From: Lactobacillus sp. PV034
GTDB taxonomy: Bacteria; Bacillota; Bacilli; Lactobacillales; Lactobacillaceae
NCBI RefSeq assembly: GCF_014522305.1
Contig: NZ_CP041982.1
Location: 5,001-69,000 of the forward strand
Direction: 5' to 3'
DNA: 64,000 nt
Made by a program: the position numbers and the translations under genes. The notes below the pieces were generated by a model. That model was not told the origin of the DNA and ran no database searches. It was given only the letters and a program-made list of their open reading frames with translations. How positions within the stretch are numbered: position 1 is the stretch's first letter; every line of letters begins with the position of its first letter. Positions 1-64,000 of the stretch are shown here, piece after piece.

Positions 1-268
<268 letters not shown>

Positions 269-336
269 AAGCAAGAAGAGCTCAGCGGTTTTTTGCGAGA
301 GATTATATTTAGTTTTGAGTGTAAAAGCTCAAAAGA

Positions 337-454
337 GTACGGTGGCGAAAGCGAGAAGGATACACCTGTTCCCATGCCGAACACAGAAGTTAAGCTTCTC
401 CACGCCGAAAGTAGTTGGTGGGAAACTGCCTGCGAGGATAGGAAGTTGCCGTGC
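337..454 (+). rRNA. 5S ribosomal RNA
   Basis: Standard 5S core (cccatgccgaacacagaagttaag in the B/C region). The two ends, gtacgg and ccgtgc, can form the terminal helix. The gene follows the 23S end by about 70 bases and is identical to the copy at 14473-14590. Ends are set from the helix and may be off by one or two bases. Confidence 0.95.
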
Positions 455-462
455 TCAGACCT

Positions 463-535
463 GGAGGATTAGCTCAGCTGGGAGAGCATCTGCCTTACAA
501 GCAGGAGGTCACAGGTTCGAACCCTGTATCCTCCA
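463..535 (+). tRNA. tRNA-Val (anticodon TAC)
   Basis: Full cloverleaf with acceptor ggaggat/atcctcc and loop cttacaa. First of sixteen tRNAs directly behind the 5S gene. The same gene recurs at 14948-15020. No CCA is encoded, as for every tRNA in this window, so a CCA-adding enzyme is needed. Confidence 0.97.
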
Positions 536-538
536 TCT

Positions 539-611
539 GAGTCGTTAGCTCAGTTGGTAGAGCATCTGACTTTTAATCAGAGGGTCGGCAGTTCGAGACT
601 GCCACGACTCA
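539..611 (+). tRNA. tRNA-Lys (anticodon TTT)
   Basis: Cloverleaf with acceptor gagtcgt/acgactc, discriminator A and anticodon TTT in loop cttttaa. Three bases separate it from tRNA-Val. Confidence 0.97.
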
Positions 612-630
612 TTGGCCCTAATTTTAATAT

Positions 631-712
631 GCGGGTGTGGCGGAATTGGCAGACGCGCTAGATTTAGGTTCTAGTGTTTTCGGACGTGTGGGTTCAAGTC
701 CCACCACCCGTA
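631..712 (+). tRNA. tRNA-Leu (anticodon TAG)
   Basis: Class II tRNA with a long variable arm. Acceptor gcgggtg/cacccgt, anticodon TAG in loop tttaggt, discriminator A. Confidence 0.96.
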
Positions 713-736
713 TCTCGCCAATTACGGTAGAGCAAA

Positions 737-809
737 GCCGATTTAGCTCAGTTGGTAGAGCATCTGTCTTGTAAACAGGGGGTCGAAGGTTCGAATCCTT
801 TAATCGGCA
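737..809 (+). tRNA. tRNA-Thr (anticodon TGT)
   Basis: Cloverleaf with acceptor gccgatt/aatcggc and anticodon TGT in loop cttgtaa. Confidence 0.96.
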
Positions 810-827
810 TTACAACTTAATATATAT

Positions 828-899
828 GCGGAAGTAGTTCAGTGGTAGAACATCACCTTGCCATGGTGGGGGTCGCGGGTTCGAATCCCGTCTTCCGCT
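828..899 (+). tRNA. tRNA-Gly (anticodon GCC)
   Basis: Cloverleaf with acceptor gcggaag/cttccgc, anticodon GCC in loop ttgccat, discriminator T. Confidence 0.96.
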
Positions 900-911
900 T
901 ATCATTATCAT

Positions 912-997
912 GCCGGGGTGGCGGAACTGGCAGACGCACGGGACTTAAAATCCCGCGGTTGGTGACAACCGTACCGGTTCGATTCCGGTCCTCGGCA
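912..997 (+). tRNA. tRNA-Leu (anticodon TAA)
   Basis: Class II tRNA with a long variable arm. Acceptor gccgggg/cctcggc, anticodon TAA in loop cttaaaa. Confidence 0.96.
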
Positions 998-1006
998 TAT
1001 AATGAT

Positions 1007-1080
1007 GCACCCTTAGCGCAACTGGATAGAGTGTCTGACTACGAATCAGAAGGTTGAAGGTTCAAATCCTTCAGGGTGCA
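1007..1080 (+). tRNA. tRNA-Arg (anticodon ACG)
   Basis: Cloverleaf with acceptor gcaccct/agggtgc and anticodon ACG. The A34 is expected to be deaminated to inosine, as known for bacterial tRNA-Arg(ACG). Confidence 0.96.
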
Positions 1081-1085
1081 CATTT

Positions 1086-1159
1086 CGGGAAGTGGCTCAG
1101 TTTGGTAGAGCACCTGGTTTGGGACCAGGGGGTCGCAGGTTCGAATCCTGTCTTCCCGA
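1086..1159 (+). tRNA. tRNA-Pro (anticodon TGG)
   Basis: Cloverleaf with acceptor cgggaag/cttcccg and anticodon TGG in loop tttggga. Confidence 0.96.
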
Positions 1160-1179
1160 TTGTAACTTGGTTACATTTT

Positions 1180-1253
1180 GGCGGTGTAGCTCAGCTGGCT
1201 AGAGCGTCCGGTTCATACCCGGGAGGTCGAGGGTTCGATCCCCCCCGCCGCTA
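1180..1253 (+). tRNA. tRNA-Met, elongator (anticodon CAT)
   Basis: CAT anticodon in loop ttcatac; acceptor ggcggtg/cgccgct. It lacks the C1-A72 mismatch of initiators and the C4-G69/C5-G68 pairs used by TilS, so of the three CAT tRNAs here it is best read as the elongator Met. That assignment is inferred. Confidence 0.88.
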
Positions 1254-1258
1254 TACTT

Positions 1259-1332
1259 GGACCTTTAGCTCAGTTGGTTAGAGCAGACGGCTCATAACCG
1301 TCGGGTCGTAGGTTCGAGTCCTACAAGGTCCA
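1259..1332 (+). tRNA. tRNA-Ile2 (anticodon CAT, lysidine type, probable)
   Basis: CAT anticodon in loop ctcataa. The acceptor ggacctt/aaggtcc gives C4-G69 and C5-G68, features recognised by the lysidine synthetase TilS. It is therefore probably the AUA-reading isoleucine tRNA rather than a Met tRNA. Inference from identity elements. Confidence 0.78.
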
Positions 1333-1359
1333 TTTTGGACTTTATTTTTTTATTATAAT

Positions 1360-1433
<74 letters not shown>

Positions 1434-1436
1434 TAT

Positions 1437-1509
1437 GGTCCCTTGGTGTAGGGGTTATCACGCCTCCCTGTCACGGAGGAGATCACCGGTCCGAATCCGG
1501 TAGGGACCG
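1437..1509 (+). tRNA. tRNA-Asp (anticodon GTC)
   Basis: Cloverleaf with acceptor ggtccct/agggacc, discriminator G and anticodon GTC. Second gene of the repeated fMet-Asp-Phe block. Confidence 0.96.
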
Positions 1510-1515
1510 TAAAAT

Positions 1516-1588
1516 GGCTCGGTAGCTCAGTTGGTAGAGCAAAGGATTGAAGCTCCTTGTGTCGGCGGTTCGATTCCGTCCCGCGCCA
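1516..1588 (+). tRNA. tRNA-Phe (anticodon GAA)
   Basis: Anticodon GAA in loop ttgaagc. Acceptor strands ggctcgg and ccgcgcc pair except at position 4 (T) against 69 (C), an unusual internal mismatch also present in the second copy at 2872-2944. Otherwise a normal cloverleaf. Confidence 0.94.
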
Positions 1589-1604
1589 TTCTTTGTTTAA
1601 TTTT

Positions 1605-1675
1605 GCGGGTATAGTTTAGTGGTAAAACGAAAGCCTTCCAAGCTTTAGTCGCGAGTCCGATTCTCGTTACCCGCT
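1605..1675 (+). tRNA. tRNA-Gly (anticodon TCC)
   Basis: Cloverleaf with acceptor gcgggta/tacccgc, anticodon TCC in loop cttccaa, discriminator T. Confidence 0.95.
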
Positions 1676-1680
1676 TTAAT

Positions 1681-1755
<75 letters not shown>

Positions 1756-1757
1756 TT

Positions 1758-1847
1758 GGAGACTTACTCAAGTGGCTGAAGAGGCGCCCCTGCTAAGGGT
1801 GTAGGTCGGTTTATACCGGCGCGAGGGTTCGAATCTCTCAGTCTCCG
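1758..1847 (+). tRNA. tRNA-Ser (anticodon GCT)
   Basis: Class II tRNA with a long variable arm. Acceptor ggagact/agtctcc, discriminator G, anticodon GCT. Last gene of the first tRNA run. Confidence 0.95.
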
Positions 1848-1924
1848 TATAATTCTTTATAAACGTTGATATATCAGCATTTATTTTTTTATGTACAGAA
1901 AGCGTACAGAATAATTTGTATTTG

Positions 1925-1948
1925 AGTACCCGGAAGGGTGCTTTTTTA
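1925..1948 (+). terminator. Rho-independent terminator after the first tRNA run
   Basis: Seven-pair stem agtaccc/gggtgct (one G-T pair) around a ggaa tetraloop, followed by a run of T. It sits 78 bases after tRNA-Ser and should end the rRNA-tRNA transcript. Confidence 0.8.
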
Positions 1949-1987
1949 ATAAATAGAATTTTTATACTCTTTGAAATAAAGTACTCA

Positions 1988-2020
1988 GAATCAAGCAAAA
2001 ACAGGCTTGATTCTTTTTTT
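1988..2020 (+). terminator. Second terminator-like hairpin
   Basis: Perfect nine-pair stem gaatcaagc/gcttgattc with a short loop, followed by seven T. It may back up the terminator at 1925 or end transcription of something lost from this spacer. Confidence 0.7.
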
Positions 2021-2111
2021 AAGCCTAATAGAGCTTAATAGTCAAAATTCAAAAATAATCGAGTATACTGACTATCTCATTAGAAATATGTAACTTCCTT
2101 AGGAGAATACT

Positions 2112-2328
2112 ATGAACTCTTATAAAAGGGATTTAAAGATGTATTTTAAGAATCAAAGAAAAGTCAAAGTAAAGCCGTAGTATGGCTGTTTTCGCTAAAG
2201 ATTGACATATAAAGAATTTGATTTGCAGATGTATTAATAAATTGAAAGAAGTCCCTACATTTGAATTTATAATGTATCTTTTGGCTGTTTATAAAGTCAG
2301 ATTTAAGTCTCTACGAGAAACATATTAA
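2112..2328 (+). pseudogene. Possible decayed small gene
   Basis: An ATG at 2112 has a good ribosome-binding site (ttaggag) and opens a 22-codon frame ending at 2180. A second open stretch in another frame ends at 2328 and reads like protein (it contains LKEVPTFEFIMYLLAVYKV), but it has no good start. Together they may be a small DNA-binding protein broken by frameshifts. I do not recognise the family, and chance is a real alternative. Confidence 0.22.
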
Positions 2329-2389
2329 ATTTTTCTTTTAAGACTTGTTGCATTGTAATAAAGGAATACAAAAATTATATAAAAAATGC

Positions 2390-2418
2390 TTGCAATAATT
2401 ATTTCAATTTAGTATTAT
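2390..2418 (+). promoter_or_regulatory. Upstream promoter of the second tRNA run
   Basis: TTGCAA (2390-2395), 17-base spacer, TATTAT (2413-2418). It lies 72 bases before a second promoter, an arrangement common for stable RNA operons. Confidence 0.7.
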
Positions 2419-2461
2419 TTATATTGCTGATGCGGAAGGAATTAGTTAAATAAAATTCTTC

Positions 2462-2490
2462 TTGACAAGGAATACTTCTTCCTGTATTAT
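2462..2490 (+). promoter_or_regulatory. Main promoter of the second tRNA run
   Basis: Consensus TTGACA (2462-2467), 17-base spacer, TATTAT (2485-2490). It is 30 bases upstream of tRNA-Glu and should drive the eleven tRNAs from 2520 to 3459. Confidence 0.85.
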
Positions 2491-2519
2491 AAATAATTGC
2501 GTTAGCACTTATAAAGTTC

Positions 2520-2591
2520 GACCCGTTGGTCAAGTGGTTAAGACACCGCCCTTTCACGGCGGTAACATGAGTTCAAATCTCGTACGGGTCA
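2520..2591 (+). tRNA. tRNA-Glu (anticodon TTC)
   Basis: Cloverleaf with acceptor gacccgt/acgggtc and anticodon TTC. Identical to the copy at 14871-14942. Confidence 0.97.
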
Positions 2592-2616
2592 TTCCTGAAA
2601 TCAGGAAATTAAAAAT

Positions 2617-2707
2617 GGAGGATTACCCAAGTCCGGCTGAAGGGAACGGTCTTGAAAACCGTCAGGCGGGTTTTGCCCGCGCGTGGGTTCGAATCCCACA
2701 TCCTCCT
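2617..2707 (+). tRNA. tRNA-Ser (anticodon TGA)
   Basis: Class II tRNA with a long variable arm. Acceptor ggaggat/atcctcc, anticodon TGA. The base after the acceptor is T, whereas the other two tRNA-Ser genes in this window have G. Confidence 0.94.
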
Positions 2708-2715
2708 TATATAAT

Positions 2716-2789
<74 letters not shown>

Positions 2790-2792
2790 TAT

Positions 2793-2865
2793 GGTCCCTT
2801 GGTGTAGGGGTTATCACGCCTCCCTGTCACGGAGGAGATCACCGGTCCGAATCCGGTAGGGACCG
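2793..2865 (+). tRNA. tRNA-Asp (anticodon GTC), second copy
   Basis: Identical to 1437-1509, including flanking spacers. Confidence 0.96.
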
Positions 2866-2871
2866 TAAAAT

Positions 2872-2944
2872 GGCTCGGTAGCTCAGTTGGTAGAGCAAAG
2901 GATTGAAGCTCCTTGTGTCGGCGGTTCGATTCCGTCCCGCGCCA
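2872..2944 (+). tRNA. tRNA-Phe (anticodon GAA), second copy
   Basis: Identical to 1516-1588, including the T4/C69 acceptor mismatch. Confidence 0.94.
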
Positions 2945-2948
2945 TTCT

Positions 2949-3030
2949 GGAGGCCTAGCGAAGTGGCTAAACGCGGCGGTCTGTAAAACCGCTCTCTCTG
3001 AGTTCGGTGGTTCGAATCCACTGGCCTCCA
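2949..3030 (+). tRNA. tRNA-Tyr (anticodon GTA)
   Basis: Class II-like tRNA with an extended variable arm. Acceptor ggaggcc/ggcctcc and anticodon GTA in loop ctgtaaa. Confidence 0.95.
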
Positions 3031-3037
3031 TTTAAAT

Positions 3038-3108
3038 AGGGATATCGTATAAAGGTAGTACATCGGTCTCCAAAACCGCTAGTGTGGGTTCAATTCCTAC
3101 TATCCCTG
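3038..3108 (+). tRNA. tRNA-Trp (anticodon CCA)
   Basis: Cloverleaf with acceptor agggata/tatccct, discriminator G and anticodon CCA. Confidence 0.94.
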
Positions 3109-3122
3109 TTTTAATATTTCAC

Positions 3123-3196
3123 GGCGGAATTGGTGAAGCGGTTAACACACCGGTTTGTGGATCCGGCATGCGTGGGTTCGATCCCCACATTCCGCC
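3123..3196 (+). tRNA. tRNA-His (anticodon GTG)
   Basis: Acceptor gcggaat/attccgc with an extra G at position -1 opposite C73, the signature of tRNA-His. Anticodon GTG. Confidence 0.95.
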
Positions 3197-3201
3197 CTAA
3201 C

Positions 3202-3261
3202 ATTGGGATGGAGCCATACACATGGCAATAACTTTTATTGGTTATTATCCCAATTTTTTTA
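3202..3261 (+). ncRNA. Branched hairpin element ending in a T-run, between tRNA-His and tRNA-Cys
   Basis: Outer stem attgggat (3202-3209) pairs perfectly with atcccaat (3247-3254). It encloses two hairpins, gccat/atggc and aataac/gttatt, and seven T follow. The outline resembles a tRNA lacking the T-arm. It could be an unusually branched terminator, a tRNA remnant or a small structured RNA. Function unknown. Confidence 0.45.
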
Positions 3262-3272
3262 TATCAGAATTT

Positions 3273-3343
3273 GGCGGTGTAGCCAAGTGGTAAGGCACGG
3301 GTCTGCAAAACCTTGATCACCGGTTCAAATCCGGTCACCGCCT
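3273..3343 (+). tRNA. tRNA-Cys (anticodon GCA)
   Basis: Cloverleaf with acceptor ggcggtg/caccgcc, discriminator T (usual for Cys) and anticodon GCA in loop ctgcaaa. Confidence 0.95.
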
Positions 3344-3375
3344 TTGCCTGAATATTCTGATTTCTATTTTAATAT

Positions 3376-3459
3376 GGCGGTGTGGCGGAATTGGCAGACG
3401 CGCCAGACTCAAAATCTGGTGTCCCCTGGGACGTATCGGTTCGACCCCGATCACCGCTA
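3376..3459 (+). tRNA. tRNA-Leu (anticodon CAA)
   Basis: Class II tRNA with a long variable arm. Acceptor ggcggtg/caccgct, anticodon CAA in loop ctcaaaa. Last gene of this tRNA run. Confidence 0.94.
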
Positions 3460-3482
3460 TAATTATTCAGACATTCTGGCAA

Positions 3483-3518
3483 AAAGAACGTGGGTAATCT
3501 TGCTCACGTTCTTTTTTT
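3483..3518 (+). terminator. Terminator of the second tRNA run
   Basis: Ten-pair stem aaagaacgtg/cacgttcttt with a 12-base loop, followed by further T. Ends the tRNA transcript before the lipid glycosyltransferase operon. Confidence 0.88.
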
Positions 3519-3526
3519 GTATCAAA

Positions 3527-3555
3527 TTGCATGTCTGGTGTAACATCTTTATAAT
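3527..3555 (+). promoter_or_regulatory. Promoter of the glycolipid/LTA operon
   Basis: TTGCAT (3527-3532), 17-base spacer, TATAAT (3550-3555), followed by a ggagg ribosome-binding site six bases before the ATG at 3577. Confidence 0.75.
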
Positions 3556-3576
3556 ATCTCTATATGGAGGTTTTTT

Positions 3577-4743
3577 ATGAATATTGGTCTTTTCACAGAT
3601 ACTTACTTTCCACAAATTTCAGGAGTAGCTACTTCAATTCAAACTTTAAAGAATGCTTTAGAAGCACGTGGTCATTCAGTATTTATATTTACAACTACAG
3701 ATCCTCATTTACCAAAGGGGTCTGTTGAGCCTAATGTTTTTAGAGTAGCTAGTGTACCTTTTGTCTCTTTTACTGATAGAAGAATCGCGTTTAGAGGTGT
3801 TTTCCAGGCAACTAAGATTGCTAAGGAAGTTAAACTTGATGTAGTGCATACTCAAACAGAATTCTCAATGGGAATGATCGGAAAATATGTAGCAAAATCT
3901 CTTAATATTCCAGCTATTCATACTTACCACACCAATTATGAAGATTATTTACACTATGTTTTAAATGGCCATTTGTTAAAGCCATATCATGTAAAACAAT
4001 TTGTTAAAGCTTATTTGCACAGTATGCAAGGTGTAATTGCACCAAGTGAGCAAACGAGAAAAACTTTAAAAGGTTATGGTGTAAAAACTCCAATGAGAAT
4101 AATTTCAACTGGAGTAGATTTGCATAGCATTAATGAAAATCCAAAAAGAGATGTTAGACAAGATCTAGGATTAACAGATCGAGATTTGGTTTTATTAACT
4201 CTTAGCCGTGTTGCGCCAGAGAAGAAGATTGATCATTTGATTCAAAGTTTACCTCGAATTTTAAAAGAGGTTCCTAATGTAAAATTAGTTATTGCTGGTG
4301 ATGGTCCAGCGATGGAAGATTTACAAGACCTAACCCATAACTTAAATCTTGAAGATAAAGTAATTTTTTCTGGAAATGTGGAACACAGTGATGTGGGGAA
4401 TTACTATCGTATGGCAGATTTATTTGTTTCAGCTAGCGATACAGAAACGCAGGGATTGACATATATTGAAGCACTCGCTGCAGGTACACCTTGTGTTGTA
4501 TTTTCAACGGATTATACTCAAGATATTTTTAGTGAACCAGAACTAGGAAGAATTTTTAAATCTCAAGCTGAAATGGAAAGAGATATTATTGAACTTCTAC
4601 GTAAAAAGCAATTTACTATTTCTAAAAATATTTTGCATAAAACTTTAGATAAAGTTACGGCTAGTTCATTTGGAGAAAATGTTGAAAAATTTTATTTAGA
4701 TGCAATTACAGAACTAAAAGCAAATGAGGTAAAAAATGATTAG
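3577..4743 (+). CDS. Diacylglycerol glucosyltransferase, GT4 family (LTA anchor glycolipid, first step)
   Basis: A 388-residue GT-B enzyme. Residues 1-20 carry the family-type start FTDTYFPQISGVATS, and an E-x7-E motif lies at about E290-E298, typical of retaining GT4 enzymes. By homology to LafA/BgsB and Acholeplasma MGS-type enzymes it should move glucose from UDP-glucose to diacylglycerol on the inner membrane face, making the first glycolipid of the lipoteichoic acid anchor. The next gene, a second glycosyltransferase, starts 8 bases before its stop. The start is fixed by ggagg at six bases. The sugar is inferred from the family and the operon. Confidence 0.85.
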   Translation: MNIGLFTDTYFPQISGVATSIQTLKNALEARGHSVFIFTTTDPHLPKGSVEPNVFRVASVPFVSFTDRRIAFRGVFQATKIAKEVKLDVVHTQTEFSMGMIGKYVAKSLNIPAIHTYHTNYEDYLHYVLNGHLLKPYHVKQFVKAYLHSMQGVIAPSEQTRKTLKGYGVKTPMRIISTGVDLHSINENPKRDVRQDLGLTDRDLVLLTLSRVAPEKKIDHLIQSLPRILKEVPNVKLVIAGDGPAMEDLQDLTHNLNLEDKVIFSGNVEHSDVGNYYRMADLFVSASDTETQGLTYIEALAAGTPCVVFSTDYTQDIFSEPELGRIFKSQAEMERDIIELLRKKQFTISKNILHKTLDKVTASSFGENVEKFYLDAITELKANEVKND

Positions 4744-5779
4744 AATAAATATGTTTTCCGAAGCTGATTCAGTAAAGGGTCAGGGAGTAGGATCAGCCTA
4801 TAATGAATTAATGCGGTTAATGAGAAAAGACTTAGTTGATGATTTTTATGTAACAGTGAATAGATATGGGAAAAGTGATTTAACCCATTATCATACAATC
4901 AATCCAACATATTTTGCTAATAGCTTTTCGCCAAGTCGGGGAAGAAAAATTGGATATGTACATTTTTTACCAGAGACTTTAGAAGGTTCAATAAAATTGC
5001 CAGGGTTTGCTAAAAATGTATTTTATAAATATGTAGTAGATTTTTATGATCGGATGGATCAAATAGTAGTAGTAAATCCAATGTTTATTGAAAAATTGGC
5101 AAATCACGGAATTGATTCTCAAAAAGTTAAATATATTCCAAATTTTGTTTCAAAAGAAGAATTTTATGAACAGACGCAGGAAGAAAAAAATGCTTTTAGA
5201 AATAAACTAGGGATTCCATTAGATAAATTCATTGTATTTGGAGATGGTCAAGTACAAGAGCGTAAGGGAGTTGCAGATTTTGCTAAGCTTGCTCAAGCAA
5301 ATCCTGATATTCAATTTATCTGGGCAGGGGGCTTTTCATTTGGTATGATCACTGATGGATATGACCGTTTAAAGGAATTAGTAAAGAATCCTCCAAAAAA
5401 CTTAATTTTTACTGGGATAGTTGAACGTCAGGAGTTAGTAAATTACTTAAATATAGCTGATCTCTTTTTGTTACCCTCATATGATGAATTATTTCCAATG
5501 TCTGTACTCGAAGCTTTTTCAACCCATACTCCTGTTTTGCTTCGTGATTTAGAATTATATAAAGCAATAATTGATGGTTATTATGCGCAAGGAAAGGGCT
5601 TTACAGAACTAAATGCTCAAATTAAAAATTTCGTTAAACATCCGGAATTATTAGCTAAATATAAATTACTTTCTCAAAAGGCCAGTGAGCAATATTCAGA
5701 AGAGAATCTAGCAAAAATTTGGCGAGAATTTTATCTGTCTCAATATGAAATCGGAAAAAAAGTAGGACAAATTAAATAA
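4736..5779 (+). CDS. Second glycolipid glycosyltransferase, GT4 family (CpoA/LafB-like)
   Basis: A 347-residue GT4 glycosyltransferase overlapping the previous gene by 8 bases. The N-terminus INMFSEADSVKGQGVGSAY is typical of the CpoA/LafB/BgsA group, and E-x7-E lies at about E251-E259. Members add a second hexose (galactose or glucose by species) to glucosyl-diacylglycerol, giving the dihexosyl anchor of lipoteichoic acid. Tight translational coupling to its neighbours fits a shared pathway. Which hexose is used cannot be told from sequence. Confidence 0.83.
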   Translation: MIRINMFSEADSVKGQGVGSAYNELMRLMRKDLVDDFYVTVNRYGKSDLTHYHTINPTYFANSFSPSRGRKIGYVHFLPETLEGSIKLPGFAKNVFYKYVVDFYDRMDQIVVVNPMFIEKLANHGIDSQKVKYIPNFVSKEEFYEQTQEEKNAFRNKLGIPLDKFIVFGDGQVQERKGVADFAKLAQANPDIQFIWAGGFSFGMITDGYDRLKELVKNPPKNLIFTGIVERQELVNYLNIADLFLLPSYDELFPMSVLEAFSTHTPVLLRDLELYKAIIDGYYAQGKGFTELNAQIKNFVKHPELLAKYKLLSQKASEQYSEENLAKIWREFYLSQYEIGKKVGQIK

Positions 5780-6792
5780 TGAATAAAAAACATTTACTGG
5801 GTGTACTGATAGTTTTAAGTATTAGTGGAGCAGTAATTTTTCATGAGTTAAAGACAACTAATATAGCTCAATTAATTTCAGCAGCTAAGAATATAAATTT
5901 TTTCTTTTTTGGTTTAGTATTACTTGTAATGCTAATTTCCTATGTTTTTGAAGCAAGCATTATTGCTGTGTTGGAACATCAGAAAAATGAGCCTAAACGG
6001 TCAAAGTGGTCATTTTTTAGAATTCCCTTAATTCAAGCTTTATTTAATGCAATTACACCAATGTCTACTGGTGGACAACCGTCTCAATTGATTGCAATGA
6101 TTCAAATGGGAATTGAAGGTGGACGTGCAACATCGATTTTATTGATGAAGTTTATCATTTATCAAATTTGTGTATTTTTCGCCTATGTTTCTACTATTAT
6201 CTTTGGTTTTCACTTAGTTATTCAGAAATTTAAGGGGTTAGCTCTCTTTATCTTAATTGGTTTTATTATTCATATTTCCTCTATTATTTTTCTTCTTGCT
6301 ATCATGTTTGCTTATTCCTGGACAAAAAAAGCAACCCTGTGGATTATGAATTTGTTAGAAAAAATCTTTAAGAAATCTACTGTTGCTAAGTGGCGAAAAA
6401 GCACCATGGAACAAATAGATTCCTTTTATAAGGAGGGACAAAATTTAAAAAGGGAGAAATTCAAGCTTATTGGTGCCACAGGGTTAACAATTGGCCAACT
6501 TTTATGCTTTTATTCAATTCCGTATCTAATCTTGTTAGCTTTAAATGTGTCTACTTCTTGGGTTAATGTAACACAAATGAATATTATGATTATTATGTTT
6601 ATGGCAATCATTCCAATTCCTGGGGCTTCTGGTGGAGCTGAATTTAGTTTTCAAACTTTATTTTCTACCTTTGTAAGTTCAAATATTATTTTAGTTTTAG
6701 GAATGTTTTTGTGGCGGTTTACTACATACTTCTTTGGCATGATTTTAGGAATCTTTGGCTGGATATTTAAACCAAAGAAGGTTAAAGCATAA
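5779..6792 (+). CDS. Flippase-like integral membrane protein (UPF0104/LPG-synthase TM family)
   Basis: A 337-residue protein with about eight hydrophobic segments, including TM helices near residues 5-22 and 40-62, and a conserved P-MSTGGQPSQ stretch near residue 95. This matches the LPG synthase transmembrane/UPF0104 family, often annotated as flippase-like. The start ATG overlaps the stop of the glycosyltransferase by one base. Its place between anchor-glycolipid enzymes and an LTA polymerase suggests a role in moving or handling glycolipid across the membrane, as proposed for similarly placed genes. It lacks the cytosolic aminoacyl-transfer domain of MprF. Confidence 0.75.
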   Translation: MNKKHLLGVLIVLSISGAVIFHELKTTNIAQLISAAKNINFFFFGLVLLVMLISYVFEASIIAVLEHQKNEPKRSKWSFFRIPLIQALFNAITPMSTGGQPSQLIAMIQMGIEGGRATSILLMKFIIYQICVFFAYVSTIIFGFHLVIQKFKGLALFILIGFIIHISSIIFLLAIMFAYSWTKKATLWIMNLLEKIFKKSTVAKWRKSTMEQIDSFYKEGQNLKREKFKLIGATGLTIGQLLCFYSIPYLILLALNVSTSWVNVTQMNIMIIMFMAIIPIPGASGGAEFSFQTLFSTFVSSNIILVLGMFLWRFTTYFFGMILGIFGWIFKPKKVKA

Positions 6793-6878
6793 TTATCTAT
6801 AAATTTTAATAAATTTACTTTCATTTGTACTGCGAATAGTAGTACTATCAAAAAAGAGAATTTTTGATGGAGGGAATT

Positions 6879-8948
6879 ATGGCTCACCTTAAATCCTTGT
6901 ATAACTGGCTTTTTAAAACTAAATTAGGATTTTTTAGTTTTGTTGTTGTACTTTTTTGGATCAAGACATATTTAATTTATAAAACAAAATTTAATCTTGG
7001 CGTTGTTGGACCAATGCAAGAATTTTTACTTTTGTTTAATCCAATACCAGCAGCCCTTTTACTAATTGGTATTGGTTTATTCTTTAAAGGAAGAAAATCA
7101 TATTGGATAATGGTCCTAATTGATTTCTTATTATCTCTATGGCTATTTTCAAACATTCTGTACTATCGTGAATTCTCAGACTTTTTGTCAATGTCAATTA
7201 TCAAAACATCTGGTTCAACGTCTGATAATTTAGGAAAGAGTATCGTTGGAATAACTCATGCGACAGATTTTTTATGTTTTCTTGATGTCTTAATTATTAT
7301 TTTTTTAATTGCATTTAAAGTATTTAAGATTGATGTAAAGCGTTTAAAATTCAGAATTCCTATCCTAATAGAAGTAATTGCCGTGAGTTTATTAGGACTG
7401 AATTTGACAATGGCTCAATCAGATAGGTCAGGACTTTTGACTAGAACCTTTGATAATAATTATATTGTTAAGTATCTGGGGATGAATGCTTTCGCAGTCT
7501 ATGACGGAATGAAGACTGCACAAACTGAGGCAATTATGGCCAAAGCTAATCATAATGATTTAAAAGCTGTCCAAAATTATATTAAGAAAAATTATATTGC
7601 CCCAAATCCGGCTTATTATGGTGTGGCCAAGAATAAGAATGTTCTAGTTATTCACCTTGAAAGTTTTCAACAGTTTTTAATTGATTATAAGTATAAGGGA
7701 AAAGAAGTAACTCCTAATTTGAATAAACTGTATCACGAAAACGATACAATTAGTTTTGATAATTTCTTTAATCAAGTAGGACAAGGTAAGACATCTGATG
7801 CAGAAATGATGATTGAAAATTCGTTGTTTGGTTTGCAATCAGGGTCTGCAATGTCGAGCTATGGAACTTCAAATACTTTCCAGGCAACGCCGGCTATCTT
7901 GGGACAACAAGCAGGCTATACAAGTGCAGTGATGCATGGAGGTGCTGGCTCATTTTGGAATAGAGACAACGCTTATAAATCTTTTGGCTATGACTATTTT
8001 ATGCCGTTAAGTTACTATAGCAATAAAAAGGGTTACTATAATGGCTATGGAATTAAAGATAAGCTTTTCTTTGATCAATCTGTTAAATATATTGAGCATT
8101 TACCTCAACCATTTTATTTAAAAATGATTACTGTTACTAATCATTATCCTTATGACTTAGATAAAGAAGATACAACAATTGGTAAAACAAAAACTGGGGA
8201 TCAAACGGTAGATGGTTATATTCAAACTGCCCATTATCTTGATGAGGCAATTGGGGAATTAATGGATTATCTTCAAAAGACAGGTTTAGAGAAAAATACT
8301 CTAATTATGTTGTATGGAGACCATTATGGTATTTCAGGAAATCACCATAAGGCAAGTGCGGAACTATTAGATAAAACTAGCTTTAATGATTTTGACAATT
8401 TACAATTCCAAAGAGTACCACTTATGTTCCATATGCCTGGATTAAAGGGTGGCATCAATCATACTTATGGTGGAGAGATCGATGTAAGACCAACCCTATT
8501 TAATCTATTGGGAATAAATGATAAGAATTACATTCAATTTGGCCATAGTTTGCTTGCAAAAAATGCTCCCCAGATTGTTGCTCAAAGAAATGGGGATTTT
8601 ATTACTCCAAAATATAGTCGTGTTGATGGAAGCTACTTCTATACAGCAACGGGCAAAAAAATATCTCATCCGAATAAAGCTACTAGAGAACAATTAGCTT
8701 CAATTTCAAATACTGTTACAAGTGAACTTTCATTGTCAGATAGAGTAATAACGGGAGATTTATTAAGATTTTATACTCCTCAAGATTTTAAACCAGTTAA
8801 AAAGAAACAATATTCATATAAAGAGAGTAAAGCGTTAAGAAAGCTAAAAAAAGAAGAGCGGAAAAAGAAAAATAGCCTTTACTATCAAAATGGTAAGAAA
8901 TCAACAAGAGATGAGTTTAAAACTGATGCGCCAGAATTAAAAAGATAA
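6879..8948 (+). CDS. ltaS: Lipoteichoic acid synthase, LtaS type
   Basis: About 689 residues. Five hydrophobic helices in the first 200 residues are followed by an extracellular sulfatase-fold domain. The catalytic threonine is in the GKTSDAE motif at about T305, and the metal-site motif YGDHYG is present near residue 483. The enzyme polymerises glycerol phosphate from phosphatidylglycerol onto the glycolipid made by the upstream genes. An in-frame upstream TTG/ATG exists (6864/6867), but the ggaggg at 6869-6874 sits correctly for the ATG at 6879. The C-terminal 45 residues form a very basic, probably disordered tail. A strong terminator follows. Confidence 0.92.
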   Translation: MAHLKSLYNWLFKTKLGFFSFVVVLFWIKTYLIYKTKFNLGVVGPMQEFLLLFNPIPAALLLIGIGLFFKGRKSYWIMVLIDFLLSLWLFSNILYYREFSDFLSMSIIKTSGSTSDNLGKSIVGITHATDFLCFLDVLIIIFLIAFKVFKIDVKRLKFRIPILIEVIAVSLLGLNLTMAQSDRSGLLTRTFDNNYIVKYLGMNAFAVYDGMKTAQTEAIMAKANHNDLKAVQNYIKKNYIAPNPAYYGVAKNKNVLVIHLESFQQFLIDYKYKGKEVTPNLNKLYHENDTISFDNFFNQVGQGKTSDAEMMIENSLFGLQSGSAMSSYGTSNTFQATPAILGQQAGYTSAVMHGGAGSFWNRDNAYKSFGYDYFMPLSYYSNKKGYYNGYGIKDKLFFDQSVKYIEHLPQPFYLKMITVTNHYPYDLDKEDTTIGKTKTGDQTVDGYIQTAHYLDEAIGELMDYLQKTGLEKNTLIMLYGDHYGISGNHHKASAELLDKTSFNDFDNLQFQRVPLMFHMPGLKGGINHTYGGEIDVRPTLFNLLGINDKNYIQFGHSLLAKNAPQIVAQRNGDFITPKYSRVDGSYFYTATGKKISHPNKATREQLASISNTVTSELSLSDRVITGDLLRFYTPQDFKPVKKKQYSYKESKALRKLKKEERKKKNSLYYQNGKKSTRDEFKTDAPELKR

Positions 8949-8988
8949 AAATAAGAGTAAAAGTATAATACTTTTACTCTTATTTTTT
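8949..8988 (+). terminator. Terminator after ltaS
   Basis: Fifteen-pair stem aaataagagtaaaag/cttttactcttattt, short loop, then a T-run. Separates the LTA operon from the rRNA promoters. Confidence 0.92.
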
Positions 8989-9013
8989 GTTGAAAATTAT
9001 CTTGTAAAAAGTA

Positions 9014-9298
9014 TTGTCAAGCCCAGGAGTACCGTGTATAATAATAAACTGTTGTTAGAAAGAGAAAGGATAAATTGATCCTTGACACTATTCTAATAGC
9101 TGTGCTATAATTATTAAGCTTCATTTTTGAGAAGCAATAAAATTGTGATTAAAAGAATTAATTAAAAAAAGTTCTTGACAAATATATTACAATTTTGTTA
9201 CAATTATAAAGCACTGATTCGACTGCGAGTTTTATTACTTCTTTCGAAAAAATAATTTAAAAAAAGTTCTTGCTTTTATAAATTATGTGTGCTATAAT
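9014..9298 (+). promoter_or_regulatory. Four tandem rRNA operon promoters
   Basis: Four promoter-like sequences precede 16S: TTGTCA-17-TATAAT (9014-9042), TTGACA-18-TATAAT (9082-9111), TTGACA-18-TACAAT (9175-9204) and TTGCTT-17-TATAAT (9270-9298). The second and fourth share gctataatta and a following aagct. Tandem promoters are normal for rRNA operons. That all four are active is inferred. Confidence 0.75.
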
Positions 9299-9339
9299 TA
9301 ATAAGCTGACTTAGTCAGCTGGTAGTACCTTGAAAACTG

Positions 9340-9364
9340 AACAAAGTTTCGCTGAAAAGTGTGC
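9340..9364 (+). promoter_or_regulatory. 16S processing stem, 5' strand (leader)
   Basis: aacaaagtttc (9340-9350) and aagtgtgc (9357-9364) are complementary to gaaactttgtt (11118-11128) and gcacactt (11108-11115) behind 16S. Together they form the long-range helix that RNase III would cut to release pre-16S. The rest of the leader, to 9467, includes a gagcta/tagctc-type hairpin and no gene. Confidence 0.75.
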
Positions 9365-9467
9365 GGGGTTTTTAACCCCAATCAATAAGCGAAGTCAATT
9401 CGCAAGCAATAAATTTGTGATAACAAATTAAAAAATATCATGAGCTATTTCAAGCTCATTTCTTATG

Positions 9468-11047
<1,580 letters not shown>

Positions 11048-11178
11048 AGGCGAAGATGATGGAGAGTGTGAGAGCACTAATAGAAGTCATCGAAAAGCAA
11101 AACGGAAGCACACTTGAGAAACTTTGTTTAGTTTTGAGGGTAATACCTCAAAAAAACTTGAATAACGCCAAGCGAATC

Positions 11179-11253
<75 letters not shown>

Positions 11254-11288
11254 TTCAAAGCTTATTGCTTTGAGCCAATATGGCGAAT

Positions 11289-11361
11289 GGGGGCTTAGCT
11301 CAGATGGGAGAGCGCCTGCTTTGCACGCAGGAGGTCATCGGTTCGATCCCGTTAGCCTCCA
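11289..11361 (+). tRNA. tRNA-Ala (anticodon TGC), rRNA spacer
   Basis: Second spacer tRNA. Acceptor gggggct/agcctcc with one G-T pair, anticodon TGC in loop tttgcac. Confidence 0.97.
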
Positions 11362-11499
11362 TAGAGAATTGAAATAAGTCAATTCTCTTAAGAGTTAGTA
11401 CATTGAAAACTGAATATAATCTAGCAAAAAACCGAGACAATCGTAAAACAGATTGCAAGAGCGACCGAGAGAGAAAACTCAAAAAGAAGACTTGAAATA

Positions 11500-14404
<2,905 letters not shown>

Positions 14405-14472
14405 AAGCAAGAAGAGCTCAGCGGTTTTTTGCGAGAGATTATATTTAGTTTTGAGTGTAAAAGCTCAAAAGA

Positions 14473-14590
14473 GTACGGTGGCGAAAGCGAGAAGGATACA
14501 CCTGTTCCCATGCCGAACACAGAAGTTAAGCTTCTCCACGCCGAAAGTAGTTGGTGGGAAACTGCCTGCGAGGATAGGAAGTTGCCGTGC
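14473..14590 (+). rRNA. 5S ribosomal RNA, second copy
   Basis: Identical to 337-454. It is followed at once by a T-run and then tRNA-Asn. Confidence 0.96.
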
Positions 14591-14603
14591 TCTTTTTTAA
14601 TAT

Positions 14604-14676
14604 TCCGGCTTAGCTCAGTTGGTAGAGCACCTGACTGTTAATCAGGCTGTCGTCAGTTCGAGTCTGACAGCCGGAG
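14604..14676 (+). tRNA. tRNA-Asn (anticodon GTT)
   Basis: Cloverleaf with acceptor tccggct/agccgga, discriminator G and anticodon GTT. Confidence 0.96.
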
Positions 14677-14693
14677 TCGTAGCTTAGTATTAT

Positions 14694-14783
14694 GGAGTGT
14701 TGTCCGAGTGGTTGAAGGAGCATGATTGGAAATCATGTATACGGGCATTACCTGTATCGAGAGTTCGAATCTCTCACACTCCG
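14694..14783 (+). tRNA. tRNA-Ser (anticodon GGA)
   Basis: Class II tRNA with a long variable arm. Acceptor ggagtgt/acactcc, discriminator G, anticodon GGA. Confidence 0.95.
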
Positions 14784-14819
14784 TCGGGCTACAAAGTTTC
14801 TGCATTTAGTAAAAAGTTA

Positions 14820-14848
14820 TTGCTAAATAAAAAGGAAACTGGTATATT
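14820..14848 (+). promoter_or_regulatory. Promoter of the Glu-Val tRNA pair
   Basis: TTGCTA (14820-14825), 17-base spacer, TATATT (14843-14848), 23 bases before tRNA-Glu. It suggests independent transcription from the rRNA operon. Confidence 0.65.
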
Positions 14849-14870
14849 TATATAAGTGCTCAGATAATAT

Positions 14871-14942
14871 GACCCGTTGGTCAAGTGGTTAAGACACCGC
14901 CCTTTCACGGCGGTAACATGAGTTCAAATCTCGTACGGGTCA
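14871..14942 (+). tRNA. tRNA-Glu (anticodon TTC), second copy
   Basis: Identical to 2520-2591. Confidence 0.97.
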
Positions 14943-14947
14943 TGAAT

Positions 14948-15020
14948 GGAGGATTAGCTCAGCTGGGAGAGCATCTGCCTTACAAGCAGGAGGTCACAGG
15001 TTCGAACCCTGTATCCTCCA
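14948..15020 (+). tRNA. tRNA-Val (anticodon TAC), second copy
   Basis: Identical to 463-535. Confidence 0.97.
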
Positions 15021-15033
15021 TAGTTCAATGGAA

Positions 15034-15060
15034 GCTACCACCTATGTGGTGGCTTTTTTT
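15034..15060 (+). terminator. Terminator after tRNA-Val
   Basis: Stem gctaccac/gtggtggc with a four-base loop, then seven T. Confidence 0.88.
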
Positions 15061-15092
15061 ATTACGTTGAACTAAAGTATTATTTCTAGTGG

Positions 15093-15163
15093 AGTCGGTT
15101 CAGGTCCCAAAAGGATTCGTGAATATACGAAGATGCCTTGTAACCGAAATATATTTTAGGGGG
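15093..15163 (+). promoter_or_regulatory. S(MK) box (SAM-III) riboswitch of metK
   Basis: The metK leader contains the S(MK) box core: gtcggtt pairs with aaccga, aaaggattcg and gatgccttgtaaccgaaa segments lie in the expected order, and the ggggg Shine-Dalgarno follows at about 15158-15163. In the known class, SAM binding pairs the anti-SD with the SD and blocks ribosome entry. The only gene it can control here is metK, so SAM synthesis is limited by its product. Confidence 0.9.
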
Positions 15164-15168
15164 ACACC

Positions 15169-16374
15169 ATGGAAAAAGAAAAACATTTATTTACTTCGGA
15201 ATCCGTTTCTGAAGGACATCCAGATAAAGTTGCTGATCAAATTTCTGATGCAATTTTAGATGCAATTTTAGAAAAAGATCCTAACGGAAGAGTAGCATGT
15301 GAAACTACTGTAACTACAGGATTAGTTTTAGTAGTAGGAGAAATTACTACTAATGCATATGTAGATATTCAAAATGTAGTTAGAAAGACTATACTTGAAA
15401 TTGGATATGATAAGCCAGAGTTAGGGTTTGATGGTAATAATTGTGCTATTTTAGTGGATATTGATGAACAATCTGCTGATATTGCTGGTGGTGTGGATAA
15501 TTCATTAGAAGTTAGAGATAGTGCTCGCGATACTGATGAATTAGACCAAATTGGAGCTGGAGATCAAGGATTGATGTTCGGGTTTGCAATTAACGAAACA
15601 CCTGAGTTAATGCCCCTTCCTATTTCACTTTCCCATAAATTAATGAAAAAAGTTGCTGATTTAAGAAAGAATGGTACTTTACCTTGGCTTAGACCGGATG
15701 CTAAAGCCCAAGTTACTGTTGAGTACGATGATGATGGTAAACCTAAGAGAATTGATACTGTTGTTATCTCAACACAAACCGACGAAACTGTAACTTTAGA
15801 TGAAATTAAAAGCAGTATGATCAATCAGGTAATTAAAGAAGTTATTCCTGATAAGTATTTAGATGAAAATACTAAATATTTGATAAATCCTTCTGGTCGT
15901 TTTGTTATTGGTGGGCCAAAGGGAGATTCTGGCTTAACTGGTCGTAAAATTATTGTTGATACATACGGTGGTTATGCTCGTCATGGTGGAGGAGCATTTT
16001 CAGGTAAAGATTTAACTAAAGTAGACCGTAGTGCAAGTTATGCAGCACGATATGTAGCGAAGAATATTGTTGCTGCAGGTTTAGCTGATCGTTGTGAAAT
16101 TCAATTAGCTTATGCAATTGGGGTTGCGCACCCAGTATCTATTATGATTGATACTGCTGGAACTGGAAAAGTTGATGATGACTTATTGGTTGAAGCTGTT
16201 CGCCATACTTTTGATTTAAGACCAGCTGGTATTATTAAGATGTTAGACTTGCGTCGTCCAATTTATCGTCAAACCGCTGCATATGGACATTTTGGTCGTA
16301 CAGATGTTGATTTGCCTTGGGAACACACTGATAAGGTAAATGATCTTAAAAAATATGTAGAAGAACATAAATAA
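15169..16374 (+). CDS. metK: S-adenosylmethionine synthase
   Basis: A 401-residue enzyme making S-adenosylmethionine from methionine and ATP in the cytosol. Visible family motifs are [13 protein letters not shown] at residues 7-19 (start of the ATP/Mg site), [10 protein letters not shown] near 126-135, and GGGAFSGKD near 275-283 (P-loop-like phosphate site). Length is normal. The ATG follows the ggggg of the S(MK) box by five bases, so the start and the regulation agree. Single-gene unit between terminators. Confidence 0.98.
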
Positions 16375-16378
16375 AATT

Positions 16379-16413
16379 AAAGCCTTAAATTTTTAATTTT
16401 TAAGGCTTTTTAT
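16379..16413 (+). terminator. Terminator after metK
   Basis: Stem aaagccttaaa/tttaaggcttt around an AT-rich loop, followed by T. Confidence 0.88.
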
Positions 16414-16448
16414 TTTAATTAATTAAAATTAAGCTAGGAGAATTATTA

Positions 16449-17360
16449 ATGGATTATATCGATAGTTTTGCTCATATTTTGCCTAAAAATTATTATCAAG
16501 CTGTGTTAAAGTACGATTCATCAATACCTGATAAATATCCTTTTATTAATATTCCTACTTTAACAAATTTAGGTGAGCGGTTAAAATATTGGCCGGCATC
16601 GAATATCAAACAGGTAATTTCGTTTGCCAACATTAATGCAGAAGATTTTACTGAGCCGGTCCAAGCTGCTCACTTAGCCCATGAGGGAAATATAGAGCTA
16701 GCAGATATTGTAGCAAGCCACTCAAATTATTTTGAAAGTGGAGTGGGTATGCTAGCCCTTAACAACATTGAAAAAAGTAGAGAAGAATTAGAATGGATTG
16801 CAAAAAATAAGTATTTAGTTGGAGCACAAATTTTTACTCGTCATTTAGGAAAGAGTATTGCTAATGAAGAGTTTGAACCAATCTTTGAAGTTGCTCATAA
16901 ATTAGGATTACCTCTTTGGCTTCATCCAGTATTTGATTTGCGCAAACCTGACAATAACTTGGTCTTTTCTTGGGAATATGAATTATCTCAAGCTATGTTG
17001 CAGCTAGTTCAGGCACAGCTCTTTAAAAAATATCCTAATATTAAAATTATTGTTCATCATGCGGGTGCGATGGTACCATTTTTTGCAGGAAGAATTGATC
17101 ATATTTTACCTCCAGAATTAGCAGCTGACTTCAAAAAATTTTATGTGGATACTGCCATTTTAGGAAATCCACCAGCCTTAAATTTAGCTCTAGATTATTT
17201 CGGCATCGATCATGTTTTGTTTGGAACAGATGCGCCATTTGCAGTAAAGCCAGCTGGAGCAACAGATCTTATAATTACTGCAATTAATAAACTAAATTTA
17301 GATAAAGCAGCTTTAGAACAACTTTATTCAAAAAATTATAAAAATTTATTAAGTAAGTAA
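16449..17360 (+). CDS. Amidohydrolase-family protein (Amidohydro_2/ACMSD-like)
   Basis: A 303-residue TIM-barrel metal hydrolase or decarboxylase. Likely metal-site residues are His9 in DSFAHILP, the LWLHP motif near residue 157, VHHAGAM near 203, and the late Asp in LFGTDAPF near 259. The usual HxH at strand 1 is reduced to a single His, as in some ACMSD-like members. The substrate is unknown. It stands alone between the metK terminator and its own terminator at 17365, with ctaggag 9 bases before the ATG. Confidence 0.75.
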   Translation: MDYIDSFAHILPKNYYQAVLKYDSSIPDKYPFINIPTLTNLGERLKYWPASNIKQVISFANINAEDFTEPVQAAHLAHEGNIELADIVASHSNYFESGVGMLALNNIEKSREELEWIAKNKYLVGAQIFTRHLGKSIANEEFEPIFEVAHKLGLPLWLHPVFDLRKPDNNLVFSWEYELSQAMLQLVQAQLFKKYPNIKIIVHHAGAMVPFFAGRIDHILPPELAADFKKFYVDTAILGNPPALNLALDYFGIDHVLFGTDAPFAVKPAGATDLIITAINKLNLDKAALEQLYSKNYKNLLSK

Positions 17361-17364
17361 AAGG

Positions 17365-17387
17365 AGCCTCAAAATGAGGCTTTTTTT
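17365..17387 (+). terminator. Terminator after the amidohydrolase gene
   Basis: Stem agcctc/gaggct with a five-base loop, then seven T. Confidence 0.85.
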
Positions 17388-17413
17388 GTTGCAGTATAAA
17401 TTATTTTTTATAC

Positions 17414-17436
17414 AATGTATTAATAACTGATACATT
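17414..17436 (+). promoter_or_regulatory. Inverted repeat, candidate Rrf2 operator
   Basis: Perfect inverted repeat AATGTAT (17414-17420) and ATACATT (17430-17436) with a nine-base centre, 15 bases upstream of the Rrf2-family ATG. Rrf2 dimers bind AT-rich palindromes of this size, so autoregulation of this gene and the oxidoreductase behind it is likely. Inferred. Confidence 0.6.
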
Positions 17437-17450
17437 TAAAGGATAACAAA

Positions 17451-17879
17451 ATGAATGATGTTAAGTTTTCAGTAGCGATTCATATTTTAGTAATGATTGC
17501 TACCAGCTCCGTAGATGTTAATTCAATTGCTTTAGCGCAAAGTGTAGGGACTAATCCTAGTTATATTCGAAAAATTTTATCGCTCTTAAAAAAGAGAGGA
17601 TTAATTGAAAGTCATCGAGGAAAATCTGGCATTAGTTTAGTTAAAAGGCCAAAAGATATTTCATTATTAACAATATACGAAGCTGTTGAAGAGCAAGAAC
17701 CAACTTTTTTTCAAATTCATCAACATGCTAATCGTCACTGTCCAGTTGGAAAAAATATTAAAGAAATGGTTTTTCCAATTGAAAGTAAGCTAGAAAAGCA
17801 AATTTCAGAAAGTTTAGCTTCGGAGAATTTAGCAGATGTAATTGAAAGATTAGGGAAATTAATAGAAAAGGAAAATTAA
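17451..17879 (+). CDS. Rrf2-family transcriptional regulator
   Basis: A 142-residue winged-helix regulator. The N-terminus SVAIHILVMIA and the recognition region TNPSYIRKILSLLKKRGLI (residues 34-52) are typical of Rrf2. Only one cysteine is visible (HCPVGK, near residue 104), so it lacks the three-Cys [Fe-S] ligand set of IscR/NsrR and may sense a thiol-reactive or electrophilic signal through that single Cys, as in YwnA-like members. The NADPH oxidoreductase starts one base after its stop and is the likely target. Confidence 0.85.
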   Translation: MNDVKFSVAIHILVMIATSSVDVNSIALAQSVGTNPSYIRKILSLLKKRGLIESHRGKSGISLVKRPKDISLLTIYEAVEEQEPTFFQIHQHANRHCPVGKNIKEMVFPIESKLEKQISESLASENLADVIERLGKLIEKEN

Positions 17880-17880
17880 C

Positions 17881-18888
17881 ATGAAAATACAAGCAGCTAG
17901 ATTATTTAAATATAGTAAAACCAATCCTGAAATTAAAGTAGTAGAAACTAAGGTAGAAGAACTACAAGCAGATGACTTGTTAGTGCAAGTGTTAAATGCT
18001 GGTGTAAATCCCCTAGACAATTTAATTGCGCATGGAGAGTTAAAATTGGTTTTCCCATTTAAGTTACCGCAAACAATGGGAAATGAGTTTGTTGGCATTG
18101 TTAAAGAAGTTGGTGCTAATGTAACTGACTTTAAAGTGGGTGATCGAGTTTTTGCAAGAAATCCACTTGATAATATTGGGGCATTTGCCGATGAATTGGT
18201 GCTTAAACAAGCTGCAGTTGCTAAAGTTCCAGAGTATTTAACTAACCCAGAAGCAGCTGCTGTACCATTGACAGCTCTCACTGCGATGCAAGCGTTAGAA
18301 TTAATGGACTTTAAACCAGGACAAACCTTGTTTATTTCTGGTGGAACTGGAAGTTTTGGGGCAATGGCAATTCCAATTGCAGTAGCTAAAGGATTAAAAG
18401 CTATTACTAATGGTAGTAGTGCTAAAAAGGAAGAAGTAGAAAAATTAGGTGTTAGTCAATTTATTGACTATCGTAAAGAAAACTACTGGGATGTTCTTTC
18501 TAATATCGATTTTGTAATTGATACTTTGGGTGGCGATAATATTGAAAAAGAAATGAGTATTATGAAGCCTGGAGGTGTGTTAGTTACTTTAAGAGGAATG
18601 CCAAATAAAGCTTTTGCTAAGTCAATGGGAATGAGCAAAGCTAAGCAGCTGTTGTTTGGTATGGCTAGTGCAAAAATGGATCGGTTAGCTAAAAAGTATG
18701 GCGTTACTTATCACTTTATTTTTGTGCATGCAGATGGGAAGCAATTAAAAGAAGCTAGTGAGATTTTAACGCAAAAAGAGATTAGACCAGCATTAGGTAA
18801 ACATTTTACCTTGGCACAGACTCAAGCTGCAATGGACCAAGTTGCTAAGGGGAGAAATGCAGGAAAGATTATTTTAGATATTAATTAG
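17881..18888 (+). CDS. NADP-dependent oxidoreductase, quinone-reductase type (MDR family)
   Basis: A 335-residue medium-chain dehydrogenase/reductase. A GroES-like fold covers the first 120 residues (NPLDNLIAHG, GNEFVGIVKEVG), and a Rossmann domain carries the GGTGSFGAMA nucleotide-binding loop near residues 155-164. The Cys ligands of catalytic zinc are absent, which points to the zinc-free quinone reductase/enone reductase branch. Co-transcribed with the Rrf2 regulator (one-base gap), so probably induced by quinones or other electrophiles. Substrate not determined. Confidence 0.82.
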   Translation: MKIQAARLFKYSKTNPEIKVVETKVEELQADDLLVQVLNAGVNPLDNLIAHGELKLVFPFKLPQTMGNEFVGIVKEVGANVTDFKVGDRVFARNPLDNIGAFADELVLKQAAVAKVPEYLTNPEAAAVPLTALTAMQALELMDFKPGQTLFISGGTGSFGAMAIPIAVAKGLKAITNGSSAKKEEVEKLGVSQFIDYRKENYWDVLSNIDFVIDTLGGDNIEKEMSIMKPGGVLVTLRGMPNKAFAKSMGMSKAKQLLFGMASAKMDRLAKKYGVTYHFIFVHADGKQLKEASEILTQKEIRPALGKHFTLAQTQAAMDQVAKGRNAGKIILDIN

Positions 18889-19204
18889 AAATAAAAGCTA
18901 GCTAAGATAACCTAACTTAATTAATCAGCTCTTGTTTTTACTATGACTTATGTGTTAAATTATAATCATTATCTTAATGAAGCAATAAAGGTTAGAAAGT
19001 AGTAACATTTGGATTCTTTTAGAGAGAGACTGGTGCTGAGAAGTCTTAGATGAAGGTGTGAACTTGTTCTAAGCAATGCCTTTCGTCATACTATCCGCGT
19101 TAAGGAATAGTTCAAGGGTCACAAATGTGAAACTTAGGTGGTACCGCGATAATTCGTCCTATGATTATTTATAATCATGGGATTTTTTTATTAGGAGGAA
19201 ATTA
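18889..19204 (+). promoter_or_regulatory. T-box leader of leuS
   Basis: The 316-base gap before leuS holds a T-box riboswitch. A TATAAT at 18961 may be the -10. A stem I region follows, containing gaactt (candidate specifier CTT, Leu). The conserved T-box ggtggtaccgcg is at 19137-19148. A terminator stem, 19157-19168 with 19171-19182, ends in a T-run. Uncharged tRNA-Leu should stabilise the antiterminator and turn leuS on. The specifier codon is a guess; the T-box itself is certain. Confidence 0.93.
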
Positions 19205-21619
19205 ATGTACAATCATAAGACTGTAGAAAAGAAATGGCAAAAATATTGGGCAGATCATAATACTTTTAAAACAGGAACAGATCCTAAAAAGAAAAATTAT
19301 TATGCTTTAGATATGTTTCCTTTCCCTTCAGGTAAGGGACTTCATGTGGGTCACCCAGAAGGATATACAGCAACTGATATTCTCTCACGTATGAAGCGTG
19401 CTCAAGGATATAATGTATTGCACCCAATGGGCTGGGATGCATTTGGTTTACCAACTGAACAATATGCTTTGAAAACTGGTGAAGATCCAGCAAAGGTTAC
19501 TGATGAAAATATTGCTAATTTTAAAAAGCAATTAAACAAATTGGGATTTTCTTATGATTGGGACCGTGAAGTTAAAACTTCAGATCCTAATTACTATAAG
19601 TGGACTCAATGGGTATTTGAACAAATGTACAAGAAGGGCTTAGCTTATGAAGCTGAAGTTCCTGTTAACTGGTCTCCGGATTTAGGTACTGTTGTGGCTA
19701 ATGAAGAAGTTATTGATGGCAAAACTGAACGTGGTGGTTATCCAGTTTACCGCCGTAACATGCGTCAATGGATGCTTAAGATGACTGCTTATGCTGATCG
19801 TTTACTTGAAGATTTAGATGACTTAGATTGGCCAGAAGCTGTTAAAGAAATGCAACGTAACTGGATTGGTCGTTCTGAAGGAGCCCAAGTTACTTTTAAG
19901 GTAAAAGACAGTGACAAGACTTTTGATGTCTTTACTACCCGTCCAGATACTTTGTTTGGTGTAAGTTATACTGTTTTGGCTCCTGAAAGTAAGTTAGTGC
20001 AAGAGATTACTACTCCAGAACAAAAAACAGCTGTTGATGCTTACATTAAGAAAATTGAATCTAAGTCAGATTTGGAAAGAACTGATCTTAATAAAGATAA
20101 GACAGGTGTCTTTACAGGTGCTTATGCTATTAATCCAGTTAATGGTAAAGAAGTTCCAATTTGGATTTCTGACTATGTTTTGGCAAGTTATGGTACAGGT
20201 GCGGTAATGGCAGTACCAGCTCATGATGATCGTGATTATGCCTTTGCTTCTAAATTTAAGTTGCCAATTAACCGTGTTATTGAGAGCGGAGATTTAGAAA
20301 AAGGAGCCTTCACTGGTGATGGCAAGCATATTAACTCTGAGTTTTTAGATGGTTTAAATAATGAAGAAGCTAAAAAGCAAATGATTGCTTGGCTTGAAGA
20401 TCATAATGTAGGTCAAAAGAAGGTGAACTACAAGTTACGTGATTGGGACTTTAGTCGTCAACGTTACTGGGGTGAACCAATCCCTGTTATTCACTGGGAA
20501 GATGGAGAGACCACGTTAGTACCTGAAGATCAATTGCCATTAGTTTTACCACATGCTACTGATATTAAGCCATCTGGTACTCCTGAAAGTCCATTGGCCA
20601 ACTTAACTGATTGGGTAAATGTAGTAGATGAAAATGGCCGCAAGGGTAAACGTGAAACTAATACTATGCCAAACTGGGCAGGTTCTTCATGGTATTACTT
20701 ACGTTATATTGATCCACATAATGATAAAGAATTAGGTGATTATGATTTACTTAAGGCTTGGTTACCAGTAGATCTTTACATTGGTGGGGCAGAGCATGCA
20801 GTGCGTCACTTACTTTATGCTAGATTTTGGCATAAGGTTCTTTATGATCTTGGTGTTGTACCAACTAAAGAACCATTCCAAAGACTTTATAATCAAGGTT
20901 TAATTCTTAAAGATCATGAAAAAATGTCAAAATCTAAGGGCAATGTTGTTAACCCAGATGAAGTTATTGATGAATATGGTGCCGATAGCATAAGAATGTA
21001 TGAAATGTTCATGGGACCATTAGATGCTTCAATTGATTGGGATGATAATGGTCCAGCTTCAACTAAGAAGTTTTTAGATCGTATTTGGAGAACAATGGTT
21101 AATGATTTAGATCTTCAAGCTATTCCTAGTGAAAAAATTGTTGATGAAAATGATGGCACCCTTGATAAGGTTTATAACGAAACTATTAAGAAAGTAACTG
21201 AAGACTTTGAAAACTTGCACTTTAATACTGCAATTTCTCAAATGATGGTCTTTATGAATGCAGCACAAAAAGCTAAGCAAATACCTCGTGAATACGCCGA
21301 AGGTTTCATTAAATTAGTTGCTCCTGTTGCTCCTCACATGATGGAAGAAATCTGGTCAATTTTTGGTCATGACGAATCAATTACATTTGCTGAATGGCCA
21401 AAATATGATGAAAGTAAATTAGTTGAATCAACTGTTGAGATTATGGTGCAAGTTAATGGAAAATTACGTGGTAAATTCAAGGCACCTAAAGATACAGTAA
21501 AAGATGAACTAGAAAAAGAAGCATTAAGCTTAGAACACGTCAAAAAATTCTTGGAAGGTAAAGACATTAAGAAGGTAATTGTCATTCCTAATAAGATCGT
21601 GAATATTGTTGCTAAGTAG
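19205..21619 (+). CDS. leuS: Leucyl-tRNA synthetase
   Basis: An 804-residue class Ia synthetase attaching leucine to tRNA-Leu. The HIGH-type motif HVGHPEG is near residue 46, the CP1 editing domain spans roughly 220-420 with TTRPDT near 240, and KMSKS is at about 578-582. Length matches the bacterial enzyme. The ATG follows taggagg by about six bases, and expression is controlled by the T-box leader. Confidence 0.98.
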
Positions 21620-21712
21620 TTTAAGTTTTTCCTAAATAATTAATTTATTTAAACAAAGTAAAAATATCTGAGTATGATAAATTTCAGGCTCGTTTTGAAG
21701 TAGGAAAAATTT

Positions 21713-23377
21713 ATGGAAAATAATACAAAAAATTCTAATACCCAGGAGACGATGGTTAAAGGTTCCGCATGGATGACCTTTGGCTCAATCTTTTCGAGAA
21801 TTCTTGGGGCGATTTATATTATTCCTTGGTATGCCTGGATGGGAAATCATGGAAATATTGCTAATGCTTTAACTGCAAAAAGTTATAACGTCTATAGTTT
21901 GTTTATTATTGTTTCTACAGCAGGTATTCCAGGTGCCATCGCCAAACAAGTGGCTAAATATAATGCCTTGAATGAATATGGAATTGGAAGGCAATTATAT
22001 CGGAGAGGCTTGATTTTAATGACGGCTTTTGGGATTGCTTGTGCAGCTCTTATGTATTTTGCAGCACCAGTTTTGGCAGCAGATGATATTTTGGGTGCAA
22101 TTTTCCATGGCGCAAATTCAGACCCCGCACAAGTTGCGGTAATGAGAAGTTTATCTTATGCCTTATTATTAATCCCAATTTTAAGTATTATGCGTGGGTA
22201 CTTCCAAGGTTATGCCGACATGATGCCACCAGCTATGTCACAATTAGTGGAGCAATTAGCGCGAGTAGGGTGGATGTTGTTTACTGCTTATCTTATTATG
22301 CAAATTCAACATGGATCCTATGTGAAGGCAGTTGTTCAGTCTAATTTGGCAGCTGCTATTGGGGCGGTCTTTGGGATCTTACTTTTGGTCTGGTTTCTTT
22401 ATCGAAGACGTAAAACAATTAATAATTTAATAGCTAATTCAAATAATGCAGTAAAAATTTCAACAATTGAAATTTTTAAAGAAATAATCAATCAATCGAT
22501 TCCATTTATTATCATTGATTCCGGCATTACTTTGTTCCAGTTAGTTGATCAATATACTTTTCCTTCTATGATTAGGATGTTTGTTCATGCAAGTCAGGTG
22601 CAAGTCGATACTTGGTATGCATTATTTGGACTTAATGCCAACAAGCTAATTATGATTATTGTTTCTTTAGCTACTGCTATGGCTGTGACTGCAATTCCTT
22701 TACTATCTGGTGCACATGCACAAAAAAATTATCAAAGTATTTCTAATCAAATTGAAAATATCTTAGAATTATTTCTTTTTGTAATGTTACCTGCAGCTTT
22801 CGGGATGGCGGCCATTTCGGGACCTATCTATACTATCTTTTATGGCTATGATGCGTTAGGATCTCACGTCCTATATTTATCAGCTTTTACTGCCATAAGT
22901 TTAGGGGCCTTTACAGTTTTAATGGCTATTCTTCAAGGGTTATCTGAAAATGGCTTAGCAATTAAATATTTGATCTTGGGATTAATTATTAAGTTGGCAG
23001 TTCAATTACCAATGATAAAATTTTTCAAGGTTTACGGTCCTTTAATTGCTACTAACATAGGGATGATTGTAACTATATGGTTAGCTATTCAGCATTTAAA
23101 GGTTAGATACAAATACAACTCTAATAGAACTGCTCGTAGATTTATCGGGATTACGGTATTTTCTATTATTATGTTTATTTGTGTAAGTGCAGCTATATTT
23201 TTATTTGGAAAATTTATTTCTCCGGCTGGACGTGTGGGCGCAATGATCTTAGTTATTATTGCGGTAGCTATTGGTGGCGCTATATATGGTTATTTAGCAA
23301 TAAAGACAAGTTTAGCTCAAAAAATCTTAGGCCATAAAGTCGATAGCATATTAGCTAAATTGCACATAAGAATATAA
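21713..23377 (+). CDS. Polysaccharide/lipid II flippase of the MATE-like MVF family (YtgP/MurJ type)
   Basis: A 554-residue integral membrane protein with about 14 predicted helices and the family start KGSAWMTFGSIFSRILGAIY at residues 17-36. It belongs to the oligosaccharide flippase/SpoVB-YtgP branch. B. subtilis YtgP (MurJ), which flips lipid II, is the likely counterpart, and leuS lies close by in both cases. Expected role: moving lipid-linked peptidoglycan precursor to the outer membrane face. A perfect terminator follows at 23384. Confidence 0.82.
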   Translation: MENNTKNSNTQETMVKGSAWMTFGSIFSRILGAIYIIPWYAWMGNHGNIANALTAKSYNVYSLFIIVSTAGIPGAIAKQVAKYNALNEYGIGRQLYRRGLILMTAFGIACAALMYFAAPVLAADDILGAIFHGANSDPAQVAVMRSLSYALLLIPILSIMRGYFQGYADMMPPAMSQLVEQLARVGWMLFTAYLIMQIQHGSYVKAVVQSNLAAAIGAVFGILLLVWFLYRRRKTINNLIANSNNAVKISTIEIFKEIINQSIPFIIIDSGITLFQLVDQYTFPSMIRMFVHASQVQVDTWYALFGLNANKLIMIIVSLATAMAVTAIPLLSGAHAQKNYQSISNQIENILELFLFVMLPAAFGMAAISGPIYTIFYGYDALGSHVLYLSAFTAISLGAFTVLMAILQGLSENGLAIKYLILGLIIKLAVQLPMIKFFKVYGPLIATNIGMIVTIWLAIQHLKVRYKYNSNRTARRFIGITVFSIIMFICVSAAIFLFGKFISPAGRVGAMILVIIAVAIGGAIYGYLAIKTSLAQKILGHKVDSILAKLHIRI

Positions 23378-23383
23378 AAAAAT

Positions 23384-23418
23384 AAGTCTATGATAAAATT
23401 CATAGACTTCTTTTTTTG
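23384..23418 (+). terminator. Terminator after the MurJ/YtgP gene
   Basis: Stem aagtctatga/tcatagactt with a short loop, then T-run. Confidence 0.88.
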
Positions 23419-23544
23419 AATATTTTGATTTCTATCAAAATACGCCCCTGCCAAGGTAAGTAAATTATACACCTTAATGAGTAAAATCTTTTTTAAATGT
23501 AATTAAAGAGTGTAAAATAAGATTGATAGAAAAGGGGAACGATA

Positions 23545-24291
23545 ATGAAAAAAGATACTTACATGACCTTATTAGGCTTGAGAGACGTTTGTTATAATGA
23601 TTTTAATTTTGATATCGATAACAAAAATCCTTTTTTAGGAACAGATACTTATAAAAAAATTGAAGAAATTTTAAAGAAAAATCAAACGGAAGATTTACTT
23701 AAGGAATTTGAAGTAGGTTCAAATATTTATCAAGATTACGCACCAGAATATTTAAGTTTAACTACAAAGCATGAAATTGAACATGATATTAATGCAGCCC
23801 GTGAATACTTAGATAATTATTCCGGTGATAAAGATGATCTTAAGAAAAACTATCAAGCATTTCTAGATGATAATTCATTAAGCTACTCTTTTGGTGCAGA
23901 AGATAATTTAGATCAAGTGCAGAAAGATTTAAATAATATTGATACAGAAAATGTTATTGTGTGGGAAAGAAGAAAAAATGAATATATTCTTTTACCTCAC
24001 TCTTTCCAAAGTCTAGAAAGAATTAAAAATAAGATTTCTTCTGTGAAACGCGAAAACGATAAAGCTATTAGATTAGCAATGGAAAAGCTATTTAATAATA
24101 TTAATGACTTTTTAAAACCTTTCAGTAAAAGCCAATATGGTAAATATGAAAAAGATTTGCCTGAAGATTTAAAGGTGAAGCTTGAACATGAAGCTTTACT
24201 TTTACAAAATGATGCTCGTGAAGTTGGTGCAGAAAAATTAGCTAAGACAGCAGAAGAGATCGCACGAAAAGCAAATGATGATTTTGAGTAG
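23545..24291 (+). CDS. Uncharacterised protein, 248 residues
   Basis: I do not recognise this protein. It is highly charged, acidic in the first half, and helical in appearance, with no signal peptide or membrane segment, so it is probably cytosolic. A possible coiled-coil or helical bundle covers residues 160-248, ending in an Ala/Glu/Lys-rich helix (AEKLAKTAEEIARKAN). The ATG has ggggaa upstream. It is monocistronic, bounded by terminators at 23384 and 24292. No function is proposed. Confidence 0.75.
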   Translation: MKKDTYMTLLGLRDVCYNDFNFDIDNKNPFLGTDTYKKIEEILKKNQTEDLLKEFEVGSNIYQDYAPEYLSLTTKHEIEHDINAAREYLDNYSGDKDDLKKNYQAFLDDNSLSYSFGAEDNLDQVQKDLNNIDTENVIVWERRKNEYILLPHSFQSLERIKNKISSVKRENDKAIRLAMEKLFNNINDFLKPFSKSQYGKYEKDLPEDLKVKLEHEALLLQNDAREVGAEKLAKTAEEIARKANDDFE

Positions 24292-24324
24292 AAAAGGTAC
24301 TTACAGAGTGTAAGTACCTTTTTT
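24292..24324 (+). terminator. Terminator after the 248-residue protein
   Basis: Fourteen-pair stem aaaaggtacttaca/tgtaagtacctttt with a three-base loop, then T. Confidence 0.92.
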
Positions 24325-24395
24325 ATAATTTGAAAATTAGTATAGGAATTATGTTTTGAATGCTTTATACTAATATAAGTTGTAAGGAGGAAAAG

Positions 24396-25379
24396 ATGAA
24401 GAAAAGTATTTTAACCACAACTTTTATCGCAGGATTAGTTTTATTAGGAATCAGTACAACAAATGCAAAGGCTGATACAATTACTGATACTCAAAGTAAT
24501 CAAGCTGTAGCAACTCCTCAAAATAATAATTCATCTATTTATGTGGATGATACTGTTGAACATCCTCGTTTGAAAAACGTTAATGGCTATATTAATCAAA
24601 ATCATTTGCAGTTTTCAGGTATCAAGGATGAAAGTGCACAAAGTACCTTTACTGCAGGGAAGAATTATCGTCATGGGGCACCTGAGGGTATTGTAGTTCA
24701 CGAAACCAATAAGCCTAATATCTCAGCACAAGAATGGGCTGATAAGTTTAATGAAAATTGGAAATCAAATCAAACTTATGTACATGCTTTTGTAGATAAA
24801 TCTCAAGTTGTTCAAATTGCTCCAACTAATAAAACAGTATGGGGTTCAGGTTATTATGGTAATCAACGGTTTATTCAAGTAGAACTATGTGAAGAAAATA
24901 CAGAACAAGATTTTGCTCAAAGTATTCAAAATGATGCTACCTATATTGCAAAATTACTTCACCAATATAATTTGAAGCCTAGTTTAGCAGATGGAAAAGG
25001 TAATGGAACGATTTGGTCTCACCATGATGTTTCTAAGTATTTAGGTGATACTGATCATACTGACCCAGATGGTTATTTTGCATGGCATAACTACTCAATG
25101 CAACAATTCTTCAATTTAATTAAGCAGCGTTACGATGAACTTGCACCGTTATATAGCCAGAACAACGTAATTGATGAAAAAGGTGTTGGTCAAGTTCGTT
25201 ATAACGGTAAAGGTAAAGTGGCGATATGGTATACACCTAATAGTGGTCACAAGATCGTTAAATATGTTTCCCGCAATACGAAGTGGAAGTTTTTCAAAGT
25301 TGCCAAAATTAACGGTCACCTTTGGTACAATTTAGGTGGAAACCAATGGATTGACGGAACTTATTTTATTAAAAAGTAA
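24396..25379 (+). CDS. Secreted N-acetylmuramoyl-L-alanine amidase with SLAP wall-binding domain
   Basis: About 327 residues. A signal peptide ends near residue 27 (NAKA/DT). An Amidase_2 domain follows at roughly residues 50-235, with His in VVHET and SHHDV as likely zinc ligands and a DTDHTDPDGY loop. A C-terminal SLAP-type domain spans about 255-327 (VRYNGKGKVAIWYTP, WYNLGGNQWID). It should cleave the bond between muramic acid and L-Ala in peptidoglycan. An in-frame ATG at 24360 exists, but aaggagg at 24384-24390 fixes the start at 24396. First of three wall enzymes sharing the C-terminal module. Confidence 0.88.
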   Translation: MKKSILTTTFIAGLVLLGISTTNAKADTITDTQSNQAVATPQNNNSSIYVDDTVEHPRLKNVNGYINQNHLQFSGIKDESAQSTFTAGKNYRHGAPEGIVVHETNKPNISAQEWADKFNENWKSNQTYVHAFVDKSQVVQIAPTNKTVWGSGYYGNQRFIQVELCEENTEQDFAQSIQNDATYIAKLLHQYNLKPSLADGKGNGTIWSHHDVSKYLGDTDHTDPDGYFAWHNYSMQQFFNLIKQRYDELAPLYSQNNVIDEKGVGQVRYNGKGKVAIWYTPNSGHKIVKYVSRNTKWKFFKVAKINGHLWYNLGGNQWIDGTYFIKK

Positions 25380-25383
25380 GCAG

Positions 25384-25414
25384 AATAGCATCTACAAAAG
25401 TAGATGCTATTTTT
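25384..25414 (+). terminator. Terminator after the amidase gene
   Basis: Twelve-pair stem aatagcatctac/gtagatgctatt with a four-base loop, then T. Confidence 0.9.
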
Positions 25415-25415
25415 A

Positions 25416-25444
25416 TTGAAAAAACTTGGGCACCAACTTATAAT
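25416..25444 (+). promoter_or_regulatory. Promoter of the C39-like peptidase gene
   Basis: TTGAAA (25416-25421), 17-base spacer, TATAAT (25439-25444), 36 bases before the ATG at 25480. Confidence 0.7.
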
Positions 25445-25479
25445 TAAGACTGATTTTATTTTTTAACGAGGCATATTTG

Positions 25480-26811
25480 ATGAAGAAAATTAATTGGATC
25501 TGCGGGGTTACTCTTTTAGGAATAACTATTTTAGGCAGTGGCAAAGTACACGCTGCTGAAAATAATTCGCAAAATACTGATACTAAAATTGCAATATCAT
25601 CTGAAGCTGGTAATAAGCAGCAAAGTGCTACTTCCAGCTCGGATTTTAATACAAGGGATTCTATAACTAATGCAACAACTGAAAAATCTACTAATTCAAG
25701 CGCTCAAGTAATTAATCAGAATCAAGTAGTTAGAATTCAATATAGTGGTAAGGGTCAGGTTGCTGTTTGGGATAATTATCAGGCACCTCATAGCATTACT
25801 AAATATTTACCTAAAAATACTTCTTGGAAGTCGTTTAAAGTTGCCACTTTGGATGATAAGCATCAATGGTATAACTTAGGCGGGAATCAGTGGGTAGACA
25901 GCAATTATGCCGTTGTTCAAACTAGATCATCTGCTATGAAAGTTACTAAAAATCAAGACGCTCCTAATTCTACTGAAAAAATACAAAATGCTACTCCTGA
26001 GAATAAAGTAATCACAATCAACTATTCGGGAAAAGGAAAAGTGGCAATTTGGTCGAATTTTGATCAAAACAAAAAGATAAAACAATACGTGGCGCCAAAT
26101 ACAAATTGGGTAATTAATAAAAAAGCAACAGATATAAACGGAAAAATTTGGTATGATCTTGGTGCGAACCAATGGTTAGACAGTCAATATGCCAGAGATA
26201 CTAATGGGATTATTTACTATAGTCCCCTTAAAGCCAATGTATTTTGTCGAGCAGGCAAGATACAATCTGGTAAAATTCTAAATGGTAAGCAAACTATTTA
26301 TACTCATCCTAATGGTGCAATTTACCGTGTCCAAATGGATGTGCCTGTTATTAGTCAATTGCCACAATTACCAACAGGATGTGAGATGACAGCTGTAACA
26401 ATGATGTTGCAATATGCTGGAGTTAATATTAATAAGCTTCAAGTAGCAGCTGAAACTCCAAGAGCTAATGATGGAAATCATGGTTTTGTTGGTAATCCCT
26501 ATAGTCCTAGTGGATGGTGGGTTTTCCCAAGTGGGATTGCTGCGGTTGTAAATAGACATTTAGGACATAGTAGTAATTTAACTGGTGCAAGTATTAATAC
26601 AATTAAAAATAAGCTCCTGCAGGGGCATCCAGTAGTTACATGGGTAGCAAATATGAATGGTTTTGTTAATCATGCTTTGACTTTAACTGGTTTTTCAACT
26701 AACGGAATAATCTATTATAATAATCCGTGGACTGGAAAAAGAGAGTCAATGAGCGAAAGTAACTTTTTGAGGCACTGGAATAATGATAAGAGACGAGCCT
26801 TAAGTTATTAG
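25480..26811 (+). CDS. Secreted C39-like cysteine peptidase with two SLAP domains
   Basis: About 443 residues: signal peptide (cleavage near KVHA/AE, residue 26), a Ser/Thr/Asn/Gln-rich linker, two SLAP-type repeats (about 85-148 and 175-235, each with YSGKGxVAxW and WYxLGxNQW), and a C-terminal C39-like peptidase domain from about 285. Likely catalytic residues are Cys in LPTGCEMTA, His in FVNHALTL and Asn in YNNPWTG. The substrate may be a peptide or peptidoglycan cross-bridge; not known. The next gene starts 17 bases after its stop and has a near-identical signal peptide. Start chosen as the ATG with cgagg 8 bases upstream. Confidence 0.82.
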   Translation: MKKINWICGVTLLGITILGSGKVHAAENNSQNTDTKIAISSEAGNKQQSATSSSDFNTRDSITNATTEKSTNSSAQVINQNQVVRIQYSGKGQVAVWDNYQAPHSITKYLPKNTSWKSFKVATLDDKHQWYNLGGNQWVDSNYAVVQTRSSAMKVTKNQDAPNSTEKIQNATPENKVITINYSGKGKVAIWSNFDQNKKIKQYVAPNTNWVINKKATDINGKIWYDLGANQWLDSQYARDTNGIIYYSPLKANVFCRAGKIQSGKILNGKQTIYTHPNGAIYRVQMDVPVISQLPQLPTGCEMTAVTMMLQYAGVNINKLQVAAETPRANDGNHGFVGNPYSPSGWWVFPSGIAAVVNRHLGHSSNLTGASINTIKNKLLQGHPVVTWVANMNGFVNHALTLTGFSTNGIIYYNNPWTGKRESMSESNFLRHWNNDKRRALSY

Positions 26812-26828
26812 TTAGAGAGGAAAGAAAA

Positions 26829-28142
26829 ATGAAAAAGATTAACTGGTTATGCGGGATGACATTAATTGGAGTTGCCCTTTTAAGTAGTGGTAAAGTTCAT
26901 GCTGCCGATACAACTACTCAAGCAAATCAAGAAAATACTACTAGTGAAAATAATGTGGTTTCAAAGTCACAAACTCCTGATTTAGGTGAGACACAAGCAA
27001 GTAGTCAAAGCCAACAAAGTAATAAAGAAATAACAGCTGCAACTACTACACAAACTACAAATAATAGCAGTGAAAAGAATATTGCTATCAATAGTTCGAC
27101 TAATTCAACTAAAGTACAAAATGTTAGTGGAATAATTAGAGTCCAATATTCAGGAAAAGGCCAAGTAGCTATCTGGAATAATTATGAAACTCCTCGTAAG
27201 ATTACAAAATTTGTTCCAAAAAATACTAGTTGGAAAACATTTAAAGTAGCTACTCTTGCTGATAACCACCAATGGTATAACTTAGGTGGAGACCAATGGA
27301 TTGATGGTCAATATGCTAGTGCTAATTTGAATAATGGCAAAGTTAGTGAAAAGACACCTGTAAAAGTTGAAAAGACAGCAGGTGATTGGACAGTAAATAG
27401 TGTTAATGAAAAGATTTCGATTGCTTATTCAGGAAAAGGTCAAGTAGCTGTTTGGACTACTTATGCTAATGGCAAGAAGATTGTAAAATATGTGCCAAAT
27501 GCTTCATCATGGAAGGTATTTAAAGAAGCAATTCCTAAGAATGGATACGTATGGTATAACTTAGGCGGTAATCAATGGATTACTTCTGAATATGCAAATA
27601 TTCAAAAAACTGCAACTAATAGCACAGTATCTACCAAAATAGTAGCTGTCCCATCAAGAAATCCTCATCAACCATACGCAGATCCGGCTGATATGCGTAA
27701 GAGTAATTACTGGAATAAAACAAGTGAGACTAAAGCTCATCCAAATTTAAGAAATGTTAAGAATCTTTGGATTAGAGTATCAATTTTGGGTAATAGAACC
27801 TATGTAATGTCTGGCAATACTCCAGTATATACTTTATATTCTTCAGCTGGTCGAATTGTGAACGGTAAAAGTCTAACACCTACTGGTACTTACTATGTAC
27901 AACCAGAACGTGGAACTACATTCGTTGGAGCTCACTACTATGTAAGTTGGAAAGACCATGGTGTATATTTATTCCACTCAACTATTACCAATGGTTATAA
28001 CGGTCCTTATGATATGCATGCAGCTAAATTATTAGGTACACAACCACTTTCTCACGGCTGTGTACGACTAACTGTGCCTGATGCAAAATGGTTCTACCAA
28101 GAATTACCTGTTGGTACAAAGGTTGTAATTGCAAATAATTAA
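26829..28142 (+). CDS. Secreted L,D-transpeptidase (YkuD) with two SLAP domains
   Basis: 437 residues: signal peptide ending near KVHA/AD, a long Thr/Ser/Gln/Asn-rich linker, two SLAP-type repeats (about 100-160 and 190-258), and a YkuD domain at about 305-436. The catalytic signature is seen as FHST about 30 residues before PLSHGCVRL, giving the HxnSHGCxR pattern with the nucleophilic Cys. It should form or exchange 3-3 cross-links or anchor proteins in the wall. Forms a unit with the preceding C39-like gene. RBS agagagg at 26813-26819. Confidence 0.9.
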   Translation: MKKINWLCGMTLIGVALLSSGKVHAADTTTQANQENTTSENNVVSKSQTPDLGETQASSQSQQSNKEITAATTTQTTNNSSEKNIAINSSTNSTKVQNVSGIIRVQYSGKGQVAIWNNYETPRKITKFVPKNTSWKTFKVATLADNHQWYNLGGDQWIDGQYASANLNNGKVSEKTPVKVEKTAGDWTVNSVNEKISIAYSGKGQVAVWTTYANGKKIVKYVPNASSWKVFKEAIPKNGYVWYNLGGNQWITSEYANIQKTATNSTVSTKIVAVPSRNPHQPYADPADMRKSNYWNKTSETKAHPNLRNVKNLWIRVSILGNRTYVMSGNTPVYTLYSSAGRIVNGKSLTPTGTYYVQPERGTTFVGAHYYVSWKDHGVYLFHSTITNGYNGPYDMHAAKLLGTQPLSHGCVRLTVPDAKWFYQELPVGTKVVIANN

Positions 28143-28147
28143 ATTAA

Positions 28148-28185
28148 AAAGAGATAATGAAATTTAATCATTATCTCTTTTTTAT
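28148..28185 (+). terminator. Bidirectional terminator after the L,D-transpeptidase gene
   Basis: Thirteen-pair stem aaagagataatga/tcattatctcttt. T follow on the plus strand and A precede it, so it may also end the tRNA-Leu transcript coming from the other side. Confidence 0.88.
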
Positions 28186-28265
28186 TTTTTAAAAGTTGGT
28201 GCGCATTTAGTGCGCACTTGTGAATAGCATTATTGATATATCAGTACTTGAGGGTGCTAAACGAA

Positions 28266-28349
28266 TGCCCTGGACAGGATTCGAACCTGCACTCTCGTAA
28301 GAAAACAGCGACCTGAACGCTGCGCGTCTGCCAATTCCGCCACCAGGGC
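28266..28349 (-). tRNA. tRNA-Leu (anticodon CAG)
   Basis: The reverse complement forms a class II cloverleaf: acceptor gccctgg/ccagggc, long variable arm, anticodon CAG in loop ttcaggt, discriminator A. It is the only tRNA in the window that stands alone and the only one on the minus strand. A gtgcgc/gcgcac hairpin lies downstream at 28199-28217. Confidence 0.95.
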
Positions 28350-28449
28350 AAAGTAATTCTTGAATATATAGAACATCATACCAAAAAATTGATAAAATGG
28401 GAATGTAGAAGATTATTAGTATTTATTGTCTACTAATTGAGGAGAAGAA

Positions 28450-29313
28450 ATGAAGATCAAAGCTGATATCTTAGAACAAGTGATTAAGCCACGAAAGAGT
28501 GCTAGTCATAAAGGTAATTACGGTAAAATTTTATTAATTGGTGGTAGCAGCCATTATGGTGGCGCAATTATCATGGCCGCAGAAGGTGCGCTGAACAGTG
28601 GAGCGGGACTCTTGTGTGTAGCGACTCATAATCTAAACGTAACGGCGTTACATAGCCGTGATCCTGAAGTAATGTTTATTGATTGGCGTGATGAAGCAGG
28701 ATTAAAACAATTACTACCCCAAATGGATATAGTTGTTTGTGGAATGGGCTTAGGTACTGAAACACGCAGTATAAAGTGTATGGAATTATTACGTGATAAC
28801 ATTAATAATGAGCAAACGCTTGTATTGGATGCTAGTGCCTTGACTTTAATTTCTAAAAATAAACATTTACTTCCCTATAACGCTAAAGCGATCATTTTAA
28901 CGCCACATCAAATGGAGTGGCAACGATTAAGTGAAATACGAATTAATTATCAAAATGATGCAGCTAATTTTGAAGCTTTAGATACTTTATTTCCTCAAAA
29001 AAATGCCTACTTGGTATTAAAATCTAATCATACTAAAATATATGAGCAAAAAAATCATCAAGTGTTAGAAAATCCTCTAGGAAATCCAGGGATGGCAACT
29101 GGTGGGATGGGTGATACATTGGCTGGAATTATTGGAAGTTTTTGCGGTCAATTTACAACTAAGCTAGATACCATTGCAGCAGCAGTTTATCTTCATTCAC
29201 TTGCAGGAGATAAAATTTTTCAGGAAAATTATATTGTTCGGCCTACAAAATTAAGTGCTAGTTTACCAGAATTAATGAAGAAATATGGTGAGAATAACGA
29301 TGAAAATGATTAA
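28450..29313 (+). CDS. nnrD: ADP-dependent NAD(P)H-hydrate dehydratase
   Basis: A 287-residue ribokinase-fold enzyme (YjeF C-terminal type) that repairs hydrated NADH/NADPH using ADP. Visible are GKILLIGGSSHYGGA near residues 26-40 and the catalytic/anion-hole motif GNPGMATGGMGDTLAG near 213-228. The N-terminal epimerase domain of fused YjeF proteins is absent, which is normal for the stand-alone form. Its 3' end overlaps the following carboxypeptidase gene by 14 bases. RBS gaggaga before the ATG. Confidence 0.92.
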   Translation: MKIKADILEQVIKPRKSASHKGNYGKILLIGGSSHYGGAIIMAAEGALNSGAGLLCVATHNLNVTALHSRDPEVMFIDWRDEAGLKQLLPQMDIVVCGMGLGTETRSIKCMELLRDNINNEQTLVLDASALTLISKNKHLLPYNAKAIILTPHQMEWQRLSEIRINYQNDAANFEALDTLFPQKNAYLVLKSNHTKIYEQKNHQVLENPLGNPGMATGGMGDTLAGIIGSFCGQFTTKLDTIAAAVYLHSLAGDKIFQENYIVRPTKLSASLPELMKKYGENNDEND

Positions 29314-30577
29314 AAAGAATATTTGTCTGACCTTACTTGGACTTGTTTTATTTATAGGATTGTTGGGCATTGGTGATTGCCAAACACATACTGTTAGTGC
29401 AGCAATCAACAATTATCAAGATGATAGAGTTAATTTAAACGTAAAGAGTGCTATCGCTGTGGATGCAAAAAATGGTCAAGTTTTTTATGCCAAAAATGCA
29501 GATAAAAAAATGCCAATTGCATCAATGTCAAAATTAATAACTATTTATTTAACCCTTCAAGCAATTAAAGATAAAAAAATTAGTTGGGAGCAAGAAGTAA
29601 CTCCAACTAAGCAGATGGTTAAAGTAAGTAAAAATCCTGATTATTCTGGTGTTCCGCTAGAACTTAGGCATAAATATACAGTTCGCCAATTATATGAGGC
29701 AACTCTAATTGCTTCCGCCAATGCTCCAGCAATGTTGCTTGCTCAAACAGTTGGCGGTAGCCAAGTTGGTTTTGTTAAGCAGATGCAAAATCAAGTTAAA
29801 AAATGGGGAATAAAGAATGCCAAAATTTATACTCCTGATGGCTTACCAAATTACACTCAAGGAAAAGATGCATATCCAGGTGTAGGCAAGAATGCAGAAA
29901 ATGAGTTATCTGCTGCTGATATGGCAATTGTAGTAGATAAGCTAGTAAGTGAATTTCCTGAGGTAATTAAAACCACAAAGATTGCCCATAAAGATTTTAA
30001 TGACCAAGGGAAAATAACTTCAATGGAAAATTGGAATTGGATGCTCAAAGGTTTATCCCAATATGATGCAGCTTACCCATTGGATGGATTAAAGACAGGT
30101 ACAACTGACGCGGCAGGAGCTTGTTTTGCTGGAACAATGATAAAGAATGGGCGTCGAATTATTACCGTGGTGATGGGGGCACGTCATCAAGACGGAAGTG
30201 ACCCATCTCGTTTTGTTCAAACCAAAAAATTATTAAATTATGTTTTTTCAAATTATCAACTTTACATTATGAAAAAAGGGCAAAAAATTGATGGCGTAAA
30301 TGAAGTTGCTGTTCCAAATGGAAAACAAAAGACTGCCTCATTAGTGATGCAAAAAGATACTGGAATTTGGATTGCAAATGGAAAACATATTACCGCTAAA
30401 TTTTCTCAAGATAATATCGCTGCACCTATAAAAGCCGGACAAAAGGTGGGATATTTTGATGTGGCGGCTATTCCATCAATTAAAGATAAAGATGGTGTAC
30501 AATTACCAGCTACTGTAACTCAAAATATTGAAAAAGCAAATATCTTTGTTAGAGTATGGCGTAAGATTTTTGGTTAG
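29300..30577 (+). CDS. dacA: D-alanyl-D-alanine carboxypeptidase (PBP5/DacA type)
   Basis: About 425 residues: N-terminal signal/anchor (residues 8-25), then an S11 serine peptidase domain with SMSK (SxxK, near residue 70), SAN near 128 and KTGT near 260. A C-terminal beta domain of about 100 residues (from about 310) and a short C-terminal amphipathic stretch follow. It trims the terminal D-Ala from pentapeptides. The longer start at 29285 is possible, but ggtgag at 29287 positions the ribosome for ATG 29300, inside the end of nnrD. Confidence 0.9.
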   Translation: MKMIKKNICLTLLGLVLFIGLLGIGDCQTHTVSAAINNYQDDRVNLNVKSAIAVDAKNGQVFYAKNADKKMPIASMSKLITIYLTLQAIKDKKISWEQEVTPTKQMVKVSKNPDYSGVPLELRHKYTVRQLYEATLIASANAPAMLLAQTVGGSQVGFVKQMQNQVKKWGIKNAKIYTPDGLPNYTQGKDAYPGVGKNAENELSAADMAIVVDKLVSEFPEVIKTTKIAHKDFNDQGKITSMENWNWMLKGLSQYDAAYPLDGLKTGTTDAAGACFAGTMIKNGRRIITVVMGARHQDGSDPSRFVQTKKLLNYVFSNYQLYIMKKGQKIDGVNEVAVPNGKQKTASLVMQKDTGIWIANGKHITAKFSQDNIAAPIKAGQKVGYFDVAAIPSIKDKDGVQLPATVTQNIEKANIFVRVWRKIFG

Positions 30578-30608
30578 AGTGTTTAAATTTAACTTTTAAA
30601 AATGTTAG

Positions 30609-30637
30609 TTGGATATTTTAATAATACCTGCTATAAT
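30609..30637 (+). promoter_or_regulatory. Promoter of the argS leader
   Basis: TTGGAT (30609-30614), 17-base spacer, TATAAT (30632-30637). Confidence 0.72.
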
Positions 30638-30643
30638 CGTTAT

Positions 30644-30841
30644 TTGAATAAGATCAAAAGTAGTAATTTTAATTTGTTTTCAGCGAGCTTATGGTGATGG
30701 GAGATAAGTAGCAAGTTAAAATGAAGGCGTGTTTGATTTTTACATTTTGATTAATTAAAGCGGATCTTTGTATCAAATAGAGTGGTACCGCGGGAAAATT
30801 CTCGTCTCTTTCTAAGTAATTTAGAAAGGGACTTTTTTATT
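30644..30841 (+). promoter_or_regulatory. T-box leader of argS
   Basis: T-box riboswitch between dacA and argS. The conserved gagtggtaccgcggg is at about 30779-30793. The terminator stem gtctctttctaa (30804-30815) pairs with ttagaaagggac (30821-30832) and is followed by T. A cgt in ggcgtg near 30728 is a candidate Arg specifier matching tRNA-Arg(ACG) in this window, but stem I was not fully resolved by eye. Confidence 0.92.
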
Positions 30842-30860
30842 GCAAGAAAGGTTGAAATAG

Positions 30861-32531
30861 ATGGATTTTAAACAAAAAGTTGTTGATTTAATTGATGAGC
30901 AAGTTGATTTACCTAAAGAAAAAATCAATCTTTTAATTGAACGTCCAAAGAATGAAAAAATGGGTGATTATGCATTTCCAGCTTTTGCATTAGCAAAAAT
31001 TGAACATAAAAATCCAGCTGAAATTGCTAAGAATATTGCAGAGCAGATTAATGATGAAAACTTTACTAGCATTCAAGCAGTAGGTCCTTACGTTAACTTT
31101 GCGATTGACCATGCAAAATTAGTTAATTCCACTTTGACAGATGTCTTGACTGAAAAAAATAATTTTGCCGATCAAAAGTTAGGTACAGGAAATGTCGCTA
31201 TTGATATGTCTTCACCCAATATTGCTAAACCAATGTCAATGGGTCACTTGCGTTCAACTGTAATTGGTAATTCTATTTCAAAGATTATGGAAAAAGTTGG
31301 TTACACTCCAATTAAAATTAATTACCTAGGTGACTACGGTACCCAATTTGGTAAGTTAATTACTGCTTACAAGTTATGGGGTAATGAAGAAGATGTAAAA
31401 AAGGATCCAATTACTAATCTTTTCCATTACTATGTTAAATTCCATGAAGAAGCCGAAAAGAATCCAGAATTAGAAGATGAAGGACGTGCTTGGTTCAAAA
31501 AACTTGAAGAAGGAGATCCCGAAGCAGTTAAGCTTTGGAAATGGTTCAGAGAAGTTTCATTGCAAGAGTTTAACCGTATTTATAAAGAATTAGACGTTGA
31601 TTTTGATTCTTATAATGGTGAAGCTTTCTTTAACGATAAAATGACACCAGTAGTTGATGAATTGAGACAAAAGAACTTACTTCATGAATCACAAGGTGCT
31701 CAAGTTGTTGATTTGGGTGAAGATGAAAACCCAGCTTTAATTTTAAAATCTGATGGTTCAAGTCTTTACATGACACGTGACTTAGCTGCTGCCCTTTACC
31801 GCAAAAATGAATATGATTTTGTAATGTCACTTTATGTTGCAGGTAATGAACAAAGTGGCCACTTTAAACAATTAAAACAAGTTTTAAAGAAGATGGGCTA
31901 CGATTGGTCTGATGATATTTACCATATTCCATTTGGTTTAATTACTCAAGGTGGTAAAAAGTTATCTACTCGTAAAGGGAACGTTGTGTTCTTAGATCAA
32001 GTTTTAAAGGATGCAGTGGCTTTAGCTCAAAAGCAAATTGAAGAAAAGAACCCAGATTTAAATAATAAAGAAAGGGTCGCACATGATGTTGGTGTCGGAG
32101 CAGTTGTTTTCCATGATCTTAAGAATGATCGTTTAGATAACTTCGACTTTGATTTACAAGAAGTTGTGCGTTTTGAAGGAGATACTGGTCCATACGTTCA
32201 ATATACTAATGCACGTGCGCAAAGTATCTTGCGTAAGGCAAACAAAGAAGTTTCAATGGATAATTTAAGCTTAGATGATAACTGGGCAGTTGCAAAACAA
32301 TTAGCTGATTTTCCAAATGTAGTCGCTAAAGCAGCGGAAAAATTTGAACCTTCAATTATTGCTAAATACGCCCTTAGCTTAAGTAAGAAATTTAACAAAT
32401 ACTATGCAAATGTTCGTATTTTAGATGATAATGAACAATTAAATGCGCGTTTAGCTCTTGTACAAGCTACTTCGATTGTTTTAACTGAAGCATTACGACT
32501 TTTGGGTGTAAACGCTCCAAAAGAAATGTAA
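30861..32531 (+). CDS. argS: Arginyl-tRNA synthetase
   Basis: A 556-residue class I synthetase. It has the N-terminal Add1 domain typical of ArgRS, SPNIAKPMSMGHLRST (HIGH-type, GHL) near residues 115-130, and LSTRKGN in place of KMSKS near 373-379, followed by the all-alpha anticodon-binding domain. Length is normal for Firmicutes. aaggttg precedes the ATG. Controlled by the T-box leader. Confidence 0.97.
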   Translation: MDFKQKVVDLIDEQVDLPKEKINLLIERPKNEKMGDYAFPAFALAKIEHKNPAEIAKNIAEQINDENFTSIQAVGPYVNFAIDHAKLVNSTLTDVLTEKNNFADQKLGTGNVAIDMSSPNIAKPMSMGHLRSTVIGNSISKIMEKVGYTPIKINYLGDYGTQFGKLITAYKLWGNEEDVKKDPITNLFHYYVKFHEEAEKNPELEDEGRAWFKKLEEGDPEAVKLWKWFREVSLQEFNRIYKELDVDFDSYNGEAFFNDKMTPVVDELRQKNLLHESQGAQVVDLGEDENPALILKSDGSSLYMTRDLAAALYRKNEYDFVMSLYVAGNEQSGHFKQLKQVLKKMGYDWSDDIYHIPFGLITQGGKKLSTRKGNVVFLDQVLKDAVALAQKQIEEKNPDLNNKERVAHDVGVGAVVFHDLKNDRLDNFDFDLQEVVRFEGDTGPYVQYTNARAQSILRKANKEVSMDNLSLDDNWAVAKQLADFPNVVAKAAEKFEPSIIAKYALSLSKKFNKYYANVRILDDNEQLNARLALVQATSIVLTEALRLLGVNAPKEM

Positions 32532-32622
32532 ATTTATCCATAAAAATTAAGGATAAAGTATGTTAATTTTTGCACTATTGGGTTAAACTAAAGTTGTACA
32601 AGAATTTAGGAGGTATTTTTTA

Positions 32623-33540
32623 ATGGCTTATTTTGTAAACGGTAACGAAATTTTTAAAGCTGCTCGTAAAAACCACTACGCTGTTGGTGCTTACAACACT
32701 AACAACCTTGAATGGACTCGTGCATTATTAAAGGGTGCTAAGGAAACTAGAACTCCATTATTGATTCAAGTTTCTACTGGTGCTGCTAAGTACATGGGTG
32801 GTTACAAGACTGTTAAGAATCTTGTTGAAAATGAAATGGATAACATGGACATTGATGTACCAGTTATTTTGAACTTAGACCACGGTGACTATGAATCAGC
32901 TAAGGAATGTATCGCTCTTGGTTACTCATCAGTTATGTTTGATGGTCACAACCTTCCAACTGAAGAAAACTTAGAAAAGACTAAGGAAATCGTAAGATTA
33001 GCTCACGAACGTGGTATTTCTGTTGAAGCTGAAATCGGTAAGATTGGTGAAAACCAAGGTGCTGATGGTGGTGAATTAGCATCAGTTGAAGATGCTAAGA
33101 AGTTCGTTGAAGCTGGTGTTGATAAGCTTGCTTGTGGTATTGGTAACATCCACGGTGTTTACCCAGAAGGCTGGAAAGGCTTAAACTTTGACCGTTTGAA
33201 GGAAATTGCTGAAGCTGTTCCTAACACTCCACTTGTTTTACACGGTGGTTCAGGTATTCCTCAAGATCAAATTGAAAAGGCAATTTCTTTAGGTATTGCT
33301 AAGATCAACATTAACACTGAATTCCAATTAGCATTCCAAGCTGCTACTCGTAAGTACATCGAAGAAAAGATGGACTTAGACAAGGGCAACAAGGGTTATG
33401 ACCCACGTAAGCTTTTGAGAGCTGGTACTGATGCAATTACTGATTCTATGAAGGAAATGATTTCATGGATGGGTACTGCTCCAATTGATTCAAAAGAATC
33501 ATCAGTTCACTTTGATGAAGCTTCATTAAACGAAGAATAA
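32623..33540 (+). CDS. fba: Fructose-1,6-bisphosphate aldolase, class II
   Basis: A 305-residue zinc aldolase of glycolysis, splitting fructose 1,6-bisphosphate to glyceraldehyde 3-phosphate and dihydroxyacetone phosphate. Zinc and substrate motifs: NLDHGDY (residues 84-90), EAEIGKIGE near 133-141, GIGNIHG near 173-179 and HGGSGIP near 207-213. Codon use is more biased than in its neighbours (many aac, ggt, gaa, aag), as expected of a highly expressed gene. A strong taggagg precedes the ATG. Monocistronic with its own terminator. Confidence 0.97.
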   Translation: MAYFVNGNEIFKAARKNHYAVGAYNTNNLEWTRALLKGAKETRTPLLIQVSTGAAKYMGGYKTVKNLVENEMDNMDIDVPVILNLDHGDYESAKECIALGYSSVMFDGHNLPTEENLEKTKEIVRLAHERGISVEAEIGKIGENQGADGGELASVEDAKKFVEAGVDKLACGIGNIHGVYPEGWKGLNFDRLKEIAEAVPNTPLVLHGGSGIPQDQIEKAISLGIAKININTEFQLAFQAATRKYIEEKMDLDKGNKGYDPRKLLRAGTDAITDSMKEMISWMGTAPIDSKESSVHFDEASLNEE

Positions 33541-33558
33541 TTCATCTTTTATAAAATA

Positions 33559-33588
33559 AAAAACCTCAGGAAATCCTGAGGTTTTTTT
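33559..33588. terminator. Bidirectional terminator between fba and the pseudouridine synthase gene
   Basis: Ten-pair stem aaacctcagg/cctgaggttt with a four-base loop, flanked by A before and T after, so it can serve both converging genes. Confidence 0.92.
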
Positions 33589-33591
33589 ATT

Positions 33592-34431
33592 TTATAAATT
33601 TACAGTTATTTGCTCAAAGGAAAAAGGCTTCTGAAAAGTAAGCCGGTAGGCTTCAAGTTCAAGGCCTTCTCCCTCTTGATAATTTTTATTATAAAGTGGA
33701 TCGCCAATAAGAGGACAGCCGATACTAGCTAAATGCACTCTAATTTGGTGGGTGCGACCTGTTTCTAATTGAATTGCTAACTGAGCTTTATTATCTTTTC
33801 GTTGCAGTACTTGATAATGTGTAATAGCCTTTAGACCATCTCTTCTGACTATTCTTTTTCGTTGGTCGTGTGGATCTTGGCCAATTGGTAAATTAATGGT
33901 TCCTTTGTCCTTGGCTAAATTATCTGTTTCTACCCAAGCTAAATATTCTCTATTTAAAGTTTTATTAGTAAGTTGACGATTTAAAATAGGAACTACAGCT
34001 GGATTTTTGGCTACTAATAACAGTCCATGGGTCAGCATGTCTAGCCGGTGGACAATATAAGGGGTATTTTTTAAATAAGTAGCACAATCATTTAATGCGG
34101 TATTAGTTTCATCAAGGTTAGGGTGAGTTTTTTGCCCGCCAGGTTTATTGATAACTAGAATGTTCTCATCTTCATAAATAATATTAGGTATTTTTCCGCT
34201 AGGTGGATAAATATGTTGAAAAGTTTCTACATGATCTAAAATAATATTAACTTTATCTCCTGGTTTAACTGTGAAATTTAATGGAAGATAGTTATCATTT
34301 ATTTGTATTTTTTTCTCTGTTCGCAAAAAGTGCCGCCATTTACGTGGAATTAAAAGCCGGCGCATTAGTTGATCAACTGTAATTGGTGGATAATTTTGTG
34401 GATATTGTAAAGTAAAATTATAATTTTTCAT
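33592..34431 (-). CDS. RluA-family RNA pseudouridine synthase
   Basis: 279 residues. An S4-like N-terminal domain covers residues 1-75 (RKWRHFLRTEKKIQIND), followed by the RluA catalytic domain with HRLDMLTHGLL near residues 125-135 (catalytic Asp in HRLD) and GRTHQIRVHLAS near 225-236. It converts uridine to pseudouridine in rRNA or tRNA; which site is not readable from sequence. Convergent with fba and divergent from the PBP gene at 34523. Confidence 0.9.
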   Translation of the reverse strand: MKNYNFTLQYPQNYPPITVDQLMRRLLIPRKWRHFLRTEKKIQINDNYLPLNFTVKPGDKVNIILDHVETFQHIYPPSGKIPNIIYEDENILVINKPGGQKTHPNLDETNTALNDCATYLKNTPYIVHRLDMLTHGLLLVAKNPAVVPILNRQLTNKTLNREYLAWVETDNLAKDKGTINLPIGQDPHDQRKRIVRRDGLKAITHYQVLQRKDNKAQLAIQLETGRTHQIRVHLASIGCPLIGDPLYNKNYQEGEGLELEAYRLTFQKPFSFEQITVNL

Positions 34432-34522
34432 CTTGATTTTTTATTAAACTTAAATTATTGAGGTATAGAGTTACTTTAATATGCTAAAATCAAAATATTG
34501 ATTTAATTAAGGAGAGCATTTA

Positions 34523-36583
34523 ATGCATTCAGAAAAACAAGGTTTTGCACACAGTCTCTGGGTGCATCTTAAAGAATTTAATCATCGATTTCAAATCATT
34601 CGTTGGTTAATTTTTATTATTCTGACTTTATTTTTAATAGTATGTACTTATTATACCGTTAAAGTTAAAACTTCAAATATTCCTAATTTAAAGGCCTCAT
34701 TAGCGACAACAACTACAATTTATGATGATAAGGGGCAAAAAGCTGGTGAATTGTATTCACAAAAAGGATCTTTCGTCGAACTTGATCAAATATCACCAGA
34801 TATTCAAAATGCGGTGATTTCAACTGAAGATCGTACTTTTTACAAAAATCATGGGTTTAGTATTAAAGGGATGGCAAGAGCAGCAATTGGTGGTTTAATC
34901 CATCATGGAATTGTTGGAGGTGGCTCCACTCTGACGCAACAGCTAGCCAAGAATGCTTTACTAACGCAGCAACAGACTTTCTCAAGAAAATTTGAAGAAT
35001 TATTTTTTGCAATTGAAATAAATCATACTTATTCTAAAAAAGATATTTTAACAATGTATTTAAATAATGCATATTTTGGTAACGGGGTATGGGGCGTTCA
35101 GGATGCGTCACGTAGGTATTTTGGTAAGGATGCTTCTGATGTTACTCTAGGTGAAGCGGCAACTTTAGCCGGAATGCTAAAAAATCCGAGTGGATACAAT
35201 CCTATTGATCATATGGATAATGCAATTGCACGTCGCAATGTTGTCTTGGATTTAATGAAAGAAAATAATAAAATTTCTGCCAGCCAGGAAAAAGAAGCGG
35301 CAGCAACTGGATTAAGTTTGCATAATACGTTTACGCAAAAAGATGGTTATCGTTATCCTTATTTCTTTGATGCGGTGGTAGATGAAGCAATTAATCGCTA
35401 TGGTCTTAAAGAAGAAGATGTAATGAATAAGGGGCTGAAAATTTATACAACCCTAGATCCTAGTTATCAAACGGCAATGCAAAACAGTTTTGAAAATGAC
35501 AGTAATTTTCCACCAAATGCTGCTGATGGAACCCAGGTTCAAGCTGCAAGTGTTGCTGTAGATCCAAAAACCGGAGCAGTACGTGCAATAGTAGGTGGCC
35601 GTGGTTCTCATGTCTTCAGAGGTTATAATCGTGCTACGCAGATGAAACGTCAGCCTGGATCAAGTATTAAGCCACTGGCGGTTTATGCTCCAGCTTTGCA
35701 AAACGGTTATAACTATGATTCTAAATTGTCCAACAAATTACAAAAGTTTGGTAAGAATGATTACGAACCTCACAACGTCGATAATGAATATTCGAATACA
35801 ATTCCGATGTATGAGGCGGTCGCAGAAAGTAAAAATGTTCCAGCAGTTTGGTTATTAGATAAAATTGGAGTGGCTAAAGGAGTTCAATCGGTTGAAAACT
35901 TTGGTATTCATGTAAGTAAACAAGATCAGAACTTAGCATTAGCTTTGGGTGGATTATCAACAGGTGTTTCCCCTTTACAAATGGCCCAAGCATATAGTGC
36001 GTTTGCGAATAAAGGGAATTTACCAAATCAAACACATTTTATTACCAAAATTACAGACGCAAGTGGAAAAGTGATTGCGCAAGATAAGGATACTGGCTCT
36101 CACCGCATTATATCTGATAATACAGCCAAAGAAATGACATCAATGTTACTAGGTGTGTTTGAAAATGGGACAGCGCAATCTGCACAGCCAACTAGCTTTA
36201 AAGTTGCAGGTAAAACTGGCTCAACTGAAGTTCCCGACTCCTATGGTTTTGGCACTAAGGATCAATGGCTTGTAGGATATACACCCGATGTTGTTGTTTC
36301 AACTTGGGTTGGTTTTGATAAGACTGATGAAAGTCATTTTATGCATGGTGTCTCTGAAACTGGGGTCACACGACTTTATCGCTCTGAAATGGAAAATATT
36401 TTACCATATACACCGCAGACACAATTTACTGAAAAGAGTCCTAGTCAAATTTTGAAAACTACTGATAGTAAGAAGAATTGGTTCGCGCAATTTAATGATC
36501 AGATTAAAAAGGGAGTCGATGATGCTGGGTCAAAAGTAAATGAATGGTATAATAATGTCAAAGGATTTTTTGGAAATCGATGA
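34523..36583 (+). CDS. Class A penicillin-binding protein (glycosyltransferase plus transpeptidase)
   Basis: 686 residues: short cytosolic N-terminus, TM helix near 28-48, GT51 domain (STEDRTFYKNHGF near 97-109, GGSTLTQQLAKN near 133-144), and a transpeptidase domain with SSIK near 385 (nucleophile Ser), SKN near 437 and KTGS near 572. It builds glycan strands and cross-links them outside the membrane. It resembles PBP1A/2c-type proteins, and a pbpF gene sits in the matching B. subtilis neighbourhood. RBS aaggagag before ATG. Likely transcribed with yheA, 22 bases behind. Confidence 0.93.
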   Translation: MHSEKQGFAHSLWVHLKEFNHRFQIIRWLIFIILTLFLIVCTYYTVKVKTSNIPNLKASLATTTTIYDDKGQKAGELYSQKGSFVELDQISPDIQNAVISTEDRTFYKNHGFSIKGMARAAIGGLIHHGIVGGGSTLTQQLAKNALLTQQQTFSRKFEELFFAIEINHTYSKKDILTMYLNNAYFGNGVWGVQDASRRYFGKDASDVTLGEAATLAGMLKNPSGYNPIDHMDNAIARRNVVLDLMKENNKISASQEKEAAATGLSLHNTFTQKDGYRYPYFFDAVVDEAINRYGLKEEDVMNKGLKIYTTLDPSYQTAMQNSFENDSNFPPNAADGTQVQAASVAVDPKTGAVRAIVGGRGSHVFRGYNRATQMKRQPGSSIKPLAVYAPALQNGYNYDSKLSNKLQKFGKNDYEPHNVDNEYSNTIPMYEAVAESKNVPAVWLLDKIGVAKGVQSVENFGIHVSKQDQNLALALGGLSTGVSPLQMAQAYSAFANKGNLPNQTHFITKITDASGKVIAQDKDTGSHRIISDNTAKEMTSMLLGVFENGTAQSAQPTSFKVAGKTGSTEVPDSYGFGTKDQWLVGYTPDVVVSTWVGFDKTDESHFMHGVSETGVTRLYRSEMENILPYTPQTQFTEKSPSQILKTTDSKKNWFAQFNDQIKKGVDDAGSKVNEWYNNVKGFFGNR

Positions 36584-36605
36584 TTTTTAATGAGGAGATT
36601 TTACT

Positions 36606-36965
36606 ATGGCAAATTTTTATGATGATGTAAATAAGCTTGCAGAAGACTTAAAGCAGACTCCTGAATATCAAGCATTAGAGAAGGCAATTGATGAAGTGAA
36701 AAATAGTCCAGAGAACTTGAAGCTTTACCAAAGAATGGACGCACTTCAACGTAAAATCATGGCTGCTCGACAAGCTGGACAACCAATGACAGATGAAATG
36801 AAAAAAGAATACGAAGAAGTCAATAAAGCAGTTTCTGATAGCGATCTTTTAAAGAAAATGATCAATGAAGAACAAAAGTTATATAAAATTATTGGCGATA
36901 TTCAACAAGCTGTAACCAAATCAGTTGGTGAATTATATGAGGAATTATCAGAAAATAAGAAATAA
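36606..36965 (+). CDS. YlbF/YmcA-family protein, UPF0342 (YheA-like)
   Basis: A 119-residue, all-helical, charged cytosolic protein of the DUF964 family (UPF0342). Related YlbF and YmcA act with YaaT as cofactors of RNase Y in B. subtilis; YheA itself is of unknown function. The motif QLGQPM-type segment appears here as RQAGQPMTDEMKKEYEE near residues 57-73. RBS tgaggag. Two bases separate it from yhaO. Linked to a DNA-repair/RNA-decay gene trio, as in related Firmicutes. Confidence 0.85.
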   Translation: MANFYDDVNKLAEDLKQTPEYQALEKAIDEVKNSPENLKLYQRMDALQRKIMAARQAGQPMTDEMKKEYEEVNKAVSDSDLLKKMINEEQKLYKIIGDIQQAVTKSVGELYEELSENKK

Positions 36966-36967
36966 TC

Positions 36968-38188
36968 ATGAAATTTATTCATTTAGCTGATGCGCATTTA
37001 GATAGTCCTTTTTTGGGACTATCTTTTTTGCCATCTAATCAATTTGAAAAAATTAAGAACTCTACTCAAATATCTTTTAAAAAGATTGTTGATCAAGCAA
37101 TTGACAAGCAAGTAGATCTGGTTCTAATCGCGGGAGATACTTTTGACTCGATTCATCCTAGTCCTCAGAGTCAAATTTTTCTAAATGCCCAATTACAAAG
37201 ATTAGTAGATCAAAAAATTCAAGTAGTTATGATTTTAGGTAATCATGATTATTTAAATCCACGCGAATTATTATTACCGCAATCACCTTATTTCACTCTT
37301 TTGGGACCCAAGCAAGAAGTTGAGTCTGTAGATTTCGTAACAAAGAGTGGTTTTCCTTATCGGGTAGTAGGCTTTTCTTACCAGGAAAATCATATTGAAA
37401 ATGATAAAATTCCGGAATTTCCAGAAAAAACAGACCAAACTTTTACTTTTGGGCTAATGCATGCTGGTGAAAAAACAAATAGTAAAGAAAATGATAATTA
37501 TGCTCCTTTTATGACAAATGAAATTAAGTCTTTAAATTATGATTATTTTGCTTTAGGCCATATCCATTTGCGCCAGACGCTTAGTCAATCACCTTTGGTT
37601 GTGTATAGCGGTAATATTCAAGGACGCCATATAAATGAAAGTGGAGCAAAGGGTTGTTATTATGGTGTGATTGATGAAGAAACACGAGCAATTGAGTTAG
37701 AATTTATTCCTACAGCGCCTATTGTTTGGAGTAAAGTAAAGATTACATTGGATCAAAAAATAGGCCAAAGTGAGCTCTTGAGTTTAATTCAGTTACAATT
37801 AGCTTTACAGGCAAAACAAGATACGCTTTTTGCTGTAGAAATTTTAGGAGCACAGTTTTTAAGCGCGGAAGAAATTGAATTTATTAGAGATGCAGATAGC
37901 TGGGAACAGATATCTGCTCAGTTACCTTATTCTTCCAGATTAGTCAAAGTTTACCTTAAAGATACTGAAATCCTAAAACTCAATGAAAGTGATAAGCAGG
38001 CTTTTGAACAAGCAAAAGAGGAGATTTTATCGCAAGCATCGATTAAAAAGTTAGGTAAGACGCTAGCTAAGAAAGATATCGCTTTACAGGAACTTTTTGA
38101 TAATGAAGATTTTATCAAGGAAACTCAAGAGCTTGCTAAAGTTAAATTAGGACGAGAACTAAAGGGATTTGATAATGAGATTAAATAA
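36968..38188 (+). CDS. yhaO: DNA repair metallophosphoesterase, YhaO (SbcD/Mre11-like)
   Basis: A 406-residue calcineurin-like phosphoesterase with the full Mre11-type motif set: LADAHLDSP (residues 6-14), AGDTFD near 56-61, GNHD near 95-98, MHAGE near 162 and GHIHLRQ near 198-204. It should be the nuclease partner of the ATPase encoded next, whose ATG lies inside the end of this gene. Named by similarity and by the yhaO-yhaN-yhaM order known in B. subtilis. Confidence 0.9.
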   Translation: MKFIHLADAHLDSPFLGLSFLPSNQFEKIKNSTQISFKKIVDQAIDKQVDLVLIAGDTFDSIHPSPQSQIFLNAQLQRLVDQKIQVVMILGNHDYLNPRELLLPQSPYFTLLGPKQEVESVDFVTKSGFPYRVVGFSYQENHIENDKIPEFPEKTDQTFTFGLMHAGEKTNSKENDNYAPFMTNEIKSLNYDYFALGHIHLRQTLSQSPLVVYSGNIQGRHINESGAKGCYYGVIDEETRAIELEFIPTAPIVWSKVKITLDQKIGQSELLSLIQLQLALQAKQDTLFAVEILGAQFLSAEEIEFIRDADSWEQISAQLPYSSRLVKVYLKDTEILKLNESDKQAFEQAKEEILSQASIKKLGKTLAKKDIALQELFDNEDFIKETQELAKVKLGRELKGFDNEIK

Positions 38189-40613
38189 AATCGAAATAAT
38201 TCATTTTGGAAAATTAAGTAACGTTCAGTTTGAACTAGATAAGAATCTAAGTATCTTTCTCGGAAGTAATGAAGCTGGTAAAAGTACTATTGTTGCTTTT
38301 ATTAAGCAAATTCTGTTTGGCTTCCACTTAAAATCTAAAAAAACAAAATTCTTTGAAGACTATTTTCCTTTAGATCATGTAAGTCCAATGGGCGGAAAGT
38401 TATATTTTCAAAATGGTAGCGATAATTATGTTTTAAAGCGATTATACGCTAAAGGTGACTCTAAAAAGGGTGTGCTCACGGTTACGTTAAATGGACAAGA
38501 AGTTCCAGAAGCTACTTTTTTTGATTTGATCAAAAATATTTCTGCTGATTTTTATACTGATTCATATATTTTCAATCAAGATCTGTTAGCTGAAGTTACT
38601 GGTCTAAATGAGAAAGAATTAATTGAAAGAATTTATTTTTTAGGTGCTTCTCAAAGTAATCAATTATTAGACTTGCGTGATAAATATGCAGATGCGGCTA
38701 GTGAAGCTTTTAAACCTACTGGTAAAAAGCCTGTAATTAATCATTTGTTAACAGACCTAAAAAGTCAAAAAGAACAGGTAGCTCAAACTAGTAAAGAATA
38801 TGAGGTCTACCATCAATTAGATCAAGAACAGCACTTACTCTTAGATCGTCTTAAGCAATTGCAAGAACAATTAAGTAGTTTGAAGAAAAAACAGCAGCAA
38901 CTTCAAATTTTACAAACAAAAGAAAAGAATTTTACTGAATACCAAAACTTGCAAGGGCAATTTCATCCTATTAATTTTTCACAGGAGTCATTTGATAAGG
39001 CAAATAATTTAGAACGAGAAATTAAGGCAAACCAAGAAAAATTGGCTAAGTTAGACAGTCAGGTTCAAAAAATCAAATTAGACTCGCCACAAATAAATTT
39101 AGAACAAGTTCAAAATATCCTTGATCAAAAGGCTGAGTTTTTACAATGGCAAAGTCAGTTAGATAATTTAGTCCAACAAACAAGGCGTATTGAGGATGAA
39201 ATTAAGCGGCTGGAACGTTTTCAACCTGATTTGGTCCAACTTAAACAATATGATGAGCAAAATTTAGCTGAGTTAAAGGCAGATTATTATCGTGCAAAAC
39301 AGGAACTACAAGCCCCAAAGAAACAATCAAGTATTGTTTCAGCTGCCATTAGTGGTTTAGTGTTTTTAGTAGGTTTGATTTTATTATTTAGTCAGCAAAA
39401 TCTTTTGATTAGCCTTTTGTTAATAGTGGGAGGTCTTGGAGCAGGGATTTATTTCTTAAAAAGACCGGCAGTACAGACAGCTGCTCAAAGTACTTTTCAA
39501 TCTAAATATCCATTTAACCTCAATAATTTTGATCTTGATAGTAATTTAAATCAATTAATTAATTTATTATCAAAGGAAGAAGAATTAACACATGAGCAAA
39601 CTCTAATTAAGGAGTTAAAGCAAAAAATTCAGACTTTTGTGGGACAAGTCAGTTTGTGTCTTAACCATGAGGTTAGCGGCGAAGACCAAGTTAAAAATGC
39701 TCTTAGTTCTTTACAAAAATTGCTCGAAAAGAAAAAGGACAGTGAATTTACTCAAAAAAATCTTGAGAATCAAATTCAAGCAACAAAACTAGCCCTCAAA
39801 GAAGATGAAGGCCAGTTGAACAAATTATTATTGGCAAATAAAGTAGAATCATTATCTGAATTCCAAGAAAGTCGTAATGAATACTTAAAGCAAGAAAAAA
39901 TCAAACTAAAATTAGATACGCTAAAAAATAATCTCGATCAAGATTTAAAAGAGTTACAGGAATATCGACAAAATAATAATTTAGGTACAGAATTAACTAG
40001 TTTAAAGCAAGCAATATCTGAACAAACAGACAAGGTAAATGAGCTCCAGCAAGAAATTGCTAATATTAAAGCTAAACAAAATAATTTAGCGGATTCTGAT
40101 GCTGTCTTTAAAAATAATCAGCAGTTAGCTAATCTTAAAGCTCGTTTACGAGAAGAAAGTAGTGATTATTTATCAAACTTATTGGTTTCTAGTTGGATAA
40201 ATCGTAGTTTAGATTTAGCTTCTAACGAACGTTTTCCAAAAATGCTAGAAAGTGCCAAATCATACTTTAAGTTATTAACAGCTGGCAGATATGTTGATTT
40301 GAATTTTAACAAGAGCTTGTCCGTAACAAATAAAGATAATAAAAAATTAAAAGTCCAGTATCTTTCACGTGGTACCAGTGAGCAGCTATATTTTGCTTTG
40401 AAGCTGGCATTTGTTGAACAGATAGCTGATGAAATTTCGCTACCAGTTTTAATTGATGATGCTTTTGTAAACTTTGACCAACAAAGAATTGAGAATATTA
40501 TTAAGCTTTTAGAATTATTGGTAAAGAAGACACAAGTAATTATATTTACTCAGCGCAGCGATTTAGCAAAACAATTAAATGGTAAATTGATAAATTTAAA
40601 CCAGGAGAACTAG
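38175..40613 (+). CDS. yhaN: YhaN-type AAA ATPase (SbcC/Rad50-like)
   Basis: About 812 residues: N-terminal Walker A GSNEAGKST near residues 31-39, a long coiled-coil region (about 170-400 and 450-650) interrupted near 385-425 by two hydrophobic helices (SGLVFLVGLILLF and following), and a C-terminal signature LSRGTSEQLYF with Walker B LPVLIDDAFVNFD. The membrane-like hairpin in mid coil is a known feature of YhaN-type proteins. An in-frame TTG at 38169 is less likely than the ATG at 38175, which has aaaggga seven bases upstream. Overlaps yhaO by 14 bases. Confidence 0.88.
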   Translation: MRLNKIEIIHFGKLSNVQFELDKNLSIFLGSNEAGKSTIVAFIKQILFGFHLKSKKTKFFEDYFPLDHVSPMGGKLYFQNGSDNYVLKRLYAKGDSKKGVLTVTLNGQEVPEATFFDLIKNISADFYTDSYIFNQDLLAEVTGLNEKELIERIYFLGASQSNQLLDLRDKYADAASEAFKPTGKKPVINHLLTDLKSQKEQVAQTSKEYEVYHQLDQEQHLLLDRLKQLQEQLSSLKKKQQQLQILQTKEKNFTEYQNLQGQFHPINFSQESFDKANNLEREIKANQEKLAKLDSQVQKIKLDSPQINLEQVQNILDQKAEFLQWQSQLDNLVQQTRRIEDEIKRLERFQPDLVQLKQYDEQNLAELKADYYRAKQELQAPKKQSSIVSAAISGLVFLVGLILLFSQQNLLISLLLIVGGLGAGIYFLKRPAVQTAAQSTFQSKYPFNLNNFDLDSNLNQLINLLSKEEELTHEQTLIKELKQKIQTFVGQVSLCLNHEVSGEDQVKNALSSLQKLLEKKKDSEFTQKNLENQIQATKLALKEDEGQLNKLLLANKVESLSEFQESRNEYLKQEKIKLKLDTLKNNLDQDLKELQEYRQNNNLGTELTSLKQAISEQTDKVNELQQEIANIKAKQNNLADSDAVFKNNQQLANLKARLREESSDYLSNLLVSSWINRSLDLASNERFPKMLESAKSYFKLLTAGRYVDLNFNKSLSVTNKDNKKLKVQYLSRGTSEQLYFALKLAFVEQIADEISLPVLIDDAFVNFDQQRIENIIKLLELLVKKTQVIIFTQRSDLAKQLNGKLINLNQEN

Positions 40614-41591
40614 ATGAGAAAAAATCTGATGGAATATAATGATGGCGAAGAGATGGAACTCGTTGTCATGATTAAAGATGCAAAAATGCGTACAAGTAAA
40701 AATGGTAAACCATATTTAATTCTATATTTTAGTGATGCTAGTGGGACTATTAGAGGAAACTACTGGGATGCTACTAAAGAAGATGCGGAACTATATTCTT
40801 CTGGTAGTTTAGTGGAATTGAATGGTAAACGAGAAGAATATCAAGACCATCCTCAAATAAAAATATTTTCAATGAGGGTGATTGGTGAAAATGAAAATTA
40901 TGATTTTAGTCAATTCGTTAAGTCTGCCCCTGTTAAACGGGAAAGTTTAGAAGAAACGATTAATAAACGCATTTTTGAGATCTTAAATCCGACCTGGAAT
41001 CGGATCGTGCGTTACTTGTTAAAAAAGTGGAATAAAGAATTTTTTACTTTCCCAGCTGGCAAATCTAATCATCATGCGGTACGAGGTGGCTTAGCATTTC
41101 ATACGGTTACAATGTTAAAAGATGCTGAAGGGATAGCAAATTCTTATCCTCAAGTAGATCGTTCACTCTTATATGCGGGATGTATTTTGCATGATATGGG
41201 TAAGGTTTTAGAATTATCTGGACCAATTGCTACTAAATATACAACTGAGGGTAATTTAATTGGTCACTTGGTTTTGATCGATGAACAAATCATGCTTGCA
41301 GCAAAAGAATTAAAGCTTGATCCCAAAAATGAAGATATTGTGTTGTTAAGACATATGGTACTTTCTCACCATGGCTTACCTGAATATGGCGCAGCTCGTC
41401 GTCCAGCATTGCTTGAAGCTGAATTATTACATATGATTGATGATTTGGATGCAACAGTATATGCAGTTACAAAAGCCCTACAATATACCAAACCAGGGCA
41501 CTTTACTGATGTAATTGCGTCGCAAGATAATCGCAGATTTTATCGACCTAAACAAGACGCTGCCTTAGAAAGTATTGAAAAATTAGAATAA
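40614..41591 (+). CDS. yhaM: 3'-5' exoribonuclease YhaM
   Basis: 325 residues: an N-terminal OB-type nucleic-acid-binding domain (residues 10-95) and an HD phosphohydrolase domain with HH at SNHHAVRGG near 157, HDMGK near 192, HLVL and LSHHGLPEYGA near 256. YhaM degrades RNA and single-stranded DNA from the 3' end. The ATG begins directly after the yhaN stop with aggaga upstream. The three-gene order yhaO-yhaN-yhaM is conserved. Confidence 0.93.
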   Translation: MRKNLMEYNDGEEMELVVMIKDAKMRTSKNGKPYLILYFSDASGTIRGNYWDATKEDAELYSSGSLVELNGKREEYQDHPQIKIFSMRVIGENENYDFSQFVKSAPVKRESLEETINKRIFEILNPTWNRIVRYLLKKWNKEFFTFPAGKSNHHAVRGGLAFHTVTMLKDAEGIANSYPQVDRSLLYAGCILHDMGKVLELSGPIATKYTTEGNLIGHLVLIDEQIMLAAKELKLDPKNEDIVLLRHMVLSHHGLPEYGAARRPALLEAELLHMIDDLDATVYAVTKALQYTKPGHFTDVIASQDNRRFYRPKQDAALESIEKLE

Positions 41592-41694
41592 AAAGAAATT
41601 ATTAATTTTTCTCAATATATGTTATGATTTTGACACTATCATAAATTAGCAAGTAGACTTGTATTAATTAAAATTAAAGGAAGAGAATTAAACT

Positions 41695-41964
41695 ATGAAA
41701 GCAATTTTATCAGTAATTGGCCAAGACAAGATTGGCATTATTGCCCAAGTAAGTAACTTATTAGCAAAAAAAGAAATTAATATTTTAGATGTTTCTCAAA
41801 CCATTATGGAAAAGGAATTTGTGATGATGATGTCTTTAGAAATCCCACAAAATGCTGATTTTCAAAGTTTGACTGAATCTTTTAATAAGTTAGGTAAAGA
41901 ATTAGAAGTTGAAATTAATCTACGTAATTCTAAGATTTATGAAGCAATGCATACATTAGATTAG
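41695..41964 (+). CDS. ACT-domain protein, UPF0237
   Basis: An 89-residue single ACT domain (SVIGQDKIGIIAQVSNLLA at residues 6-24), a fold that binds amino acids or other small ligands. It is encoded nine bases before a UPF0210 protein, a pairing conserved in many Gram-positive bacteria, so it may be a regulatory subunit for that partner. Precise role unknown. RBS aaaggaag before the ATG. Confidence 0.88.
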   Translation: MKAILSVIGQDKIGIIAQVSNLLAKKEINILDVSQTIMEKEFVMMMSLEIPQNADFQSLTESFNKLGKELEVEINLRNSKIYEAMHTLD

Positions 41965-41973
41965 GGGAAAGTC

Positions 41974-43317
41974 ATGGACTCACAACAAATTTTTGAAACA
42001 AGCCATATGATTAGTAGTGAAAATCTTGATATCAGAACGATTACAATGGGGATTTCATTGCTGGATTGTATTGATAGTGATAGCGATCGTGCGTGTCAAA
42101 AAATTTATGACAAGATTACGAATAAGGCAAAAGATTTGGTTAAAGTTGGGAAAGAAATTGAAACTGAATACGGTATTCCAATTGCCAACAAAAGAATAAC
42201 TGTAACACCAATTTCATTAATTGCTGCAGCAAGTGGTGATCACGACTATGTTAAATATGCTAAGGCTCTTGATCGTGCAGCAAAGACCTTAGGGGTAGAT
42301 TTTATTGGTGGTTTTAGTGCCTTGGTTCAAAAGGGCTTTCAAACTGGAGACGAAGTATTGATTAATTCACTTCCTCAAGCCCTTGCTGAAACTAATTATG
42401 TCTGTGCATCAGTAAATGTTGGTTCGACTAGAAGTGGGATCAATATGGATGCAGTGAAAAAAATGGGTCAAATTGTAGTCGATAGTGCCAATCTTGATTA
42501 CATGACTAATACTAAATTAGTGGTCTTCTGTAATGCGGTGGAAGATAATCCATTTATGGCAGGGGGATTTCATGGCGTTAGTGAACCAGACGTAGTAATT
42601 AATGTAGGTGTTTCAGGCCCGGGAGTTGTCAAAACTGCCTTAGAAAAAGTTGCTGGCGAATCTATGGATGTCGTGGCAGAAACAATTAAGAAGACAGCCT
42701 TTAAAGTTACTCGTATGGGACAATTAGTTGGAAGCGTTGCAGCCGAAAAATTAGGAGTTCCATTTGGTATTGTTGACCTCTCATTAGCTCCAACAGCCGC
42801 TGCTGGAGATTCTGTTGCTGAAGTCTTGGAAGAAATCGGTGTCTCTCAAGTAGGTGCACATGGTACAACAGCTGCCTTGGCTATGCTTAACGATGCAGTT
42901 AAAAAGGGTGGTTTAATGGCCTGCAATCATGTAGGCGGTCTTTCTGGCGCATTCATTCCAGTTTCTGAAGATGCAGGGATGATTAAAGCAGTTGAAAGTG
43001 GAGCACTTAATATTTCTAAGTTAGAAGCAATGACAGCTGTCTGTTCAGTTGGTTTAGATATGATTGCCATACCGGGAGATACTTCTCCAGCTACTATTAG
43101 TGGAATGATTGCTGATGAAGCTGCAATCGGGATGATTAATAATAAAACTACTGCGGTCAGAGTGATTCCAGTTCCTGGTAAGAAGATTGGCGAAACGGTA
43201 GAATTTGGCGGCTTGCTTGGACATGCACCAATTATGGCTGTAAGTAATGAGACAAGTGATAAGCTGATTAATCGTGGAGGCTTAATACCTGCACCAGTTC
43301 ATAGTTTTAAAAATTAG
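41974..43317 (+). CDS. UPF0210/PFL-family protein (DUF711)
   Basis: A 447-residue cytosolic protein of the DUF711/PFL family, with [15 protein letters not shown] at residues 12-26 and a Gly/Ala-rich core ([15 protein letters not shown] near 290-304, [19 protein letters not shown] near 315-333). Related proteins have a pyruvate formate-lyase-like barrel without the glycyl radical loop. Function is not established. Its natural terminator downstream has been split by an insertion sequence. Confidence 0.87.
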
Positions 43318-43370
43318 TAAATTAAAAAAGACTCGATTCATGATATGAACCCTAAAATTAGGACATATTA

Positions 43371-44759
43371 TTAAGCCATTTGATTTAAAACCATATTTCG
43401 ATATTGAATCGGAGTATGGTTTTTTATTGAGCTCTTAATTCTTTTGTTATTGTAGTAATAAATATATTCTTTGATTGCTTCTTCCAGCTCATCTAAATTC
43501 TTAAATGTTTTCTCAAAGCCATAGAACATTTCTCGCTTTAAAATGCCAAAAAATCCTTCCATTAATCCATCATCTAATGAATTACCTTTTCTAGACATTG
43601 ATTGTTCAATCCCGTGATTTTTAAGCCAATTTTGAAATGCTGGATGTTGATATTGCCAGCCTTGATCAGTATGAAAGATAAGCCCATTTAATGCAGGATG
43701 ATCTTTATAAGCTAATTCAAGCATGTTCATTACTTGTTCTAAGACTGGATGACGACTAAGAGTGTAAGAAATTATTTCATGAGTGCAACCATCCATAATT
43801 GGTGATAAATATAGTTTTTCTCCATTTAAATGAAATTCGGTTATATCAGAGTACCACTTTCTATCTGGCAAAATAGCTAGAAAATTGCGACAGATCAAAT
43901 TAGGTTTGATTTTACCTACGGTACCCTGATAACTTGAGTATTTTCTTCTACGTCTAATTGCAATACCAAATAGATGCATCTTTTTCATTAGACGCTTTAC
44001 TTTCTTGTGATTAATTTTAACGCCTTCAATGTGTAATTGGGCTGTAATTCTCCTATAGCCGTATCTATGCTTGTGTTCCTCAAATATTTCTTTAATCCGT
44101 TTCATGATATCTTGATTTTTTAAATCTTTATCATCCTGTTTTAAAACATAGTAGTAATTGCTTTTAGATAAATGAGGCAAATCAGGATTAGAATTAATTG
44201 TATTTAAGATAAAAGTTACGGTTACATGAAGTTCATGCCTTAGTTCAGTAACCACCTGAGCTATTTCTTTGGCTTTTGGTTTTTTCTTTGAGAAACTAAG
44301 GCGCTTAATTTTTTTACAAATTCGTTTTCGACAGTAAGCCTTAAGTTCTCTTGTTTTAGGTCTTTTAGTTGTTTTTGAAGTTCTTTGATTTGTTGGTCTT
44401 TGTTTTTCATGAGATGGTTTGCCTTTCTTGTGATTAATGACATTATACCCATCTTCTTTATATTTGCGAATCCAATTATGGATTAGACCCTGGCTAGGCA
44501 AGGCTAAATCTAAGGATACGTGTTGCGCAATTTCATTGTTAATAAGTACTCTTCTAATTGCTTCTTCCTTAAATTCAATTGTATAAGCAGAAGAAGATCT
44601 ATCTAAAATATTGATTCCATGACGATCTATCAAATTAAGGATATAACGGATATTACCTGAGTTTATTCTGTATTTTTTACTTAACCATGTAGAAGTTTTT
44701 CCATATTTTTTCCAATAATTATAAATATCAATTTTATCTTGTTTTGTTAATTTAGACAT
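43371..44759 (-). CDS. IS150-type transposase, OrfA-OrfB read as one frame (phase error in OrfA)
   Basis: 462 codons. Residues 1-118 are the two helix-turn-helix parts of OrfA. From about 185 it is OrfB with the DDE integrase: D in WYSDITEF, D in HTDQGWQY, E in DDGLMEGFFG. Between them (about 119-160) this frame gives a Lys/Arg/Thr-rich sequence unlike OrfA. The expected leucine-zipper helix (IKELQKQLKDLKQENLRL) is in the +1 frame at 44452-44261, ending in the slippery site A-AAA-AAC. One extra A in the A5 run at 44403-44407 explains this. The DDE residues are intact, but zipper loss may impair activity. Confidence 0.85.
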   Translation of the reverse strand: MSKLTKQDKIDIYNYWKKYGKTSTWLSKKYRINSGNIRYILNLIDRHGINILDRSSSAYTIEFKEEAIRRVLINNEIAQHVSLDLALPSQGLIHNWIRKYKEDGYNVINHKKGKPSHEKQRPTNQRTSKTTKRPKTRELKAYCRKRICKKIKRLSFSKKKPKAKEIAQVVTELRHELHVTVTFILNTINSNPDLPHLSKSNYYYVLKQDDKDLKNQDIMKRIKEIFEEHKHRYGYRRITAQLHIEGVKINHKKVKRLMKKMHLFGIAIRRRRKYSSYQGTVGKIKPNLICRNFLAILPDRKWYSDITEFHLNGEKLYLSPIMDGCTHEIISYTLSRHPVLEQVMNMLELAYKDHPALNGLIFHTDQGWQYQHPAFQNWLKNHGIEQSMSRKGNSLDDGLMEGFFGILKREMFYGFEKTFKNLDELEEAIKEYIYYYNNKRIKSSIKNHTPIQYRNMVLNQMA

Positions 44760-44763
44760 AATA

Positions 44764-44797
44764 AAACCCCGAAATTCTTGTCCAAATTTCGGGGTTC
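44764..44797 (-). promoter_or_regulatory. Hairpin in the IS end covering the transposase start region
   Basis: On the minus strand ccccgaaatt pairs with aatttcgggg (ten pairs, eight-base loop), then tttt and the transposase ATG. The ggg that could serve as ribosome-binding site is inside the stem. Such a hairpin forms only in transcripts entering from outside (from prsA) and could block transposase translation or terminate transcription. Confidence 0.6.
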
Positions 44798-44836
44798 ATA
44801 TCATCAATCGAGTCTTTTTTAATTTTACTTTACAGT

Positions 44837-45727
44837 TTATTTTGCATCAGGAGTAATGTACTTAGTTAAGACATCTTTTAAGTCATTATCCTTGATTGAA
44901 ACATCTGCACGTTTTAAGACAGTTGCAAGTACACTTTGCATAGTTGTTTGGTCTTGAGCCATCTTAGCGTAGATTTGGTTGTCAATTTCTTTCTTGTGGT
45001 CCTTAAAGCTACCTTTAGAAGGCTTACTAATCATTTTAATGATATGGTAGCCGTATTCAGTTTTAACTGGAGTCTTAGTGTATTCACCCTTATTAAGCTT
45101 GAAGGCAGCGTTCTTGAAAGTTGAATCTAGGGAAGTATCAGAAGAATCGAATTTTGGTAATTTACCACCATCATTCTTAGTTTCACTATCAGTTGAATAC
45201 TTCTTAGCTAAAGTTTCAAATTTTGCACCATTGTTCAATTGGTTAATGATATCCTTAGCAGTACTTTCTTTAGAAACTAAAATGTGTTCAACTTGAACTT
45301 TAGGTTGGTAACTCTTCCAAGCTTTTTCTTCTTGTTTTTTACTAATCTTCTTAATGTGACGTAATGCTTGGTTCATTAAAAGGTTAGTCTTGATACTTTC
45401 TTTATAAGTTGATTCAGTTAAACCTTGTTGTTGTAAAGCAGTAGAGAATTGAGAACCGTATTGCTTCTTAGATTGGTTAAATTCTTTGTTAACTTGCTTA
45501 TCGGTTACATATTTCCCATATTGTTCTTCTAAAGCATCATTAACAATCATTGAAGCAAGTTCTGATTGACCTGCGGCAGATTTCTTCATCTTGTTGTAAT
45601 ATTCTTCTTGAGTGATTTTACCACCCTTGTAACTTACAACGGTTTTACTATTTGAACATGCAGTTGCACTAAGTGCAATTCCGGCGAATGCTACTACAGC
45701 AGCAGCTTTTTTCCATGTGTTTTTCAT
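44837..45727 (-). CDS. prsA: Foldase PrsA, peptidyl-prolyl isomerase lipoprotein
   Basis: 296 residues: signal peptide with lipobox-like SATAC (Cys near residue 24; Ala rather than Leu at -3), a helical N-terminal segment, a parvulin-type rotamase domain at about 145-240 (VEHILVSKES, GGKLPKF, TEYGYHIIKM), and a C-terminal helix. It should fold secreted proteins at the outer membrane face, plausibly including the SLAP-domain enzymes and PBPs here. Near ytxH, hit and ecsAB as in B. subtilis. Its downstream terminator is interrupted by the IS. Confidence 0.93.
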   Translation of the reverse strand: MKNTWKKAAAVVAFAGIALSATACSNSKTVVSYKGGKITQEEYYNKMKKSAAGQSELASMIVNDALEEQYGKYVTDKQVNKEFNQSKKQYGSQFSTALQQQGLTESTYKESIKTNLLMNQALRHIKKISKKQEEKAWKSYQPKVQVEHILVSKESTAKDIINQLNNGAKFETLAKKYSTDSETKNDGGKLPKFDSSDTSLDSTFKNAAFKLNKGEYTKTPVKTEYGYHIIKMISKPSKGSFKDHKKEIDNQIYAKMAQDQTTMQSVLATVLKRADVSIKDNDLKDVLTKYITPDAK

Positions 45728-45772
45728 ATATAAATCTCCATTAAATGATAATTTCCAAGTTCAAATATAACA

Positions 45773-45810
45773 TAAAAAAGCCTCAATACCCAAATGAGTA
45801 CTAAGACTTT
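45773..45810 (-). terminator. Terminator of the ytxH pair (minus strand)
   Basis: On the minus strand agtcttagtactc pairs with ggtattgaggct (twelve pairs with several G-T), then six T. It lies between the YtxH genes and prsA. Confidence 0.7.
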
Positions 45811-45848
45811 AAAAATACTTCAAATAATATAAATAAAATTAGCAAAAA

Positions 45849-46178
45849 TTATTTAAATTCTTCAATAGTTTGATTTATTTGTGTTAAATCTTTTTTGATA
45901 TTTTTGAGATTTGGTTGAATAGCTGTTTCGTATTTTCTAATTCTTTTTTCCAGAGATGAAAGGGTACGTAAAGCTTGTGGTAACTGAGCCTTGAGGGTAG
46001 CGACATTCGCTTTAGTTTGCTGAATATCAGTAGCTAATTCTACACTGTCATCTTTGACACCAATTACCCATGCTTTAACATCATCTTTAACTTTTTGATT
46101 AGTTTCAGGATCATATAAGAAAGATGACATGACGCCTAAAACAGTTCCAACTCCAAATCCGCTTGCAAAATATTTCAT
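45849..46178 (-). CDS. YtxH-like membrane-anchored protein, 109 residues
   Basis: A hydrophobic N-terminus (FASGFGVGTVLGVMSSFLYD, residues 4-23) of YtxH type is followed by a helical coiled-coil-like region. Probably anchored in the membrane with the helix in the cytosol. The start lies 4 bases after the stop of the larger YtxH-like gene, so the two form one unit. Function unknown; related genes are often stress-linked. Confidence 0.78.
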   Translation of the reverse strand: MKYFASGFGVGTVLGVMSSFLYDPETNQKVKDDVKAWVIGVKDDSVELATDIQQTKANVATLKAQLPQALRTLSSLEKRIRKYETAIQPNLKNIKKDLTQINQTIEEFK

Positions 46179-46181
46179 TTT

Positions 46182-46652
46182 TTATTCCTTATGTTCTTCT
46201 TCAGAAGCACCAGTCGCTGCGTCAGTTGTTTTTGGTTCTTCTTCATGTTCTGATGCACCAGTTTCTGAATCGGTTGCCTTGTGTTCTTCTTCAGAAACAC
46301 CGGTGGTAGAATCTACCTTATTTTCAACTTCTTCGGGTTGAGCTTGTGGACGATCACCGTGAACGTAATCTTTAATTGCAGCAAAGACTTTCTTGTGGTC
46401 AAGAGCCTTAAATGAAGCTGCAGTAAATGCATCGGTGAAGACCTTAGCACGAGATTCCTTGTTACCATCTTGTTTGTTCTTTTCTTCAAGTTCGCTGTAG
46501 ATGTTAGATAAACGGTGAACTGAATCAGTAAAAGTATCTACAGTATTACGAACATCTTGTCTAATAGGGCGACCAGTCAATGGATCTTTTGCAAATGAAG
46601 CTATCCCACCAACTACAGCACCTGAAACAATACCAATTAAAAATCCTGCCAT
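46182..46652 (-). CDS. YtxH-like membrane protein with acidic C-terminal repeats
   Basis: 156 residues. A YtxH-type N-terminus (GFLIGIVSGAVVGGIASFAKD) is followed by a helical domain to about residue 105 and a low-complexity acidic tail from 110. The tail has three imperfect repeats of the type TTGVSEEEHK / ETGASEHEEEPK / ATGASEEEHK. Repeats of this kind expand and shrink easily. Starts at the ATG with gagg eight bases upstream. Located between hit and prsA, like yhaH of B. subtilis. Function unknown. Confidence 0.8.
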   Translation of the reverse strand: MAGFLIGIVSGAVVGGIASFAKDPLTGRPIRQDVRNTVDTFTDSVHRLSNIYSELEEKNKQDGNKESRAKVFTDAFTAASFKALDHKKVFAAIKDYVHGDRPQAQPEEVENKVDSTTGVSEEEHKATDSETGASEHEEEPKTTDAATGASEEEHKE

Positions 46653-46742
46653 TTTTATTACCTCTATCTATACTCTTTGTAACATATTATTAAATTACTT
46701 ATTCATAATTATTGTACCGCATTCAGGAACTAGAGGATAATA

Positions 46743-47183
46743 TTAAAGATTATCTTTTATTGCATCTGCTACTTCTTGATAACGAGTTTCATCGTAATCG
46801 TCCGCATTATTAACGTGTGGAACGCTAATTGCGTCTTCATCACCGTAACGGGGAATAAGGTGAATATGAGAATGCATTACCACTTGACCAGCAACTTCAC
46901 CATTATTTACACAGATATTTAATCCCTTAATGTTTGGATCTGATTTTTTGATTGCTTGTGCTACTTCAGGAATGTATTGCAAGAATCTTTGGGCATCTGC
47001 TTGGCTATAATCAAAAATATTGGTGAGGTGCTTTTTAGGAATTAAGAGGGTGTGTCCCTTTGTCACTTGCGAAATATCTAAAAATGCTTTGACATCATCG
47101 TTTTCAAATACAGTGTAAGAAGGAACATTCCCTTTGATAATCTTACAAAAAAGGCAATCATCGACTAATTCAGTATTATTCAT
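46743..47183 (-). CDS. hit: HIT-family nucleotide hydrolase
   Basis: A 146-residue histidine-triad protein: a possible zinc-type pair CLFC near residues 10-13 and the active-site motif HSHIHLIPR near 104-112. HIT proteins hydrolyse adenosine phosphoramidates and related nucleotides in the cytosol. Divergent from ecsA with a 101-base shared promoter region, exactly the hit/ecsAB arrangement known in Bacillus. Confidence 0.93.
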   Translation of the reverse strand: MNNTELVDDCLFCKIIKGNVPSYTVFENDDVKAFLDISQVTKGHTLLIPKKHLTNIFDYSQADAQRFLQYIPEVAQAIKKSDPNIKGLNICVNNGEVAGQVVMHSHIHLIPRYGDEDAISVPHVNNADDYDETRYQEVADAIKDNL

Positions 47184-47284
47184 TTTAAACTCCTATTAAC
47201 TTTAAATTATTTAAGAAATTTTAGTGTAACTATAGTGTTCATGCTATCATATAAAGGAAGTTTTTTCAGTAAGGAGAAAGAACA

Positions 47285-48025
47285 ATGTCATTAAAAATCG
47301 AACATCTTAGTGGTGGTTATGCTGGCATCACAGTTATTAAGGATGTAAATCTTACTATTGAACCAGGTCAGGTCGTTGGTTTGATCGGGTTGAACGGAGC
47401 AGGTAAATCAACTACCATCAAACATTTACTTGGATTATTGCGGATGCAAAAGGGAAGCATTAGTTTAAATGATGTTAAATTAATGCAAAATCCTAGTGAA
47501 TTTAAAAAGATGGTTGCTTATATTCCTGAAACTCCAATTCTTTATCCTGAGTTAACCTTAAAAGAACATTTGGAATTAGTGATGTTGACTTATGGTTTAG
47601 AAAAAGAGCAAGCCTGGAAACGTGCTCACCAATTGTGTGAAATGTTCCGTTTAGACAATAAGTTAGATTGGTTGCCAATTAATTTTTCTAAAGGGATGAA
47701 ACAAAAGGTCATGATCGTTACTGCCTTTTTGGCTAATGCCGATTTATTGGTGATTGATGAGCCTTTTACTGGGTTAGATCCACTTGCAGTAGCTAATTTA
47801 ATAGACCTTATTAAACAAGCTGTCAAACAAGATAAAATGGTCTTGATGACTACTCACGTTTTAGCCGAAGCACAAGAAGTAGTGCAAAAGTTTGCGGTAT
47901 TAAACGCTGGTACAATTCAAACAGAAGGCAGTTTAGATGAGATCCGTAAGTTTTATGGTCTTAAGCCAACTGATTCCTTTGATCGCTTATACCAAATTTT
48001 GAATCAGGAGCAAAAGCATGAATAA
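47285..48025 (+). CDS. ecsA: ABC transporter ATP-binding protein EcsA
   Basis: 246 residues with Walker A GLNGAGKS near 37-44, signature FSKGMKQK near 137-144 and Walker B LLVIDEPFTGLDP near 156-168. The signature has FSKGM instead of LSGGQ, usual for EcsA/export-type subfamilies. Pairs with the EcsB membrane protein, whose start overlaps by 8 bases. In B. subtilis EcsAB affects secretion, competence and intramembrane proteolysis. Divergent from hit. Confidence 0.92.
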   Translation: MSLKIEHLSGGYAGITVIKDVNLTIEPGQVVGLIGLNGAGKSTTIKHLLGLLRMQKGSISLNDVKLMQNPSEFKKMVAYIPETPILYPELTLKEHLELVMLTYGLEKEQAWKRAHQLCEMFRLDNKLDWLPINFSKGMKQKVMIVTAFLANADLLVIDEPFTGLDPLAVANLIDLIKQAVKQDKMVLMTTHVLAEAQEVVQKFAVLNAGTIQTEGSLDEIRKFYGLKPTDSFDRLYQILNQEQKHE

Positions 48026-49226
48026 TATTATTAAAAAGCGACTTGAAGCTAATTTTAAACGCTCAATGCACTATTTGACTCTTGTATTTAATGACTTTTT
48101 TATTCTAGCTTTAATCTTTCTATTTGGGGCTTTGATGTTTTGGTATGCCCAAAATATTAAAAAATGGCCTCATGATTTGTGGTTCTATAAGCCTCTAATC
48201 GCTTTAATCTGGACGGTTATTTTGGGCTTTGGCAATTTTGCCACACTTTTCAAAAAAGCTGACGAACAATTTTTATTTAATGAAGATAAGCAAATAAAAG
48301 AATATTTTAAGCCCTTATATCGGCATAGCTTGATCTTGCCAGTTATCTTAATTGTTTTAGTTTCAGGTTTACTATTTCCATTTGCTACATTAAGAGCAGG
48401 AGTTTCTGTTTTAGCTTTAGTTTTAACAGCACTAGGCTTAATTTTGGCTAAGGATGTCCAGTTTCATTTAGTAGCTCGTTCTTTTTATTTTAATAATAAT
48501 GAATACTACAATTACTGGATGTTTTTACTAGTTAATTATATTTTTATTTTGTTGTCGATCCAGTTAAGCTACTTAGCTTGGCTTTACCTAGCTTTAACCT
48601 TAATTAGTTGGAGTGTGGTGCCACATTTAGAGCAAGGAAAAGCTTTTAATTGGTATAAGGCAATCGATTACGAAGAAAGACGTCAAGACTTAGTTAATAG
48701 CTTTTACAGTATGTTTACTGATGTCCCTGAAAAGAAAGTGAAGATTAAGCGTAGAAAATACTTTGATGCCTTTATTTCTCATAAAAATCAAACGCCAAAT
48801 ACTTTTTTGTATCAAAGAGTACTCTTGCGTGACCCAGAATATAGTAATTTGTTATTACGCATGATGATCTTTGCTGTTTTATTATCTTGGGCATTACAAG
48901 ATTATATTTGGGCTGGAGCAATTGGAGCTTTAATTATCTTTTTGACCTTATACCAGTTAATTCCTTTGGGAATTGTTTATGAGCATAATGTAATGTATCA
49001 TGTCCAACCTATTCCGCTGGCAAAAAGAGGACAGGCTTTAGCTCGCGTCTTACAAAAAGGCATGTTAATTGAATGGGTAATAATTAGTGCTGGAATTATC
49101 ATCTTTTCACCACAAAAATTGTTTGCCGTGGGGATGAGTATTGGATTGCTAATATTTACTTTTGTCTTACTTTATGGTTATTTACCATTACGAATTGAAA
49201 AATTATTTAAAAAAGTTAGATATTGA
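48018..49226 (+). CDS. ecsB: ABC transporter membrane protein EcsB
   Basis: 402 residues with several pairs of hydrophobic segments (about 22-45, 55-70, 100-150, 165-200, 280-325, 345-395) and basic connecting loops, the EcsB layout. It forms the channel for EcsA. Transported substrate unknown. Overlaps ecsA by 8 bases, and trmB follows 19 bases after its stop. Confidence 0.9.
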   Translation: MNNIIKKRLEANFKRSMHYLTLVFNDFFILALIFLFGALMFWYAQNIKKWPHDLWFYKPLIALIWTVILGFGNFATLFKKADEQFLFNEDKQIKEYFKPLYRHSLILPVILIVLVSGLLFPFATLRAGVSVLALVLTALGLILAKDVQFHLVARSFYFNNNEYYNYWMFLLVNYIFILLSIQLSYLAWLYLALTLISWSVVPHLEQGKAFNWYKAIDYEERRQDLVNSFYSMFTDVPEKKVKIKRRKYFDAFISHKNQTPNTFLYQRVLLRDPEYSNLLLRMMIFAVLLSWALQDYIWAGAIGALIIFLTLYQLIPLGIVYEHNVMYHVQPIPLAKRGQALARVLQKGMLIEWVIISAGIIIFSPQKLFAVGMSIGLLIFTFVLLYGYLPLRIEKLFKKVRY

Positions 49227-49245
49227 TTATTAAAAAGGAGACTGT

Positions 49246-49905
49246 ATGAGATTAAGAAACAAACCTTGGGCCCAGAAATTAGTTCAAGAACACCCAGAAG
49301 CTATTATCAATGAGCCAAGTATTGATCAAAAAATTGATTGGTCAGAAAGATTTGCGGATTTTTCTAAGCCTTTAGCAATTGAAATTGGATCAGGAAAGGG
49401 TCAATTTATTACTACCCTTGCTAAACAACATCCAGAAATGAATTTTATTGGCGTAGAATTACAAACTACTGCTGCAGGGATGATTCTGAGAACAAAACTA
49501 GAAGAGGAAATTGATAACTTACAGTTAATGTGTGCAGATGCCGCCAATATTGCTTATTATTTACCTGAAAATAGCGCTGATATTATCTATCTTAACTTTT
49601 CTGATCCATGGCCAAAGACACGTCATGAAAAGCGTCGCTTGACTTATACAAGTTTTCTAGATAAGTATCGTGAAGTGCTAAAACCAGAAGGTCATTTAGA
49701 GTTTAAGACCGATAATCGTGGTTTGTTCGAATATAGTTTGGTTAGTCTTAATAACTATGGGATGAAGTTTGATTTTGTGAGCTTGGACTTACATCATTCT
49801 GATTCTGAAATTGCGGCAAGAAATGTTGAAACCGAATATGAACATAAATTTGCGCAAAAAGGTAATCCAATTTACTGCCTTCATGCTTCATTTGTAGAAA
49901 AATAA
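49246..49905 (+). CDS. trmB: tRNA (guanine-N7-)-methyltransferase
   Basis: A 219-residue SAM-dependent methyltransferase making m7G46 in the tRNA variable loop. Motifs: AIEIGSGKGQF near residues 43-53, NFSDPWPKTRHEKRR near 117-131, and the C-terminal TEYEHKF near 200. Length is standard. In the ecs operon; RBS aaaggaga before the ATG. Confidence 0.96.
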   Translation: MRLRNKPWAQKLVQEHPEAIINEPSIDQKIDWSERFADFSKPLAIEIGSGKGQFITTLAKQHPEMNFIGVELQTTAAGMILRTKLEEEIDNLQLMCADAANIAYYLPENSADIIYLNFSDPWPKTRHEKRRLTYTSFLDKYREVLKPEGHLEFKTDNRGLFEYSLVSLNNYGMKFDFVSLDLHHSDSEIAARNVETEYEHKFAQKGNPIYCLHASFVEK

Positions 49906-49908
49906 AAA

Positions 49909-49948
49909 AATACTTCCAAGATATTAAAGCAATCTTGGAAGTATTTTT
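49909..49948. terminator. Bidirectional terminator between trmB and the amino-acid transporter genes
   Basis: Fifteen-pair stem aaatacttccaagat/atcttggaagtattt with A before and T after, between converging genes. Confidence 0.92.
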
Positions 49949-49960
49949 GTTTAAAAATGG

Positions 49961-50746
49961 TTATTTTGTAATATCGGCACCAAAGTATTTCTTAGAAAGT
50001 TTGGCAACTGTGCCATCTTTGAGTAATTCTTTCATGGCCTTATCGTAAGAATGACGAAGGGCATTGTCTTTTTTATTGAAGAGGGCAGAGATATCATCTG
50101 GCTTAACATCACTAGAAATATCAATTGCTTTTAAGCCTTTTGTATTGTTCTTTTTACGGTAAGTGTACCAGGCACCACTAGAGTTAACTTCTCCATCCAC
50201 GCGATGATCTTTTACCATACCGACCGCAGTCGCAAAGTCACCGTTTGGTACTACAGTGGCACCGTATTTCTTAGCGATGGCTGCATTTTCAGTACCAATT
50301 CCAGCTACAATTTTTTTACCCTTTACTTCTTTAATATTCTTAATTTTACTGTCACTTGGAACAATTAAAATTGAACGAGATTTGATGTAAGGAATAGAGT
50401 AATTATAGTGTTTGGCCCGTTCTGGAGTTGGCGTCATGTCATTCATAATTACGTCAAATTTTCCAGTACCTAGACCTGCTACTAATGAATCCCATTTAGT
50501 TGGGACAAATTTTGCTTTAAGACCCATCTTTTTAGCTACAGCCTTGCCAAGGTCAACTTCAAAGCCAGTTAACTTGCCATCTTTACGATAAGAATAAGGA
50601 GCATAAGTTCCTTCGAGACCAATCACTAGCGTCTTTTTACTTTCGTTTTTTTGTGAAGCGCGACTAGAAGCTTGCCAAGTATAAATTCCTGCCCCAGCAA
50701 TGATAACAGCTAAAACAACCAGTAAAATTTTCTTCCATGATTTCAT
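49961..50746 (-). CDS. Amino-acid ABC transporter substrate-binding protein, probably for cystine
   Basis: 261 residues. A hydrophobic N-terminal segment (residues 5-24) has no lipobox Cys, so it is likely membrane-anchored by an uncleaved helix instead of by lipid. The SBP_bac_3 fold follows, with ligand-site motifs VIGLEGTYAPYSY near 41-53, GFEVDLGKAVAKKMG near 63-77 and DVIMNDMTPTPER near 101-113. Third gene of a permease-ATPase-binding protein operon read on the minus strand. Cystine/cysteine is inferred from the Cys-rich leader peptide and the TcyA-like sequence. Confidence 0.85.
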   Translation of the reverse strand: MKSWKKILLVVLAVIIAGAGIYTWQASSRASQKNESKKTLVIGLEGTYAPYSYRKDGKLTGFEVDLGKAVAKKMGLKAKFVPTKWDSLVAGLGTGKFDVIMNDMTPTPERAKHYNYSIPYIKSRSILIVPSDSKIKNIKEVKGKKIVAGIGTENAAIAKKYGATVVPNGDFATAVGMVKDHRVDGEVNSSGAWYTYRKKNNTKGLKAIDISSDVKPDDISALFNKKDNALRHSYDKAMKELLKDGTVAKLSKKYFGADITK

Positions 50747-50763
50747 AATTAATAATCCTCCAT

Positions 50764-51510
50764 TTATAAATCTTTCATTGTCATTGAGTTAATAAATTTT
50801 TTAATTCTTTGATTAGGGTTATTTGCATCGAAAAATTCTGCAGGGGAACCATCGTACAAAATATTTCCATTTTCAACAAAGATAATCTTGTCTGCTATCT
50901 TTTGTGCAAAAAGCATATTGTGGGTCACGATTACCATTGATTGATTTTCTTTTGCTAGTCCTAAAAGAACTTTCAAAACACTTAATTCTAATTCAGGGTC
51001 AAGGGCAGAAGTGGGTTCATCTAAGAGAATATATTCAGGTGCCATGGCTAAGGCGCGGGCAATAGCAACTCTTTGAGCTTGGCCACCTGATAGGGCGCTA
51101 GGATAAGAATTTTCATATTCAGCTAGGCCTACTTTAGCTAATAATTGTCTAGCTGTAGTTTGCGCTTGTTTTTTTGAATGTTTTAAAACTTGGGTTGGTC
51201 CTTCGATGACGTTTCCAATAACAGTTTTAGTTGGAAAAAGATTATAATCTTGAAAAACCATGCCAGTTTTTTTACGAAGAATAGTTTTTTCTTTAGTAGT
51301 AATTTTTTTACTAAAATCTAAATGTTCCTCATCAAACTCATATTCACCACTGTCAGGAGTTACCAACAAATTTAGAGTACGTAAGAGTGTAGATTTTCCT
51401 GAACCTGATGGACCTACTAAAACGGTAGTCTTCCCAATGGGAAAATCTAAGCTAATATTCTTAAGGACTTGTTTATCACCAAAGCTTTTGTTAATATTTG
51501 TCAATTTCAT
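50764..51510 (-). CDS. Amino-acid ABC transporter ATP-binding protein
   Basis: 248 residues with Walker A GPSGSGKST near 33-41, Q-loop FQDYNLF near 92, signature LSGGQAQR near 144-151 and Walker B YILLDEPTSALDPE near 162-175. GlnQ/TcyC-type PAAT family. Lies between the permease (11-base gap) and the binding protein (17-base gap). It hydrolyses ATP to drive amino-acid uptake. Confidence 0.95.
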   Translation of the reverse strand: MKLTNINKSFGDKQVLKNISLDFPIGKTTVLVGPSGSGKSTLLRTLNLLVTPDSGEYEFDEEHLDFSKKITTKEKTILRKKTGMVFQDYNLFPTKTVIGNVIEGPTQVLKHSKKQAQTTARQLLAKVGLAEYENSYPSALSGGQAQRVAIARALAMAPEYILLDEPTSALDPELELSVLKVLLGLAKENQSMVIVTHNMLFAQKIADKIIFVENGNILYDGSPAEFFDANNPNQRIKKFINSMTMKDL

Positions 51511-51521
51511 TGTCTCACCTC

Positions 51522-52223
51522 CTAATTTTGTTCGGTATTCACATGCCGTCCAGTGACTTGCTCTAAATATTTTTGTAACAAAGTTAAAACACTAGTAAAG
51601 GCTGCATAAATTAAGGCAACTAAGCTGTACATCAGTAAGGGTTGATAATTTTCTGCTGCTAATTGTTGACTAACTGCGAACATTTCCATGATTGTAATTG
51701 AGGCAGCTAGCGAAGTATCTTTTACTAAACTGATAAAACTGTTTGAAAGGGGCGGCAGCGCAACTCTAAAAGCTTGCGGTAAGATAATGCGCCAAAGTGT
51801 TCGTAATTTGGACATTCCCATGGACATACCCGCTTCCCATTGGCCTTGTGGTACTGAGCTAATGGCAGCACGGATAGTTTCTGAAGCATAAGCCCCAGTA
51901 TTAAGTGAAAAGGTAATCACACCTGCCGTAAAAGGTTCTAGTTTAATACCATTAGGGAATATCCCTTTAATTTTGAGGTAAGGTAAACCAAAGAACACAA
52001 TAAACAATTGCACTAAAAGTGGAGTAGCCCGAAAGAGCCAAACATAAAAACCAAAGATCCATTTAATAATTAAAAAGAATCCACCCTTTTTTGAAAGGCG
52101 TACTAAGGCTGTGATTAAAGCAAGTATCAGGCCAAAGAAAAATGAAATTATGGCTAAGGGGATGGTGTATTTAAAGCCAGCCGCTAGCATCTGCGGTACA
52201 GAGCCCTCAATTATTTTCCACAT
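51522..52223 (-). CDS. Amino-acid ABC transporter permease, His/Glu/Gln/Arg type
   Basis: 233 residues, about five membrane helices, with the inner-membrane-component signature EAGMSMGMSKLRTLWRIILP near residues 131-150, where the ATPase docks. PAAT family permease. First gene of the operon, behind the 29-codon Cys leader ORF and terminator at 52252-52298. RBS aaaggaga sits nine bases before the ATG on the minus strand. Confidence 0.94.
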   Translation of the reverse strand: MWKIIEGSVPQMLAAGFKYTIPLAIISFFFGLILALITALVRLSKKGGFFLIIKWIFGFYVWLFRATPLLVQLFIVFFGLPYLKIKGIFPNGIKLEPFTAGVITFSLNTGAYASETIRAAISSVPQGQWEAGMSMGMSKLRTLWRIILPQAFRVALPPLSNSFISLVKDTSLAASITIMEMFAVSQQLAAENYQPLLMYSLVALIYAAFTSVLTLLQKYLEQVTGRHVNTEQN

Positions 52224-52251
52224 ATCTTAAAATTTCTCCTTTATTTCAAAA

Positions 52252-52298
52252 TGGGTACAAAAAAGGCGCAAATTCAAAAACGAATTTGCGCCTTATGC
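52252..52298 (-). terminator. Attenuator terminator before the cystine-type permease gene
   Basis: On the minus strand aaggcgcaaattc (52294-52282) pairs perfectly with gaatttgcgcctt (52275-52263), followed by six T. It lies after the leader ORF and 29 bases before the permease ATG. Its 5' arm, extended as gcataaggcgc (52298-52288), is complementary to gcgtcttatgc inside the leader ORF. Confidence 0.9.
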
Positions 52299-52332
52299 AT
52301 TGTTATCCCGTAATTTTGTTAGTCAAAACTCA

Positions 52333-52422
52333 TTATTTATGAGCATGCCAAAACGTGGGTCGCATAAGACGCGATCCACAGCAACATAAAGTAAAGTTAA
52401 TGTTGTTTTGGCTGTTAAACAT
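52333..52422 (-). CDS. Cys-rich leader peptide of the cystine-type transporter operon
   Basis: A 29-residue ORF with a good ribosome-binding site (ttaggag) ten bases before the ATG. Residues 13-15 are Cys-Cys-Cys (codons tgt tgc tgt, 52386-52378), and the C-terminus is rich in Arg/His/Trp (GSRLMRPTFWHAHK). It lies between a promoter and an attenuator terminator upstream of an amino-acid ABC operon. Known attenuation leaders carry runs of the regulating amino acid's codons, so this should sense charged tRNA-Cys. Function is inferred; it is too short for ordinary gene finding. Confidence 0.8.
   Translation of the reverse strand: MFNSQNNINFTLCCCGSRLMRPTFWHAHK
52355..52379 (-). promoter_or_regulatory. 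Leader hairpin masking the antiterminator segment
   Basis: On the minus strand gtgg-a-tcgc (52379-52371) pairs with gcga-c-ccac (52363-52355), eight pairs with one A/C mismatch and loop gtcttat. It begins in the third Cys codon. An outer stem gccaaaac (52412-52405) with gttttggc (52354-52347) and a small inner stem aacat/atgtt complete a three-way structure. It hides gcgtcttatgc (52372-52362), which otherwise can pair with the terminator 5' arm. Confidence 0.65.
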
Positions 52423-52454
52423 AATTTATTTCTCCTAACTTAAAGTATGTGTTT

Positions 52455-52483
52455 AGACTAACTTATAAAAAATAAGTTGTCAA
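52455..52483 (-). promoter_or_regulatory. Promoter of the cystine-type transporter leader, with internal palindrome
   Basis: Minus strand: TTGACA (52483-52478), 17-base spacer, TAGTCT (52460-52455). The spacer and its edges contain the perfect inverted repeat aacttat-N5-ataagtt, well placed for a repressor or activator. The LysR-type gene lies just upstream and is one candidate binder. Confidence 0.7.
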
Positions 52484-52512
52484 TAAAAAATTAAAGGAGA
52501 TTAAGAATAAAG

Positions 52513-53439
52513 TTAATGGATTGTTTGTTCTAATTTTGTTTGTTGAAAAATATTTACTAAGTCTTTAATTGCTTTAGAGTGTTGTTTCCCCTGTTTAAGA
52601 GCAATGAAATATTTGATCATTAAGAGCTCACGCTTAATTGGCAGCAAATTAATTGGCAGGTGCTGTAATCTCTTCAAGATACTGGCCGAAGAAATAGTTA
52701 GCCCAACTCCTTTAACAACTAAGTTGGCTACCGTAATCACACTATTGCTTTCCATAACTATTTTGGGCTTTACATGATATTTTTGAAATAAGCCGTTAAG
52801 TTGGTGGCGAACAGCAGATTCAGGCTGACTTAGGACTAAAGGTTGCTGCAAGAGCTCTTTGATTTCTAATTCATCATCTTGCAAGATAAATTTGTTTGGC
52901 TGGAAATATTGTGAACTAGCTGGAATTATAATGTAGTATTGCTCATCCCCATTAGTGTAGACATCGAAGCCACCACTAATTGCCTCCGGTGTTTGACCAA
53001 TATAACAGTCTATCTCTTCGTTGGATAAGCGGCGTTCGGTTTTGCGAGGAAAAGCTTCAAAGAGTTGAATCTCTGCATTGGGATGCAGTTTTAAGAAAGT
53101 AGGTAAGATTTTAGGTAATAAGTAAGAACCTAAGCTTTCTAAGATCCCAATTCGGATTACTTCTTTATCTGGATGGGAGAATTGGGCAAGTTTTCTTTCT
53201 AATTGTTGATCATTATAAGAAACATTTTCTAGGTATTTGTAATAGATCAGACCTGCTTCAGTTAAGGTAAAAGGTTTACTGTCACGATTAATAATCTTGG
53301 CGCCAACTTTTTGTTCGATCCGCTTAATTAATTGCGTTAAATAAGGTTGTGAAATATATAACTGTTTAGCCGCCTTAGTAAAATTACTTTCTTTTAAAAG
53401 CATATCAAGATCATGTAATAATTCTTCTGCATCGTTCAT
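52513..53439 (-). CDS. LysR-family transcriptional regulator
   Basis: 308 residues. A winged HTH covers residues 1-60 (FTKAAKQLYISQPYLTQLIKRIEQKVGAKI, the typical LysR pattern), followed by a two-lobe co-inducer domain. It is divergent from the FMN/FAD reductase gene and directly upstream of the cystine-type transporter leader on the same strand, so either could be its target. Several LysR proteins of lactic acid bacteria control sulfur amino acid uptake, but nothing here proves the ligand. RBS gaggtgat before the ATG. Confidence 0.92.
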   Translation of the reverse strand: MNDAEELLHDLDMLLKESNFTKAAKQLYISQPYLTQLIKRIEQKVGAKIINRDSKPFTLTEAGLIYYKYLENVSYNDQQLERKLAQFSHPDKEVIRIGILESLGSYLLPKILPTFLKLHPNAEIQLFEAFPRKTERRLSNEEIDCYIGQTPEAISGGFDVYTNGDEQYYIIIPASSQYFQPNKFILQDDELEIKELLQQPLVLSQPESAVRHQLNGLFQKYHVKPKIVMESNSVITVANLVVKGVGLTISSASILKRLQHLPINLLPIKRELLMIKYFIALKQGKQHSKAIKDLVNIFQQTKLEQTIH

Positions 53440-53496
53440 TTGATCACCTCTTAATTCGATAACAATTTTATTATAGCTTACTTGTAATAATACTAT

Positions 53497-53525
53497 TTCA
53501 CTTAAGTAAAAATTGCCTTTAAAAT
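53497..53525 (+). promoter_or_regulatory. Promoter of the FMN/FAD reductase gene
   Basis: TTCACT (53497-53502), 17-base spacer, TAAAAT (53520-53525). The palindromic cacttaagta overlaps the -35 and could be a LysR-type box shared with the divergent regulator. Confidence 0.6.
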
Positions 53526-53570
53526 ATAAATTAAGAGAGAAACATGGCTTAAATTTGGAGGTATCGCAGT

Positions 53571-55448
53571 ATGCAAGCAGGTAAATATCATGTTAAGGCT
53601 AAGGGACATGGCTCAAGTTTTATGCCGATGGAAGTCACAATTGCAGACGATAAGATTAAAGCTATTGCTGTTGATTCACGTGGCGAAACAAAGGGCGTAG
53701 CTGATGAAGTCTTTAATCGTTTGCCACAAGAAATTGTTGACCACCAGACTTTGAATGTAGATACAGTGTCAGGTGCGACCATTTCTAGTAATGGAGTAAT
53801 TGATGGGGTTGCTCAGGCAATTACTGAAGCTGGTGGGGATGCTAGTGAATGGAAAAAGCGCTCAAAACCTGTCACGGCAAGTCATGCGGATGAAGAATTA
53901 ACAACAGACGTTGTTATAGTTGGTGCAGGTGGTGCAGGTCTAGCTGCAGCAGTACGCTCTTTAGAAGAGGGTCAAAGTGTCGTAATTTTAGAAAAATATC
54001 CTCAAATTGGTGGTAATACTTCGCGTGCAGGTGGCCCAATGAATGCAGCTGAACCTGATTGGCAAAACAAATTTAAGGCGCTACCAGGAGAAAAAGAAAC
54101 TTTAGCTGAATTAGCATCAACACCAATTGATAAAATTGATCCAGAATATCAAGACGACTTCAAACAATTACAAATGCAAATTAAGGACTATTTAGCTTCT
54201 GAAAGAAATAGTTTATTTGACTCAACTTTATTACATGAAATTCAAACTTACTTGGGTGGAAAAAGAATCGATCTACAAGGCAATGAAATTCATGGTAAAT
54301 ATCCTTTAGTTCATAAATTGGTAACTAATGCCCTTAATTCAGTGAAGTGGTTAAGCGACTTGGGCGTAAAATTTGATAATCAAGAGGTTACAGAACCAGT
54401 TGGTGGTTTATGGCGTCGTGGTCACAAGCCTGTTGAACCAATGGGTTATGCTTATATCCATATTTTAGGAGACTGGGTTAAAGACCATCGCGCAAAACTA
54501 TTAACTGAAACAAAAGCTGAACATCTGATTATTGAAAATGGTGAAGTAAAGGGTGTAGTAGCTCAAAGAAAAGATGGCTCAACTGTTACCGTCCACGCTA
54601 AGGCGGTAATTTTGACGGCTGGTGGTTTTGGTGCTAATACCAAGATGGTCCAAAAATATAATACTTATTGGCAAAAAATTGCTGACGATATTGCTACTAC
54701 TAACTCACCAGCAATTACAGGTGATGGTATTAAATTAGGTCAAGAAGCAGATGCTGATTTATTTGGGATGGGTTTTATCCAGTTAATGCCTGTTTCCGAT
54801 CCTGAAACTGGTGAATTGTTTACCGGACTTCAAACACCACCTGCTAACTTTATTATGGTCAATCAAGAGGGTAAACGCTTTGTCAATGAGTTTGCTGAAC
54901 GTGATACTTTAGCTAAAGCTGCGATTGCCAATGGTGGACTATTTTATCTAATTGCTGATGATAAGATTAAGGAAACTGCTTATAATACCACGCAAGAATC
55001 AATTGATGCTCAAGTTGAAGCCGGAACCTTGTACCGAGCTGATACTCTTGAAGACTTAGCAAAACAAATTGGAATGGATCCAGCAACTTTGGTTAAAACG
55101 ATTCAAGATTATAACTCCTATGTTGACCAAGGCGAAGACCCAGAATTTCATAAGAATGTCCTTGGATTAAAATGTGAAGTTGCACCATTTTATGCTACTC
55201 CGCGTAAACCAGCCATTCACCATACAATGGGTGGTGTGGTAATTGATGAGCAAGCTCACGTTTTAAATCAAGAAGGAAAAATAATTAAGGGACTGTATAG
55301 TGCAGGTGAAAATGCTGGTGGACTTCATGCTGGTAACCGCTTAGGTGGTAATTCACTTTCTGATATCTTTACTTTCGGTCGAATTGCGGCTGAGACTGCT
55401 GCTCATGAAATAAACCCCGATGCAAATAGTGGTGCCTCTGCTCATTAA
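53571..55448 (+). CDS. Flavin-dependent reductase with covalent-FMN domain (fumarate/urocanate reductase-like)
   Basis: 625 residues. An N-terminal FMN_bind domain (1-95) has the ApbE-type flavinylation motif DTVSGATIS, with the acceptor Thr near residue 70. An FAD_binding_2 domain follows, with [13 protein letters not shown] near 116-128, the substrate-site Arg region FAERDT near 442-447, and [22 protein letters not shown] near 577-598. There is no signal peptide and no CxxCH heme motif, so it is a cytosolic, heme-free member of the fumarate reductase family. Acceptor (fumarate, urocanate or other enoate) unknown. A thioredoxin-like gene follows. Confidence 0.85.
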
Positions 55449-55538
55449 TTAATTATTTTAGGCAAAGGACTAGATTTTTTTCACTAAGGTAAGTAAAATA
55501 TGATTAAACTTATTAAAAGTAAGAAAAAGGTGAAAAAG

Positions 55539-55859
55539 ATGGAAGAAATTAAAAAGTTAACTAACGATAAATTAAAAGAGATTACTGCAGATGGTCGTAC
55601 TGTCTTATTATTTTCTGCTACTTGGTGCCCAGATTGCCGCTTTTTAGATCCATTTTTACCAGAGATTGAAAAAGATTTTTCAGCTGCTAAGTTTTATAAG
55701 ATTGATCGTGATGATTCAATCGATATCGCAAAAGAATTAAATATTTTTGGAATTCCTAGCTTTGTTGTCTACCAAGATGGCGAAGAAATTGGTAGACTAG
55801 TAAATAAGGACAGAAAGACTAAAGAAGAAGTAGAAAACTTCCTTAACTCTCTAAATTAG
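55539..55859 (+). CDS. Thioredoxin-like protein with CPDC active site
   Basis: About 106 residues with a thioredoxin fold and ATWCPDCRFLDPF near residues 28-40. CPDC replaces the CGPC of standard thioredoxin, which usually changes redox potential and partner choice. The cis-Pro loop appears as FGIPSF near 71-76. An upstream in-frame ATG at 55500 would add 13 very basic residues; the ATG at 55539, preceded by aaaggtg, is preferred. Located between the flavin reductase and ytpR genes, so a redox role is plausible. Confidence 0.82.
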   Translation: MEEIKKLTNDKLKEITADGRTVLLFSATWCPDCRFLDPFLPEIEKDFSAAKFYKIDRDDSIDIAKELNIFGIPSFVVYQDGEEIGRLVNKDRKTKEEVENFLNSLN

Positions 55860-55882
55860 TCGCAGAAAGGAATTTACTAGAA

Positions 55883-56530
55883 ATGATTATTTCTACCAAT
55901 AAAGAAAGCTATCCAAATACTTTAATAGTAATTTTAGGCCAAGATAAGGGCCGTAGTAGTTTTGAAGAAAAAGAAGACATTACTCGTGTCAAAGATGAAG
56001 ATGGCAAGGTAATTGGCTTTAATTTCTTTAATGTAGATAAGTTTTTAGATTATGATAAGTTACCTAATGGTCAAGTTACACCAAATCAAGAGTTAATTGA
56101 TACTCTTAATAAGCAAATTGAAAAAGCTGGTTTTGACGATAAATTAACAATTGGTAAGCCAACTTTAGTTTATGGTTATGTAGAAACTTGTGAACCACAT
56201 CCTGATTCAGACCACCTTCATGTAACTACTGTGAATGTTGGAGATGAAACTCATCAAATTGTTTGTGGTGCTCCTAATATTGCTCAAGGTCAAAAAGTTG
56301 TTGTTGCTTTACCAGGAACTTTGATGCCAAATGGTCAACAAATTTGGCCAGGTGAATTACGTGGTGTAGATTCATACGGGATGATTTGTTCAGCTCGTGA
56401 ATTAGGTCTGCCACATGCTCCTCAAAAGCGTGGGATTATGGTTGTTCCAGATACCTTCCAAGTTGGTGATGAATTTGAACCAACTAAGACTGATGAGCTA
56501 CTTGCCAGTGGGGACATTACTTTAGACTAA
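55883..56530 (+). CDS. ytpR: YtpR-family tRNA-binding-domain protein
   Basis: 215 residues: an N-terminal YtpR-specific domain of about 85 residues and a C-terminal OB-fold tRNA-binding (EMAP/PheT-type) domain from about 95 (YVETCEPHPDSDHLHVTTVNVG, VCGAPNIAQGQKVVVALPG). It resembles the free-standing domain of phenylalanyl-tRNA synthetase beta. Cytosolic; precise function not established. RBS aaaggaa before the ATG. Terminated at 56541. Confidence 0.9.
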   Translation: MIISTNKESYPNTLIVILGQDKGRSSFEEKEDITRVKDEDGKVIGFNFFNVDKFLDYDKLPNGQVTPNQELIDTLNKQIEKAGFDDKLTIGKPTLVYGYVETCEPHPDSDHLHVTTVNVGDETHQIVCGAPNIAQGQKVVVALPGTLMPNGQQIWPGELRGVDSYGMICSARELGLPHAPQKRGIMVVPDTFQVGDEFEPTKTDELLASGDITLD

Positions 56531-56540
56531 TAAATTTTAA

Positions 56541-56567
56541 AGAGTCTCAGATTAGAGGCTCTTTTTT
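56541..56567 (+). terminator. Terminator after ytpR
   Basis: Eight-pair stem agagtctc/gaggctct with a six-base loop, then T. Confidence 0.85.
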
Positions 56568-56630
56568 GATGTAAAAATGTTAAAATTAAAGGCAGAAATT
56601 TAGACAATACTTTAATTGGAGAAACAACAA

Positions 56631-57944
56631 ATGTTAGATAAAAATAAGCAAATTTGGTTCATTGGCATTAAGGGAACAGGAATGGCTGCTTTAGCCTTGC
56701 TGTTACATGATCTTGGTTACAATGTGGCTGGTTCTGATATTGAAAAATATACTTTTACTCAAGTTCCTTTAGAAAAAGCTGGTATCAAAGTTACCAATTT
56801 TGATCCTGAAAACATCAAAGGTAGCGGACAAATTATTGTTAAGGGGAATGCTTTTAAGCAAGATAATCCAGAAGTAAGTGCGTGCATTGAAAAGAATGTA
56901 AGCTGGCAAAGTTATCCTGATACTGTGGAAGAAGTAGTTCAAGCTCACACATCAATTGGTGTATCTGGAACTCACGGTAAAACATCAACTACTAGTTTAC
57001 TAGCTCATGTTTTAGGTGAAGTTGCTCCAACTTCTTATCTAATTGGTGATGGTCGTGGCCAAGGTGTAGCTGATTCACGCTTTTTTGCTTATGAAGCTGA
57101 TGAATATCGTCGTCACTTTTTAGCTTACCATCCAGACTATCAAATTATGACTAACATTGATTTTGATCATCCAGATTATTTTAAAGATCAAGCTGACTAT
57201 ACTTCTGCTTTTCAAACTGCGGCCGAACAAACCAAAAAGGGACTTTTTGTTTGGGGTGATGATCCACGTTTACAATCATTAAAGATTGATATCCCTAAAT
57301 ATACCTATGGCTTCAAGGATACTGACGATTTCCAAGCTACTAATATTGAAAAAACTACCCAAGGCTCAACTTTTAATGTAATGGCTAATGGGAAAGATTT
57401 AGGGCGTTTTGAAATCCACCTATTTGGTGATCACAGTATTTTAAATGCGACTGCAGTTATTGCCTTAGCTTACACTGAAAAGATTCCAATGGAAGATATC
57501 AAGAAGGGCTTGCCAACCTTTAAGGGTGCTAAGAGAAGATTTTCAGAAAAAGACTTTGGTGACATCGCAGTAATTGATGATTATGCCCACCACCCAACTG
57601 AAATGCGCGCTACAATTCAAGCAGCACGTCAAAAATTCCCAGACAAGGAATTAGTTGTTGTTTTCCAGCCACATACTTACTCAAGAACTAAGAAATACCA
57701 AAAAGATTTTGAAGAAATCTTGAGCGATGTGGATAAAGCTTACATTACTCCAATTTATGCCTCAGCTCGTGAAAGCGATGGTGATATTACTAGTGAAGAC
57801 TTAACTGCGAATATTCCTGGCTCTGAAGTAATTGACTTGGATAATATTACAGATTTAACTAAACATAAGAATGCGGTCGTTGTATTTATGGGTGCGGGAG
57901 ATATTCCTAAATATGAAGATGCATATGAAGCTAAGCTAAAATAA
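56631..57944 (+). CDS. murC: UDP-N-acetylmuramate--L-alanine ligase
   Basis: About 437 residues. Adds L-Ala to UDP-MurNAc in peptidoglycan precursor synthesis. N-terminal [12 protein letters not shown] (residues 9-20) binds the UDP sugar; [13 protein letters not shown] near 107-119 is the ATP P-loop; [10 protein letters not shown] near 316-325 is the C-terminal ligase motif. A TTG at 56616 is in frame, but the ATG at 56631 with tggag upstream fits better. Followed by a strong terminator at 57964. Confidence 0.96.
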
Positions 57945-57963
57945 AACTAATCGATCATGAAAA

Positions 57964-58005
57964 CTGTTAGAATAGACAAAAAGGGTTATTCTAACAGCTT
58001 TTTTC
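57964..58005 (+). terminator. Terminator after murC
   Basis: Eleven-pair stem ctgttagaata/tattctaacag with a 12-base loop, then T. It lies inside a longer in-frame N-terminal extension of polA, which argues against starting polA at 57957. Confidence 0.9.
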
Positions 58006-58025
58006 TTCAAGGAGAATTTATATTT

Positions 58026-60686
58026 ATGGCTCAAAAAAAATTACTTTTAATTGATGGAAATTCTGTTTCATTTAGAGCATTTTATGCTTTATTTCGCCAA
58101 TTAGAAAATTTTAAAAGTCCAGATGGCTTACATACCAATGCTATTTTTGCTTTTAAAAATATGCTTGATTCCTTATTAAAAGATATTGAACCTGATAATG
58201 TTTTGGTTGCATTTGATGCAGGGAAAGTCACTTTTAGAAATGAGATGTATGATGACTATAAGGGTGGCCGTCAAAAAACACCAAGTGAGTTATCAGAACA
58301 ATTACCTGTTATCCGTGAATTATTGAAAGATATGGGAATTGAAAGCTATGAACTAAAGAACTATGAGGCAGATGATATCATTGGAACTTTTGCGACTTTA
58401 GGTGAAGATGCAGATTTTAAAGTAACCATTGTCACTGGAGATCGCGACTTGACGCAACTGGCTTCTGATAAAGTTACGGTGATGGTAACCAAGCGTGGTG
58501 TAAATGATTTGGAAGCTTATACACCTGAACATATGAAGGAAGTTAATGGGGTTACTCCAACTGAATTTATTGATATGAAGGCCCTGATGGGAGATAGTTC
58601 CGATAATTATCCAGGTGTTGAAGGAATTGGGCCCAAAACTGCTTCAAATTTGATTCAAAAATATGGTTCTGTTGAAGGGCTTTACGAACATATTGATGAG
58701 CTCAAGGCTTCTAAACGTAAGGAACGCTTAATTCGTGATAAAGACAAGGCTGTCCTAGGTAAAAAATTAGCAACTATAGACCGTCATGCACCAGTGACTA
58801 TTACTTTAGCTGATACTAAATTACGTCAGCCAGATCAAGAAGCTTTGCGTCAACTATATGAAAGACTTAATTTTAGAAGCTTTTTAGCTAAAATGAATGC
58901 TAGTGCAGCTGGAACAAGTCAAGAAGCCACTGAAACTTATGCTTATGAAGAATTAACTTCGGAAAATATTGATGAGTTAACCACAATTAAGGATCATGAA
59001 GTTACATTTTACTTGGCTATGCTGGGAGAAAATTATCATCTTGCGCCAATTGAAGGCTTTTGTCTCAAAGCTAATGGCAAAATTTATGCTAGTGAAAATA
59101 TTGATTTGTTAACTGAACCAGTATTAAAAGATCTCTTACAAGATGCTACGATTAAGAAGAATGTTTTTGATATTAAGAGAACTTTGGTTGGCTTAGATCG
59201 TCTAGGGATAAAAGCCAAGGGACTCGATTATGACATGCTTTTGGCATCTTATTTGGTTAATAATGAGAATAACTCAAACGACTTGGGAGAAGTGGCGCAT
59301 TTATACGGCGAATATTCTGTAAAAAGCGATTTAGAAGTTTATGGTAAGGGCAAAAAAGCTGCTGTTCCTGAAAAGGATATTTTTTATAATCACTTAGCCG
59401 CTAAGGTAGCTGTTATTGAAAAACTCAAACCAGAATTATTAGAAAAGTTAAAGGATCATGAACAAGATGATCTATATGATAGTATTGAAATTCCAACAGC
59501 TTATGTTTTGGCTAAGATGGAACGTAATGGGTTCAAAGTTAATGCAGCTACTTTAGAAGAGCTAGATCAAGGTATTTCTGAAAAACTTGCAGAATTAGAA
59601 GCAAAGATTTATCAACAGGCTGGAGAAGAATTTAATATTAATTCTACAAAACAACTCGGTCATATTTTGTTTGAAAAGCTTGGTTTGCCACCAATTAAGA
59701 AAACTAAGACTGGTTATTCAACTTCAGTTGAAGTTTTAGAAGCATTAAAGACTAAGAGCCCAATTGTTTCTAATATTTTGGAATATCGTCAACTTAATAA
59801 ATTAGAATCAACTTACATTAAGGCTTTACCAGAATGGATCATGTCAGATGGTAAAATTCATACTCGTTACTTACAAACTTTAACAGCAACCGGACGTTTA
59901 TCTTCAGTAGATCCTAATTTACAAAATATTCCTACTAAAACAGAAGAAGGAAAACAAATTAGAAAAGCTTTTGTACCTTCAACGCCTGATGGGTATATTT
60001 TTTCTTGTGACTACTCTCAAGTGGAATTGCGGGTCCTAGCTCAAGTATCAGGTGATGAAAATATGCAAGAAGCCTTTAAATCGGGCTATGATATTCACGC
60101 TCATACAGCAATGCGTATTTTTCATTTAGATTCTCCTGATGAAGTTACTCCCTTAATGCGTCGACATGCTAAGGCGGTTAACTTTGGGATTGTTTATGGA
60201 ATTTCTGATTATGGCTTGTCTAAAAATATTGGGATTAGTCGGAAGCAGGCAAAAGAATTTATCGAAAATTATTTTGAACAATATCCACAAATTAAAGAAT
60301 ATATGGATCAAGCAATTAAAGAAGCACGCGAAAAAGGCTATGCTGAAACAATTATGCACCGTCGGCGTTACTTGCCTGATATCCATGCCAAGAACTTTAA
60401 TGTCAGATCATTTGCGGAAAGAACAGCAATTAATTCGCCAATTCAAGGTAGTGCGGCTGATATTATTAAAATTGCGATGATTAATATGCAAAAGAAGCTG
60501 GACGAACTGAAACTTAAGACGAAAATGGTCTTGCAAGTTCATGACGAATTGATTTTTGATGTGCCTAAAGATGAATTAGAGACAATTAAAAAGATTGTTC
60601 CGCAAGTTATGCAATCAGCTGTTAAATTAGATGTACCTTTAATTGCAGACTCAAATTGGGGTCATAATTGGTATGAGGCAAAATAG
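58026..60686 (+). CDS. polA: DNA polymerase I
   Basis: About 886 residues. The 5'-3' exonuclease domain is N-terminal (LLIDGNSVSFRAFYAL at 7-22, YEADDIIGT near 113, SDNYPGVEGIGPKTA near 193). The middle 3'-5' exonuclease-like domain lacks the DxE motif, so proofreading is likely lost, as in other Gram-positive Pol I enzymes. The polymerase domain has SCDYSQVELRVLAQ (motif A), KAVNFGIVYG (motif B) and VHDELIFDV (motif C). Start chosen at ATG 58026 after aaggaga; the ATG at 57957 is upstream of a terminator. Acts in Okazaki fragment and repair synthesis. Confidence 0.96.
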   Translation: MAQKKLLLIDGNSVSFRAFYALFRQLENFKSPDGLHTNAIFAFKNMLDSLLKDIEPDNVLVAFDAGKVTFRNEMYDDYKGGRQKTPSELSEQLPVIRELLKDMGIESYELKNYEADDIIGTFATLGEDADFKVTIVTGDRDLTQLASDKVTVMVTKRGVNDLEAYTPEHMKEVNGVTPTEFIDMKALMGDSSDNYPGVEGIGPKTASNLIQKYGSVEGLYEHIDELKASKRKERLIRDKDKAVLGKKLATIDRHAPVTITLADTKLRQPDQEALRQLYERLNFRSFLAKMNASAAGTSQEATETYAYEELTSENIDELTTIKDHEVTFYLAMLGENYHLAPIEGFCLKANGKIYASENIDLLTEPVLKDLLQDATIKKNVFDIKRTLVGLDRLGIKAKGLDYDMLLASYLVNNENNSNDLGEVAHLYGEYSVKSDLEVYGKGKKAAVPEKDIFYNHLAAKVAVIEKLKPELLEKLKDHEQDDLYDSIEIPTAYVLAKMERNGFKVNAATLEELDQGISEKLAELEAKIYQQAGEEFNINSTKQLGHILFEKLGLPPIKKTKTGYSTSVEVLEALKTKSPIVSNILEYRQLNKLESTYIKALPEWIMSDGKIHTRYLQTLTATGRLSSVDPNLQNIPTKTEEGKQIRKAFVPSTPDGYIFSCDYSQVELRVLAQVSGDENMQEAFKSGYDIHAHTAMRIFHLDSPDEVTPLMRRHAKAVNFGIVYGISDYGLSKNIGISRKQAKEFIENYFEQYPQIKEYMDQAIKEAREKGYAETIMHRRRYLPDIHAKNFNVRSFAERTAINSPIQGSAADIIKIAMINMQKKLDELKLKTKMVLQVHDELIFDVPKDELETIKKIVPQVMQSAVKLDVPLIADSNWGHNWYEAK

Positions 60687-60720
60687 ACTTATTTAGCTTT
60701 TAAAGAAGGGAGGATTTACA

Positions 60721-61548
60721 ATGCCAGAATTACCTGAAGTCGAAACTGTCCGCCGCACACTTGAACCTTTGATTAAGGGGAAAACTATCAAAGATGTAAC
60801 AGTTTGGTATCCTAAAATTATTATGGGGGATGCTCAAAAAGTGGCTCAACAATTAAAAGGTAAAAAAATAATCGCCATTGATCGTTATGGAAAATACCTT
60901 TTAATTAGATTAAATGAAGATTTAACTTTAGTTTCTCATTTAAGAATGGAGGGTAAATATCGCTTAGTTACTCCTGATCAGTCCAAGCAAAAACATGAAC
61001 ATGTTCAATTTGAGTTCACTGATGGCACGGCTTTGCGTTATGATGATGTGCGTAAATTTGGCCGGATGCATTTAGTAGAAACCGGTACTGAAAGAGTAAC
61101 AACTGGAATTAGACATTTAGGTCCTGAACCTAATTCAGAAGAATTTACGCTTAATTACTTTAAAAATGCACTCGCTAAGAAAAAGAAAAATATCAAAAAT
61201 ACTTTACTTGATCAGTCAGTGGTAAGTGGTCTTGGAAATATTTACGTTGATGAAGTTTTGTGGCAAAGTAAAATTCACCCTTTAAGTAGTGCAAGCAAAA
61301 TACCACTTGCTCAAGTAGAGAGTTTACATGATAATATTAATCACACTATTAAAAAGGCAATTAAATATCGCGGCACTAGTGTTCATACTTTTCTTGATGC
61401 AGCTGGAGATTCTGGTCAGTATCAAAATGAATTAAAAGTTTATGGTCATGCTGGTGAAGCCTGCACTAGGTGTGGAACAGAATTAGAAAAGATTAAGGTT
61501 AATGGGAGAGGCACAACTTTTTGTCCTCACTGCCAGGTATTATATTAA
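60721..61548 (+). CDS. mutM: Formamidopyrimidine-DNA glycosylase
   Basis: 275 residues. PELPEVETVRR directly after Met gives the catalytic N-terminal Pro and Glu. The helix-two-turn-helix has QSVVSGLGNIYVDEVLW near 167-183, and a C-terminal zinc finger has CTRCG and CPHCQ. It excises oxidised purines such as 8-oxoguanine. Downstream of polA by 34 bases with agggagg ribosome site; coaE overlaps its stop by one base. A repair and replication operon. Confidence 0.97.
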   Translation: MPELPEVETVRRTLEPLIKGKTIKDVTVWYPKIIMGDAQKVAQQLKGKKIIAIDRYGKYLLIRLNEDLTLVSHLRMEGKYRLVTPDQSKQKHEHVQFEFTDGTALRYDDVRKFGRMHLVETGTERVTTGIRHLGPEPNSEEFTLNYFKNALAKKKKNIKNTLLDQSVVSGLGNIYVDEVLWQSKIHPLSSASKIPLAQVESLHDNINHTIKKAIKYRGTSVHTFLDAAGDSGQYQNELKVYGHAGEACTRCGTELEKIKVNGRGTTFCPHCQVLY

Positions 61549-62165
61549 TGACTTTATATTTAGGTTTAACAGGTGGAATAGCTACCGGAAAAAGCGTAGC
61601 AAGTAATTATTTTAGCAAGCAAGGGATTCCGGTAGTTGATACCGATAAGATTGCCCATCAACTAATGGAACCAGGTAAACGCAATTATCAAGGAATTGTT
61701 GATTATTTTGGAAAGAGTATCTTGAATCAGGATTTAACCATCAATCGTCGTATTTTAGGGCAAATTGTTTTCAATGAACCTGAGCAGTTAGCAGCTTTAA
61801 ATGCAATTACTCATCCTTGGATTAAGCATGAAGCTATGCAACAAATGGTAATTTTTCACCAATTAGGTCACAAGCTTTGCGTGGTTGATGTGCCTCTTTT
61901 ATTTGAAAGTGGTTGGGATGAAGATGTAGATCGCACGATTGTAATTGCGGCAAAGCAAGACCTTGAAGTAAAACGCTTAATGGAGCGCAATAACTTAGAT
62001 CGCCAAGCAGCATTGGAAAGAATTCAGAGTCAAATGCCGCTAGCAGAAAAAATTAAAAGAGCTGATTATACGATCGAAAATAATGGCACAATTGCTGAAC
62101 TAGAACATCAGTTAGCTGATTTATTGAAGATGCTGAGAAAGGTTGATACAGATGGAATGTCCTAA
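61548..62165 (+). CDS. coaE: Dephospho-CoA kinase
   Basis: About 205 residues. P-loop GLTGGIATGKS at residues 6-16, DVPLLFESGWD near 115-125 and a typical lid region (LMERNNLDRQAALERIQSQM) near 145-164. Phosphorylates the 3'-OH of dephospho-CoA, the last CoA step. The ATG shares a base with the mutM stop; a TTG at 61521 is less likely because it lies deep in mutM. nrdR begins before its stop. Confidence 0.95.
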   Translation: MTLYLGLTGGIATGKSVASNYFSKQGIPVVDTDKIAHQLMEPGKRNYQGIVDYFGKSILNQDLTINRRILGQIVFNEPEQLAALNAITHPWIKHEAMQQMVIFHQLGHKLCVVDVPLLFESGWDEDVDRTIVIAAKQDLEVKRLMERNNLDRQAALERIQSQMPLAEKIKRADYTIENNGTIAELEHQLADLLKMLRKVDTDGMS

Positions 62166-62625
62166 TTGTCATCAAAATTCTTCGCGCGTGATTGATTCTC
62201 GTCCAAGTGATGAGAATCGCGCCATCAGACGGCGCCGAGAATGTGAAAATTGTGGTTTTCGTTTTACAACATTTGAACGAGTTGAACAGGCGCCACTATT
62301 AGTAATTAAAAATGATGGTACTCGTGAAGCATTTAGTCGTGATAAAATTTTACATGGTGTCGTCATGGCTGCCCAAAAGCGCCCAATTTCTAGCTTTCAA
62401 TTAGGTACTTTAGCAGATCATGTTGTTAATGCTATTCGTAAACAGGGTATTTCTGAAATCTCCTCAAAAGAAATTGGAGAATTAGTGATGAATGAATTAG
62501 CAAATCTTGATGACGTGGCTTATATCAGATTTGCCAGTATTTATCGCCAATTTAAGGATGTTTCTGGTTTTATGGAGGCCATGGAAGATATGATTAAAAA
62601 GCATAGTAATGATAAGGGGAATTAA
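62152..62625 (+). CDS. nrdR: Transcriptional repressor NrdR
   Basis: About 157 residues. Begins MECPNCHQNSSRVIDSRP, with the four-Cys zinc ribbon (CPNC and CENCGF) in the first 35 residues, then the ATP-cone domain (VIKNDGTREAFSRDKILHGV). It represses ribonucleotide reductase genes when dATP is high. An in-frame TTG at 62143 exists; ATG 62152 matches the family start. Overlaps the end of coaE by 14 bases. Confidence 0.96.
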   Translation: MECPNCHQNSSRVIDSRPSDENRAIRRRRECENCGFRFTTFERVEQAPLLVIKNDGTREAFSRDKILHGVVMAAQKRPISSFQLGTLADHVVNAIRKQGISEISSKEIGELVMNELANLDDVAYIRFASIYRQFKDVSGFMEAMEDMIKKHSNDKGN

Positions 62626-62630
62626 GAAAA

Positions 62631-63977
62631 ATGTATGTTAGTAGCAATCCAAAACAACCTTTCTATGTTGCTAACCAAATCGTCCTAACTAGTAATGATC
62701 AAAAAGTCTTAACTAAGCTTTATCAGCCTCTAGTAGGTGTGTTAGGAGTAGGACTCTACACAACCTTAGTTAATGAATTTGATACGATTCCTTTTGCTGG
62801 AGATTATAAAACTCTCTATCAATTGCAAGATCAAACCGATGCTGATTTAAAAAGTATTTTTTCTAGTTTACATCACCTTGAAGCGGTAGGACTTTTAAAA
62901 ACATTTGTTGGACAAAATCCAGTTTTGGGCGATGTTATAATCTTTCAACTTTTACCTGTTCCTAGACCGCAAGAATTTTTTGCCACTTTCCTACTATCAA
63001 GTATGCTACGTGAAAGACTGGGAACTGTTGGTTTTGAACGTTTAGTTAAAGAATTTACTCCACGCGTTTTTACTGGCTTAAAAGACGCACGAGAAGTAAG
63101 TGCAGGATTTTTTGAAGTTTTCCACTTATCGCAAAATGCGGCAATTGAACCGCCAGCAGTTGTCAAAGAAGCTAGCGCAAAGGTCGGAGAAGTTAAAGCT
63201 CCACAAGTAAAACTAACTGAAAAAGCTAAAAAAATTGACTGGGATTTTTTACTTGCACTCTTTGATGCCTACCATATTAATAAGGCAGAAGTTGACAAGC
63301 ACCGCAGTGAAATTAGCCAGCTGATGGCGTTTTATGATTTGAGCGAACAGGATTTTATCAACGAAGCCATGCTTACTTTTTCAGCAGGAAAGACCAGCTT
63401 AGATATGGAGGCAATTGCAAGCGTTATTGCAGAAAATTATGGTAGCAGGCAGACTAAGACTTCTGTTGAAAAACAAATTACACCTAAGAAGGATACATTA
63501 GCTACGATCAAAAATCTTTCAAAGCAAGATGATGAATTTTTAAAGGAAGTCAATCAATATTCAGTTGTGGACTACTTATACCATCTCAAAGAAAAAAAGG
63601 GTGGTTATGTAACTGCTAATGAAAAAAAGGTGCTCTATCGTTTGCAGAATCAATATGGCTTAAGTCCGCAACTAATTAATGTATTAATCTATACCTGTTT
63701 AGAATATGACTCAGTCTTAGCGCCTAATCTGGCTGATCGGATTGCAAATGACTGGCTGCAAAAGGGCGTAACTACGGCTGTTCAAGCTATTGGGTATGTT
63801 AAAAAGCGACGCTCGCAAACACGTAATCGCCGCTACCAGGTAAATCATAAACCAGTCAAAAAAACTAGTGATTGGCAAGCTAAAAAACGCCAAACTAGTG
63901 AAACTTCAAGGGCACAGATGTCTGAAGATGAAATGAATCAAATTTTTAAAAATTTTGGAAAAGAAAATAAAGGGTAA
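62631..63977 (+). CDS. dnaB: Replication initiation and membrane attachment protein DnaB (DnaB/DnaD family)
   Basis: 448 residues. The first 120 form a winged-helix-like domain (LTKLYQPLVGVLGVGLYTTLVNE), and a DnaB_2/DnaD-type domain follows near 300-380, with a basic Gln/Lys/Arg-rich tail. This is the Gram-positive loader accessory protein, not the helicase. It works with DnaD and DnaI at oriC and PriA-dependent restart. Follows nrdR by five bases and precedes dnaI by six, the usual nrdR-dnaB-dnaI order. Confidence 0.92.
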   Translation: MYVSSNPKQPFYVANQIVLTSNDQKVLTKLYQPLVGVLGVGLYTTLVNEFDTIPFAGDYKTLYQLQDQTDADLKSIFSSLHHLEAVGLLKTFVGQNPVLGDVIIFQLLPVPRPQEFFATFLLSSMLRERLGTVGFERLVKEFTPRVFTGLKDAREVSAGFFEVFHLSQNAAIEPPAVVKEASAKVGEVKAPQVKLTEKAKKIDWDFLLALFDAYHINKAEVDKHRSEISQLMAFYDLSEQDFINEAMLTFSAGKTSLDMEAIASVIAENYGSRQTKTSVEKQITPKKDTLATIKNLSKQDDEFLKEVNQYSVVDYLYHLKEKKGGYVTANEKKVLYRLQNQYGLSPQLINVLIYTCLEYDSVLAPNLADRIANDWLQKGVTTAVQAIGYVKKRRSQTRNRRYQVNHKPVKKTSDWQAKKRQTSETSRAQMSEDEMNQIFKNFGKENKG

Positions 63978-63983
63978 AAAACG

Positions 63984-64000
63984 ATGGAATCTATTTCAGA
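63984..64000 (+). CDS. dnaI: Primosomal protein DnaI, first codons only (partial)
   Basis: ATG at 63984, six bases behind the dnaB stop, opens a frame MESIS that runs off the window. Identity rests on the conserved nrdR-dnaB-dnaI gene order, since only five complete codons are visible. An agggtaaaaa stretch could be the ribosome site. Confidence 0.6.

Follow-up and report, generated by a model that had tools for sequence, protein, structure and literature searches.

A three-cysteine leader before a cystine-type transporter operon in Lactobacillus sp. PV034: a probable transcription attenuator with relatives elsewhere in Lactobacillaceae

The leader and the transporter operon

The window analysed here is a stretch of 64,000 nucleotides from Lactobacillus sp. 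PV034 (NZ_CP041982.1, positions 5,001 to 69,000). Its minus strand carries genes for an ABC transporter in the order permease, ATPase, substrate-binding protein (SBP). The permease, which is of the cystine type (51522-52223, ATG at 52223), scores best with the NCBIfam cystine permease model PRK15100 (222.4 bits, cut-off 300), the ATPase (50764-51510) with TcyN (270.4 bits, cut-off 406), and the SBP (49961-50746) with the cystine SBP model PRK11260 (156.7 bits, cut-off 312). Cystine models are at the top for all three subunits, each with a score below the cut-off at which a protein would count as an equivalog of the L-cystine (Tcy-type) transporter. The best solved relative of the SBP is 2yln, an entry named only amino-acid binding protein; we take it to be the gonococcal cystine receptor. 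A preliminary description of this DNA had proposed cystine or cysteine as the substrate. The nearest NCBIfam models are indeed cystine models, but all scores stay below cut-off and three orthologous permeases lie behind a T-box read as a Met T-box (see below); judged by these similarities, cystine or cysteine is the likely substrate.

Upstream of the permease gene, the same strand holds an ORF of 29 codons, MFNSQNNINFTLCCCGSRLMRPTFWHAHK, with its ATG at 52422 and a stop codon that ends at 52333. Codons 13-15 (52386-52378) are the Cys codons TGT TGC TGT, the proposed stall site. A ribosome-binding site, TAGGAG (52437-52432), precedes the ATG, and a predicted promoter (52483-52455) consists of a −35 element TTGACA (52483-52478), a 17-nt spacer and a −10 element TAGTCT (52460-52455). 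The sequence bears out the preliminary description as to the coordinates of the ORF, its Cys codons, its ribosome site and its position between a TTGACA promoter and a terminator before the permease gene. A DNA search found one copy of the leader in its own genome.

A dyad within the promoter spacer, AACTTAT-N5-ATAAGTT (52478-52460), is a possible operator. Further upstream, a LysR-type gene (52513-53439, minus strand) ends before the promoter. When the window and the leader were searched with Rfam 15, no family reached its gathering score on the leader (best relaxed match 26.4 versus 45 bits), and the T-box covariance model matched neither the window nor, at a relaxed threshold, positions 52200-52520. 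Elsewhere in the window, a match to the SAM-III (SMK box) riboswitch on the plus strand (15093-15171, 64.7 bits) makes a second sulfur-related RNA switch.

Two mutually exclusive pairings in the leader RNA

The minimum free energy (MFE) of the leader RNA is −59 kcal/mol (z −6.07), and none of 200 shuffled sequences was as stable. Hairpin H, the putative anti-antiterminator (52379-52355), was found by MFE folding and covariation; it pairs 52379-52371 with 52363-52355 and begins at the third Cys codon. The putative antiterminator arm A, GCGUCUUAUGC (52372-52362), lies inside both H and the ORF. Its partner T5, GCAUAAGGCGC (52298-52288), overlaps the 5' arm of a predicted intrinsic terminator (52294-52259), which comprises a hairpin of −20.1 kcal/mol (52294-52263) and a T-run to 52259. 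Arms A and T5 can form 11 pairs, including one G-U. H and A:T5 are mutually exclusive, and A:T5 also excludes the terminator.

The assignment of A and T5 rests on their covariation and on a test of cognate duplexes. An alignment, A3, of 72 rows (70 distinct, with three weak and probably spurious rows kept) was fitted to a covariance model that includes the leader hairpin and the terminator but not A:T5. In A3, A:T5 has standard pairs in 91.6% of cells and changes on both sides at 10 of its 11 pairs; none of 500 shuffles reached any of five measures, a comparison in which related sequences may exceed shuffles without any structure, and slid versions of the helix pair in 25-57%. The corresponding values for H are 88.6% paired, changes on both sides at eight of nine pairs, 0 of 500 shuffles and 27-62% for slid versions, and here the covariation leans towards the model, since the A3 model contains the leader hairpin. 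The slid controls, together with the double changes, speak against an artefact of kinship.

The mean energy of the A:T5 duplex was −20.7 kcal/mol with cognate arms versus −14.4 kcal/mol when the arms came from other genera and −10.1 kcal/mol when they were shuffled (62 pairs, one with an empty arm that was scored as zero). When genera were permuted, the observed cognate mean was reached in none of 20000 trials. The arrangement thus has what characterizes an attenuator, namely an antiterminator and a terminator that exclude each other and an anti-antiterminator beside the regulatory codons, with the exception of L101 and L142, which lacked the A:T5 match in the duplex test despite an intact leader. 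In these two loci, the hairpin after the leader does not match arm A, and CysK begins about 100 nt further downstream than usual.

With a ribosome placed at the first Cys codon, the RNA on its 3' side favoured A:T5 in all 61 members folded. In free RNA that ends just past T5, equilibrium folding gave A:T5 over H in 59 of 61 members when the RNA began 12 nt upstream of the hairpin; when it began 10, 20 or 28 nt upstream of the ATG, the counts were 50, 41 and 43 of 61, respectively. Once the terminator was complete, H and the terminator coexisted in 59 of 61. The leader of the window kept H at every transcript length folded when 20 nt before the ATG were included; at the length just past T5, A:T5 won with 10 nt upstream and H with 20 or 28 nt. 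Equilibrium folding alone fails to reproduce the switch in most of the 61 members, and because it prefers A:T5 in them, we infer that their switch would have to be kinetic, with H made well before T5.

A family of Cys leaders and the genes behind it

A covariance model built from eight leaders, R1, was run against 397 Lactobacillaceae genomes and matched in 67 of them at E ≤ 0.01. Its places, together with the window, L024, L028 and five loci that carry a terminator motif described below, amount to 86. At 74 of these a short leader ORF with an ATG and its own Shine-Dalgarno (SD) site stands before the operon, as in ribosome-mediated attenuators, and 66 of the 74 have the exact CCC; the other 12 places have none. 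The recurrence of an ORF with ATG, SD and Cys run, and the covariation of two exclusive helices, confirm that the ORF and its Cys run are not there by chance. In 71 of the 74, TTGAC[AT] with a loosely defined −10 element is found no more than 95 nt from the leader ATG. In a comparison by eye of 16 leaders, several had promoter dyads similar to that of the window and others had none. The dyads of the family show changes on both sides in L024 and are present, again by eye, also at loci without a LysR gene; they hint at a repressor.

A second model, R2, was built from 58 leaders and used at E ≤ 5e-4. It matched in 99 of the 397 genomes and 15 of 40 sampled genera and gave 43 new places, of which 40 were fetched, and 119 model-found places were classified overall. 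The run of regulatory codons expected of an attenuator is present at 100 of these (86 genomes), with three Cys in the triplet in 78 and two in 22. The number of codons ahead of the run varies from 9 to 15, and ATG, SD and Cys codons stand at a fixed place before H. In L079 a stop codon directly after CCC ends the leader at codon 14, either as a natural variant or through a sequencing error.

The first gene within 450 nt of the leader encodes CysK in 58 cases, a cystathionine lyase or synthase in 29, a MetA-like protein in three and the permease in seven (97 of 100), as counted over the listed clusters with representatives identified for each class. Downstream genes that serve the same amino acid, another mark of an attenuator, are thus found in 97 of 100, the transporter being counted by its likely substrate. 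Because the model was built from leader RNA only, the gene association is largely independent support. In the remaining three, the sulfur gene is further off (L077), the sequence ends 64 nt downstream (L120) or another ORF follows (L197). At L077 a 321-aa ORF on the opposite strand, perhaps an insertion, separates the leader from the lyase gene. L197 has a leader with four Cys (VNIQTVNAKLCCCCSSRLKRCSAC) before an ORF read as an oligopeptide-binding lipoprotein, and peptide uptake may therefore be part of the regulon. At L182, L106 and L113 the leader stands before a MetA-like gene that is followed by CysK; in L. paracasei, according to the accessible text of PMC6004538, metA codes for a serine acetyltransferase. 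Among the 19 places without a classified leader, 15 also have no CysK, lyase, MetA-like or permease gene (L203, one of these, breaks off after 124 nt), and the other four are L196 and three CCC leaders with a weaker ribosome site (L082, L125, L131).

Across 345 genomes of the order, R2 had matches at E ≤ 1.1e-9 in no family but Lactobacillaceae (best outside 1.1e-4); across 250 genomes of the class, only the own genome fell below 4e-4, with the best match outside the family at 4.1e-4. Nine loci outside the family (L157-L160, L164-L166, L168, L169) have no ATG-started Cys leader with a ribosome site; L166 has one CC ORF, which lacks a ribosome site. Distant relatives are possible, since searches over more than 40 genomes use stricter filters and lose weak matches. 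Plasmids searched at near identity with one CysK gene gave no match.

The preliminary description had proposed an alignment of the DNA upstream of orthologous permease genes in the genus. That comparison would be ill suited, as the permease is matched at E ≤ 1e-60 in only 7 of 75 genus genomes, including its own, and the most useful relatives lie in other genera. Across 25 permease loci, the family leader stands directly before the permease in seven (L013, L014, L024, L028, L030, L031, L034), another Cys leader in two (L032, L037) and a T-box in three (L029, L035, L036). In 10 further loci (L015-L023, L027) the permease lies behind a PLP-enzyme gene, and in several of these the family leader precedes that gene (e.g. 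L069, L075, L076, L079). The last three (L025, L026, L033) have neither a Cys leader, a T-box match nor a recognisable upstream lyase gene; a long untranslated region before their permease gene possibly holds another regulator. Beyond the 25, L009 has a Cys/Met leader, and in L011 and L012 the permease follows an SBP gene and has no leader.

The specifier of the T-boxes in L029, L035 and L036 was read in Rfam alignments as AUG (Met); the T-box of L029 reaches 73.5 bits, where the gathering score is 93. A Met T-box also precedes yckJK-metC of L. paracasei, whose transporter is of the orthologous type, in conflict with its cystine-type sequence (PMC6004538, from the text accessible). The leader ORFs of L009, L032 and L037 (MCACGMMCGMCFAM, ECLCAMRP and MMMCQPCCQMMCNMVLC) are rich in Cys or in Cys and Met and have their own terminators before the same transporter. 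L032 has a clear candidate antiterminator (−16.4 kcal/mol); those of L009 and L037 are weaker.

For cysK2-ctl1-cysE2 of L. paracasei FAM18149, a terminator motif has been published and the regulation called 'yet to be discovered'; by RNA-seq, transcripts of the three genes in cysteine-deficient medium exceeded their level in methionine-deficient medium by 2.9-3.2 log2 units, and coverage of the 5'UTR was high (PMC6004538, as far as its text was available). A relaxed form of the motif occurs in five of the 397 genomes, all of a genus (g14) that is probably Lacticaseibacillus, and has exactly N16 in two of the five. All five loci have a leader with SD and CCC upstream (e.g. MNQSMFNAINCCCRTTRFWRCSAC), and, where in view, an open frame read as the start of CysK follows. 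The L. paracasei operon is thus tied to the leader family through its terminator motif, with the leader seen in the g14 genomes. It matches family members in gene content and in terminator motif; where the authors, in the accessible part of PMC6004538, saw a terminator only, a Cys leader and an antiterminator are added here. The text of the companion paper PMC6200037 contains neither 'leader' nor 'attenuat'.

Attenuation, its rivals and known systems

From these sequence comparisons, we think it very likely that the leader is a ribosome-mediated transcription attenuator that senses charged tRNA-Cys. Control by such a leader, as the preliminary description had suggested, is strongly supported by the conserved Cys run, by the covarying antiterminator and anti-antiterminator, and by the sulfur-amino-acid or permease gene after 97 of 100 leaders. 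Synthesis of the leader RNA would start at about 52450. With Cys-tRNA plentiful, the ribosome would pass codons 13-15, H would form behind it and hide A, and the terminator at 52294-52259 would halt transcription. With Cys-tRNA short, the ribosome would wait with codon 13 in its A site. Counted from the first base of the A-site codon, the 3' edge of a ribosome is about 12-13 nt away; it would here be near 52373, just before arm A. The waiting ribosome would cover the 5' arm of H and leave A free; A would then pair with T5, no terminator would form, and the transporter operon would be transcribed. The sequences themselves show the ORF, the Cys run, the two covarying pairings that exclude each other and the association with genes; translation, stalling, read-through, the start site, the footprint and the cystine substrate we infer. 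The scheme also fits the published rise of cysK2-ctl1-cysE2 transcripts in cysteine-deficient relative to methionine-deficient medium. On the other side stand the equilibrium folds of free RNA, the missing A:T5 match in L101 and L142, the early stop in L079 and the three permease loci with neither a leader, a T-box nor a recognised lyase gene.

The neighbourhood of the promoter invites the thought that a DNA-binding regulator is in control, with the spacer dyad or the upstream LysR protein as the switch and the leader contributing little. The dyad has counterparts, by eye, in several other leader promoters, and the LysR gene, which lies on the same strand just upstream, is shared with the L. 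rodentium locus L014 (G039) at 87% identity. Several of the leaders compared have no such dyad, however, and beyond these two genomes the LysR gene was found in no fetched locus; many loci hold too little upstream DNA for this count, but it is absent from L013, L024 and L028, each with 3 kb upstream. Since promoter control would also leave the covarying antiterminator unexplained, we consider it very unlikely as the main switch. A promoter layer could coexist with attenuation.

Riboswitches likewise have two exclusive, covarying RNA structures, and the RNA might be sensed by a ligand or a protein rather than by a translating ribosome, the ORF being incidental. A ligand-binding RNA has no need of the ATG, SD and Cys codons that recur at a fixed place before H, and, with no Rfam family on the leader, this reading is more improbable still. 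We give just as little weight to an activity of the Cys-rich peptide itself, as an arrest peptide or as a small metal- or redox-binding protein. After CCC many leaders have similar residues (GSxLMRxT), and one leader has a weak Pfam match to a metallothionein family (18 bits, cut-off 27); yet the peptide of the window leader has no match in NCBIfam or Pfam, and the residues after CCC, which differ in another group (RTTRFWRCSAC), have their codons within arm A and hairpin H. Because RNA pairing accounts for these residues, we set the arrest peptide aside.

Attenuation by the Cys leader has close parallels. The trp, his, thr and ilv operons have ribosome-mediated attenuators with amino-acid leader peptides, and the Cys leader shares with them a short ORF with a run of regulatory codons, three alternative hairpins that end in an intrinsic terminator, and downstream genes for the same amino acid; it differs from them in that the amino acid is cysteine and the hosts are Lactobacillaceae. 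A His leader in bacilli was put forward as the first case in Firmicutes of a regular leader peptide, such peptides having been unproven outside Proteobacteria and Actinobacteria before it (PMC2965389, in the passages accessible). The uORFC-8-2 motif before cysS in Rhodobacterales has tandem Cys codons at about 14-15 and a terminator, and attenuation has been proposed for it (PMC8632094, partial text). Compared by that description, both are uORFs with Cys codons and a terminator, whereas uORFC-8-2 belongs to Alphaproteobacteria, precedes a tRNA-synthetase gene and has two Cys codons; the window leader precedes a permease gene, and cysS is not among the listed gene classes. Mycobacterial polycysteine leaderless sORFs, a cysteine-responsive attenuator by the title of the report (Canestrari 2020), are likewise short and Cys-rich but leaderless, while the window leader has an SD (52437-52432) before its ATG and a predicted promoter about 30 nt further upstream. 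Control of an amino-acid ABC transporter by a Cys T-box, which likewise senses tRNA-Cys, is on record in the same bacterial family (PMC6004538, accessible text). The T-box binds the tRNA directly and without translation, and the window leader gave no T-box match. The preliminary description was not aware of an earlier account of this arrangement in Lactobacillus, and the literature searched, which was seen in part and mostly excludes subscription journals, gave no account of a lactobacillus Cys leader. The class of mechanism is classical and Cys leaders are known elsewhere; that the lactobacillus family is new, we hold with less confidence than the mechanism.

Amino-acid leader peptides are thought to be rare in Firmicutes, where T-boxes usually do that job (PMC2965389, same passages). 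The leader family offers a direct and testable explanation for the regulation of cysK2-ctl1-cysE2, a question that the accessible part of PMC6004538 raises, and it bears on a transporter whose substrate is disputed, with a Cys sensor in some lineages and a Met-read T-box in others. The parts of the leader are small and well bounded, which makes a reporter test simple. The wider picture, to which we give even weight for and against, is that of a cysteine regulon under attenuation throughout Lactobacillaceae: the Cys-leader family would control cystine uptake, Met-to-Cys conversion by cysK2-ctl1-cysE2 and perhaps, from L197, peptide uptake. On the same transporter it would have traded places with T-boxes for Met and with Cys or Cys/Met leaders unrelated to it (L009, L032, L037), so that the sensing of sulfur amino acids in these bacteria may be modular and have been reinvented several times.
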